64,000 nucleotides of DNA from the NCBI GenBank assembly GCA_011800805.1, contig MPNW01000167.1, positions 52,257-116,256 of the forward strand, in the 5' to 3' direction. This document shows positions 1 to 64,000 of this stretch, in pieces (positions within the stretch are counted from its first letter, which is position 1; every line of letters starts with the position of its first letter). A program made the position numbers and the translations under genes. Below the pieces are notes generated by a model that ran no database searches, had not been told where the DNA came from, and worked only from the letters and a program-made list of their open reading frames with translations. The DNA is from Hirudo medicinalis (Eukaryota > Annelida > Clitellata > Hirudinida > Hirudinidae).

Positions 1-1165
1 GAAGACCTTTTCCCAATATTCGAGTAATGCCTCGTCAGCAGGAGGTACAGAATGTCTTTCATGATCTCCACTCATTACAAACTGGGCACCCAAACTTGGA
101 CTGTTTCTAAACATTTGTTGAACTCTCTCATACTGTTGCCTTTGCAGCTCCATTTTCTTTGCTCTTTTTGATTGATGGTTTGCTGTTCTGACAAATTCGC
201 GAGTAGTGGATTCAACTTTTTTCTCCTCTCTGAATTCATGTTTCTGTCTCACATCTCCTCGTGTTTTCTTCTTTGACGATATCTTGTCGGAAATTCATCT
301 TTGATATTCCATGTTGATGATGGACCTTTTGACCTCACTTTCCTCTTTGGGGTCAACGAGCGATATGAACTCGTCATCCGTCAATCGGAGTAGAAACCTT
401 CTTCCCTCAACGAATTGTAACAGACCAACAACGTTTTCCAATTCAATTCTTGCGCAACTGGTTTTGGCTTTAAAATCTGCCTTCACGTCTGATGTTATCA
501 TATTTGAGAGCAGTTTGCGATACTGTGGTTTGTTCCTAATTCTCATTATGATATCCACATCGAGAGTGAGGAACTGCTGTTGGAGGGAGATGTTAATCCT
601 ATTTTTATGCAATCCACCAAGGTTCAATTCTGCCGTAGCCACTGCTTTCCATGATTCTGTGTCGTCAAGGCTTGGAATGTGATGAGTTCCTTCCTCAGCA
701 GGACATGAATCTTGGCATGAGATGAGTGTTGGAATTGACGTCTCAGTAAGCGTGGTTGTCGTCGAAGAAGTCAGGTATCTCTCCAGTATTGCTTTGTATT
801 TGTCAGCGAGTCTTTGGCTTTTGATGGTATTCAATGTTCGGTGCTTAAATCTTTTATGGAATTCTTTTTTGACATTGTGTACTCCATTTCGAATCATTTC
901 AGCCTCCATGGCAGCAAGCATGCAATATTCTTCCTCTTGCTTTTGAAGAGGGAAGACCAGCTCTGGCTTTGTGATATTCAACTGGATGGATTCTGTTTTC
1001 ATGGATATGATTACCTCTCACAGTGGCGAACTTCTTGTTGCAAAAGTCACAATGCACCTGTTTTCTACTAGCACGTGAAGTTGTTTCGTTCTTTCTTTGA
1101 ACTAATTTGCTTCGGCCACTGTTTACAAACTCCATGCTACTTGAATTAACGACCTTTTCAATCAC
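1..1165 (-). pseudogene. R2/NeSL-like non-LTR retrotransposon, N-terminal part (decayed, cut by window edge)
   Basis: Read on the minus strand. It opens near 1060 with a C2H2 zinc finger (CDFCNKKF, then HIHENRIH), followed by HPVEYH. Next comes a Myb-like helix region (EEEYCMLAAMEAEM, later RTLNTIKSQRLADKYKAIL). It ends at the window edge with KRAKKMELQRQQYERVQ and LEYWEKVF, the linker that precedes the reverse transcriptase in R2/NeSL-type elements. The zinc finger and the Myb-like part are in different frames (shift near 960), and a TGA interrupts the frame at 293-295. The copy is therefore inactive. The RT would lie beyond position 1. Family assignment rests on domain order, not on a search. 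Confidence 0.65.
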
Positions 1166-1243
1166 TTGTACTATTTCTTCACACTGCTGTGGAATGCAAA
1201 TTTGTAACGTTGGCTAACCTGCTTCGTTTTCTGAAGAAATAAT

Positions 1244-1424
1244 GAATTTTCGGTGCAGGTAGGCAGGTTAAATTTTCCCCTTTTCTTTTCCCCACAAGGA
1301 AGTAAGTCGTTCACCGAAAGACAACTAACGGCANGAATTTTCGGTGCAGGTAGGCAGGTTAAATTTTCCCCTTTTCTTTTCCCCACAAGGAAGTAAGTCG
1401 TTCACCGAAAGACAACTAACGGCA
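1244..1424. repeat. Exact 90-bp duplication flanking a single N (assembly join)
   Basis: Bases 1244-1333 are repeated exactly at 1335-1424, with one N at 1334 between them. An exact repeat around a one-base gap is what an unmerged contig overlap looks like. The same pattern recurs at 52939-53193. Confidence 0.85.
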
Positions 1425-1927
1425 GGGGACACGAGCAACAAATTAAGACAATTTAAAAAAAATTGACTTTAAAGCGAATTTTAACTGCTTAAACTCGGGA
1501 GCTCAAACAAAACATCCGCACTTATCGCTCGCTGAACAACAATTATTATTATTGTTATCGTTATTATTATTATTATTATTATCACGCGAGGGAACAATCG
1601 TAAGCTTCATGGTAGAACTTTCTCCCAAGATGTCGATAAATGTGCTTCTTCAGTATTGGGGTTGCATTTCTTCAACCATCTCTCGTTTTCCCTCTGCTAT
1701 TCGTTCAACAGACCAAAGTCCACATTTTACAATTAATCTATCATCTATCTAAGAATTATCATATTCTTACTTTCATTTGCGCTGATGTTCATGTTTCTGA
1801 AGTCATTTTTGAGTTTTGTTTCGTTGTATCCATGCGGGTAAGAGGCATCGGTTCTAAACGTTTGGTTTAACAATAATAAAATAAATAAAATAAGGTTATG
1901 CTTTATTTTTATTAACAGTCACTAGGC

Positions 1928-3469
1928 ATGGCAGAACGTCTAAGGCAGCTATTGGATGATCATGTATTGGAACTCGTGAAAATGGACAACCTCATTGAAT
2001 TGGAACAACTTCTATTAAATGCTTACGACCACATCACAGACATCAGGGATTCTCAGAAGAAAAAGAATGCCATGGAAATCGCTGAGATGAAGCAGTATTT
2101 TGAGATGAAGATGCTTCTCAAAAAGATGGATTCTTATAAGGTGGGTTAAAATAAAACCGATTCAGGTCGGTTGAGGAAATTTTCCATGAATAAAGATATC
2201 TTGGATTGGTTTTGATTCCAATGATTTCTGAAGAGATAAATACCTTGAGGTAAAGAGGGTAAAGTTATTTGTGGACGACCTTGAGTTGGATTAGTTATTC
2301 ATTTATTATTCGTCCAACATACATTTTTGTGAATTGCCAATAGGTAACGAACTTCATACATAATGTGGAATATAATATTGAATAATTAAAATTAAATTCT
2401 GAAGAGAGAAATAAAAGTTCTCCAGGATGCAGTGGTAGAAGGTGACATGGTGACAGTGTCCAAGCATGCTATGGAGAAGAAATGCGCTCAGTGTGAGTAT
2501 AAAATGAAAATTCATTGTTAAACAATGTTCATTTTTCGCCATTTCAAGGCACCGACAGGGGAGGCAGAACCTTGCTCCACCTTGCGGTTTTGTTCGAAAG
2601 ATTGGAAATCATCAAGTACATTCTCGATCATTTTCCAACCATGATCAATCGAGCTGATAATGTGAGTCATAAATGATAAGCTTATTTGAGCATCCAATGC
2701 ATTTAACCACTGCTTGTAGCTGGGAAGAACGGCCCTTCATTATTGCGTCTGCCTCAAAGACAGACTGATACTTTGGCCACCATTGCAGGATGCTGGTGCA
2801 GAACCCAGCATGGCAGATTCTGTGAGCCATTGTTTTTTATTGACCAAATAAGTTTGGATATGGCATTATTAATTTATTGAAAAAAGGTGTTGAACTTACT
2901 TAATTTGTGGAACAAAAATCTTTTACTAGATTGGCCAATTCAAATAAGTTATTAAATTGTTTTATAGAAATTATTAGCAATTGTGTTTTCTGAGGATATT
3001 TAAATTTATTTCAGAACAATTTAACAGTCTACGATTACGTCAAGCAGCTTAAAAATCCAATCCACAAGAGGTTCAAGTCACGTTCGAGACTTTGGAGGGA
3101 CTACACGGTGAGTTGTACTCAGTTGAAATTTATCACTGCACTAAATAAATAGAAATTTCTAGCAGGTTGAAACTAAACATATTTTCATCATTTCTGCAGA
3201 ACTTATATGAACTTGCTTTAATAACTGTTGTCAACGAACCTCTCCAACTGTTTCAGCCTTCATTCGATTTGATTGAACGCGAAAGGAGACGTAATTACGA
3301 AGAGGACTCGATTTTTGCAGGAGAAAATGCTCAACGATCGAACATCCTCATCAACGAAGCCTTACAAAATCAGTTGACTGATCTTGCCTCTAAGAAGATA
3401 TTTGAGGATATTGAAGACGAAGCCAAACTACTGAAGCAGACGAGTTTTTATCAATTTTTTAAAAAATAG
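1928..3469 (+). CDS. Ankyrin-repeat protein, six exons
   Basis: Exons read as 1928-2140, 2405-2492, 2549-2661, 2720-2821, 3015-3107 and 3200-3469. All have GT-AG borders and matching phases, giving about 292 residues. Two ankyrin repeats are clear: RGGRTLLHLAVLFERLEIIKY in exon 3, and LGRTALHYCVCLKDRL then DAGAEPSMADS in exon 4. The N-terminus is a charged helix (LRQLLDDHVLELVKMDNLIE) and the C-terminal exon is acidic and helical (RERRRNYEEDS, KIFEDIEDEAKLLKQ). The start is the first ATG in the first recognisable exon. That frame is open back to a splice acceptor at 1918, so an upstream coding exon is possible. A poly(A) signal AATAAA lies near 3511. No enzymatic domain is visible and I do not recognise the family member. 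Ankyrin repeats normally bind other proteins. Confidence 0.8.
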
Positions 3470-3799
3470 TTTAAATTACTCTTGAATGAACAATGACCCT
3501 GATAATCTCAAATAAATGAATGAGGAACTGAGTTTTCAAAAGTCGCGCATTCGATAAATCTCGACTGAAAAAAATAATTTTTCAAAAATAAAGTTTGAAT
3601 GTTCAACAAGTTAATCACAAACACTTGGAAAAGAAGCACAAGATGGAATCACTCTCGAGAAGATTTTACCCAAACATGACACAATCTCTCGGAAGTTTCA
3701 ACAATTTTTTCGCTATCAAATTAAAGTTACTAAAGTTCAAAAAATGATATGCCGTTAATAATTGCATTAATTCCATTCGATCCCATTCCAAAGATGGAG
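3470..3799. other. Short intergenic region between convergent genes
   Basis: This is the AT-rich gap between the 3' ends of the ankyrin gene (+) and the FGFRL1-like gene (-). Apart from the AATAAA near 3511 I see no gene or repeat. Confidence 0.6.
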
Positions 3800-6640
3800 T
3801 TAGTCTTTTATGGTGTGGTTGCCTCCAAGGAGAGGTGGTTGTTGTTGACGGAAAGGTGGACGATAAAAGAATTGTTTCTGAGATGAAGAAGCAGAAACCA
3901 TGGATGGAGGGGTTTGATGGCTTGCAGTGGATCCACTTATAAGGGAGTAGTGATGAGCTTTTAAAACTGCCTGGTTGTCTTCTTGACCAGGAAAGTTATG
4001 CGGTCCATTTGCTTGGTAATAAACTTGGATGTTGGAAGTTACCTCGGCAGTAGGAGTTGGTTCGTCCATCGGAGGAAAATAAGTTGTTGGAAGTTGCCAG
4101 GATCCTTGGACCGAGGTTTCAGGAAAAACTGGTGTTTGGTGAGGAATGGATGTTTGCTGGTTGCGTGAACAAGGTCTGTTTGGTATGGCTGGCTGATTTG
4201 CAGTGGATATGTCTTTCTGCTTGAAAGATGTTGTCCTTCTGCAACAAATGATGACTGTTACGAAGATTATCAGCAGCGTGACGCTCAGAGACACAATTAT
4301 TCCAAAGATGAAGTAGTATCCCGGAGAGATCACTTGTGCCTCGTTCTGAATGGACGATTCATCTGCAGTTACAAGTGAATTATGTTTGCATTCGAAGATT
4401 TAACTCAACATTGGTTTGGGAGTGACATTTTTCAGTAATTACTGCATTAAACAAAACTTATGCAATACATATTTATTTTTTATTTAATCAAAAGACTTTC
4501 TTTCCTCAAATTCCAATGACTCGTTAAAAGCCAATTCCACAAATTCCTAAAGTTCTGCCCAGCACCTGAATGCGGCAAAAGAAACACGGATCTGTGAAGC
4601 AATCCTTGGTTACTTGCCACCGAGCAAATGTACATGCCGTAATCGTAGTGATGCACAGAGGATATGGAAAGTGTGTTTGAGTAAACATCTGCAGCCATCA
4701 AAGCACCGATGAAAATAAAGCATAATAATTAATTACAACTGCATTTAGAAACCTTCGTTTGAAAGCAGAGTTCCTTGTAGAATCAAGTATCTCTGATTGT
4801 TCAAGATAACAGTGTTGTTGGTCGATGCCGATGACAAAAATTTTGTTTCCGACGAGGCAGGAACAGGTTTGAGCCACTGAATGAAGTCATTAAGTTCTCA
4901 GGGCGTGCATGACAAATTTTTTTTCCATCAAGCATCAATTGTTTACAATTCAATAATTCATGTTTAATATTCACTTTAACATCGGTGACTATGCCATGTA
5001 AACACACCGTTCAGCAACTCAACGCTTAATTGAAAACAAGCGAGCATTAAACTTTCAAGAATCACGTGACCACAAACGATTTGCTAACCTGTAAAAGGGG
5101 CACAGAAGTACTACGAACGACACATTCGAAATTGGCAGGATGTCCGTAATACGCGGTCGTGTTTTTAAGGTGACCTTCAACAAACAGCGGTTCTTCATCG
5201 GCATTTGATGCTAAAAATAGGCTCACGTCAACATAGAACTCAGTATTTCCACAAAAACTTCAACCTGCGACGTGGATTGTGAAAGTGAAGTTGAGACTTC
5301 CAACGCTGTTGAACAACTTGCAAGTGTATTTGCCAGCGTGACGATCCTTGACTGGAGAGATCTTCAACTTCCAGTGATCCTGAACAACTTCTCCTGCCAA
5401 TCCATTCAAATCTTCCTTGAACAACTGCCTGCTCTCTCGATACCACAGAATCTCAGGCTTCGGTCTCCCTGTGGCTTCGCACGGAAGATAAACTGTTCCA
5501 CCAGATGGCGCCACTACGTAAGGCTCCATTTTGGACGCATGAAGGAATTTAGGGCGAACTTGGATGATTTTTATTCTAAATTATTTAATTATTTCAATTA
5601 AATTGATTATTGTCCCTTACTTTCTTTTCCTGGAATATTCTCGAATATATTCTCGTTAAACGAAGGGCCAGGTGGTGTTGTGTCGTTCACTAAATTTACA
5701 ATTAATTATGTGAACTACATTGTAAGCAGCATGTATGTGTGTTTATGTATATGCAACACGTAACATGCATTGTTTCTGAGAACACAAACAAGAAATATAA
5801 ACACATATTTTGCTAGAAGAAGTCAGCCTGCAAATGCATTGAACACACAAGTAATAAAAATAATTGTAGCGTAATAATTTAGAATTCTTTTGAGAAAAAG
5901 ATTATAGGTTCAAATGTGAATAAATAGAAAGTTGCTTTAGAACAACAAGTTGCACTGGTTTCATTCACAACTTTCACGATTCTTCACTTATTATCGCAAA
6001 TATTCATTTTACTGTTCCGAGTGATGAGACTTCTAAGACTATCCATTACACTTCCTTATCGTCTCCTCAATGATTTTAGCGTCCGATCATATGCTATTAC
6101 CAACCATAATAATAATCATTCTTGTTAATAACTTGTCCATCCACTTTTCACTTTTTGTTGGTGAATTGTAAACGAGGTTTTAAGTTTAAAAGTTCAAGGT
6201 TAGTTGTTGTTCGTGAAATATGAATATTACAGAGGAACCTTGATTTAAAAAACAGTCAAATAATAAAATAAATAAATAATAAATAAAAGTTGATAATAAA
6301 TAAAATTAAAATAAAAACACCAACAAACGTTTCAAATAAACAATTAATTCACCGTGAACGTAGAGCAGGTGCTTGGCTTCCACCGATCCGAAACCATTGG
6401 TGGCTTTGCAAACGTATACTCCAGAATCTGTTACTTCCAATTCCTTGATCCTCAAAACCTTGTCGTTGTCTAGTATTTTGATTCGATTCCAGCCCACGTG
6501 GATGCTCTCATCGTCCTTGTTCCAAGATACGAGAGGAGGAGGTTGAAAGTTTGGTTCCAGTGGACAATGGAGTTTTATGTTCTCCCCTGCCTTCGAGATA
6601 TGGTGCATTTGGTAGCCACTCGCCGATAGGCGCGGAGGTC
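3800..6640 (-). CDS. FGFRL1: FGFRL1-like receptor: three Ig domains, TM segment, kinase-less tail
   Basis: Seven exons with fully consistent phases: 6353-6640, 5621-5689, 5265-5558, 5089-5210, 4753-4876, 4566-4688 and 3800-4362 (about 527 residues). Ig1 starts GPPRLSASG and carries SWNKDDESIHVGWNR and YVCKATNGFGS, the FGFRL1/FGFR signature. Ig2 has LPCEATGRPKPEILWY and GKYTCKLFN. Ig3 is split over three exons (FECVVRS, QWLKPVP, YGMYICSVAS). A TM helix (FIFGIIVSLSVTLLIIFV) is followed by CCRR and a roughly 150-residue Pro/Gln/Ser-rich tail that ends at a stop with no kinase domain. FGFRL1 proteins bind FGF and heparin at the cell surface and lack the kinase. The signal-peptide exon is not found: the frame runs upstream past 6640 but holds no ATG before a stop, and a good acceptor (tttcag) sits exactly at the exon edge, so exon 1 lies further upstream. 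Confidence 0.9.
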
Positions 6641-7862
6641 CTGAAACTGAATGATTTAGTAATAATATCCATAGGTTTATTAATACTGTTACTTTTTTAG
6701 AATTAAATGTCAATAAGTAATCTTTGTAAGATTAACTGCATGAGAATCCAATACTTAAGTGCAAATGTGAGCTTCTCCAGAACAATCTTTAAGAAACTTG
6801 ACTCTCATGATGTTTGTCCCCTGAATGCTTTTGAAGTGTTTGATCTGCTTTCCATCACACGAGGACTTTCATATATGAGTTCCTCCTTTCACAACTTATT
6901 ACTTACCTATATTTATGCAATAAATTGTATTTTTACTTTTCGTGTGAACTTGGGGAACGAGTAGAAATAGAAGTAGAAGTACATCCTTCGAGTAGCAGGT
7001 GTTGGAATCCATCGTCACCTCCAAGAAGTACTTCACACCTTCAGAAGATCAATGAATCTCCGTTTAAACTCCTGTTAATCATGAGTTATCGATGAAAGAA
7101 TTACAATGAAAATTCATTTTCATGAATAAACATGAGAACTCCTTCATTATGAAGAGAACAAAGGTTCCATATTCGCACTTTTATTTGTCCTCAAAAATTT
7201 CCATTTCAATTTTATTTATTAAAGTTGCCATGGTAACGTGCTATCATAACTATTCTGTTAAGCGCGAGCAGGACCCGAATAAGTGATTGACTGGCCAGTG
7301 CAATTTAAATATCAACAAGCATGTGATTAGCATGCAGATAATTAATAATTCATGAGTCAAATGTAAATACTTTAGTTCATTAAAATGTTTCAACATTGCC
7401 TTTGAGACTTTACGAATCTCCTTTGAGAAACATTCAAATGAGTTTGTTGATGAAAATCCGGAATTTGAAAGCACAAAATACAAAGCGCATTGATCGCATG
7501 AAATTGGTTCAAATTACAAAGCATTATTCGAACATTGAATCCGAGAAATTAGTTTTTATTAAACACTCGAAATTTATTAAAAGTAAATCACCTGGAAAAT
7601 ACTACAAAAATAAAAATCCATGAGTTCTGCTAACCTCCATCCACCTCACTGCTGGATGAAGACGTCAACAGACGCCCTCTTAATGTACAAGAGGCGCTAA
7701 TGGAGGCGCCGCCAAGCGTTGATGTTGCGATGTATTTTGAATAATTTTTCAAAATATTCTTTAAAGTGCTTGAAAGTACGAGTTACTTGAAGTGTTTTCG
7801 GAGACTAACGCTTCAAAAATCCAAAGAATTTCAATACACTGCAATCGGTGTGTGTTCCATGA

Positions 7863-7926
7863 CATCATCATCATCATCATCATCATCATCACCATCATCG
7901 TCATCGTCATCGTCATTGTCATCATC
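7863..7926. repeat. (TCA)n microsatellite
   Basis: Runs of tcatcatca with tcg variants. It produces poly-Ser, poly-Met/Asp or poly-His frames that are not genes. Confidence 0.9.
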
Positions 7927-8299
7927 ATGGCAACGTAAGAATGAAATAATGAGGATGCGTTGAGAAAAATGAAGTGCTTTATAATAGCAGGAGAAGATCC
8001 GACCAGCAAGAAGCTGCGGGAGTAAATCGATTGAATGACGAGGCAGCAACAAGACTGGTGTCTGCACCACTTCAACCATCAATCATTCACTTTATTTCAA
8101 TGCACTCCAATTCACTCCAGTGCATGGAAATTATATTTAATATGTTATAATTCATTACAATTCATTCTAAAGCATGAAAATTCATTTAACGTAATGCATT
8201 ACTATTTATTTGACGAAAATGGAAACTACAAATGACCCAAATCAACGCTGGTGATGAGGCTGATAATCAAGAGACTGGTAATAAAAATAATAACGCTTC

Positions 8300-8372
8300 G
8301 GATGATGAAAATGATGATGACGACGACGACGTCAATGACGATGACGATGTCGATGATGATGATGATGGTGAT
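8300..8372. repeat. (GAT/GAC)n microsatellite
   Basis: Imperfect gat/gac triplets give an acidic poly-Asp open frame at 8232-8516 (+). No homology or splice support was seen, so I annotate it as a simple repeat only. Confidence 0.8.
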
Positions 8373-8573
8373 GATAGCGTTTTCATGGTGAAAGACATGA
8401 TTTCAGAAATGGAACATTATTCGAATCATTTGTCGCCAAAATTCTTTCCACGAAGCATGGAGTTGTTACCATCATTTCGAAAGCAGCAGAAGGTTTTATT
8501 TAGAAGAAATTTGTGACAAAATAAAGAAATGAAATTAGTGACAAAATGAAGTCAAAGAGGAAATGCGAAGTTC

Positions 8574-11500
8574 TCAGAGGAAGAAAGAAACAAATCCACA
8601 TCCGAGTTCTCTTCCGTTCTCATCATCCACTTTCACTTGTGCCTTGTAATTTCCCTGTCAGTTACCATTCTCTCAGTTATTTAATTTCATTAAATTATTT
8701 ATTTAAATTAAATTAGTTATTTAATTTCATTAAAAATAAAAATAAAAAGTTATTTAATTTCGTTAAAAATAAAAATATAAAGTTATTTATGAAATTAAAT
8801 AAAACAAATCAATGAAATGCAAACCTTCGGGAGGTAGTTAGGGATCTTCATCTGCTTAACGAACCTCTTCCTCCCTCTTTCAATCGGGCAAACGAAACTC
8901 TTGTCCGACGTTTCATCCTCAGCGGAACACAAGTCCAACTGATTCTTGTAAATGGATTTTCCTCTGTATTCACATGAAACGTACATCAGGCCTCCTGTTA
9001 CTTCGTGTGCTGAAATTTCAACGCGTGGGGGACATATTTAAAAGTGAATTTTATGAATAAGACTGTTTAAACGGTCAAATCAATTTTACAACCGACCTAA
9101 TGTCACGTTGATAAAGGTACGTGACGTCACACCACCATTTTCTTTGTCGGCTGACATCACCACTCTACCGATTGATAATCTTCTGCTTGAGTCTGCCAAC
9201 AAAAGTTATTCGAACTTTTTATGAATTAACATTTACACAACGATAAACTGAACATCTTGTGTAATGTTCTAATAGTCACCTAATTTTTAATATAAACAGA
9301 GCAGTTGTGCGATGAAAGTGAAATTTTTTAAGAATTCAACCCAAATATTGAAAATATCAAAAAGAATTTATTGAAATAAATGAAAATGCACGTGACTAAA
9401 GTCGACATTCAAGACATTAATTAATTCTCTTATTTATTGATGCAAACTTCATTGTCATCATCATCATCTCAGACATTCACAATTCATCAACTAACATTAC
9501 GTTAATAATTAATGTAATGTTAATAAAATTATCTGCTTGACGATTTAAATCGTGATATTTGTTATTAATATTAGTGATCAAACAAAAAACTAAATTGTCT
9601 AATTATTACGCTTACTGATTTCAGAGAAAGCTTCGGGATTTGTACATCACCTTCATCTGCACCTTAACTTTTTACTTAGAATTTACCTATGGAATAAATT
9701 AGATCAGGAAACCATCCCTACGGATACAGTAGATGAACCTAAGTAAATGTGGGAGATCTCGATCTTCTTAACCACTACAAATAACTGTTACGTTGTGTTA
9801 TGTCATGTCATGTAATGTAATATCATGTTATGTCATGTCATGTCATGCCATGTCATGTAATGTAGTGTCGAGTCATGTCATGTCATGTTATGTTAACTTT
9901 GTACTCAGACTTTATTTAATTAAATTTAGCATTGAATTCGTGCGATGACAAAAATCCCGAACCAGAGGGTAACTTGTCGTTTGAATAAAATTAGAGCGGT
10001 GCTACCGAGTTAACCTGCACGAACGCACATGAACAATTATTAATAATAATAATAATAATAATAATAACAATAACAATAACAGTAACAGTAACAGTAACAA
10101 TAACAGTAACAGTAACAATAACAGTAACAGTAACAGTAACAATAACAATAACAATAATAATAATAATAATAATATTAATAATAGCGCTTAGATCATGTAT
10201 ATAGCGCCGTCTCCCAGAGGCGCATCGTGATGGTGCAAGCTGGGTTGCGAACAAGACACGTAACCAGCTAACCTTCGCGATACAATACATTATACATAGT
10301 AATTCAAACTAAAATAAAAACTGGTGCAAAATCTGTTGCTTGGGAAATCAAGTCATCGGGTGAATGAGGCCGAATGACGTACAACTCTTAATTTTTTCTT
10401 AAGAAACACATTCTTTTGCAAAAGTCTCAATCTATTTTTTTTTTAACTTTACCACTCTAAAGACCCCTTAACTTTAGCAATGAGATGGACTTAAATAAAT
10501 TGTTGTTAATGTTTTCAAGACCGGAATGCCAGAAGGAGAAAGTGTCATCTGAAACATGCAATTCTTCTTTTCATATGTAATTCTGTTTCCTTCTCCGCCT
10601 CCTTAGATTCACAATATCCTTACATTCCTTACAATTCCTTACATTCAACAATACTTGATGCCTAAGTATCTTCGTCATTTAGGACAGTGTCCCAAAAATC
10701 CCAACTTATCAGGATTTTCTCATTATCTTTTTATGTCATTTTAAAAAATGTTTCTCAACATCTTTTCTAACTTTTCCATTAACTGGATAAATTATAGGGT
10801 TTTCCTTAAAGAACTCAGTTATTAATATAATGATATTGCAAATGAATCCAGAGGAGATGGAAAGGATAACCAAGGTGGAAGGCATCCATCTTTCAGATTA
10901 AGGGTTAATAACATTTCATTCTAGAAGATTTAATTTCAGCTAAATAACTTTAATGTTAACTGAATTTGCCAGTTTGCGCTGTAAAATAATGTTAAAGAAT
11001 TGAATAAAAGATAATATTATAATATCAACACACCCACTTCTCAACAACAATATACTAAATATATTCAAACTTAATCACTTTTAAATCGTTACTTTCATGT
11101 AAGCATGTAACAGTAACGGTGGTTCATTCTTTTGTGTCAGTGGCGGATTTAAGGGAGGCTTTCCCCGCTCCTCCCCCTAGTGATTTTTAGAATTTAAAAA
11201 ACATAATCTATTTAAATTTAAAAAATTTATTTTATTTCAATAATTTAAGACTTCGGACGAAAATATTAGTAGCTATAGTAAAGCTATTAGAAAAAGGTGA
11301 ATTGTCGTTGTTGGTCCATTGTTATATTATTTTAACTTCTTACCTATTTACCTTGTCCTTCTTAACCCAACCTTCAATTGCACTGACTGCCTGAACAAAT
11401 TGCACTGGCTACCGATCCATAATCGCATCATCTTCAAAATCGCCCTCATGACATATCGAACTCTCGCGACATCCAATCCACCCTATCTCCAACACCTCCT

Positions 11501-13559
11501 TTTCCGCCGTCATACATCTGGTCTTCGCTCATCTTCCACCATTCAACTACACCAACCAGTTCACAAATCATCCCTCATCAACAGAGGCTTCTCGCATGCC
11601 TCTCCTGATGTCTGGAATGCCTTACCTCCCCAAGTAAGAGATCAACCATCCCTGGAGCTCTTCAAAAGTCACCTGAAAACCCACCTCTTCAGGATACCAA
11701 CATGAAGCTAATGAAGACACAAGGCGCCTCTGACGCTATGCAAATGGCGCATTATAAATTAACTATTATTATTTATTTATTATTATTTAATAATAGGTTA
11801 TGGTGGGTAAAATGGCATGAAGTTAAAGATGTTTGGCGAGAAATCTCGAATTTTGTAAATTCTATATATTGGGCAGACAATGATTTATATTCAAATGTTA
11901 GAATGATTCTTTTCATTTCGACCATCCTCAACATCCAGCAATGAAAGGGTTTTAGACTCACACAAGGTCAAAAACTTATCTTTGGTCTACGATGCTAGCT
12001 GATAGACTGAATGGACTATCCCCTATGAACATGCATCAAGATATTGAAATACGGTGGTCGTCATATCTTTAAGAGTGCCACACTTTTTCGCATAACTTTC
12101 TTAAATATGAATTTTATAACCTCATATTTGGTTGTATAATTTAAATACCAGTACGAAATTATGTAATAAAGATAACGAATATATTACATGTTTTAACAGG
12201 AAATGCAAATTGATGAGACAATTTGTCCGTGATATCTTTAAGAGCGGTTTCATTAGGTATAAGTTAAGTATTTGCGTACTTAATTATTTATTGGGGGTCT
12301 GTTGAAGGAAGTATGTAATAACTCATTAGATACATAAAAGTGCACCAAGAAGGACAAATTAAAAGTTTTGTTTGACATTGTTTTGACGTCATATTGAACA
12401 AGGGGAAGAAGGTAAGACTGAATGAGCAAAAACTGGATCAGATATTGGTTTTCGATAGGGCAAATTATTCATTTTCCGACTAATGAGCTCAATCGCTCTA
12501 AAGCTGTCAGGGGAAGCTTCCTGAGAAATCCAGAGGAATGTAGAACGGAAAATCCTGGGTGGAAGACCCAGGAGAAAAACTCTCGTAGAAGGATTGACGA
12601 AATCTCATTCGAGAGTCTTCAAAGGGAGGATTTTCAGCTGAACATGTTCGTACATCATTAAATTTGCAAGTGAGCAACTGTACGGTGCTAGGATGTATGA
12701 GAAACAGCAAAATATTGAAGTATCAATGCGTTATAAACTCTTATACCTCAAAAAAGAGGACAAACAGCATCACTTGGAATGGGCAAAACAGCTGTAAGTT
12801 TGAATAAATTTGAATATTAAAGACCTGAAACAAAAACATTGTTTTAAATGTAAATATTCAGCACAGTTGTGGGAGGAATATTTGTTTGCTGCTTCATGAT
12901 CAAATTAAATTTTAAAATGTCTACGACACATCCAGAGAATACAGAATATGCATCCTTTTAGCATTTCATTCTGAATCAATATGGTTATGGAGCTCACATG
13001 TCATGACACAATTTTCTGAGTTGAAAAAGCACAAGAATTTCTCAACGTTTTCGATTTGATTCTCATGTTCGCGCAATTGATTTCCAATGTTTGAATATGT
13101 CACACGGACTTAAAGTACAATTTAAAAGTTGACATTTTCTAATTTTAAAGCTTAATGCAAATTCCCTGTTGAATGTTTGCATGCATTTGATATTTTAATC
13201 ATTCTATGTTAACTTGTTTATGCTATTTGACTTTAATATTTCGTTATTTCCTGCAACAAGATGAACAGTAACAGGTATCATCAGTAACGCACAACAAACA
13301 CACATAGCACTTTCACCCACTCACTGCAAGTGTTGAAGACTTTTCCGATGCTGACGTAATTCATCTCTTTTATCCAGGCATCCCACAATTTGTGTGAAAT
13401 TGCGAACTCATCATCTTCATCGTATTCAAATTTCTCATAATTGTGGTTGTTGTTACTTGCCAATGTTTCTTCGACAGGTGGTCTTCTAAATAAAGAGAAA
13501 TAAATTCCAAGTCCAGTGCCAAGAACTATCAAAGTAAGGAGAGTAAATCTTGGGGACAT
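8574..13559 (-). CDS. Membrane-anchored ML (MD-2-related lipid-recognition) domain protein
   Basis: Four exons in phase: 13325-13559, 9097-9192, 8825-9009 and 8574-8654 (198 residues). The N-terminus is a signal anchor (RFTLLTLIVLGTGLGIYFSLF) followed by an acidic spacer (YEKFEYDEDDEF). The ML domain begins at KVFNTC and continues with LSIGRVVMS, TFINVTL and GGLMYVSCEYRGKSIY. It then shows DLCSAEDETSD, VCPIERG, MKIPNYLPKG and ELGCGFVSFFL before the stop. The FxxC start, the DLC...CP pair, the iPxxLPxG loop and the final LxCG strand are the disulfide and strand pattern of the ML family (NPC2, MD-2, PG/PI transfer protein). These proteins bind a lipid in a beta-sandwich. Most ML proteins are secreted with a cleaved signal, whereas here the first exon looks like an uncleaved anchor. 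Intron 1 is 4.1 kb and full of transposon debris. Which lipid it binds cannot be told. Confidence 0.8.
9795..9895. repeat. (ATGTC)n-like pentanucleotide satellite
   Basis: Imperfect repeats of tgtcatgtcatg and tgtaatg inside intron 1 of the ML gene. No coding potential. Confidence 0.85.
9990..10290 (-). mobile_element. tRNA-derived SINE with expanded microsatellite tail
   Basis: On the minus strand the segment near 10280-10180 has a B-box-like TTGTTCGCAACCC, then the block CGCCTCTGGGAG and GGCGCTATAT shared with the SINEs at 45664, 56835 and 59905. It runs into an (ATT)n/(GTTACT)n tract at about 10035-10175. A second A-box-like GGTTAACTCGGTAG lies just beyond at about 10000, perhaps the head of another copy. 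Confidence 0.6.
11319..11790 (+). mobile_element. L2/CR1-type LINE, 3' end fragment
   Basis: The frame to 11705 encodes the C-terminus typical of L2/CR1 reverse transcriptases: LHWLPIHNRIIFKI, then PPYLQHLL, SSTIQLHQP and WNALPPQVR, and finally LELFKSHLKTHLFR. After the stop comes a 3' UTR with GGCGCCTCTGACGCTATGCA and a terminal TATTATT repeat. The element is 5'-truncated, as usual for LINEs. Its tail block is shared with the local SINEs. Confidence 0.8.
12400..12790 (+). pseudogene. Tc1/Tc3-like transposase, N-terminal fragment
   Basis: Across two frames it shows the helix-turn-helix region of Tc1-type transposases: NELNRSKAVRGSFLRNPEE and later KKEDKQHHLEWAKQL, which matches the family's 'HxxxRLxWA' stretch. 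Frames are broken and no inverted ends were found. It is a short dead remnant in the ML gene intron. Confidence 0.5.
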
Positions 13560-16500
13560 ATTTTAAAGGACTGGTGAATGAAATTTGGAGGGTCTTAAGT
13601 TGGTCAACTGATCATTTTATCTCGTAGCTAATAAGATAACAGGCTACCCATTATTGACAAGTATCAGCTGATATAACGGCAGTTGAGAACAAAGTCCACA
13701 AATCCCTTGTTCAAAATTCGAAATTCAATTAGAATATCATTTCAATCATTTTGTAAATTGTTTTGAAAGTTTGTCATATTTCCTCATCTGAAAGATACAC
13801 ATTTAATAAAATTGATTATGCCAATGAAAACATAACGTTTTTGAACGAGTTCTAGATATTAGGTAATCACGAAGAAATTTTTAATTGGCCACACAGATAC
13901 TGAAGATTTGATTCAATGTTCATTATGAAATTTGCTGAGAAATCTATACATCATTCACCTGATGGCAGGGAATCAGGAATTTGCGCATTCTGTTAAAAAG
14001 TCATTTGAAGGAATTTAGTGTTGTGTGTGAATGGACTTCAGAAGCAATAAGATATAACTTTCCAAAATTTTGTTATTTGTGAAGAATTTAAAACGGTGAC
14101 TTTTCAGACTGTCGAGAAAAAAACGATCTTTCATATTTCCTGACGTGCGTGACGCGATCTGAATATTGATGCACTTTTACGGGGTTTCTAAACTTTGTCA
14201 AAAGTTGCTTAAACTACATTCAGTATGGATTTTTAGTTTATTTTTTATTTAAAATTATAATTAAAATTCACAAAAAAAAAGAAATTAACAGTTCATTGAT
14301 CAATTAAGTTTATTTAATTGGAAAAATAACATTGAGTTACAAGTCGTGCCTTTACCAAACAAGGATAATAAAAGATAGATTGAATTTATCAAGCTTGTGA
14401 AACTTCTTGTATTAGTATCGGTTAATTCACATTTCTGTTAATTTCTATTAATTTTTCAAAAAATAATTAGAAACTTTGACAAATTTTAGTAATAACTTTT
14501 GACATACGTGTGTGCTAATAAATAGATAGGCAGGATAAAATTAATAAGAAGGAAAATTTCCGAAGACTTCTTTTTATAAACTAATTATTCTCTTTTTGGT
14601 CTTGTTTATTCGATTGTTATAAAAAAATGTTTTCTTTCATTTGAATTTCTTCGGTAGATGGCCTTCCTCGCGGGATGCGAATTCCTATGGGTTTTGCATA
14701 TGGACATCATCTTCCTCTTGCGCTTCAGTTATCTTTGCGTTTTAATTTTTGTCCCCTTATGTTTGATGTTCATAAAACAAAATTAATTTAATCATTTGAT
14801 ATTGTACCAGTTTCAATCAAACATCTCATCAGTTATGAATCCGCATTACGAAAATAATTCGAGGCCTTAAGACCCTCTACAAATAAAGTTTTGCTCGAAA
14901 GATGTCTGAACGCGAAATAACATTTACAATATATTTAGAAACTCGATTTTATTAAAAATGCTAAGATGTAAGGCTTCAACCAGGCTTTAAACCATGTGAC
15001 ATTACACTTCGATATCATCAAACGAAACGCATTATCCATGATTCACATTCACACAGAGGAACGAATCAGCAGTCAACCATCTTGATTTTCGGCCTCCTGG
15101 GTCCGGATAGTTCAATTCGTTGACCGAAATCCGCAAACGTAATTAACTGGTCTGGCAGACGTGCATGTGAGAGCCTCATCATGGACGACAAACAAATACG
15201 TCTGGCTCTTCGTCTCGGCGCGATTTTCCAGCCAATGTTTTAATCCTTTCCATCGCCATGACAACAAACCCAACCAAAACGACGACCGGAATGAAAGCAC
15301 AACCTTGAGCTTGTTGACAAGATTAAGGGCAATTATTTAAATAAATTACAGTCAAAATATATTGTTTGCATTTATATTGCAAAATGTTATTATCTGTTAC
15401 AAATAATTTGTAAATTTTAAAATTCCAGTACCAGCTCGAAGCAGGCGAGACTCAAGCGACAAGTAGGCCAGCACTCACTCAGCAGATAAATTCGGTCATG
15501 AAAATACGCCTTGTTCAGAGACTTGCTTGCTGTGTTGTGCTCTCAAAGGCTCGGTTTGAAGCATAAAAATATCACAAAATTTTCTTCCTTGAGCCGAGAA
15601 TCATTGGAGTTCAACAGATTTGAGGAAATTTTATTATCCTCTCTCACAAATCACGCGTCAATAGACCACAGCCATTTTCATGAAATATGAGCAGATATTT
15701 TATTGACTGGCATCGAGAACAAAGAAGAGCTGAGGTCAGACTAACGACTCAAGTCCATAGTTCCATTCATTTGTTTATTGGAGAGGTGGCCACAAACAGT
15801 CCTCACTTCCACAGCCCACTCTGCACTACAGACTATTTTTGGAAGCAGGCAAAACAATGAAGAGATGAGGTCAAAAGAGAAAAGAATGACTGAGAGAGAT
15901 GTTGAGCGAGCGTGAGAGAGGCTGAAATCCGCTCATACATTGTTCGCGTTTTTTGGCCTCGTTATGTCTAACCACATGACTGGTAGTCTCCTAACACACC
16001 TACGATGTGCGTGAGCTTCCAATGAATCCACTGGGTTCTTTACTAAAAGAGGCCAGGCACCGATGATAGGGTGGATGGAAGAGCTCCTTGTTTGTCGTAG
16101 TGGTTATTGTTGTTGTCATGTTGAGGAAGGCGGGATTTAGAGGCACTGGCTGTGTATACCGCACGCGCGGTCCACCATTAGGCAAGACCGCTTCTATGCT
16201 ACCAGGCTAGTCGTGCAAGGTCACTGAACTGGTTCGTGAGAAAGTACATCGGATTCCAAAGACAGACCCCAATCTGTTGCTTGCTTTATTTTCTCTCGTG
16301 TCTCAGGCTTTTTTAGTTCTTAAAATTGTTATAAGTTTGTCGATTGGAAATAAAGACCATCCGTTCTGAATACAGACTGCTATTGTTTCTCGAGGATTAT
16401 TTTCAACTTCATACCAGGTTATTTGTTGGCGTTAGATGCATTGTTAACTTTTATCATTCGTTACTTATTCACTTTTATCATTCGTTACTTATTCACTTTT

Positions 16501-16980
16501 ATTTTAGAAAATTGCTTCATCGAATGAATGATATTACAAATTTTAACACAGATCTACATTATTCCCTATGAATAATTCAAGAAATTTGTTTATTAAAAAG
16601 TCATTATTTGATCCTCTTACATGATGTCTACTATCAAATGCAAAATGCAAAATATGGTTAAAGTAATGCAAGAAATTCAAGTTTAGTTATTTGGTTGTCT
16701 TACAAGATATCTTGCACCAAAAGTAAAACTGTGCAAAATGTGGTTCTCAACTGCATAAATGAGTTTTGAGGTCAAAGTATCTAACAGGAATTTCTGTTGG
16801 GTCATGAGTTTAGCTACATAAAATAAACTTAATCAAACTATCTTAACAATCTGCATATCTTTACTGGGGCCAATATCCAGTTTTTGGCTGGACTTGTTAG
16901 ATCTAGTGGGTATGAAGATGAAACCTACGTAGGCTTCCTTGAAATTAGGTGCAGTGTGATGCACGGATGGGATGTTCGGT
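13560..16980. other. Intergenic region upstream of the receptor gene
   Basis: AT-rich, with no exon I can support. A 24-bp unit is duplicated at about 16450-16498. A tRNA-like stretch lies on the minus strand near 16130-16195 (CTTGCCTAATGGTGGACC...CTAAATCCCG) and may be another SINE head. Open frames here are short and lack splice or codon support. Confidence 0.5.
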
Positions 16981-16983
16981 GGC

Positions 16984-16991
16984 TATATAAA
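16984..16991 (+). promoter_or_regulatory. TATA-box candidate for the 2DBD receptor
   Basis: TATATAAA at 16984-16991, about 165 bp before a good donor (catc|gtgagt, about 17157) and upstream of the acceptor at 17226. This would make a short non-coding first exon. Placement fits, but the motif is common in AT-rich DNA. Confidence 0.4.
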
Positions 16992-17247
16992 TTTCAGCGA
17001 TCGTGATTTATAACTTGTCAGCTCGACTGGACTGAACTTTTGTATTGCCTATTGGTAAACTGGTAGATCTATCTCTGTCATACGATTGGCTTAATTGAAA
17101 AGTTTCGTTTAATTTGGGGCCAAGCATCTTTGTTCAGCATTTCGCATTTGAAACATCGTGAGTTTATCTTACGTTAAGACATAATAATTTGATGATTTAT
17201 ATTTCATTTTATCTTTTATGTTTCAGAAATGTGAAGATTGTTCTAGT

Positions 17248-20200
17248 ATGAGTTTGAAAATAAATGCTTATTTGAGAAAATCAATGGATGACGATAGCAG
17301 TAGTGCCAACCCGGGCGGAGAGGAAGAGCCCGGCTTTATCTCTTCTCGACCTGGTTCCTGGAGGGCTCGATGGGCTGGTGACGAAAATCAACCGTCTACA
17401 TCCCGAGCGGGCAACAACGGCTCGAACTCAGAGGGCTACAGAGCAGATAACCATCAGTCTCCTGAAGTTTCTGCTTTGCAATCTCTTCCTATGAATCAAC
17501 CCATGGACCTCAGAAGCGTGTCGCCCATCACTGCCGAGTCCAACCCGGAACCCTCTACCTCTCCGTCGCCTCCGTCAGATTCGCATTCCAGTAGATCGAG
17601 TGGAAAATCTAGGAACAGAGAGAAACCAGCAGGAATCTGCAAAGTCTGTGGAGATGTGGCCACTGGAAAGTATTTTGGCGCTCTAGTCTGCGTTCCATGC
17701 AAGGTAATAATATTAATATTATTAGTTTTCATATTTGATAAATATAGTTGATATGTAGAGCTAATTATGTTATTGTTGTAGTTGTTTATCTTATTCTCAT
17801 TCTATGTAGTCAGAAGTTTTCTAGACTTTTAGAACTTTTAGGATTATCGTTCGGATCGTGACGTAGTTTGCGGAGGCGAAGAATGTTCCGGAGGAGCCGT
17901 GGGCTCGTGCGCGGTGTCCTACGGTCCACTGACCTACAGAGTCAGTTTCAATGAGATGCAAATGGTTTGAATATCATTAGGACACGATGAACCTTCTTTG
18001 GCAGCTTTTGTTCTGGAGATCGGAGCAGAATTGCTGAAATTTCTTTAGCGGTCTTGTTGTTTGAGACAAAGTTTTATTATTGATCTTTGAGTTACTTCTA
18101 CGAACGAAGTTCCGACAAAATAGCCGTCTAGCTTTTTATGGTCAATTTTTTATAATTTTATATCCTCTCTTTTTCCTTAGCTGCATGATCTTTACTAAAA
18201 ATAGTTATTATTTCAACTAATGAAAATAATTTCTTGATTCTTCTGCTCTTTGCCCTAAATACCTTTGTGAGTCAGGCAAAGAAAGGAATTTTTCGAAAAT
18301 ATACCCGATCCTATATTCTCAAAAGCTATGTGTTTTGGAGTTAAATTCATTATTATTTTTTCTTTTTTAGCTTTCCTTGTAATCGCAAGATAATGTAATG
18401 TTAATAAATTAAAAGGGTTATGTTTTCTTAACTACAAACTAACAAAGTGTGGACAAACAACGAAATAAAGTCTCAAATCGATTACTTTGCATTTGTGCTA
18501 ATGATCCATTTACTTATTCCTTGAAAAGTTTGTAGCGGAATACTCCTCCAGATTATAAAATGTTAAATTTCTGGAAATTTAAGAGGAGGTTTGTTCAAGA
18601 TTAAACTGGAACTCATTTTTCTTGCAGATATGCTTCTGTTGGCATACAAATGTATTTTGAATTGCAATTTATTAATTTTTAAAAGTTGGCATGTAATTTT
18701 TAAGGGTAATTCTGACAATTGTTTCGTGATTTCAATCTGTGTCAAAATAAAATTAGATGGAACATTTCTGAGAATGCTTTTGTGACTGTTTGCTGTTTCA
18801 GAAACAACCAGCATAATTGCAAAGTCAAACCACTGTTCTATGAACTAATTAGTTAAGTGTGGGTATATAAGGTTTAGCATTAGATAGCATTGCCAGAAAC
18901 AAACTGGCTAAGATCATCAGGATTGGCCTAGGTTATTCAGCTGTGTTCCTGCTAAAGTTGAATGTGGGCCTCGGTTGCATGATGATAAAGTGGTGTTGAA
19001 TTCTGTTTATGGGGGTCCAAGTAACACTTGATAATTATTGTCCCAACTTATGAAATCAATAAGTCCACATCTTATGTAGAAAGTGTCTGGAAATCACTTA
19101 AACTTAAAATATAAAATATTAATATGTTTTATGCAAATATTATGCAATATCTCCTTTTTTATTTTCAGACATTTTTTTTGAGATACAATGGAGAAGGATT
19201 TTCATTTGTTTGCAAAAACAAGCAGGCCTGTGACATATCTGTCTCCACCAGGATACAGTGCAAGTATTGTCGTTTTCAGAAATGCCTTGCAGCAGGGATG
19301 ACTAGGAAAGGTTTGAATTTGTTATAATTCAAGAGGATGATGCTTTTGAAAACTTTGCAGTTTTGATGTCTCCAAATGCTACGGTCGAAGATCTTCGGCT
19401 ACTTCTTTCGTTTGAGGTTTTATGAAATCATTCCACACTTTTTATCTGGTTTAAGCAGTTAGCTCGTAAATAACAACTCCGAGGTCTCTGCTATCATTGG
19501 CCCGCATTGATTACAATCGTGGAGGATAACTATTTTTAGTAACTAAGCCAGCTATTTGGAACGGTGAACTATTTTTCAAGGTCTCATTTTGTTTGTTGAT
19601 TACAGTTTGATCTTGACCTGAAGTTTGTTTTTCATTTCACAGCAACCTTAACAGTTTCTTTTTTCATTACTCAACTTTTTTTGCATTTTCTCCTTTTTAT
19701 TATTTAAACCTTAGAATGGTTATTTTATGTGCTCATTTATAATCATTGATTAATGAACTTTATTTGTGGATAAATTATTTAAATTAAAGTTCTAGAATAT
19801 TTAGACTTTTAGATGCTCATTGTTAGAATTGTTGAACCAATTATAAATTATTATTAAAGAATATGAACAATTTGAGAGACCTACATTAATTCTATAATTT
19901 GTTTGCCTAAGACTGTCAATTACAAAATTAAGAGAATCACTTTAGTTGCTCTGTTACAAGTACTGTAGTACCAGCAACAAATTCCTTATGTGTAAATATT
20001 GCAGTGAGACCACCTCAAGTTGAACCCAAAGAAGGCAAACAACTCTGCGTGGTGTGCAATGATTTTGGGAACGGAGTGCATTTTGGAGTGGTGACCTGTG
20101 AGGGATGCAAGGTACGGGCATCTGTAGATTTTGACTTGCAACCTCGACGACGCTCGCTTTCTTTACAGAAATTCTTCAGGAGAGGTCTGGTCGAACACAA

Positions 20201-21104
20201 GTCTTACGTGTGCAAGTTCAACAGATGCTGCCCCATAAATCCACAAACTAGAAATACCTGCAGATATTGCAGGTACAACAAGTGCAAGTCTTTGGGAATG
20301 TCAAGAGAAGGTGAAACTTTTTTACTTATAAATGCTAATAAAAATTTTGAAGTGCATCAAATGATTTTTATATCTTCGTGAAGATTTATATTTTAGAAAT
20401 ATTTAAACGTTCTAGGATATCGGCCGATATCGGCAGGAGATCTCGAGTTTCTTTAAAATTTATATTGATTTTTAAAATCATTATTCTTTAGTGTTTATAT
20501 TGTTGGTGTTTTTAATTTTAAACTTATTCAAATTATAAAGTCACCAAGTTTCTCAAAGTTAAAACGTCTTTGTGAAGTTTTGTTGTTAGTCCTCAACTTG
20601 TTAAATTTTTCATAATGAAAGCTATTCAGATGGGTAGACCATCCAAGGCTTCTCAAAAACAAGGAGCTCTTAGAACTGCAGAAAGACAATTGGATGAGGA
20701 AGTCATGGATGTTGATGAAGAACCATCTTCAACTCAGGCTCTGGATTTATCAATCACTCCATCCAATTCAGCTTCACAGCTACATTTAGCATCCTCTTCA
20801 CATCAACCATCGACCTCTTTTGGATCACCATCATCCAATGGATCATCACAGCCATCATCATCATCATCCAATGGATCATCACAGTCATCATCAACATACA
20901 ATGGATCATCACAGCCATCATCATCATCCAATGGATCATCACAGCCATCATCATCATACAATGGATCATCACAGCCATCATCATCATACAGTGGATCATC
21001 ACAACCATCATCATCATCATCCAATGGATCATCACAGCCATCATCATCATCATACAATGGATCATCGCATCCATCATCATCGTCATACAGTGGATCATCA
21101 CAAC

Positions 21105-21144
<40 letters not shown>

Positions 21145-23843
21145 TGGATCATCACAGCCACAATTGTCATCATACAATGGATCGTCACAGCCACCATCAT
21201 CATCATACAGTGGATCATTTCAACCATCATCATACAATAGATCATTGCAACCATCATCATCATCATACAATGGATCATCGCAACCATTATCAGTAGCATC
21301 CAATGGGATGTCACAACTGTCATCATCAGCATTATCATCATTACCACATGTTGGATCATCTCAGCCGTCATCAAAGTCTTCGTCACTCGTCGGATCCCCT
21401 CGGGCATCGCCGTTATCTTCGGCACTGCCGTTGAATTCTCCACTGCCGGCGTCGTTGGTACCTTATGCACTACCTGAACCGATGTCATTTCCCCCGCCGT
21501 CGTCATCCTTTGTACCGACGCCATGTATTCCACAACCTCTGGCATCGTTTACTGCATCTTCTCCGTCAGCGTCGACTTCTGCCATCTCTCTTGGATTCAG
21601 GAGAGGTGGCATGGATTCTTCTGAAACTCTGCTTTTTGCCTCACTGCCTCCTTCCTTCCAGCACAATACTTGCCTCGCATTCAACGAAGTCTCTGATCAA
21701 ATTGTGCCTTCTTTTCAACTGTTGAATGAGACCCAGCAAGCACTTTTCCAGAACTTAAAATTACAAGCTGAAGGGAACTTAATAGAAAACCCACTCAAAA
21801 GGGTCACCATGGTGGACGTGGTCGACATTTTCAGAGGCAACAAAATAAATGTTTCAAACGACAAACCAAATCCATGGGGGAGTCTCAGGAGGCCTAAAGA
21901 TTACTCATTCTATGAAGGGGGAAGACTGAGGAAGCATGAAGGTCTTTATGGACATTCTGATCGCTGGAGAAATGAAATGGATGACTTTGTGATAGGTATC
22001 AGGAGCTTTGTTGTATCTGTATTTATATCATTGTCTTGGCAATTTATTTTTCTATCAAGAAAGTCATACCAATGTAAATAAGTTTATTGATTAATTGTTG
22101 ATCGCAGAGCACAAAATGAGATTTAGGCTGAACATCACCAAAAATTATTGGCTGGCCTCACTTTACCCTGATGAGAATCTTCATGCCACTGATGACAAAC
22201 ACCTGGAAATCATCAACATGGTTGTGCCCAATTATGGTGAATTTGTCAGTTCCAGTGAAACCATCAACCACAACCTCACAAACAACTACGGAGTTCGTAT
22301 CTTCAATCTTTCCTATTTGCATTCTCTATTTGTCGTTTAGTTATGTATAAATTGAAGTATCTATTACTCTACCATACATTGAGTGTTACTAAAAATCACA
22401 TTTCTATGCAGTACTTTAAATTTTAAAATATTGGTGTTAGGATAAGGCTGCTGAACCAGCTTGACTTGAGTGATCAATGTTAATGATTTTATTTGCTAAG
22501 GAGTGGGTCATGCAGAATGGACAGAACATGACTGCTGCTGTGATCTCCGAATGGATCAAAACTTCAGTCATCCCTTCATTCACCATTGTATCTGTGAAGT
22601 ATTTTAAGCAGATTCCAGGTTTAATGACTTATGTTTTTATTGTTCATTCTCACATTAACCAAGTGGCAATTAAATTTCTGACAAAATGTTGATATTGACT
22701 TTTTATTCAACAAAAATTTTTTAAAACTTTTTACTCAACAAAAATTATTTTTATTATATTTTTTTTCTTCTAAAAGGTTTCAAGAGTTTTGATACGAACG
22801 ATCAGATGAACATAGCTCGCTTGGGACAATCACCGAGTAGAATTCTTGCTGCAGTCTTGCACTGGTTTGACCCGGAGCTGAACAATTTCAAAGATTTCCT
22901 TTCTTGGAGAGACAGAATTCCTGGGAATAGTGACAGATTCAAAAAATACCTCATTCGTTTTGCTAACAACGTTCAACTGCTGAACATGGATGCCGTGGAA
23001 GCTGCTTTGCTTAACGCTCTCATTATTGCGGCATCTGGTAAGGGTTTTTTTTTTAATCTTATAATATGCACTGACTTATATTGGTTTATTATGGGTGTCA
23101 TAACTTCTTGGTTTGTTTTATGTTTATGTTTGTATAGCTTATGTCAGACCACTTAAGGTACTTGTAAGAGTGAATTGATGTTTTAAGACTCCTCAGTTTG
23201 TCATAAAAGGAGATTGAAAAAGGACTTTATTTTAAATGAAGAATAACTTCCCAATGTCTGATGTAAAACATAAAACATTGATAAGCCTCCAAAAAAAGGG
23301 CACATGACTAGCATTTTCAAATGCAAAAATTATTAAGTGCACTTTATAATCATATTAGGCGCCTCTGACGCCATGCATAAGGTATCACACAAAGGAACTG
23401 TTGTTATTATTATATTTTTGTAATCTTGTTTCATATTATGTGCTCGAAAAATAACGAAACCCCATCAGTTAACAATCTAAAATAATATTTTTCAATTGAC
23501 AACTTTATGTTATACTTGGTTGAAGACTACCCAAATTTGGTTGATCCTAAAGTGATTGAATCAGCTCGAACAAGGCTAATATGCACATTCCGGGCCTACA
23601 TCTCAAGTTTGTTTTAAATTCACCTCTGCTACTCAAATACATGATTCTTAGATGCAAGCATTACGTTTGTTTGCTGTTTGCTTTTTAGCCAAGTATGGAG
23701 CTTCAAGTGACAGGATGGACAAATTATTTGGAATAATCCCTGAAATCAGAAAAATTGGTTTTTTCCATCATGAAATGACCAATAAGAAAACGATGATGGC
23801 TGAAGAGTTCGGGGAACGCTTATTAAAATCATTCAACTTTTGA
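17248..23843 (+). CDS. Nuclear receptor with two tandem DNA-binding domains (2DBD-NR)
   Basis: Ten coding exons in continuous phase: 17227-17703, 19169-19310, 20005-20111, 20169-20310, 20622-21995, 22108-22292, 22501-22618, 22777-23037, 23526-23606 and 23689-23843. From the ATG at 17248 this gives about 1006 residues; 17284 is an alternative start. The A/B region is Ser/Pro-rich. DBD1: CKVCGDVATGKYFGALVC, P-box CVPCKT, FFLRYNGEGFSFVC and QCKYCRFQKCLAAGM, with all eight zinc cysteines. DBD2: CVVCNDFGNGVHFGVVTC, P-box CEGCKK, FFRRGLVEHKSYVC, TCRYCRYNKCKSLGM and T-box SREAIQMGRPSK. A long Ser-rich hinge follows. The ligand-binding domain has the helix 3-5 signature FKQIPGFKSFDTNDQMNIARL, helix 9 PKVIESARTRLICTFRAY and helix 10 DRMDKLFGIIPEIRKI. 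The last exon ends without a clear AF-2 core. Nuclear receptors are ligand-regulated transcription factors. The 22292 donor (GGA|gttcgt) is weak and least certain. Confidence 0.9.
20820..21300 (+). repeat. Coding minisatellite in the receptor hinge (SGSSQPSSS-type units)
   Basis: Units of about 24-33 bp built on TCATCATACAATGGATCATCACAGCC encode repeated (Y/S)(N/S)GSSQPSSS, with a pure Ser tract at about 21110-21140. They lie between DBD2 and the LBD. The same DNA gives His- and Met/Asp-rich shadow frames that should not be annotated. Confidence 0.9.
23355..23425 (+). mobile_element. LINE/SINE 3'-tail fragment
   Basis: AGGCGCCTCTGACGCCATGCA followed by TTGTTATTATTATA matches the 3' end of the LINE at 11705-11790. 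It sits in the receptor intron between 23037 and 23526. Confidence 0.65.
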
Positions 23844-24469
23844 TTCACTTTGGCCTCTCACCAATTCACCCTACATGGGGAGCAATGCTTATTAAGCTAT
23901 AGATATTTATTTTTGTCTGCACAATAATGGTTAACTGATTTTTCTAAAGCACGTTCTCAGATGAGACCGGTCTTCAGGCTCAATCCTATAACAATTATGT
24001 TTTTGTATTATGTTTGAACATATTTCAACGATTTTGCCAAAGGGGCTTGACAATATGTATTTTATTTATGCTTTGTGTCGATCATTGTCTTAAACCACAA
24101 CCTCCAATGTTTCAGGATTTGTTGGCATTTCTTGTTCAATGCGGTTGTGCATCATTGGAATCAAGTTTGAACTGCAAATGATTCAAATTCTCTTTCTCTA
24201 AGTCTGATCTGTCCATATCATCCTCATTAGATTGTTTGTATGTCAATGAGGTTACGATGTGTGAGCTTAAAATGCTGAGGAAAATAATATATTTGAGCAT
24301 TTACGTTTATACTTGTAAAACTTGATATTAAATTTCATTTCTTTTTGCTCCAGTTATTTTGATGGATGTCGGCGGGTCCATTGCTCTTTATGACTAATAA
24401 AACTTCCAGGGTGAATTTTTGTTTGAGGCGGCATTTCTGGCATGATTCACTGAAAAATGGTCTTATAAA

Positions 24470-26890
24470 TTGGTTAGCGAGCTGCGGGTACTGCTCTCAC
24501 TCATTGCATTGTTAAGACCATATAGCCAAAATGGTTACTGAAAATGATTGGGCTCGGACATTCTATTAGGATATGCTGGACGGTCTCATCTTCCTGAGGA
24601 AGGGTTTGGGATTTACCATTTGCTTGACCCCTCGTCTTGAAGAGGTGTCGATTTAGAGCGCATTTCCCGAGACTGTGTTTAGAGATAAAAGTTTCCTTCC
24701 TCCTTGAGGCAAATTGGGATTTGTTCCTTACCGAAGCTCTTTTCTCCACCAGCTTATATTGCTTCTCTTTGTCTTCCCTGATGGGAAGAAGATCAGGTCT
24801 GTCATTGCTGCAGGACATTTTGGTCAATGATTGATGTCGGAATCCAGCGTTCAGTTGTGTCCTTGGTTGTAGCAACTTATGCCAGGGCGTCCACTTGGTC
24901 ATTTCCTGGAATTCGACATGGGCAGATACCCAGACCAGTGTGACTTCTTTGCCTTTTTCTTGAGGCTCTGAAATAGTAGAAAGAAATCTGTAAACATTGG
25001 GGTCTTTATAGACATTGTTGTTTTCTTCCAAGTTCATCAGAGAACTTAGGGAGTCAGTGAGAATGACTATGTTGAGGGTCTCCCCTGGTAGTATCCCTTC
25101 ACCTGCAGCAAGGCAACACTCGATGGCTGCTAGTTCCGTGGAGCTGATGCTGCTGTGACTTGAAGGCTGAGCTTCGAGGCTTTCTATGGGATGTATATAC
25201 CTATCCCCGCTTTCCCGTCTTCCGTCTTTGAGGCGTCCGTGAAACTTAGGAGGTTCCCTCGTAGGTCCTCGATCCTCTCCTTGGCTACTAGCATCCTCAA
25301 GGGATCACTATTACCGAAGGAAAGGTTCGATTTATCAAACTTTGGGAGCTTTAGCCTCCAAGGAGCTATTTCGTCCAGCCTTTCCCTGTTTGCTTTCTGA
25401 AAATCTTCGACGATGTTTTTCGGAATGAGCGCTTCAATTGTTTCTAACGGCGCGAGCTGCTTTTTCTTCTTCATCATCAGATAGAGCTTAGCTTGTGTTT
25501 TATTTTTATTCGTATCTAAAAGAAAATAACAAATTCTTGTTTCGTTATTATTTGCAATTGTTCTGAGTGCATGATAAGCCATGAGCTCCTGTCGGCAAAA
25601 ATCGTGTGGAGGTTCTCCATACTCCACTTGTAGTGATGCAGTGCTGGTTCCACGCATACTGCCGCAGCAGAGAAAGAGCCCGCGCCTGGATCCTCTCGTA
25701 GAGGCTCTTGATTAGTTCGCTTCTCAGATCAACTGCTTTGCAGCCATAGTCCATTACAGATCGGATGGTGGATCGGTACACTTGCAATAGACTCGACTTA
25801 TTCCCCATAAGCTCCCAGAGATTGCTCTCAAGGTAGGTATTAAGACGCTTTAATCATCTTTGCTCTACTGCTTGCGCGTGGGCGCTCCAAGGTAACCTCT
25901 CGTCTAATACGATGCCCAAGAAGGTAACAGTAAGCGAGAGGAGCTCGTTGCCGATTGGAGCTTGACATTGGCGTCCATTCCGTTTCTGCGAAAAGGAATT
26001 GCTTGCGACTTATTAGTGGATATTTTAAAACCATTGGCAACTAAGAACTTAGCCGTTTCGTTCAGTTGTTTTTGCATGCGGGACGTAATATCTCCCAATT
26101 TGGAACCGGTGGTCCAAAGGGCGCTATCGTCTGCTTATATTGACAGTTGGACTCCCTTTATTGGTCTTGCAATCCCGTTCATCATGGTAATGAAGAGAAG
26201 TTGACTCAAAACGTTGCCTTGAGGTGTACCGTCGGGAAAGGGCTGACCCGATTTTCACCTGAATGTCCTGGAGGAAATCGTGTATCCAGTGAAGCATTTT
26301 GCTCTTGATGCCCATTTGGAAGAGCTGGTTGACGATTCCTTCTCTCCAGACCATGTCGAAGGCCTTTTCTAGGTCAAGAAAAATTCCCAAAGTCTTCTTC
26401 TGGGTGGAAGAAGCTGCAACATCTAGTCTGACGATCTGGTCAGCGCATCCTCTACATTTTCTGAACCCAGCTTGATAAGGCTTTAGGAGATTTCTGCTCT
26501 CCAGAAACCATCTGAATATGCCAGGGACCACTCTCTCAAGGAGTTTGCAGAGAGTGGAGATCAGGGAAGTGGGTCTATAAGAGGAGGGCGCGGAAGAGGG
26601 TTGCTTTTTTTAGGAATGGGAATAACGGTCGTCCTCTCCGGAATGGACGAATGTAGCCGTCCTGAATAACCAGGATTGATTGAGAAGCGAAAGAGGACTC
26701 CTTCGAGACTAGAATGAGGAAGTTTTCGAAGCATATCGTAGTGTATTCCATCAGGTCCTGGAGAGGAGTTTCCGGAGTGCTTCGTGAATCTCAGTAATAT
26801 TTACCGGGTTCGAGAGGGACGAGTCATAGAGGTCAGGCTGAAAGATTTCGGGCGTTAAGGTAAAAGAATTTTTGATTTGTGCGAAATGCG
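24470..26890 (-). mobile_element. I-type LINE with RNase H domain, inactivated
   Basis: Minus strand, several frames. Around 26500-26250 it shows RT motifs YQAGFRKCRGCADQIVRL and FLDLEKAFDMVWREG. Near 26130 the catalytic box reads ADDSALW, but the codon just before ADD is TAA, so the YADD tyrosine is lost. Further on comes NGFKISTNKSQ, then an RNase H domain (SFTDASKTEDGKAGIGI at about 25200, a DSLSS block at about 25050, WVSAHVEFQ at about 24930). The C-terminal CALNRHLFK...HILIECP closes it at about 24540. RT plus RNase H is typical of the I/R1/LOA group. Frameshifts and stops make it a dead copy. Confidence 0.75.
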
Positions 26891-26949
26891 GGGACGTTCG
26901 GCGTCAAGTCAAGATGCTGCAGGCTCATGGTGACTGGCTGCATTTGCTG

Positions 26950-27579
26950 AATGTAAGCTGTATAGGAAAGCAACGGATACTCTGAAGAATAACTACTTCA
27001 GCATGAGGGTTTTTAACCTGAACAAGCTTGATGAGGAGACAATATATTCAGATTCAGTGGAACTATTTAAAATAGGACTATCGAAATTTGGCTATTGAAT
27101 TAAGTAGGAGTGGTTTATCACACAGATATCAGTCTACTTAAACCACTATAAATTAATGTTATATTATGCTTCACGGACTTGGGAGGTTCAAAATATATTA
27201 AAACTTAGTTATTTAGCGAGCTAATGTTCTATGTAATAGTATGGGGGGGGGGGGTGCAATTATAAAATTCTAAAAATTTTGCAGTATCCTAACCCTTGAT
27301 GTTGATAAGTTGCATTCTTCGCTGCTTTATTAAGGTCCGATTTCAAGTTAGCTATTGGGCACCCAAACATAAGTGCATAAATCTATCTTAAATTAGTTTG
27401 ACATGAGACTTTGCTTGGCAAGAAAGTCAAAGATATTCTGAAGATGGTAGGATTTATTGGAACTTATTAATGAAAATTTATAACAATATATATCATGACA
27501 GCAACATTGCAAGCTTTATAAATTTGAAAATGCACAAGAATTTTTTAGGCATTCTACAGGATTATTTACACAAAATGAT
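26950..27579. other. Intergenic, includes a G homopolymer
   Basis: No gene is seen. A run of about 11 G lies at 27243-27255, and otherwise the DNA is AT-rich. It lies between the LINE and the 3' end of PDCD2L. Confidence 0.6.
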
Positions 27580-29621
27580 TCATAATTTATATTTTCCACT
27601 TTTTTTCAAAGTGTTTTCTTTCTCAGCTGTACAATCTCTCTCAACCAATGCCAACTCAGATTTCATTTTATCTCTTCCTTCAAACCAGCAGTTGGACGAG
27701 CATGTGTATATGTACACTGTTCCTATGTCCAGACCTATAAAAGATACATTCAATTTTATAAAATAAAATTATTTAATTAAAAAATTTCGAATAATTTATC
27801 AAAAAGGATAGTAGAAGGCTACAACAAACCGCTAAAATATTGGTTGACAAAAGCTATATTTTAAGTTTTATGATTTGTTAGATTTCAATGAAAAGGTTTA
27901 ACTTTCTAAGTGCACATTCTCACTCATATTGCTCGTTTTAGCATTGAGATAATTTGTGCATTTTTTATTGTGCATTCATATCGACACTGTATTTGCTTAT
28001 GTTAAGGGTTTAACCCGTGCTGAGTTACGCTAATAAATATTTTGTTTAATGCAAGAAACAATGCAACAAAATGTTTGTACGAGGAATTCTTAGTGCCGAA
28101 TCAGTGAGAAAAGCTTCTCCATAAAAATGCTACACAAAAAAAAATTAAAAAAAGACAAACAAAAACTAACCCTCTAAAGACAGTCCAGACATGTCAAAGT
28201 TTGGTACGATGAAGTTACTGATCGAGGGCATGATCTGAAACTCGAAGATTCGAGGCGACCCACACGAGCACCTGGAAATCTTTGACGAATCTGGCAGGAT
28301 GCCATAGACTAGCGGGTCACCTTTGTAGCAATATCTAGAATTGTGCATGACAATGAAAATGAATAAATATATAATAACATTTATAAATTCATCCAAGTCA
28401 TTACCTAATGATTTGTTCAGGACATTTTCTAACTGTTTGGAAGAATTTCGTTTGATGCTGATTCATGTATGATATTTTGAACTTCTGATAACACTCTTTC
28501 CCACCAGACTTCCTGCCATTCTCCAGTGAACTTTTTAAAGGAAGCCAAAAGTTGTTATTCATGCCATTTAATAAATGCTAAATAAATATTACATAAACTA
28601 TTCAATTCAAAAATTACAAATAACTTACTCCATCATCTCGTCGAGAGATAGTTTCTCTTGCCTCAAATATTGTTTAAGCAAATCTTGTTCATGCTTTAGA
28701 GAGTCTTCTGACAACTCTTCCTCATCAAAAACATTAATATAGAAAGGCTTAAACTTGGATTCTTGAAAACCAATCTTCATTGACTGCAAATCAGACTCTA
28801 GAGAATTTTCTTCAATCAGTGAAGTAATTGTCTTATCACTCTTCTGCTTAAGGCATTTATTGGAAGTACTTGCCAGTTGGAATGGAGTGTTATGTAGTGC
28901 ATCATCATCCCAATCCTCAGCATCCGGATCAAACTCAAATACAGATTTAACTTCTGTTTTGTTATTAAGAGACTGTGGCTTGTTCACATTCCCAATGCGA
29001 CTTTGACAGCGAAGGATTGTCCAACTGCAATATTAACAACATCTTATTCATTACATAAAAGTTCAGAGATTGATGAAATATAAGAAATCATTAAATGTCT
29101 CATCCACCTTTTGCTAGACTTTATGCAAGCTTGGTTACTACACAAAAACAAATAAAAAACTCTATTTGCCTCCTCCACAGGACAATATAGTTGACCAATG
29201 AAAACTACTGGACCTTTGCAAGTCTCACATTTTACATCAGAAATTAAATTTTCTTTTAGCCAGTCCTGTAATTTGTCATAGTTAATTAAAAACAAAATTA
29301 GTCATACTTTTATAAACTTGCTTAAATATAAAATTTAGTATCAGAATTTAAATCAGATCCTTAGCTAAAACCTTCAAGCTTAAATTAGATTACCCTATAA
29401 TATTAAAAATGTAGAACATTATGATAAGATGATAACACACATTGCCAAATACTAGCTAAGTAAAGCTACGCATTTCCAAATGAAAATTTAATTAATTTCA
29501 TAATTCCCTAATTACTAATAACTCAATGAATTACTGGATTTCCTCCGATTTTGTTTGAGCTCCAATCCGTATCGTTTGCAAAGGACATCCGATCACATAC
29601 ACCAAGAAGTGTTCTTGCCAT
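27580..29621 (-). CDS. PDCD2L: PDCD2-like protein (PDCD2L)
   Basis: Six exons in phase: 29535-29621, 29108-29265, 28629-29024, 28405-28530, 28171-28334 and 27580-27734, giving 361 residues, close to the 358 of the human protein. The N-terminus has LLGVCD and DTDWSSNKIGGNP. Exon 2 carries CETCKG, LYCPVEEANRVFYLFLC and C....SS, followed by SWTILRCQSR. An acidic middle (FEFDPDAEDWDDDA) follows. The C-terminal PDCD2_C domain shows CPEQIIRYCYKGDPL, ISRCSCGSPRIFEFQIMP and the last-exon strand GTVYIYTCSSNCW. No MYND finger is present, which separates PDCD2L from PDCD2. The family chaperones ribosomal proteins (PDCD2 with uS5). The start codon at 29621 is the only ATG that keeps the conserved first exon. 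The acceptor of exon 4 is the least certain border. Confidence 0.92.
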
Positions 29622-30149
29622 AAGTATTAGAGAGACACTTGATATTGATTTATATAAAAATATATACCATTAACACCACAAGGAGAAGCGACATTAGATC
29701 CAAAATAAACAAAGAACTTTATTTCATAATAAAGTTTTACATAGTAAATAATATAAAAATAAAATTATTATAATTATATTACTTTTAAAATAAAAAATGA
29801 ATAAGTATGAGTGAGTATTTAAGTTCTGCCTAATACTCGCCTATAAAGAGAAAATCATCTATTATGTTGGAAATAAACTATTTGCTGGCGCTCTGATCAA
29901 TCATTTCAGATTATTCTTGATTTACATCTTGAGAGAAATGTATTTTAAATTATTAAAAAGATTGGCTGGCTGATTGATTGGTTTAGAGTCCTGCGCACAA
30001 AAAAGACTGCCTTCTTGGCAAAGTTTACTTTTTAAGGAAGGGGGAATAGATTTCTCCTTCAAAGATATTGTTGTTTAGCTCCTTCTTCGTCCACGTTCCT
30101 TGACGCACTGTCGGCCTCTTGTTTCGCCGTTTGTGTAGGCCTAGCATGC
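29622..30149. other. PDCD2L upstream region
   Basis: AT-rich putative promoter region of PDCD2L (minus strand). No clear motif or gene. Confidence 0.4.
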
Positions 30150-31010
30150 ATGCCTAGCGTCGACTTGAGAGGAAACCTCTCGCCGACCAGAGAGGAGGAC
30201 CTCGCTTCCTACCATTGGCTGCTTAATGAAGACACGCTATTGGCTGTCTCGTTTTGTCCACAACCAATGGGAAGCCGTTTTGGCAGCCTTCGACATTCGT
30301 TCCATAACTTTGTTCCTCTCTCTATCTGGTAGGCCAATCTCTCTAAGGAAGGTGTACCTGGACCTACCCACCAATTCCTGTGCTCCAACTTTGATGGCAA
30401 AGAAGTGCGCTCTATACCCTTTGCCAATGAGGTACATTGTGAGCTCAGAATACCTGCCTTCTTTGAGCACGTTGCTCTGCTCCATTCTGTCTTCTCAAGG
30501 AACTGGCAGCTCTGCTAGTGCGAGTGTTTGCCTCTGAACAGACTGACTCCATTGCTTCAATCAATATTTGCAATACTTGGATGTGCCGCCATGTATACCG
30601 ACCTTGCGCTAGGGCATACTTACAACTTGATAAAACATACCGAAGCATCTGGACCTCTCCACAGAGCACACATCTGGAATCTTCCACCATTCTCCATTTC
30701 CGCAGGTTGTCACGAAAGGGTAGTTAGTCATACAGGGATCTATTCGCGAAAGACTGCCGGATCGATGTCGTTCCATGAGATTGGTCTCTGCAGGGCCTCA
30801 TTCCAAGTTGTCCACTGTCCTTGTTGGTCTTGCTGCACTGCTTTTGTGATACTGGCATTTTCTACATCCCTTTTCCTCTCTTGGATGATTGGAAGATCTA
30901 ACGCCGATCTTCGGGCGATCTTTGTCCACCTGATGGAGTGACTCCAGCCGATTCCATGACGACCGACTTGGATGGGACCTCGTACCTCCTCTAAGGTCAG
31001 AACTTCTCTT
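30150..31010 (-). pseudogene. R2-like retrotransposon C-terminus, copy A
   Basis: On the minus strand it has a zinc-knuckle region (CVLCGEVQMLRYVLSSC; the expected His is Arg), then GRYTWRHIQVL. A downstream block follows with EDRMEQSNVLKEGRY, VGAQELVGRSRY and MSKAAKTASHWLW. This matches the knuckle plus endonuclease C-terminus of R2-like elements, and copy B at 32900-34030 has the same order. The middle of the endonuclease is missing and frames are broken. Confidence 0.6.
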
Positions 31011-31409
31011 GACTTTTATATTTCCTCTTGGGCATCGGTTTTAAAAAGTTTAATTGACAATAACTTTTTAAATATTTAAAATAAAATATTCTAAGTAAGT
31101 TGCCCAAATAGAGCCTTCAAATAGCTTTAATTTGATTATGTATTATCCTTCTAAGTTTTTTTTAGAACCAAACTTCCAGCCTCTCAACCATTGCGAGGTA
31201 CTGGCATTTGGTCAAAGTTCAACGACTCATATTTCTGACACCGATTGACCAAAAATTCTACAATTTTAGTTTCTTAACATACTCATCTAGTTTAACAAAT
31301 GTTAGAAATTGAAGATGGTGATATCAGGTGTTGTGTTGATTTGTCTTGGAAAGTAGCAGTTCAACAACAAGAAATTAGACGCACGACGGAAAACACATGA
31401 GATCCTTAT

Positions 31410-32000
31410 GAGATGATTTCACTTATTTAAAATATATGATTTGTAAGAATGTTTGAATATAGATATGGACTTAGAGGATGTAATGGTGACGGGAATCGAA
31501 GAAAATATGCGAGGGCCAGAGCACTTCAATGAAAATTTTTTGAGCATGGTATGAGAAGCTTCAGGCCTATATTTGTCCGATAAAAACAAACCATAAGAAC
31601 GAATATCCGATGAACGTGTTAAAATTTGTCTAAATAGATTGTTGGCATATTTGAACATGAAGATGGCAATCAGAGGGTCATTTAGTTGGTAAATATTTAA
31701 AATAGAGTTTTCGTAAAGGGATGGTTTGGAGGATGACGAGTGAGGAATATTAAAGTTTCTGTGATATGTGAGGAGAATTTCATCTTGAAGTATAATTGGA
31801 TGCCCACACAATATCACAATATGACAAACAGGCGTACAATATAGCAGAAGTGCAATCTTTTTTTCAGTAAAAAATCGAATTTTAGATAAGATCCCGTTGT
31901 TTTTTGCAATTTTGGATAAGACATAACTAATATCATCAGACCAACTTATACGTTCATCCAGCCAAGCCTAAGAATCTACATTTTGGAATATCAAAGAGGG
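31410..32000 (-). pseudogene. CR1/Jockey-type LINE, C-terminal RT fragment
   Basis: The minus-strand frame at 31419-31817 ends with CSGPRIFSSIPVTI and SISIFKHSYKSYILN, the usual tail of these LINEs. Upstream (about 31990-31820) lies the thumb-like block WLDERISWSDDISYVLSKI and GILSKIRFF. 5'-truncated. Confidence 0.6.
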
Positions 32001-32478
32001 GCTTAGTTCTATGGTATATATTTATAAAAAAATAATAACACTATAACAATACAATATCCAGCCGGAGAATAAGAGTAAATTTGAGGAGCTCGTAGTAACT
32101 TAGGCAATGAGAAAGAGTCCATGCAGCAAAGGCATTTATACTCTTATGATCAAAGATCTTCCTGCAGAAGTCTGGCCTTTTATTGGACGTTGATACTTAA
32201 CATCCCCTGCGATTCTTGCTGTTCCTTTTGAAACTCGATGAGCCTGATATTCGATACCCTCAGCAGATGCAAGTGTACCAATCAGCGCTATTGAGTCAAA
32301 ACTCGCTCTATCTCACGACGGTACAATTAGGCCGAATGCAATATTAATTAACTAGGGGGCTTTAGGGCGGACCGGAATACTAGTTAGGCCGCAATCGGCC
32401 TGAAGGCCGGAGTTTGCCTTGATCCATATCATACACATCCAGCGAAATATAACAGTGTTGGATTGTCAGTGGTGGTCG

Positions 32479-32711
32479 CAGTGGCGTACACAGTGGGCTT
32501 TTAGGGGGTTAGAACCCCCAAAAATTGTTAAATAAAAAAAATTAATGGATAAATCTATTTTATTAACTTGTTTTAATTATCAATATCTCGATATTTAACA
32601 TATATTATCGGCATAACATTAGAAAAATCTTCTCTGAAAAGATAAAAATATAAAAAAAAATTTTTCTTTCCAAAATCAAAATCCCCGAAAAAATTTCTGG
32701 GTGCGCCCCTG
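32479..32711. mobile_element. hAT-like MITE, 233 bp
   Basis: Terminal inverted repeats start CAGTGGCGTACACAG on the left and, read inward from the right, CAGGGGCGCACCCAG. The flanks GGTGGTCG (32471-32478) and CGTGGTCT (32712-32719) form an 8-bp target duplication matching at 6 of 8. The interior is AT-rich and non-coding. Confidence 0.65.
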
Positions 32712-32899
32712 CGTGGTCTACCAATATCCATCATAAATGATTATGGTCTTCAACAGGTGATACGCAATTCGGATTGATGAGAGTTGCCCACCAGACAAAA
32801 TATATAAATATAAAATTATATAAAATATAAAATTATACAAAATATAAAATTACATAGCCATCGGTGGCTTCTTCACGCCATGTAGTTAATAAATGCAAA

Positions 32900-34030
32900 C
32901 TGGGGCCTAAATGTTCTTTGTAGCGGCAGTCGGGAGATCAATTTTCAGGGCTCGGTTTTTATTCGACTCCAATTGGATAGTAGTCGATAGTGATTTGCGA
33001 GCTTTGGAAGACTTCTTCTGGCTTCTCATTTGCCAGATCCAGAATGAGGCTGCAGAAGACAATGAGCTCGCTTGTCTTCCCTTGCGCCAACCTCAATGGA
33101 GGAGAGGTGTGATCTGTAGCCTTTCGCTTCCAGGTCCATCGACAGATCTGCATACTTTATCTCCTTGAGCGCATTGCTATATTCAAGTCTCTCCTTCCAC
33201 GGTACCGTCAGCTCTAATAGAATGACGGCGACACGAGTACCATGTCCGGCCTCTTGCCACTTTCTAACCTGGGAGTACCTCATCTTTTCTATGTCGGCCT
33301 CGACGGTCCAGTCGTTTGCCTCTACAAGAATGTCTCTCCTGGGCGTTTGAGATCTCTTTTTGCAGAGATGTGAGAAGCCTCGCGCAAAAAAATAAATCTT
33401 CCGATGGTTAGCGATCGTGCGCACGTTTGCTTTAGAAACTGCTGCTTTTGCGCCCTCACATACTTCTCGAAGGAGAAGAGACTGGTTATGTCGCCACATA
33501 TACCGACCGTTGGCTAGAGTATATGTGCTATTGCTGATCACATTATGCGATGTCTCGATTCTGTCACAGAGCCCGCACTTGCCATCTTCCACCAAACCAT
33601 CTCTGCAAATTGTCCCTGGAGGGCAACTGGTCGTAAAATGACCTTATAGCGAAGGCAAGCCGGATCGGGGGCATCTTCCTTTCCGGCTAAGGGATCGTTG
33701 TACTACGTCTTCTCACGCTGTCTTCTTACCCTGCTGAGCTTGCTGCACTGCCCTCGTAACTCGGTCTTGTTCCTTGTTCCACTTTTCGCCTTTCCTAGCT
33801 AGTCACAGCGGCTCTGACTGATGAGCTCGCTTGGGACCATTATGGAAATTGGTTCCATCCAACAGAGTGACCGCCCGTCTGGATAGGACCTCTTACTTCC
33901 TCGAACATCAGCACAGCTGCTGAATCTCATTCTGCGTTCGGAATTTCCTTCCAGATCTGAGCAGTGGCTTGACCTCGTGGATCCTGCTGCCCGCGGAGTT
34001 GTTGAGCATCCACAGAGGTTATACAAAACT
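32900..34030 (-). pseudogene. R2-like retrotransposon C-terminus, copy B
   Basis: Minus strand: a block AIRSFYDQLPSRDNLQRW near 33630, then a degraded knuckle (CGLCDRIETSHN, last Cys lost) and GRYMWRHNQSLL. The endonuclease-like region includes ELTVPWKERLEYSNALKEIKY and EVGAREDK. The ELTVPWxER stretch with a downstream Lys is common to R2-like restriction-like endonucleases. The open part is 33026-33595, with stops and shifts on both sides. Confidence 0.65.
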
Positions 34031-34064
34031 AATTACAAAAATGATGCTGTCTTCACACTAGTTA

Positions 34065-34150
34065 CTAGATACTCTAGCGAGTGGCTGGGATTTCAACGGA
34101 GCCGCACCAAAGCGAAAGCCTTAACCACTCTGCTGCCGACACTTTCATAA
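34065..34150 (-). repeat. tRNA-related sequence (SINE head or tRNA pseudogene)
   Basis: Reverse complement reads GTGTCGGCAGCAGAGTGG TTAAGGC, a good A-box region of Ser/Leu-tRNA type, then GTTGAAATCCCAGCC as a weakened B box. It is too short and mispaired to be a working tRNA. Confidence 0.5.
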
Positions 34151-34159
34151 ATACCGATA

Positions 34160-34985
34160 ATATCGAATAGTATTAAGACGACAACGAGGTAATTATTAAT
34201 CAAGTTGCAGACATTGAGCGATTGATAGATAGTTAACACGAAATTTTCGATTATTACTTTAAATGTTATTCTATGCATGTTCCATAAGAAGGGCCAGTCC
34301 GCTACTGCTCCGAGGATGTGCGCGCACTATTACAGGTTTAACTGGTTTTTTTTTACTGTTTTGTCCTAATCATCTATTTATGAAATGGACGTTAAATAGA
34401 CTGGGCGTTAATCAAAAAAATTTGACAGATAATTCAGCGTAAATTAGAATAAAATTGGTGATTCATCAGTTCCAAAAAGAAATGTTGTTTATTAACTGAG
34501 TTTTATCTTAAATCCCAGGTACCGTTATTTAGACATTATAGCATTGTTACCAGCGCTTTTTTTTTAATTCAATGCAGACTCTTCAAATTAACATTACATT
34601 ATTAAAACTTAGTTTATTAAAGCACATGAAGGTATCTTCAAAAACAATAATATAAATCTGTAATTTTTAAGATTTTTTTTTCATTTGCAGAGCTTTTCTA
34701 ATTTTTAATGTATGTACTTAATTTATTTAACTAAATATTTCAAATTGGATTACAAGTTATTTGAGAAATGAAATATATCAATTATGAGCTTATTTTGCAT
34801 GAAGAAGCGGAGCTGTTTTCCCGAATTGTCGGATCTTTAGAATATTTGCCGGTCAAGCAGTTTTTGGGGTTTTGGGGGTGAGTCTAGTTTTGATTTACTT
34901 TACATTTTAACATAATTAATTGGAATAGAGCAATGGATAATATATTAATGTCTCTCTACTCTTTTGCAATTAATTCAAGGCAACA
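34160..34985. other. UAP56 upstream region
   Basis: AT-rich. A donor-like ggg|gtgagt near 34877 and an acceptor-like ttcaag at about 34979 suggest a short 5'-UTR exon before the UAP56 ATG. Nothing else is seen. Confidence 0.4.
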
Positions 34986-37157
<2,172 letters not shown>

Positions 37158-38096
37158 AGCAGACTTTTTATGGACTGAATTCACCTCAGGTCTTCGTTCA
37201 TTTAATTTATGTGAGAACTGAAGATTTTAAAAAGTTAACAGTTTGTATTTCATTTTTTCTTGTTGGTTTTGTTTCTGGATATAAAGCAGTGTTGAGCTTT
37301 GTTGAATTTATCAAGGAACAGTAAACTTGTGAAACGGTTGATTTCTGACACTTGGATTGGCTATGGCATGCACCATCCTAATGTTATCTGTTTGAAGTTG
37401 TATTAGGGGTACAATGTGGTGGGGGCTTGGGCCGTTTTGCTATTGGGGTGGCATCAGAGCTCCCTGGAGGAGTGTGTTGAGCACCTGCTCAAGAATGCAA
37501 ACAACAGGCTTTTTTTAGCCACGATTGGGGTTAGCAGGTTCCACCTAGATCTTAATTCTGCAAGATGAAGTCCACCCAGTGATGACTGGCCGTTGTGGGG
37601 TACCCACCCTAAACGCAAATTAGCTTTCATGGTTTGCGTGGGACGGAGCAGATCACATTATCCATGCGTCATTGCAACATAATCGCTGGAGACCACCACC
37701 TCGACGTTCATTTTGTTTTGTTTCAATGAGCTCCGAGATGTCCGAAAAAAGACATTATGGATCACCTAATAATTAAACTAAGAACATAAAATCATGTCCA
37801 GGGGGATGCAAAGAAATACTTTATGTTAAATTCAATTTGTTGTAAGGATAAGGCAGGATGCACTGGCTGTCAAATCATCACTCTGAATTTAACATCATGC
37901 CTGAACGTTTACAGGTTAGCATTATAAAACAAACTCGACATAAATATATTGCAAACTGTGACTGTTATGTTCATTCGGAAGTATCACGACCAATTGTATC
38001 ATGAAGTCACTATTGAAAGTTTAAAATCCAACAAATATACAAGTATGAACATGCAGAGAAGTGCAATCAACACTAGGCCAAGTTGAGGTGGAAGAT
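37158..38096. other. Intergenic between convergent UAP56 and CRP genes
   Basis: 37380-37720 is noticeably GC-richer than its surroundings (gtggtgggggcttgg, ggggtacccacc). It has no sustained frame and is perhaps an old repeat. The rest is AT-rich 3' flank of both genes. Confidence 0.4.
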
Positions 38097-39222
38097 TCAA
38101 GATTTGTTGTACTGTAGGGAATGGTATTCATCCCAGACCTGAGTTCCATTTTGAATATAATATCTTGAGTTAGGATTGGAGTTGCCATTGGTCAGCCTAT
38201 TAAAAAAGGAAAATAGTAAATGAGTATTTTCAAGTAAGCACGCCAAGATGTAAATTGATTCTGACCATTGTTCTGGGTACGATTCACTATTTTCTATACA
38301 TGAATATCTTCTTCCATTGTCTCCTGTTCCAAAATAAACTTCTGGTTGAACTTCAGAAGTTAAAATACTCCCATTTCCAGAAGCATATCCGTATCCCCTT
38401 GGCCCAAAGAATCGACCATAACAGGGTTGACAGAATAATTCTCCATCATGTTCATTACATTTTCCTGGTTCAATGGACTTGTTGCAATGGCCTGAATATG
38501 TTTAATGGGAATAAGAAAAAATTGCAAAACTTCTTCAAATGAGTTAAGTGATGATTTACCAACCACATCTTAAGCATGACTTATGCCACTTTTTCTTTCC
38601 AACCCTTACTTCTTCAGCAAAATAGACCCGTTTTGAGCACCTACCACAAGCATCAGGTCCATTTTTCTCTAAAATATCTGATGACGATGAGCTTCTTCTT
38701 ATATCTTCTAGTCTTGAAGTCCCATTTTTAACAGCAACATCCGCAGCTGTTGGAAGCACAGCTCCGGCAACAAAGCCATAAACCTGAGGTCCATGCATCT
38801 TGCGATAGCAATTTGTACAGAATATTTGGTCTCCATTATGCTGATTAAAGTTGGTGCTGTCAAGAGATTTCTTGCAATTCTCTGTTTCACAATTACCATT
38901 TAAGTTTTGAATGACTTTTTTTTTTTAAAGTTTTCATACATCACTAACAAAAATCAGATATTTCACTCACCACATGTAAAACACTTGCTGTGCCATGTTT
39001 TACCAGCAGCTTTTTTCTCTTCGTTAAAATAAACCCTTTGCTGACACCTCGGACATTTTGGGGCACCATCGACTTTTACCTCAACTTTGTTACATTGATA
39101 AGACAATCCTTAAATTTTAAAATATACTTTTAGCCGACTAATTCTCTGAGCAACAGTTCGAGACTGTCGAAAACATTAGCCTAATCAAGCTCACCTGTTT
39201 GGCCAAACGTAAGCTTTCCCAT
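38097..39222 (-). CDS. CRP/MLP two-LIM protein
   Basis: Five exons in phase: 39195-39222, 38971-39084, 38564-38881, 38266-38491 and 38097-38196, giving 261 residues. LIM1: CPRCQQRVYFNEEKKAAG, WHSKCFTC, CKKSLDSTN, CTNCYRKMHGPQVYGF. LIM2: CGRCSKRVYFAEEVRVG, WHKSCLRCGHCNKSI, FCQPCYGRFFGPRGYGYASG. The GP(R/K)GYG block after each LIM is the CRP family's glycine-rich signature (CSRP, Mlp60A/84B), although LIM1's version is degraded. CRPs bind alpha-actinin and actin in muscle and smooth-muscle-like cells and can act in the nucleus. The protein is longer than the usual 190-210 residues because of an inter-LIM linker with a Ser run (RRSSSSSD) and a C-terminal tail of roughly 65 residues. The last intron (38197-38265) is 69 bp with a weak donor gtcaga and is open in frame, so it may be retained. 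Confidence 0.92.
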
Positions 39223-40360
39223 TTCTATTTTGATCAGTTGAAATTCGACGTTTGTTAAAGTGATAAATCTAGTTTAATCGAATTTAATTTAAACAAGTCG
39301 AACGCTTCGAAAAACTACAACAAGCGCCACGAGATCACGCAATCAAACTTCAGCTGTAGGCAGGTAAAGAGGCGGACTTTTGAGACAAGCGATAACAATG
39401 ACGAGATTCGAGAAGCTCAAGTGGCCGCGTTCCATTCATTTTATAAATATGTGGAGGAAATACTTAGAATTGTTAATAATAGTGATCGATTAGATCAGCA
39501 TTATGTTAATAGTTTCGTCATTGTTTGAAGGACAAAATCCTCTGACTGTTGGTCTGGGATTCAGGGAAAGAATTAGAATCGATTTTGTGCATTCAAGCTA
39601 GTTTGCTAGACTTGAAAATTTATTGAAAATGTGCTCCCACAGTAAACAGTAAATTCATGTTTTTAAAGTCTCTAACCGAAATAAACTTTGAGAAGTTCAA
39701 AATTCCAAATGTTTTATTAAATTGATCCCCACAATAATATCATTAACAACATTCCTAACTAAGGAGACATTAAAAAAGAACATCACAGAAGGGATTCCGT
39801 CATTGTCGACGGGTGGGTTTTCAAGGTGACATCACAAAGGTGTGGGGCAAAAAAACCTTTCGATAATCTATTATCGAATTGTTGAAAGCTCAGAAGTTTT
39901 GCGACACCCTCCCAAGAGGAGGAAAAGAATTTTGCTAACTGAAGAGCTCTCCCGAGGAGGTTATGCAAAGCGGCTATTAAAAATGTAATTTATTATACAA
40001 ACCTCTTTTCAGCTCATAAATGGCTTTTAGACTTCCATTTTGTTTCAATACCGAGCAAACACGAAAGCAAATTAGTCACGTGTCCGTAATTGTTATTCTA
40101 AAGCCAAAATAATTTGATTTTAAGATGAAGTAATTTTACGGCCTTTAATGACCTAGCAAATACTTGGTTAAGAGTTCAAGATGTTTGGCTTAAGTGAGTG
40201 TACAGTGTCAATTTTCAGGAATTACATATTATAAACACACTAAGAAATACTGAGAATTTGAATTTTCACTTGTTTACAGAACTTTTAATGACGTTTGATG
40301 TTTAAGTTATTCGTTCAAGTAGGGGAAAGTGGGGTAAACTAGGATACTTAAGGGATATCC
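39223..40360. other. CRP upstream region
   Basis: No gene is seen. Putative promoter side of the CRP gene (minus strand), AT-rich, ending at the hAT element's target duplication. Confidence 0.4.
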
Positions 40361-40368
40361 TTTACTAC

Positions 40369-41275
40369 TAAGGCTGCAAATCGATTAGATCTAGATTAAT
40401 CGTGCGATCAACTTTGTTAATCTAGATTAACGCATGATTAATCGCACCATCTTATTTTTCAAATAATTTCTCAATACATTTAATTTTTTATCCAAAAATC
40501 AATTTTATTCATGAAAAATGCTCACAATAGTTTAGAAATAGATTTTGTGGTTCATTAATTCACATTTAGCCAGTTACTGATGTTGTCTGGAGACACAGAA
40601 GCACGTTTGTTATTGACAACATGTCCAGAAAGGGAAAATTACCGTTCACATGGCAAAGTCGTAGCTGGAGAAGCTAAGTATTTGAAGGCTAGCTTGGCAA
40701 CAAGGCCATGTGATAGCGCACATTCCCGCCATCATTCCAATGGACACAAAGCTACATAGCTTTTTTTGCTCCGATTTATACAAATCATCAACATGTGAAT
40801 CTATGACTGGTTGTTTGCAGCAATGCGTATAATCTTGCAGTCCTTCATCAGTAACTATATTTGCAGGCCTACTATTCATGGCAATCCACTTAGCAGGGAC
40901 TTTAGTGGTAGCATCAAATCTGCTTCGCTCCATTGGTATGGCTTTTTCTTGTAGCTACACCAGTATTGACTGACGTTGACATGGCTTGGAATTTCCATAT
41001 TTTACCTAAGTCTACTTGTGGCCATCGCATGTTTTAAGCGCAATACAATACGCTCGGTCTTTTGCACACAATAATAATGTGAGAAGCCTGAAGCCAAAGA
41101 AATATCAAGATATAGACTTATAAAACAAAAGTAGTTGAAAATATTTTTAAATTAATAAAATAATTTATTAAAAAAGTATAAAATTTAACGAATGAATAGT
41201 CGCCTTAATTATTTTAACTGCACAAAAATTAACGCTTTAATGGCGTTAGTTAACGCATAATATTCTGCAACCCTA
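40369..41275 (-). mobile_element. Truncated hAT transposon, 907 bp
   Basis: The left end TAAGGCTGCAAATCG and the right end read inward TAGGGTTGCAGAAT form imperfect inverted repeats. The flanks TTTACTAC (40361-40368) and TTTACTAT (41276-41283) are an 8-bp target duplication with one mismatch, as hAT elements make. A minus-strand frame (40646-40933) carries KWIAMNSRPANIVTDEGLQ, matching the hAT/ZBED transposase stretch, but no catalytic core remains. Confidence 0.75.
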
Positions 41276-41283
41276 TTTACTAT

Positions 41284-42356
41284 ACTCACAATGATAACAA
41301 ATTTGTATGAAAACAACACTTTGATATATGAAGAACAAAATGACGTGGTAAAAAGTTCGAAAATTTTATTTAAATAACTTTATTTATGGTCTAAAGCACA
41401 TGTTTTAAATGGTAAAGGCTATCAAAAGGTGAAACAAAATGCAGCAAATCACGTGGAAGTATAAATGTCATACAAAGTTTACAAACAAAGGATTTTTATC
41501 TGCTTCACTCCCGAACATGAATAATGCGCTCATTTGTGGCATTGGCAGCAGGCGACCCAACTTTTTCCATAATTTGAGAATACAACTCTTTGCAGTATAA
41601 ACAGTTTGTATCATCTTCATCGTTGCTTTTACCTATCAATGGTCTGAACAAAGTATTGAGTGTTATTAAATAAACCAGCCCTCAAAATCGATCTCGGGTA
41701 TTCCAGGGGCATAAGTTTGCAGGGAAGCATGGATGATTTTCCAAAGCATTATTTACTTTATTGCGAATTATTTGCATTATAATTGCCTTTTGGGAGGTAG
41801 GATAAATAAATTGTAAGCTATTGTAAAAAGTTAGGAGAGTTGAGTGAACTTTTTATACTACTGACATCTCTGTATCACCTCACTAAATTTTAATTAAATA
41901 AGTAGCTTAAATGGATTAATGTGTTAAAATTTTAAAGACCGATTCTGAATGTAATCAATTTCCCACAACTCCATCTTTTTAGTCCGTTTTTTGCTCATAT
42001 CTTGTCATGTTTTGAACATTTAAATTAATTTGAAATCCTTCTCTTATTTCCGAAGGATTCAAACATAATGAAGATTCCTTTATGGCATGAAATGTTTGTG
42101 ATAATAAATAAGTATTGAATAATGAATATAGGAGTACAGAGTACATTAAGTAGTAAAGAAAATGCGACCACTTTACTCCTCTTCTTCACGATCTCCACTG
42201 GCTAAGCTTTCGCCAAAGAATAAAATATAAAATTTATACACTCATTTTCAAGTCTCTCCTGGGTCAAGTAACATCATACATGCATTTCACCCGCTCCGCG
42301 TGTATTCCTGGTAGGCCCTGTTTTATTATCATTACACAGGGCCTATCAGAGGGGAG
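41284..42356. other. Intergenic, AT-rich
   Basis: No exon is supported. Contains the hairpin at 42312-42345 next to the solo LTR. Confidence 0.5.
42312..42345. repeat. Perfect 10-bp inverted repeat hairpin
   Basis: TAGGCCCTGT and ACAGGGCCTA are separated by an AT-rich spacer of about 13 nt. It lies immediately before the solo LTR and is perhaps part of another repeat. Confidence 0.6.
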
Positions 42357-42633
42357 TGTAGGATCGCACATCCATCACAATCACGTGCTGATCCTAACCC
42401 TGTAAGCGATGACTTACCAGGCTCGCATCCTTTGTTTGTGGACATCGTCCTTTGTCCTGACTGGCTATTTAAGAAGTTAAGTCAGGGCATTCTTCCCCTC
42501 TCTCTTTCCTACTCTTCCGACTGCATCGCTAAGCTGCTACTCCAGCAGTTATGTTGTCAATCGAAGTATTGCTGCCGTTGTAAATAAACTTTGTAGCGAA
42601 CTAGTCTTCGTCGTCAATGCCGCTGTCGCTACA
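42357..42633 (+). mobile_element. Solo LTR, 277 bp
   Basis: Starts TGTAG and ends CTACA (the TG...CA rule). It is flanked by GGAG on both sides (42353-42356 and 42634-42637), a 4-bp target duplication. Inside are a TATA-like ctatttaag at about 42466 and AATAAA at about 42583. No internal retroelement sequence is adjacent, so it is a recombined solo LTR. Confidence 0.75.
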
Positions 42634-42637
42634 GGAG

Positions 42638-43958
42638 TCACGCGGGCCACTTGGCTGATTCAAGGCCTCGAACATTGAATCATGACATTTTTGCTTCCCT
42701 TTCCATTACCAAAATTGACATAACTTGGTTGCACAACAAAATAGATTTAGGGCCTCCTAAATTTTGTAAACGGCCTCCTCAAACCTCTGAATGGTGGCAA
42801 TCAATCTTATCACAAATTTAATGTAACAATTGAAAGGCCTTGTTGCAAATATCTTATTTTGATAAAATTCTTTTTTAATCAGTTTTTTTATTTTATTTCA
42901 AACGCATATTATACTTTTATTATTATTGCTTTAAAAGACTTTGATAAGCACACACATTTTCTCTCTCAACTAATTAACATTTTTAAGAGCCAGAAATATA
43001 ATTTTACAAAGAAAGAGTCATCCTAAACTTACGATTATAACAAGTTTAACTACGAAAACTTTCTATGATCTAAATAAATCCATAAATCCTTTGCTTTGGT
43101 AATATTTATCGATTCAATATTTCGATAAGTCACCGTCCACCCCGAGCCTGCTAACAATTTAACTTAGAAGTCGTTGTAGCATCACTGACAAAAACGTATT
43201 GAAAAACACCTACGTTATCCCTCATATTCATTGTCTTGCTTAGCACGAGGCTGTCCTCATTCAGTGGCAAAAGTTTTGTCCTTCCTGAATGGATCACCCA
43301 AGGCAGTCTCATCATCACATGCTCAACATTATTGCTTTTTCTTTCAATCACATTCCGAATTTTTAGAAAATTCATTTAGCTCACATCTCAGACTACCTTT
43401 AACCCCAACCCTATTTCTTGACCCTGGAAATCTGATTTCTGAGAACCACCGTTGTAGATGATTCCCAACGATGGCTCACGTCAGTTCACTCATGCGACCT
43501 GCATAGCCACTGCAGGTCAACTTTTATTTCGCAAAACCTCTCGCTGACTGCTTGCCGTGTCAAATAAGCAACGAAGAAGCAACGGTCGTAGACGTCGACC
43601 ACGCTCAAGTATTTAACGAAACAAAAAATAACAAACACCAACAATTAAACTCATTCGTTCTTCGTTGATTTATGAAGGAAGTGATTAAATCACGGCAACA
43701 CAAAATCCGGCCTCGACTGGATCGATCTTGATTCAAAGTGGTCGCATTCCCCATCAGTGAAATGGAATTTGCAAAATCTTATCACGAGATTAAGGGCATG
43801 TTCAGCCAGTTAATTCAATCCCTCAAACAACACTTAAAAAGACCAAACTTCACAAAACCCACTCTCATTCCCAAAGCTATCGAAAAATGAATAAGTTCAA
43901 CATGTCCACAGCAAACACCAAAAACATTTCAGTGAAAACAAACTAAAACTATTTTTAT
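42638..43958. other. Intergenic with a possible hAT remnant
   Basis: A minus-strand open frame at 43151-43375 has no recognised similarity. Near 43455 the minus strand reads CAACGGTGGTTCTCAGAAATC, like a hAT terminus, but I could not find a partner end. Confidence 0.35.
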
Positions 43959-46900
43959 TCAGTATCTTCTGGAAGAAGAAATGTTTTTATACCCCTCATA
44001 TCTTGACGCATCAGAACTGACCCTTCCACTGCTCATCAAAACGCTGGCATTGGCAAGGAAGGATCCTCTTGTTCCAAGACTTGACGGATTTGAAGCTGCA
44101 TTGTTTGAAGACCAAGTCCTTGATGAACCCAACATTTGTCTGCTATCAGTCCAGTGCTGGCCATATGCAGAAGAGTTTTCTATAATAAAAGATTTTTAAA
44201 TTTAAAAACAAAGAAGAGCATTGCATAACTTTGTGCTCACCATAAGTTCTGCTCCTGTTAGCTGATGAACTTGTATGCCAGTCCTGGCTTTCTCCAGCAT
44301 ATGTTCCAATATCTGCAACATTCCATGGATTTACTTTGCAATAAATGATGCTGACATAACAACATCAATCTTCTATGACAATAACATTATCCATCTGCTC
44401 AACGATCCATCATTTCAAACAAAAGAAACAACTCTAGATATGTTCTTGTGAATTCAGTATGTGTTACACATCAATTCTCTAAGTAGAATGTCAATAAAAA
44501 AAAAAACCTCGTGAGGAATGATGCCTTGAGGGGCTGATGCTCAACTTGCTGCAAGGTCTCCATGCAATCTTTGGTGAACTGGCTTTCCTTGACGTCTTTC
44601 CATGGTCAACGACCACCTCGATATCCCTTCTCGAACTTCAAATTAATGAATGATAAAATATAGGATTCAAATAAAAGTTGTAAGACATGCAACCTCATCT
44701 TCTCTCCATGTTTGACTCTTTCTTCCCTCTTTTTCTCAAAGAATTGAGAAGTTTCCCTATGAGTTGATTCTGATTTATGATGCACCCCATGAGTTCTGTA
44801 ATTAAATGTAAATATAAATTGAAGGTAAGATTAACAAATAATAATTTTGATTACAATAAATTAAATTTGTAATTTAATAATAAACAAAATAAGACAACCT
44901 CAATGAATGAGGTGATGGTGCTGCCCTCTTGCTCTCTGGCCAGTACGATGATGAATCAGCAGGACGTTTAGTACCTCTTCTTAGCAATTACAAAAGAAGG
45001 ACTCAATGATTCAGCAGATATGAATGTCAAATGTCTACATCATTATTTATGCAATCCATCACCTTGGCAATTCTTTAAATTAAATGTTTTTCTATTTTTT
45101 CCAGATATGTTTTACAAAGACATTAAAAATCATTTCAAGAGCAGAAAATAATGTGAACAAACTCATGTCTCTGCAATTCTCTCCTCCGTTGCTCTCTTTC
45201 CTCCTCGAGTCTCTCCCTCTCTCTTCTCTGCTTCTCCCTCTCCAGAGCAACTCTTTCCCTCTCGGCCTTCAACCTGTCCAACTCCAACCTCTGCTTTTCA
45301 AGCCTTCGAATAATAAATTAAGCAATAATGAGAAACAACGACAAGCTATTGATCGGTATTTTATTAAGTATTTATATTGAATGATGATATAAGTAGGCAT
45401 TAACGTGCAAAGCTTCAGAATCATTATCATATCATTACCACAGTGCCCAGCCATAGATTAATAAACAAACTTACCTTAACTTCTCTCTTTCTCTGGCCAG
45501 TCTCTCTGCTTCATCCCTCTGCAACCTCTCAACTTCTCTCTGTCTGTCTCGTTCCCTCTGCAGTATCACCTGTTGCCTCCTATCTTCTTTTCTCTTCATC
45601 CTCTCCCATTGCCTCACTCTCTCCCTTTCTCTTTCTTCCTGTTGTTTCATGTTTGTAAATGTAAATGTAGTTCATTTATATAGCGCCATATGCATAGCGT
45701 CAGAGGCGCTTTTTGTTAACCATTTACATAGCGCTCCTTCCCAAGGGCGCTCGTGGCAGTGCAGGCTGGGTTTCGAACACGACACATTACGACCGTTGCC
45801 ATTACTGACGTATGCAGGAACGTAACGTTCGGCCAACCTGCACGCCAAACACGAACCAGTCAGAAAGCAACTCTCACCTCCCTACTCGCCTTCGACGAGA
45901 GAGAGCATATGTTTATCGTGTTTATTCCAATCGATTGACATGCTTTTCATCATTATTATTGTCGTTACCATCAATAATATTGTCACAACTTACTCTTATT
46001 TTATCAAGAGTCAAGATATCCTTTGATGGATCAACACTTTCACATTCCTTACTCCTCCTTCTTGATGACCTGTTTGCTGACCTCTCTATAAAATTTAACA
46101 TCTCATCAAATTGGTCATGCACCAACCTTCATTATAAATAAACCTACTTAATAAATAAATACTCATAAATACTAAGTTATAATATAATCATAAAAACATG
46201 CAAGGAAGCCTAACACTTAAAAAGCTTGTTTTATAACCTGGCTTCCTTTCTGTATTCGAAGATTTAGCAGATGCGTCCCTCTTATCTCTGCTCCTCTCCC
46301 GAGTTGAACTCTGTTGAGTTGACTTGCTCGACGATTCCTGTTTGTTTCGTTCCTCATTTCCTTTCCCTGAACAAACCAAAACAAGTCAAAATATACATCA
46401 ATAACTCTGGTAAACTTATCAATCAAATGTTTGCACAACCTTTGTCTGTGTCAGATTGGCATGGTTTCTTATCGATTGTCACCTGAGATGGATCAGCTTT
46501 GGCCTGTAGATGAAGAAACTATCAAATTACTTTGAATAACTGTTAAATAACAACAAATGTTGAAGCATCGTAACAAATTTAATCTTGGAAGGGACAAATG
46601 CATGGTAGATAAATCACCCTTTCAACAGAAATCATTCGACCGTGAAGTTCGGTACGATGAAGGTGTTGGATACATTTTGAGGCTTCATCACTAGATGTCA
46701 TCGTCACAAAGCCATAGCATTTTGATCCAGGACTTTTGGCATTTGTGACAACTTTGGCTCCTGTGACCTATGAATAAATAAAAAAAGAAATATTGTGGAA
46801 AAAACTTGAATGCAAACTGTAATATCTTATAACACAGTTGAGCTAGAATGTTACATTGAGAAAGTACAAATGGATCTGAGAAGTATTACATACCTTTCCG

Positions 46901-49373
46901 TACTTGCTGAACAGATTCTTTAGGTCAGTTGCACGAGTCGATGAAGAAAGTCCGCTGACCCATAGATTATGACCAGATGTCTTAGGCTCTGATAGAAAAT
47001 CAGATACTAGTTACAGTAGTATTGTGGTTTTACATAATACTTCCACTTCTACTAATTTTAGGCAAATAATGATCATAATAAATCACCGTTATCTCGAGGC
47101 TTTGAGGTCTGATTTAAGCTGAAAAATAATTATGATATTCAATAGTCATTCTGAATTAATCAAACTGCACCATGTCTCAAACACTAAAAGCAAAAAATGA
47201 TTGTTGCCATGAAATTTTCGCTTTCATATTAGGAATAAAATTTGATTAATATGCCATAAATGTAATATTTTTGTTGCATCTTTTGATAAAAATCCCTTGA
47301 GAATTCCTCCTGATTTCTTTAAACAGATTCTCAAAGTTAGTATAGTAGGAGTCCAAGCAATTGAATGAATTTTGAGGAGTTGTGTTGCACAGGTTATGAT
47401 GAAGATGCCAGCAGATGTGGAGGAAATGTTGAAGATGAGGGTTCCTCAGAATGGTACATCATCCTTCGATCCATACTGATGTCGGATTTCTTCGGAAATG
47501 AAAAGTCCCGATGGAACTTGTAAACCCTTTATTTTCGTGGATGCAGATCGGAGAATTTGTAGAAAGCAAATGTTGTCGGAAGAACACCAACATTCACATT
47601 TAAAAATAAATTCTTGGGTAAATTCCCATTTGTACTATAATAAGGACAAACCTTTTTTCATTCTTTGTCAGATTTGAATCAGTCTCTGATCGAGCTTCAG
47701 AAGGTTTGGTTGAATTTTTTGGTTGATTCTTTAGAGATCTGTCATCTTTCTTGTCAAGGTGATCCTTGGAGATCCCTTCATCATTTGGTTGAAGTTCTTT
47801 GGTCTTTGTTGATTGAATTTCAACTGTCTCCTTCCCTTTATCAGATTCTTTATCATCTACATTTTTTATGTCTTCATTTTTCTCCTCTGAGAGTTGGCTC
47901 AAGGAAGGAGATAGATGCAGCTCATTGGATGGCATTAAATCATTTGTTTCAATGTCAAAAGGCTCTGTGATGCTTTCATCCAGCTTCGATGATTGAGTTT
48001 GTTCGTCCAAAGAGGTTGGTGGAAGCTCAAGACTCTGATTATGAGGTTCGTCTTTCTGAACAGGCTCGGGAGAAGGAGATCTTGCAACACCTTCAGGCAT
48101 TTTCAGTGGACTCTCATCAATGCACAGTTTGACAGGATCGTCATCTTGAAAAGACAAGTCTTCGTCAGAGATATTGGGATCACACTTAGCCTCTTTATTG
48201 CTTGCAGATTCTCCATCAGCTTGAGAACTAGCCTCCTCTGTCTCCGGAATATCTTCTAAGCATGGATGAAATGAATGTCACATAAAGACAATTTCTTATT
48301 ACATGGCTGTCACTTCCCGCATTCACGTACATTTCAAGATATCCGCCCAATTTAATACAAAATTAATATAATGCAAAAATTACCATCAATGATGTGGCAT
48401 ATCTCGAGGGAAAGATCCTTTTCATCCTGATCAAACAAATAATTAGTGCATGAGGAACATGACAACTAAAATTTTGAATTATTCCACTTAACTGTTTCAT
48501 ATCCAATAGATATGAGCTCACTAGTATCTGAGCCAATGTCCTCACAACTGGGTATGTTCTCCTTAAAAATTGAAGCAATCAAGCATTTTCATACTACCAT
48601 TTGAAGCCAAAGGCCTATGTAAATGGTCACTTTAAACTTACTTGGAAGGATTCTGCCTTTTCTACAAAAAAAGAAGAAAATAATCAGACATAAGCACCAT
48701 ATAAATGACCATTGCTACTATAACTTATAAATGATTAATTCTTACTGGGAACTTTGACTGAATTTGGAGTGGACACTTGGAATGTGTGGCTCTCAGGATC
48801 TTGTCCTTCATCCAACAATGCCTTAAATTTTAAAATCAATTTTATTTCATAAGTTTAGACATAACCAATGTAAATGTAAAACATTCAAACACTTTACAAG
48901 AAAAAATGAATCTAAGCTGAAATATCAGAATGTTATCCAGATAAGAAAATTTTTACAAATGCAATGAACACCCTTAACTCAGCTCATTAAATATTTTTCA
49001 ATTTTATTTAAATTGAATTTCTTGGAAATTGAAACATCATGTGCATCTTGTGCAAGCCATCTCAATCATGAAATTTACGCAAAGCACAACATAATACCCA
49101 GAATCATAGATACATTCATCAATCAACATATTACGGCTCTTTCGATCCAGAATTTAGTCGTTCAACAATGGGGATACAATGATCAATGGCTCCGAACCAC
49201 TTCAAGCAATCAACAAGGGTGTGCCCCTGGATTACCTTTTTTAACCTTTCCAAAAGAGCTTGTTTCACTCCGGTTTTCTCGAGCGATCTTTTTTCAAGTT
49301 CCAACTTTAGATCAACAACTCTTAGATCAACCAATCTTTTTGATACCGTATTTTCCGAAGTATTATCTGCCAT
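43959..49373 (-). CDS. SAFB: SAFB-like protein (SAP domain, RRM, Arg/Glu-rich coil)
   Basis: Exons I can place: 49236-49373, 48746-48821, 48642-48661 (20-nt microexon), 48493-48561, 48384-48426, 47652-48255, 47087-47118, 46894-46988, 46618-46767, 46440-46503, 46238-46366, 45994-46085, 45475-45638, about 45165-45303, about 44917-44990, about 44700-44790, about 44245-44310 and 43959-44179. The SAP domain is [20 protein letters not shown]...[15 protein letters not shown] long acidic Ser/Glu region follows. The RRM reads [39 protein letters not shown] and [14 protein letters not shown], the SAFB/SLTM signature. After [15 protein letters not shown] comes a charged coiled coil, then [15 protein letters not shown], and the C-terminus ends SSRRY. 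SAFB proteins bind scaffold-attachment DNA and RNA in the nucleus and couple chromatin, transcription and splicing. Borders after 45165 are approximate, and the donor of the coil exon was not found. Confidence 0.88.
45664..45846 (-). mobile_element. tRNA-derived SINE with LINE-like tail (in SAFB intron)
   Basis: Minus strand: head GTGCAGGTTGGCC (A box) and GTGTTCGAAACCC (B box), then GGAGCGCTATGTAAATGG. It ends in AGCGCCTCTGACGCTATGCA and TGGCGCTATATAAATG, nearly the same as the 3' UTR of the LINE at 11705-11790. This is the most complete SINE copy in the window. Confidence 0.75.
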
Positions 49374-49939
49374 TGTTACTTTCAGAAAGAGAAAGATGAA
49401 AAGAGTTATTGAAACCAAAGCAATCAAGATAATTTCAAATATTTCGTAGTAATCCACGTTACAACAAATGTATATATAATTTATGTCGTGCGATGCCTGT
49501 TTTGTTACAGAAATTGTGCATTAAAATCCAAAAGAAACTGATAACAAAATTTTGCGTTTCAAAGATAAAATTTAAATAAAAATATTAGTTTTAAAAGTAT
49601 TTTTTATATGACTTTTCACCAACAAAATGAGCAAATACTTTTTCCAATTCTTTCGACAATAAAAATTTATCAATTTCAGAGCAATGAAAATTCGCATTAA
49701 ATTATGACTTTTCGGAACTTGCTAGATATATAAAAGATATCTTGATTTTTTGCCATTTTTGTTGTTGGTGATGATTTTGTTTGCATCCATTATTTGAGTT
49801 ATTAACGTTCTTTCAATTGCATCAAGAATATTTTCGTCTTAATAATCTAGTTATGAAATGGACGCTAAATAAACAAACATCAAGATTACGTATAAAATAG
49901 TATTCCTGGCAAGTATGCCGTCAAATCCACAGCGAGTTT
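49374..49939. other. SAFB upstream region
   Basis: AT-rich, putative SAFB promoter (minus strand). No gene is seen before the sequence gap. Confidence 0.4.
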
Positions 49940-50344
49940 NNNNNNNNNNNNNNNNNNNNNNNNNNNNNNNNNNNNNNNNNNNNNNNNNNNNNNNNNNNNN
50001 NNNNNNNNNNNNNNNNNNNNNNNNNNNNNNNNNNNNNNNNNNNNNNNNNNNNNNNNNNNNNNNNNNNNNNNNNNNNNNNNNNNNNNNNNNNNNNNNNNNN
50101 NNNNNNNNNNNNNNNNNNNNNNNNNNNNNNNNNNNNNNNNNNNNNNNNNNNNNNNNNNNNNNNNNNNNNNNNNNNNNNNNNNNNNNNNNNNNNNNNNNNN
50201 NNNNNNNNNNNNNNNNNNNNNNNNNNNNNNNNNNNNNNNNNNNNNNNNNNNNNNNNNNNNNNNNNNNNNNNNNNNNNNNNNNNNNNNNNNNNNNNNNNNN
50301 NNNNNNNNNNNNNNNNNNNNNNNNNNNNNNNNNNNNNNNNNNNN
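49940..50344. other. Assembly gap (405 N)
   Basis: All bases are N, so no content can be assigned. Confidence 1.
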
Positions 50345-51039
50345 GTATAAGGAATTTGGGATATATTGTGATTCGTTAACTGAGAAATGCCCTATTTAAC
50401 ATCGGTCTAATATAAGCTGACAACTGTCGAGTAAATTTATAATCTTCAGTAACTTGTGTGAAGCCTGGTTTGTGTAAACTATTTCTTTAAATCTAGGCTC
50501 TACATTTACTTTAATTGAGATTTAAATAAATAATTTAGAAAAATTAATTGCTGACATTAAAGGACATTTAAGTCGCGGACTCCTTTCAGCCGATTGGAAG
50601 TGAAGGTTTTGTCGGAGCAAATTCTCAGATAATATTTATATATCATAAATCATTTAATGACAAGATGTTCGCTGAAATCAGTTGTATAGACACAGGATTT
50701 AAAGCGCCAGAGAATTATGGAGTTAATGATTTGGAGTTACTAGTGGAGCAAATATTTCGTAGTACGCAGAAATTTAGCTAAGTTTTTATATCTAATATTT
50801 TATTTTTATTAACATTTTAAATAACATAATTAAATGCTATAAAATATTTATAATCGACTGAATTTTAAAAGATTTTTCTGCGATTTTCTGCATTTTGTTT
50901 ATAAACATACAAAAATCATTTGCGGCGCGTTTAATTGGATTTAGACTATAATTAATACATTGTCTAAAAAGTAATTTTTTCGAAGAATATGTAATCTATC
51001 TTTGCATGCACCTGTGTCGCTCGACGAAAGTTTCAGTTT

Positions 51040-51818
51040 TATGGTTTTATGGAATTCCGAGTGAAATCTTATGTTGACTCTAGTGATGTCTGTCAAAAGA
51101 GAGCCACATTTATAACAAAAGAACAGATGCTAATTCAACCCATACCTCTGGGGAACGAGCATCCCTTTTCTCATGTCAGGATAGATTGTATTCGGCCTTT
51201 AATTCCGGTAAGTGACTCCACGGTGACGAAACCACTATATAACCATGCTCTGGTTATTTTTGATAAGTTTTCCCGTTGGCTGGTCTCTTATCCGTTGAAA
51301 TCTATGACAGCTGAGAATGTCTGTGAAACCTTCAATCTTTCATAACCTTTTCGATTCCTAACATTATTAGTGGTGACAGAGACACTTATTTTACTTGCCA
51401 ACTTAGAGACGAATTTCGTAAACATTTGGGGTACTCCCCTTATGTCCATACCCCGGGTCACTCTGTTTGGTGGAAAGGTGCAACAAATCCATCGAACAGA
51501 TGTTGATGAAATTTGCTTCCGATCATCCTAAACGGAGGCATAAACTTCTACCATTAGATTTATGGAGTTTACGTGAGAAATCCTCATCTGTCACTCACGT
51601 AAGCCCATATACTCTCGATTTCGGAGGTATTCCTCGAGGTTCTCTGCATTCTTAAGGAAGCTTGGAGTGAGATCGTTGAACCTCTCCTTTCTGTCGGAAG
51701 AACTACCGACGTATACTTAAAAGAGCTGCGAACTGGTTTAGAGCTCGCTGGTGAATATTCTACCCAGNTAATGTTCGGGTAGATGTAACCCGACCATCAT
51801 TCTTCGAAAGGTGGGAGG
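51040..51818 (+). pseudogene. Ty3-type LTR retrotransposon, broken integrase region
   Basis: The frame at 51049-51345 matches the start of a Ty3-type integrase: VKSYVDSSDVCQKR, then HPFSHVRIDCIRPL and VIFDKFSRWLVSYPLK. Further pieces follow in other frames (SGDRDTYFTCQLRDEF; VERCNKSIEQML; LWSLREKSSSVTHVSPYTL). There are several frameshifts and stops and a single N at 51768. It ends in a purine-rich tract (cgaaaggtgggagg) directly before the LTR. Inactive. Confidence 0.75.
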
Positions 51819-52091
51819 TGTCACGCCGGTAGCCTATGAGCTCACCGTCGCGACTCGTGCGCGGCAATTCTTTTGTTAGCGTGGAACTTTATTTTAACTC
51901 TTTTTTCTTTGTTCGAGCCACATGCCTGGGTACTCAGGCGCATAATCATTATCTAGCTAACTGTATATATATAGCAGAGGCACAGAGACAGGTCGTCGCC
52001 GCAGTGTCGTCATATAGTATTGTTATTGTTTTATTGTTTTTTTTTATCGAATAAAGATTTCTATTGTTCGGGTGTCTCCGAGCAATCTACA
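51819..52091 (+). mobile_element. 3' LTR of the Ty3-type element
   Basis: Begins TGTCACGCCGG just after the polypurine tract. It has a TATA-like tatatatat at about 51967 and AATAAA at about 52052, and ends TTGTTCGGG...CTACA. The start and end resemble the LTR at 62409-62757. Confidence 0.65.
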
Positions 52092-52929
52092 AATTCGAAC
52101 TTGTGTAGTGAAAGGCTCTTTGGGCAAAACAAGTCACAATTACAATAGAATTAATAATTTAGTGAATCAATTAGTGATAATAACCTCGACGTTGTCAAGA
52201 TAATCTCGTGGGGATGATGTCTTGCTTATCACGTCAAAGTATGATTGAAGTTAATAATTATTGTTACAAAACAACTAATGGAATACTTGATGGAAATACT
52301 GTCTTAAAGTGTAATATCGAGGATGTTAACTATATAAATGTAGTGATTGTGGAATTGATAAAAGCTTATTCTTCCAAAAAACTCAGTTTCAGAATTATTC
52401 GATTATGTCAGGCTTAATGAAGTCGTTAGGTTGAGAAATAAAAATTAAGAAAATATTAAAATATTACACGGATCGTTTATTGATAATAACCTTGATGCTG
52501 CCCCTAACATTTCAGCCTGTCAATTAACATTTTGACGAGTGCCAAGTAAAAGTCCTGAAAGACGCTCTTCATAAAAACAGCAAAATATTGCAATGTTGTA
52601 AATCATCTATGAAAATCCTTACGTTACCTTTTAGTTAGCGAATTCTTATTTTCATTAAACATGAAATATTACCTGGCAGCCCCAACATGAAGTACCATCC
52701 TCACTCCGCTATGAACATCCCTGGTGCGAGATAACCTCATATTCAGAGGATGATGTCTTGGTTATCACGTCAAAGTGTGTTGAAATTGACCAGTTAATTT
52801 ATTATTGTTGTTGTTATTATTGCATTGCAACTATAGTAATTAATTAGTTATGTTATTGCAAAATTATAATTACATATACATTTGAGCGCAATCTTAATGA
52901 AACTGTTCTTTGAAGAATAAGACACCAAC
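52092..52929. repeat. Flanking region with a dispersed repeat
   Basis: The block GATGATGTCTTG(C/G)TTATCACG followed by TCAAAGT occurs at about 52213 and again at about 52749. No gene is seen. Confidence 0.5.
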
Positions 52930-53650
52930 GATGTAGTCGGCTTGATTTGTAGACATGAATGCCCTTTTGCTTCCATAGCTAGCTAGTTGAGGTTTGTGGT
53001 CGATCGGTAGAAATTTACACAAATGTACCTGTGGAATTTGCGAACAGCAACTACTATTGCCAAACNGGCTTGATTTGTAGACATGAATGCCCTTTTGCTT
53101 CCATAGCTAGCTAGTTGAGGTTTGTGGTCGATCGGTAGAAATTTACACAAATGTACCTGTGGAATTTGCGAACAGCAACTACTATTGCCAAACCTTCCTT
53201 GCATGAAAAATACCCTTTTCCGAGCCATCTGGAAATTTATGTGATATTACTACTCCTAACCCATACTCTGAAGCAATTATCTCATTACTTGGGTCAAAAT
53301 GAGTTAGACCAAGATTTGACGTCAACGTTTTCATTGCTTTCTCAAAAGTAACTTGACATTCTGTGGACGTAAATTTGACGTCATCTTCAACAGTGTATCT
53401 AAAGGGGCTCGTAATTCCTCCTTGTTTTTGATGAATGCACCATAGTGGTTAAGGTGACAAAGAGAAGATCTAACTTATTCAACATTTCTTGGTGCCGGCA
53501 TTTCTGTGATTGTTGCTGTTTTGTCTAGATAAGGATGTCGTCCTGGTGCATCAATGCAGAAACTCAAGTATTTAATCTTGGGCATAAAGAAATTACACTT
53601 GTCAAGTCCTTTTACTTGGGTTTCCACATTCTTTAGAAAGACACTCATTC
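52930..53650 (-). pseudogene. Ty3-type retrotransposon RT/RNase H remnant
   Basis: Minus strand, mixed frames: GLDKCNFFMPKIKYLSFCID, then [36 protein letters not shown] and [14 protein letters not shown] with DHKPQL. This is the RT thumb to RNase H order of Ty3-type elements. Frameshifts are frequent. The piece also contains the exact duplication around the N at 53066. Its strand is opposite to the integrase remnant at 51 kb, so it is a separate insertion. Confidence 0.65.
52939..53193. repeat. Exact 127-bp duplication flanking a single N (assembly join)
   Basis: 52939-53065 equals 53067-53193, with N at 53066. Same signature as 1244-1424, so this is an unmerged contig overlap. Confidence 0.85.
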
Positions 53651-54560
53651 TGCCTTTGTAAATTCATCTTCGAACTTTAAACTTCCGTTCACTTATACTT
53701 GAATTTGGAGATGGACCTAAATACATACTTGCTATACTTGCTAAGGACACTTTCCAGAAGGAGAGTTTGCCATATGAGTACAAGTACTCAAGTACAGACT
53801 TCAGTGGAGATGAACATTTGTTAGTTTAATAGTTAAATACAATTATTTGATCACTATTACTTTATTTATTGAGATCATTTTATTCATATTTTATACCTTC
53901 TTGTATCAATTATGCAACATCTCAAAACTTCGGACTGAACCGCGCACATACACTTGTATGTTCAACATAAACAACGTTTAACAAACACTTCAAAAGTTAA
54001 GTTTCGAGAGAGAAACTCCAGTCAAAACGGAGCCACAGAGTAATTTGAAGAACAAAATAAATAACCAGAATAAGAACCCATCAAACAAACATGTGTCCCC
54101 TTCCAATTGATAAAAAATTGCGATTGCTTTATTAATTCTTCAGACAGCACTTTACATACTGACTTCAATTTCTGATGTTTTTTTAACATTAGAATTACTC
54201 AACTTGATGGCACATTGAATTAAATTAATATTGATAAATTTATGTTTAAATATTTTTCACCGTTATTTAATCATGCGATTTATTTACAGAATTGCAATTG
54301 TTAAACGGTCGTAAATCTGAATTAAGAACTCTGAACGCAACCGCTTAAAATGTAAATCCAATTCACAATTTGTAAGTATTTCATTCATTTGAGTCCGTCT
54401 CTGCGTGGTAGAAATGTATGCATTTTTCTCATATCTTTCAGGAGGGTTTCAAGTGCTGATAATGATCGCTATTCTTACTTATTTACCTCTCAGAGACCAA
54501 AGATCATTTTCTAGATGTTCCATAATATTAATCCTTTATCAATGTTGTTAGTTGTATATT
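53651..54560. other. AT-rich spacer
   Basis: No gene or clear repeat is seen between the retroelement remnant and the MULE-like element. Confidence 0.5.
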
Positions 54561-54569
54561 GATGACACC

Positions 54570-56572
54570 ATAGGCGTAGCTAGGGCGGCCGCCAAAATTG
54601 AATACCAAATTATTAATGTTTCATAATTTTGATGCATGATTCATGACCAGTTTAAATTTGTAAGCAAAATATAAGCTAGGATTCTTATTAGCATTCATAA
54701 TTGTTTATGGATTAGCTTCTAGCTATTTAGAGAGTTTTCAGATTATGGTTGGTTTGACAAGCACCTAGGCGTCGAGAATTCACCAAAATATTGCCGGCCA
54801 ATCAGCGAGCACATGAATATTAATTAGATTATTATCAAAAATTTAATTATAAAATTTATCCATTTATTAATTCAGGATGATTAAATATATATATTAAAAT
54901 CTTTTGTTGGGAAGAAGGTTCGAGCTCATGAGTTAAGGATATATCGATATATATGCCACATCATTCTATTGCATTTTCCAATATTGAATTTATTATTATA
55001 CTTTATTATATTGAAGTTATTTATTTGGCTAATTTTTTTAAGCACTTGAAATATTAATTATATTATCACAACCACAAATCTATTCAGCCTTCATGTCATG
55101 GAAAAAGGAAGTAGAAAATAAAGCCATGTCTAGATTTGTTCAGATTGGAGGTTCAAAGGAAAAGTATCATTATTATGCCTGTCACTGTGTTGGGAAATTT
55201 GTGACGAGATCCAATAAGTTTAGGAACTTATTTACTACAAGGATCCTGCAAAATAGGAAAGAGTTGTTCATCTTCCTAGGTGGGTAGATGAAGATGAACT
55301 CATTGGGTAATTAATTCAACAAGGAGTAAATTTGTAATATAAAAAGTGTTTGCATTTATTTTAAAGAATGTCCACTAATGACACTTTTAAAATTTATTAT
55401 TTTAGGTTTTTTTACGGTCAGATATTGTCCAACTGATGCTGGACACACTGCTCAGCTGGCTCATCTAACTTTGAGGTTGGAAGAGAGGCAAGCATTGGCA
55501 AGATATGATTAGATGTTCCATTTAACGATATACTAGACAACATTCAGAAGACCAGCTCCAATGAAAGTGTTTCTTACTTGCACTATGTTTCAAGGAAAAA
55601 ACTCCAAAACATTGCCAGAGACTCCAGCTTGTCAAAACTAGCAAAGATGACAAAAAGACACAAGCATTTTAAGCATCCTGCGTAAGCCATTCAAATGCTG
55701 ATACGATAAACACAGGACAGAAGTGCAAGAGTGTTTTGAAGCCTTATACTCACTCTTTGAAAGTGAAGCAGCAATTGACTTGTTGGATTTAATTAAAAAG
55801 TTCAAAACACGTGCCTTTGCTATGCAGAAATGTGTTGGTGATGGGAGATGCTTCAGTGGTAAATCTTCAAAAGTGCCATCAAATAAGAAGATGGAGCTCC
55901 AAAGAAGATTGTTTCAATCTGTAAGAAAATTCAGACAGCAACATTGGCTACAGGAAAGTCTTCAAAAAAAGAAAATAATGATTTGTTCAGGTCGTTGAGA
56001 GTTACTCAGTCATCTCGAGAAGACAGACTGCACGACCATGACTATTGTAATCGACAATGAACTATTTTTACAAATGTGTTTTAACTCTTAAAAAAATTAA
56101 AAAATAGTCTTTGTTTGCTCGAAAGAAAAGTGCAAGAACAGGATGGAGATCGCGGTACAAAAGGCACAAAAAGCAGATATTCCATCACTCTTACGCTTTT
56201 CCCATTGACTGCTAGGATGGGATTTAGGGGCGGTACATAAAAGAATAAAATTCGCCGTTTTTTTGACCCCACCCGTTGCGGGCGTCTTTTGTAGATGACC
56301 CCATGCAGCACATGATTTACTACTGCTGAATTTTTCATATTCCAATTAATTAATTCATTTAATCATTCTTAATTAATAAATTGATAAATTTTTTAATTAA
56401 ATTATTGATAACAGTCTAATTAATATTCATGTGCTCTCTGATTGGCCGGCAATATTTTGGTGAATTCTCGCGCCGAGGTGATTGTATTGGTTTGCTTCAG
56501 GTTCAGTCCCCCCTTGGGGGGTACCAAATTATCAGTTTCGCCCAGGAAGCCGAAACCTTAGCTACGCTTCTG
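54570..56572 (+). mobile_element. MULE-like DNA transposon, about 2.0 kb, long inverted ends
   Basis: The outer ends read inward share GCGTAGCTA. An inner inverted repeat of about 105 bp is nearly identical between 54774-54880 and 56365-56470 (GAGAATTCACCAAAATATTG then CCGGCCAATCAG). The flanks GATGACACC (54561-54569) and GATGAGACC (56573-56581) form a 9-bp target duplication with one mismatch, the size Mutator-like elements make. Inside, plus-strand pieces SWKKEVENKAMSRFVQIGGS, YYACH and VRYCPTDAGHTAQLAHLTL resemble the N-terminal zinc-binding region of animal MULE proteins. The catalytic core is absent or broken. Confidence 0.7.
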
Positions 56573-56834
56573 GATGAGACCCTGAAATTGTAAGATAATT
56601 CGAACATTTGTTCTCAAGTCAATCTCTTGTAGTTTCCCGAAATATACATGTATTTCTTAATCTGGAGCATTTTTAAAAGAAATCTTCACAGCCCGTGCCC
56701 TTCTCATCTCAATACTCAAACAGACACAAACATAATAATTATAAATAGATCGGCTTATTTTCTTCTTTTCAAATATTCAAAGCTATTTTAATTTTTTTGT
56801 GTTTGTTTTTAGGCGATTTCTTGAGTACTTTATA

Positions 56835-57000
56835 TATCCGAATGTGAAGGCATTGTTTAATCGTTCAATCATTCATGTAGCGACCCTACCTGAAGGCCCC
56901 TCCCTGGCGATGCGGGCAGAGTTGCGAACACATTATCTAACTGGTGTCATTACCACCTCATGCAGGAACGCAATCCATTGAGCTAACCTGCACGCCGTCA
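56835..57000 (-). mobile_element. tRNA-derived SINE
   Basis: Minus strand: GTGCAGGTTAGCTCAATGGA is a very good A box, GTGTTCGCAACTC the B box, then GTCGCTACATGAATG and TGCCTTCACATTCGG. The body matches the SINE at 59905-60170. Confidence 0.75.
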
Positions 57001-57297
57001 TTCATTTTCACAAGCGAAGTTGGTTTCAGAGGACCTTTAAAGACCACGAAAGACCTTTATGATTTTCTCGGCAATAATTGAAAAATCATTAATTGTGTTT
57101 GGCAGGTGCTAAAGTAAAAGTTCATGCAAATTGAAACGCAATCAACATAGAATAGATATGGTTAATTTAAGGAATTTGCATGATCGATGTCCTAATATTT
57201 ACGATTTTATAAGGAGATTATTTAACTAATGTTTGTGAATTGTACTTTATTTGAGACTGACTTGTTTGCTCACTTTCACAATAAATTTGAGGCAGTG

Positions 57298-57305
57298 TAT
57301 ATATA
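57298..57305 (+). promoter_or_regulatory. TATA-like element upstream of catalase
   Basis: TATATATA about 310 bp before the catalase ATG. It could serve a short 5' UTR or a leader exon. Weak evidence in AT-rich DNA. Confidence 0.25.
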
Positions 57306-57610
57306 GTACAGTAATTGACTGGTCGAGTCCATTGCTCTAAGTTCAAGTTAATTTAAACCGATCGACAATTATCGAAAGTACATTTAAGTTAATTTTTGAA
57401 AAATCTAAATTTTAAAAGTTGAATAAATCACTTGAAGCATCCAATCAAGAATTAAATAATGATTTCTATGAACACAACGTTTATATAACATGGACTTCAG
57501 CAACTTTAATTGGATTTTAAAATATCTTTAAAGTGCCTCAATAACCAATCAGAAGCTGCCGACAAACCTTATAAATCGGTATCTAGCCTTAATCGTATCG
57601 AAGCCTTAAA

Positions 57611-61033
<3,423 letters not shown>

Positions 61034-61090
61034 GAGCTCCCAGAACACACACAAATAACAGTGCAGATTTCAATAATTTTTCAGCCTGTT

Positions 61091-61096
61091 AATAAA
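61091..61096 (+). terminator. Catalase poly(A) signal
   Basis: AATAAA about 58 bp after the catalase stop. Cleavage would fall at about 61110-61120, touching the nanos stop codon on the opposite strand. Confidence 0.5.
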
Positions 61097-61116
61097 CGTG
61101 TCAATACAAACAGTTA

Positions 61117-61683
61117 CTACTTAATGATGTTCTTTGAAGCTTTCGTTCTCAGGCCAGCAGCTGATCTGATTGACTTTGTGATGCAGGTTATGGAGAGAGA
61201 ATCTGAAGTGTTGAACGGGCAGTACCTCAACGTGTGGGAATTCTCCCCAGTTGAGCCGCAAATAGGACACACGTAAACGTACAGCACCGGGCAGTTCACC
61301 TTCCCTCTGGTGTTCCTCAGACTGTGGGATGTGTAGAATGACCGGGGCTCACCATTGCTTTTACAAAAAGCGCAGAATTGCGATGTTTGCGTTCCTGAAG
61401 TGGGGGGTGACTGAAGACCTTTGAACCCGCCATCGGACCCTGGAGTCGTTGCTAGATGTGCGTTTGTGCCGATGACCGGGGCCATTTCGCTCCGAAGAAT
61501 GTCTTCATTGGACGATCCATGTTCAGACTCAACGTCGTTCTCCTGAGATGAAAAAATCCACTCTTAACCAGATAACGCATGAGAAGATAACGGTGCGGTC
61601 AAACATACCTCCTCCAGCAGCCTTTCTATCTGATGAATTATGTGAGAAGCACTGCAAAGGTCCAACTCGTAAGGGTCTCCCAT
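61117..61683 (-). CDS. nanos: Nanos RNA-binding zinc-finger protein
   Basis: Two exons, 61609-61683 and 61117-61542, joined in phase 0 over a 66-bp intron, 166 residues. The ATG at 61683 starts MGDPYELDLCSASHI. The C-terminal half carries the full nanos zinc finger. The first CCHC is CAFCKSNGEPRSFYTSH followed by KVNCP. The second is CPICGSTGENSHTLRYC. Spacing and the residues around each ligand match the family. Nanos acts with Pumilio on 3' UTRs to repress translation and recruit deadenylases, which protects germ cells. The short N-terminal half has no clear NOT1-binding FxxWxxY motif. The gene is tail to tail with catalase, about 83 bp between the stop codons. Confidence 0.95.
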
Positions 61684-62408
61684 GACTAGCAAATTCAACT
61701 TCAACAAGCAAGCCTAATATAGGGAAGTGTTTTGAGGGAGTTCTGCTGAATTAAGAGACCACACAAGCTGAAAAGCATAATATAATCCCTGGGGCACGGC
61801 GGCCAATCGCCGTTCAGAATTTGAGGGATCCAATGCTCGGGGAGGGGAGAAAACTTAAATATGATATGACCTTTAAAAGTAGCTTTTATGATTGTTGCCA
61901 ATCTTTCGATTTAATATCGGCGAGAGGAAATAATCTCATGCTCCTTTTAGTTAGCTGTCAACTAAATTTGAGCTTACCGACCCCCAACGTCGTATCCCAC
62001 CCTCCGAGAGAATTGTAAGAAATTCGGAGGCTTATCGGTTGGTGGCAATGGCGATAGTAGCTACTACGTGTAGCAGCATATTTTGACCTCTATTTCATAT
62101 CAGCTTCGGTTTTGGCTTTTGCGTAAAAGCAGTAACACAAATATGTTAAATCAAGTCTAGTGAGCTTGTTATCACATAACCAAATATTAGGAAATAATTT
62201 TCACGATATTGCCACATTCAGCACTTCTTCAAACCAACTGCTGGAAAGATCATCTTATAAATAATTTTCTTAAATAGTTTCCATTATGTTTGGAAACTGT
62301 GAATTATTATTTTGTGTTAATTGAAGATCAATACGTACTAGGAGACTAATAAAAGTTAATATAACAAATTAAGACAATTTTGTTTGACCTTCTAACGATC
62401 TTGGGGTG
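61684..62408. other. Nanos upstream region
   Basis: Putative nanos promoter side (minus strand), somewhat GC-rich near 61790-61860. No further gene is seen. Confidence 0.4.
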
Positions 62409-62757
62409 TGTCACGACGGTGGCCACTTTATTATTGCGCTTTCATGCTCGTGCCTCGATTTCAGGTGGTGGGCTCGATTGTGGGCTCGATTGTGGGCTCG
62501 CGCGATTTCATGCGTGAATCTCGTGCCTTGATTTCAGGTGTGGTCCCGAGCATTATCATGCCTTGATTTCAGCCGTTGGCTACGTACAGGCTGTTGCCCA
62601 TTGTCAGGGGGTGAGAGTTAAGTTAGGTTAGTTATAGTTAGAGCAATGTCATTTCTTTCGTCGTTGGTGTGTTTTGTTGAATTTAGTCTAAATAGTTTGT
62701 AGCTAAGAATAAACCATTCTTTCCATCGTTGTTCGGGGTGCCTTAAATCTCTATACA
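62409..62757 (+). mobile_element. Likely solo LTR, related to the LTR at 51.8 kb
   Basis: Starts TGTCACGACGGTGGCC and ends GTTGTTCGGGGTGCC...TATACA, like the 51819-52091 LTR at both ends. It holds an internal short duplication (gattgtgggctc) and AATAAA near 62709. No target duplication was seen and no coding remnant is adjacent. Confidence 0.5.
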
Positions 62758-64000
62758 AATTTGAGCCTGATTAGTAGGAAGTTCTTGAGCTTCATAAGGT
62801 GCATTTGCCTCTGAGTTTGTCTGGCGAAACCGGTTTAAAAAAAAAGCTAGTATTTTAATTCATACAAGAGAGCAGCAATGGCGAGTAATAAAAAAAAAGT
62901 AAAAGTAAATTTGCAATGATTTTCTGCGGAACAGGCAAGAAAATTGATATTTGAATCTGATAGTCGACTGACTGACCATCCAACACTGATGCTGATGACA
63001 ACTTTAGTGATGAATAAGAAACATAATATGTTCCAATTGTGGAAAACAGTACAGATGAGAGCTGTTGCAAAGAAAACACTTCCGAAAGTGATGTAAGTGA
63101 CTTGAAGCAGAAAAAAATAACAATGGATGCACGATTCCGATGTACTAAGTACTAAGAAACTCCTACCACGCAGCGTTCCTACAGGGAATCACTAGAAGAA
63201 TGCCTCCATCATCGAACGTTGCGGCCCAAACTCGTTACGTTCTCAGGGGTGGGCCACACCCGTTGATCAGGTGTCCCTGTCGGTTAATGCCCTACTTAAA
63301 GTACATACAGTACATCATCCATTATATGGTTATTATAAGACTCACAGCGACCTTTGCACATCGAAGCCATATAATGCAAACTGAGCGTTAGGGAGACCGG
63401 GGATGGTTGTAACAACATTCATGTTTTGTTGCCGCATTTTTTTATTTATGGATTAAATCAAAATTATTGATGAGTAGTCCATGTTAAAGCTTTATATCTT
63501 GGCACCAAGTTATGCTTTAGTAAAATTCTTTATTTCAAACAATGTATCCCAAGTACAACTTGTTCAAATGGAGTCTTACAACTCTTATATGGGTGGTTGC
63601 AACAGTACTGAAATTGGTTTTATTTAACTGTTAACTATTTACTTTAGAATTTTAGCAAATAAGCAACATATTTTGATGTAATTTTTAATTTTTGAAGATG
63701 TTCGATTAGGTTTAATTAAACACATTCAATTGAAATAAAAAATGGAAAACAAACATTAAATTTTAAATTTGAGAATATGCATTTCAAGTTTTCAAATTAT
63801 AACCAGAAAATGAAAATGGGTTTTCATTGCCGAAAACAAAAAATCGTCTACCATAAACAAATTTTAAACTTCCGTCGAACAAATCAGTTTGTATAGACAT
63901 AATAACAATTCAGTACAGATTGGGATAGTTTATTTTACGCTAAAATTGTATAGCGCTCATATACATACGCTATTGCAACCTACCCCTGTTGCATTTAACT
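62758..64000. other. Intergenic, possible DNA-transposon remnants
   Basis: The 62880-63120 region has broken acidic Ser/Asp frames that recall a transposase N-terminus, but I cannot assign it. GGGGATGGTTGTAAC at about 63395, and GGGGTAGGTTGCAA on the minus strand near 63985, could be the inverted ends of one element of about 600 bp. Confidence 0.3.

Follow-up and report, generated by a model that had tools for sequence, protein, structure and literature searches.

The window, a 64,000-nt stretch of Hirudo medicinalis DNA, carries on its forward strand a gene model for a nuclear receptor with two tandem DNA-binding domains (DBDs). The ten exons of the model at 17248-23843 (+) all have GT-AG borders, keep phase with one another and encode 1006 amino acids followed by a stop, with no stop or frame break in the 3018 nt of coding sequence; we set the splice borders by eye. 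The two longest introns of the gene are intron 1 (1465 nt) and intron 2 (694 nt). The features are listed below, and exon lengths shared with C862, a paralogue in the same genome, are indicated.

17248-17703 (+), exon 1: A/B domain plus the first DBD1 zinc module; it ends with P-box CVPCK and a phase 0 donor; Pfam zf-C4
17689-17703 (+), DBD1 P-box: CVPCK, with the T after it supplied by exon 2
19169-19310 (+), exon 2 (142 nt): the second DBD1 zinc module, then the first linker residues; donor in phase 1; equal length in C862
20005-20111 (+), exon 3 (107 nt): remainder of the inter-DBD linker, first zinc module of DBD2 and P-box CEGCK; equal length in C862
20169-20310 (+), exon 4 (142 nt): the second DBD2 zinc module; donor in phase 1; equal length in C862
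20622-21995 (+), exon 5 (1374 nt): C-terminal extension AIQMGRPSK, hinge and beginning of the pre-LBD region
20824-21328 (+), hinge tandem repeat: in-frame, unit of about 33 nt, SSSNGSSQPSS-like
22108-22292 (+), exon 6: region preceding the Pfam match to the ligand-binding domain (LBD)
22501-22618 (+), exon 7: beginning of the LBD, including the beginning of the LBD signature
22777-23037 (+), exon 8 (261 nt): LBD core, including the DQ of the signature; equal length in C862
23526-23606 (+), exon 9 (81 nt): LBD; equal length in C862
23689-23843 (+), exon 10: C-terminal helices of the LBD, stop codon; AF-2 core not found

Pfam matched the spliced protein to zf-C4 in two stretches (E 2.7e-42) and to Hormone_recep over residues 832-982 (E 1.2e-9). 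All eight zinc cysteines were readable in the spliced translation of both DBD1 (residues 131-199, from 17638-17703 and 19169-19310) and DBD2 (residues 214-282, from 20046-20111 and 20169-20310), so the two complete C4-C4 modules of the original prediction were recovered at coordinates that had been correct to a few bases. From the N-terminus the protein has an A/B domain, DBD1, a linker of 17 residues, DBD2, a long hinge rich in serine and an LBD, and the ten-exon model and the Hormone_recep match bore out the expectation of a single LBD behind both DBDs in a splice-consistent gene of about 1006 residues. DBD1 reads CVPCKT-FFLR and DBD2 reads CEGCKK-FFRR, giving a P-P module of VPCKT-EGCKK, and DBD2 is followed by a pre-Grip of five residues (SREAI) and then by the GRP box, as QMGRP. 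The hinge repeat is present in 14 copies, and 13 of 13 spacings between them are multiples of 3. When the LBD signature was read in a 20-residue stretch picked by eye, five of its nine constrained positions fitted, compared to eight of nine in C862. A search of the last 130 residues with the published group-B pattern did not find an AF-2 core at the C-terminus; its sole occurrence there, IIPEIR (YVPELR in C862), lies ahead of the C-terminal helix.

The paralogue C862 has the same architecture as the window gene, and the lengths of exons 2-4 are identical. The linker is 17 residues long in both genes, counted from the M of GM to the next Cys on the assumption that the published boundary is equal, and within the genome the P-box CVPCKT was found only in this pair. 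Across DBD1, linker and DBD2, 105 of 167 residues were identical, with a pS of 0.834 at saturated synonymous sites and a pN of 0.255. The LBDs were identical at 85 of 246 positions (BLASTP, E 8e-39), with a pS of 0.838 and a pN of 0.417; the LBD of C862 was not called by Pfam at E 0.01 and was recognised by its BLASTP match to that of the window gene. In both genes exons 2 and 3 together, and likewise exons 3 and 4, amount to 249 nt, with phases 0/1/0/1. Because the architecture is repeated in C862, pN lies below pS and the hinge repeat spacings are multiples of 3, the arrangement goes beyond what chance would produce.

These features support a two-DBD nuclear receptor encoded by one gene; that both DBDs are transcribed together is inferred. 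Two adjoining genes, a truncated upstream one with only DBD1 and a single-DBD receptor downstream, joined by the model alone, would be compatible with the length of introns 1 and 2 and with two poly(A)-signal-like hexamers in intron 2. However, reading the unspliced frame into exon 3 gives no ATG ahead of DBD2, and the exon-2 frame continued past its donor stops after five residues. The phases match, in C862 the junction and the exon lengths are the same and the linker is conserved, and the genome contains three more tandem-DBD genes. Two genes are thus exceedingly improbable, even though DBD2 might conceivably have a start exon of its own farther upstream, and the missing ATG and the conserved linker uphold the claim that this is a single gene and not a promoter-separated pair. 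A decaying gene that still looks intact could explain the eroded LBD signature, the AF-2 core that was not found and the hinge minisatellite, but it is hard to reconcile with 3018 open coding nt, with the in-frame spacing of the hinge repeat and with a pN well below the saturated pS in the DBDs and the LBD, a comparison with C862 that averages the whole time since the split. We consider it extremely unlikely. Both explanations were rejected, given the junction conserved in C862, the pN below pS and the open frame.

By our own count the genome has 39 DBD loci, of which five are tandem and 34 are other loci. Twenty-five of the latter entered the tree and the motif counts; C41:81.9k, C48, C639, C405 and C3, whose DBDs were not readable complete, were left out from the outset, and C1397, C559, C203 and C249 were dropped from tree and counts. 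The three further tandem-DBD genes (C541, C628 and C326) have CEACKK first P-boxes and are by their sequence of group-A type, and two of these CEACKK-type genes carry RIGRQSNLVKH or KIGRRPNIIKH, which equal or come close to the G-box described for group A with its histidine. The exon phases of C541 and C628, and the readable borders of C326, were by eye the same as in the window gene. Half of the C326 DBD2 is lost in an N run, so that only the first module of this domain entered the counts and the domain is absent from the tree. In searches of the same genome, the haemoglobin-linker domain Eryth_link_C gave six matches on two contigs, which suggests an annelid; one of these stretches had no match in a PDB search. 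Chitin_bind_4 had no match in the genome, in a search that gave no signal at all, and so speaks only weakly against an arthropod. The COX1 search turned up a gene on C459 that looks bacterial and, on C456, a mitochondrial-like fragment with a leech-like translation.

In the 34-row tree, which covers this genome only, the DBD1s of all five tandem genes fell on one branch with modest support (95/84), and the window gene's DBD1 grouped with the CEACKK-type DBD1s at 97/83 once the long C862 branch was removed. The tree did not group the DBD2s, but a single DBD2 grouping of the four rows was not rejected (p-AU 0.169), and the nine 2DBD rows as a group reached only 61/69. Their nearest neighbours were rows of the same genome that we take to be subfamily-1-like, the family names of all other DBD rows likewise being our assumption. 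The motif VC..CK.F[FY][LI]R was found in 5/5 DBD1s, 0/5 DBD2s and 0/25 other DBDs, HFG..TCEGCK occurred in 5/5 DBD2s (one partial), 0/5 DBD1s and 0/25 other DBDs, and the first P-box residue was acidic in all 25 other DBDs counted.

These data bear on the alternative that the DBD was duplicated privately in the lineage of the window gene and C862, unrelated to the ancestral duplication of two-DBD nuclear receptors (2DBD-NRs). Such a duplication was not rejected by the AU test (p-AU 0.116), the DBD1s of the pair joined their own DBD2s (82/98) when the three CEACKK-type DBD1s were omitted, and CVPCKT is limited within the genome to the pair. In contrast, the grouping of its DBD1s with those of the CEACKK type, with and without the long C862 branch, the DBD1 and DBD2 signatures common to the tandem genes and the intron positions and phases that they share by eye all point to one older duplication, and published group-B receptors are described as already having xPCKx-EGCKK (PMC10497141). 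A private origin is therefore very unlikely.

The best explanation as a whole, to which we assign a probability of about 0.78, is that the window gene is a functional, divergent 2DBD-NR of group-B type (2DBD-NRB); its identity as such a receptor, taken by itself, is very probable. The placement draws on published feature descriptions. Group B has been reported in molluscs, annelids, brachiopods, phoronids and echinoderms, for example as Cg2DBD-delta of Crassostrea gigas (PMC10497141, PMC4070562), and is described with a P-P module LPCKS-EGCKK whose first P-box is divergent in annelids and brachiopods, a G-box KXGR(P/H) after a five-residue pre-Grip and, for 2DBD-NRs, a linker of 17-22 residues (PMC10497141, 2023). 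The window gene agrees in its non-acidic xPCKx first and EGCKK second P-box, in a linker inside this range and in a five-residue pre-Grip before the GRP box. It differs in two of the five residues of the first P-box (VPCKT, not LPCKS) and in QMGRP, where the K is Q. It also differs in its weak LBD signature, in having no detected AF-2 core in the C-terminal helix and perhaps in the serine-rich hinge minisatellite. The published group-B core has E/K at the fourth position and a hydrophilic last residue, but since most, and not all, 2DBD-NRs are described as having an AF-2 core (PMC10497141), we did not take it as strictly defining. Group A (Sm2DBD-alpha/beta/gamma of Schistosoma, NRA2/NRA3 of Helobdella robusta; NR7 of some authors) also has two tandem DBDs and one LBD, and it shares FF[LI]R in DBD1 with the window gene and the CEACKK-type genes of this genome. 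However, the window gene has neither its EACKK-EGCKG P-boxes nor its RXGRQ(P/S) G-box, and VPCKT-EGCKK does not match the classical flatworm CEACKK type (2DBD-NRA). Single-DBD receptors of subfamily 1 share the zf-C4 and Hormone_recep domains but have one DBD with an acidic first P-box residue, unlike the window gene's DBD1.

Since a small family of two-DBD receptors is already known, the gene is a useful further example of it and does not stand for a novel receptor class. Mildly new are the VPCKT first P-box, the AF-2 core that was not found, the in-frame hinge minisatellite and the phase-symmetric exon pair. The very long hinge singled out in the original prediction was seen, but it is not special to this gene because the three Schistosoma 2DBD-NRs are also reported to have a large one (PMC1810520). 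The range of flatworms, molluscs and Daphnia given there was out of date: Daphnia pulex is listed among the holders in PMC1810520, but PMC10497141, whose summary table contains no arthropod, adds rotifers, annelids, brachiopods, nemerteans, phoronids, nematodes, echinoderms and amphioxus.

How such a receptor would read DNA and regulate is a tentative matter, and we put the details below slightly short of even odds. In group A, Sm2DBD-alpha is reported to homodimerise through its LBD and not to form an RXR heterodimer (PMC1810520), and Eg2DBD-alpha1 is cited as a homodimer (PMC10497141). By analogy, the window receptor may act as an LBD-mediated homodimer, and two receptors would therefore bring four DBDs to DNA. 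DBD2, with CEGCKK-FFRR and the GRP box, would be the canonical half-site reader. DBD1 has lost two residues, the acidic one of the P-box and the leading arginine of FFRR, so its most likely role is to read another sequence next to the DBD2 site or to hold on to the backbone there, kept in place by the short linker. As no AF-2 core was recognised and the LBD signature has partly eroded, the receptor is probably a repressor, or relies on its long N-terminus and hinge, and does not follow the classical ligand/AF-2 route. The main product could instead have a single DBD, as skipping exons 2 and 3, or 3 and 4, keeps the frame and would yield a chimeric or a DBD1-only receptor. The 249-nt pairs and the 0/1/0/1 phases of the window gene and C862, repeated by eye in C541, C628 and the readable C326 borders, are consistent with this, but both DBDs and the linker are conserved compared to C862, which argues that the full two-DBD form matters and makes a single-DBD main product unlikely. 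Returning to the group-B reading, a fuller version is unlikely: here the pair would be a derived group-B branch, DBD1 would have given up the hormone-response half-site and DBD2 alone would read it, making a bipartite reader with two different alphabets on a 17-residue tether, with switching to single-DBD isoforms by 249-nt exon skipping and repression without AF-2.

As to the DNA site of 2DBD-NRs, Schistosoma DBD1, DBD2 or both are reported not to bind AGGTCA repeats (PMC1810520), and the available text of PMC10497141 gives no binding site. The present gene adds an annelid with two group-B-type genes, compared to the one listed for Helobdella robusta in the 2023 table (PMC10497141). With genes of the group-A type as well as the group-B type, and gene models good enough to work with, the genome offers a compact set for studies of the DNA site and of isoforms, and the phase-symmetric exon pair would permit single-DBD isoforms.

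Reconstruction of the receptor gene (window 17248-23843, plus strand) gave ten exons, all joined at GT-AG borders and in consistent phase. The product is 1006 residues long, in agreement with the claimed length of about 1006. Pfam identified two zf-C4 stretches (E 2.7e-42) and a hormone-receptor ligand-binding domain (LBD; residues 832-982, E 1.2e-9), which bears out the original prediction of two tandem DNA-binding domains (DBDs) and one LBD in one receptor.

Residues 131-199: first DBD of the window receptor (DBD1)
Residues 214-282: second DBD of the window receptor (DBD2)

A search of solved structures with the tandem-DBD stretch gave matches to 88 distinct sequences; in the best 60 of the 88, the best-matching stretch lay within DBD2, and the top matches were COUP-TF1 (5.2e-23), ROR-gamma (5.8e-23) and RXR-alpha (1.1e-22). 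The closest solved structure to the LBD was the bile acid receptor (E 1.3e-10). In the hinge, 20824-21328 was filled by a tandem repeat with a unit of about 33 nt and 14 in-register copies, all of whose spacings (13/13) were multiples of 3. Serine made up 137 of the 401 residues over 300-700.

The genome searched (133 Mb, 1557 contigs) also held a paralogue, reconstructed as nine exons encoding 975 residues.

L021 (C862:80000-89900), 2780-7168: second group-B-type receptor with two tandem DBDs (2DBD) of the genome, Q-rich N-terminus

Exons 2, 3 and 4 were equal in length in the two genes (142, 107 and 142), as were two LBD exons (261 and 81). BLASTP showed 105/167 identical residues from DBD1 through the linker to DBD2 and 85/246 in the LBD. 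Synonymous sites were saturated (pS 0.83) and pN was much lower (0.255 in the DBD stretch, 0.417 in the LBD), the pattern left by selection on protein. Pfam called both DBDs of the paralogue and gave no call for its LBD at E 0.01. Judged from these exon lengths, the identity continuous across the linker and the selection, the window receptor is one gene and not two, and the placement of both DBDs in a single gene was thus upheld. In both genes, exons 2 and 3 together and exons 3 and 4 together measured 249 nt with matching phases, so either pair could be skipped in frame and an isoform switch of this kind is possible. The symmetry also suggests that the second DBD may have arisen when two adjacent exons were duplicated in tandem, the breakpoints falling within introns.

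The 2DBD receptors are divided into groups A, B and C, the last from nematodes (PMC10497141). There, group A is given P-boxes EACKK-EGCKG and a G-box RXGRQ(P/S), mostly with a histidine five residues on, and group B is given LPCKS-EGCKK, diverged in annelids and brachiopods and EACKS-EGCKG in echinoderms, with a G-box KXGR(P/H). The window receptor has VPCKT-EGCKK, a 17-residue linker and then five residues before QMGRP, and the C862 paralogue shares its P-boxes, linker length and box. By these motifs, both are probably group B receptors with a diverged first P-box. Oyster Cg2DBD-delta carries CLPCKS (PMC4070562). A full-text search for VPCKT returned no paper; the supplementary P-box list lies outside such a search, so the motif may already be published. 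The original observation was right and its interpretation broadly so. The class extends beyond the flatworms, molluscs and Daphnia first named, with annelids, brachiopods, echinoderms and nematodes in PMC10497141, and is better documented than the original note assumed.

A genome search for zf-C4 gave at least 71 exon matches and revealed tandem DBDs at three more loci.

C541, L022/L023: tandem-DBD receptor, first P-box CEACKK, group-A type
C628, L024, minus strand: tandem-DBD receptor, first P-box CEACKK, group-A type
C326, L052/L045: tandem-DBD receptor, first P-box CEACKK, group-A type

The box region of C541 (RIGRQSNLVKH) fits group A and that of C628 (KIGRRPNIIKH) nearly does; in C326 a run of N interrupts the gene after the first module of DBD2. 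By eye, intron places and phases at all three loci matched the window at readable borders. The window LBD as query gave five genome matches at E 0.01 or better, one to a C862 exon and the rest to exons of the window gene itself. At this threshold it thus recovered no LBD at the three loci, where the domains are far diverged or were missed. The 2DBD genes found so far are three of group-A type and two of group-B type; Helobdella robusta (Clitellata) has one NRA2, three NRA3 and one NRB2 (PMC10497141).

Four further receptors (L048, L017, L026 and L029, on C1, C77, C204 and C405) resembled one another in having a first zinc module of the CR[VI]CGE type, and three others (L028, L041/L042 and L044) we take to be HR96-like; both families look expanded in this genome. 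Eryth_link_C had six matches on two contigs, one adjoined by an LDL-A-like module (by eye), which suggests an annelid. A mitochondrial-like COX1 fragment within a 112-kb contig (L055/L056, C456:10702-14568), leech-like in its translation and partly repeated across an unreadable codon, represents a copy in the nuclear genome or else a join made during assembly. A bacterial-looking COX1 gene on a 55.7-kb contig (L054, C459:19263-23699), presumably Bacteroidota-like, is likely from a contaminant or associate. Retrotransposon remains lay directly 3' of the receptor, and other domain matches were spread across the window.

6309-6731, minus: Ig I-set stretch
24504-26609, minus: retrotransposon remains, with a reverse transcriptase at 26127-26609 (RVT_1, E 1.3e-19) and, at 24504-25304, a frame resembling RNase H by eye, with no Pfam match
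35359-35853, plus: DEAD-box helicase stretch
38559-38924, minus: LIM stretch
49134-49520, minus: SAP domain stretch
61120-61563, minus: germline-type gene with a Nanos zinc finger (PF05741, E 2.1e-23)

A DBD tree of 34 rows from this genome only (nine from 2DBD genes, 25 of the 34 other loci) placed the five DBD1s on a single branch (95/84) and the nine 2DBD rows together (61/69). The four DBD2s did not come out as one group, but the AU test did not reject such a group (p-AU 0.169). Nor did it reject a duplication private to the window and C862 pair (p-AU 0.116). Earlier trees, which still contained faulty rows, gave 92/84 for the five DBD1s, 97/83 for the remaining four without the long C862 DBD1, and 81/84 for four without both C862 DBD1 and NR2_C559; when the three CEACKK-type DBD1s were left out, the pair's DBD1s joined their own DBD2s (82/98). 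The signature VC..CK.F[FY][LI]R occurred in 5/5 DBD1s, 0/5 DBD2s and none of the 25 other DBDs, and HFG..TCEGCK in 5/5 DBD2s (one partial), 0/5 DBD1s and again 0/25. The DBD1 branch and these signatures favour one old duplication behind the 2DBD genes, matching the single old DBD duplication proposed for the class (PMC1810520).

The first P-box residue was acidic in 25/25 other DBDs, 5/5 DBD2s and 3/5 DBD1s; in the two CVPCKT DBD1s (window and C862) it was not. In DBD structures, this residue and the FFRR arginines contact the half-site, so the CVPCKT DBD1 would be expected to recognise something different. Sm2DBD-alpha is described as forming homodimers without RXR pairing, and its DBDs as not binding AGGTCA repeats in gel shifts (PMC1810520). 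The LBD signature fitted at 5/9 positions in the window receptor and 8/9 in the paralogue, and the published group-B AF-2 pattern was not found at the C-terminal end of either protein. The partial signature and this C-terminus suggest that these receptors may act by repression or independently of ligand.
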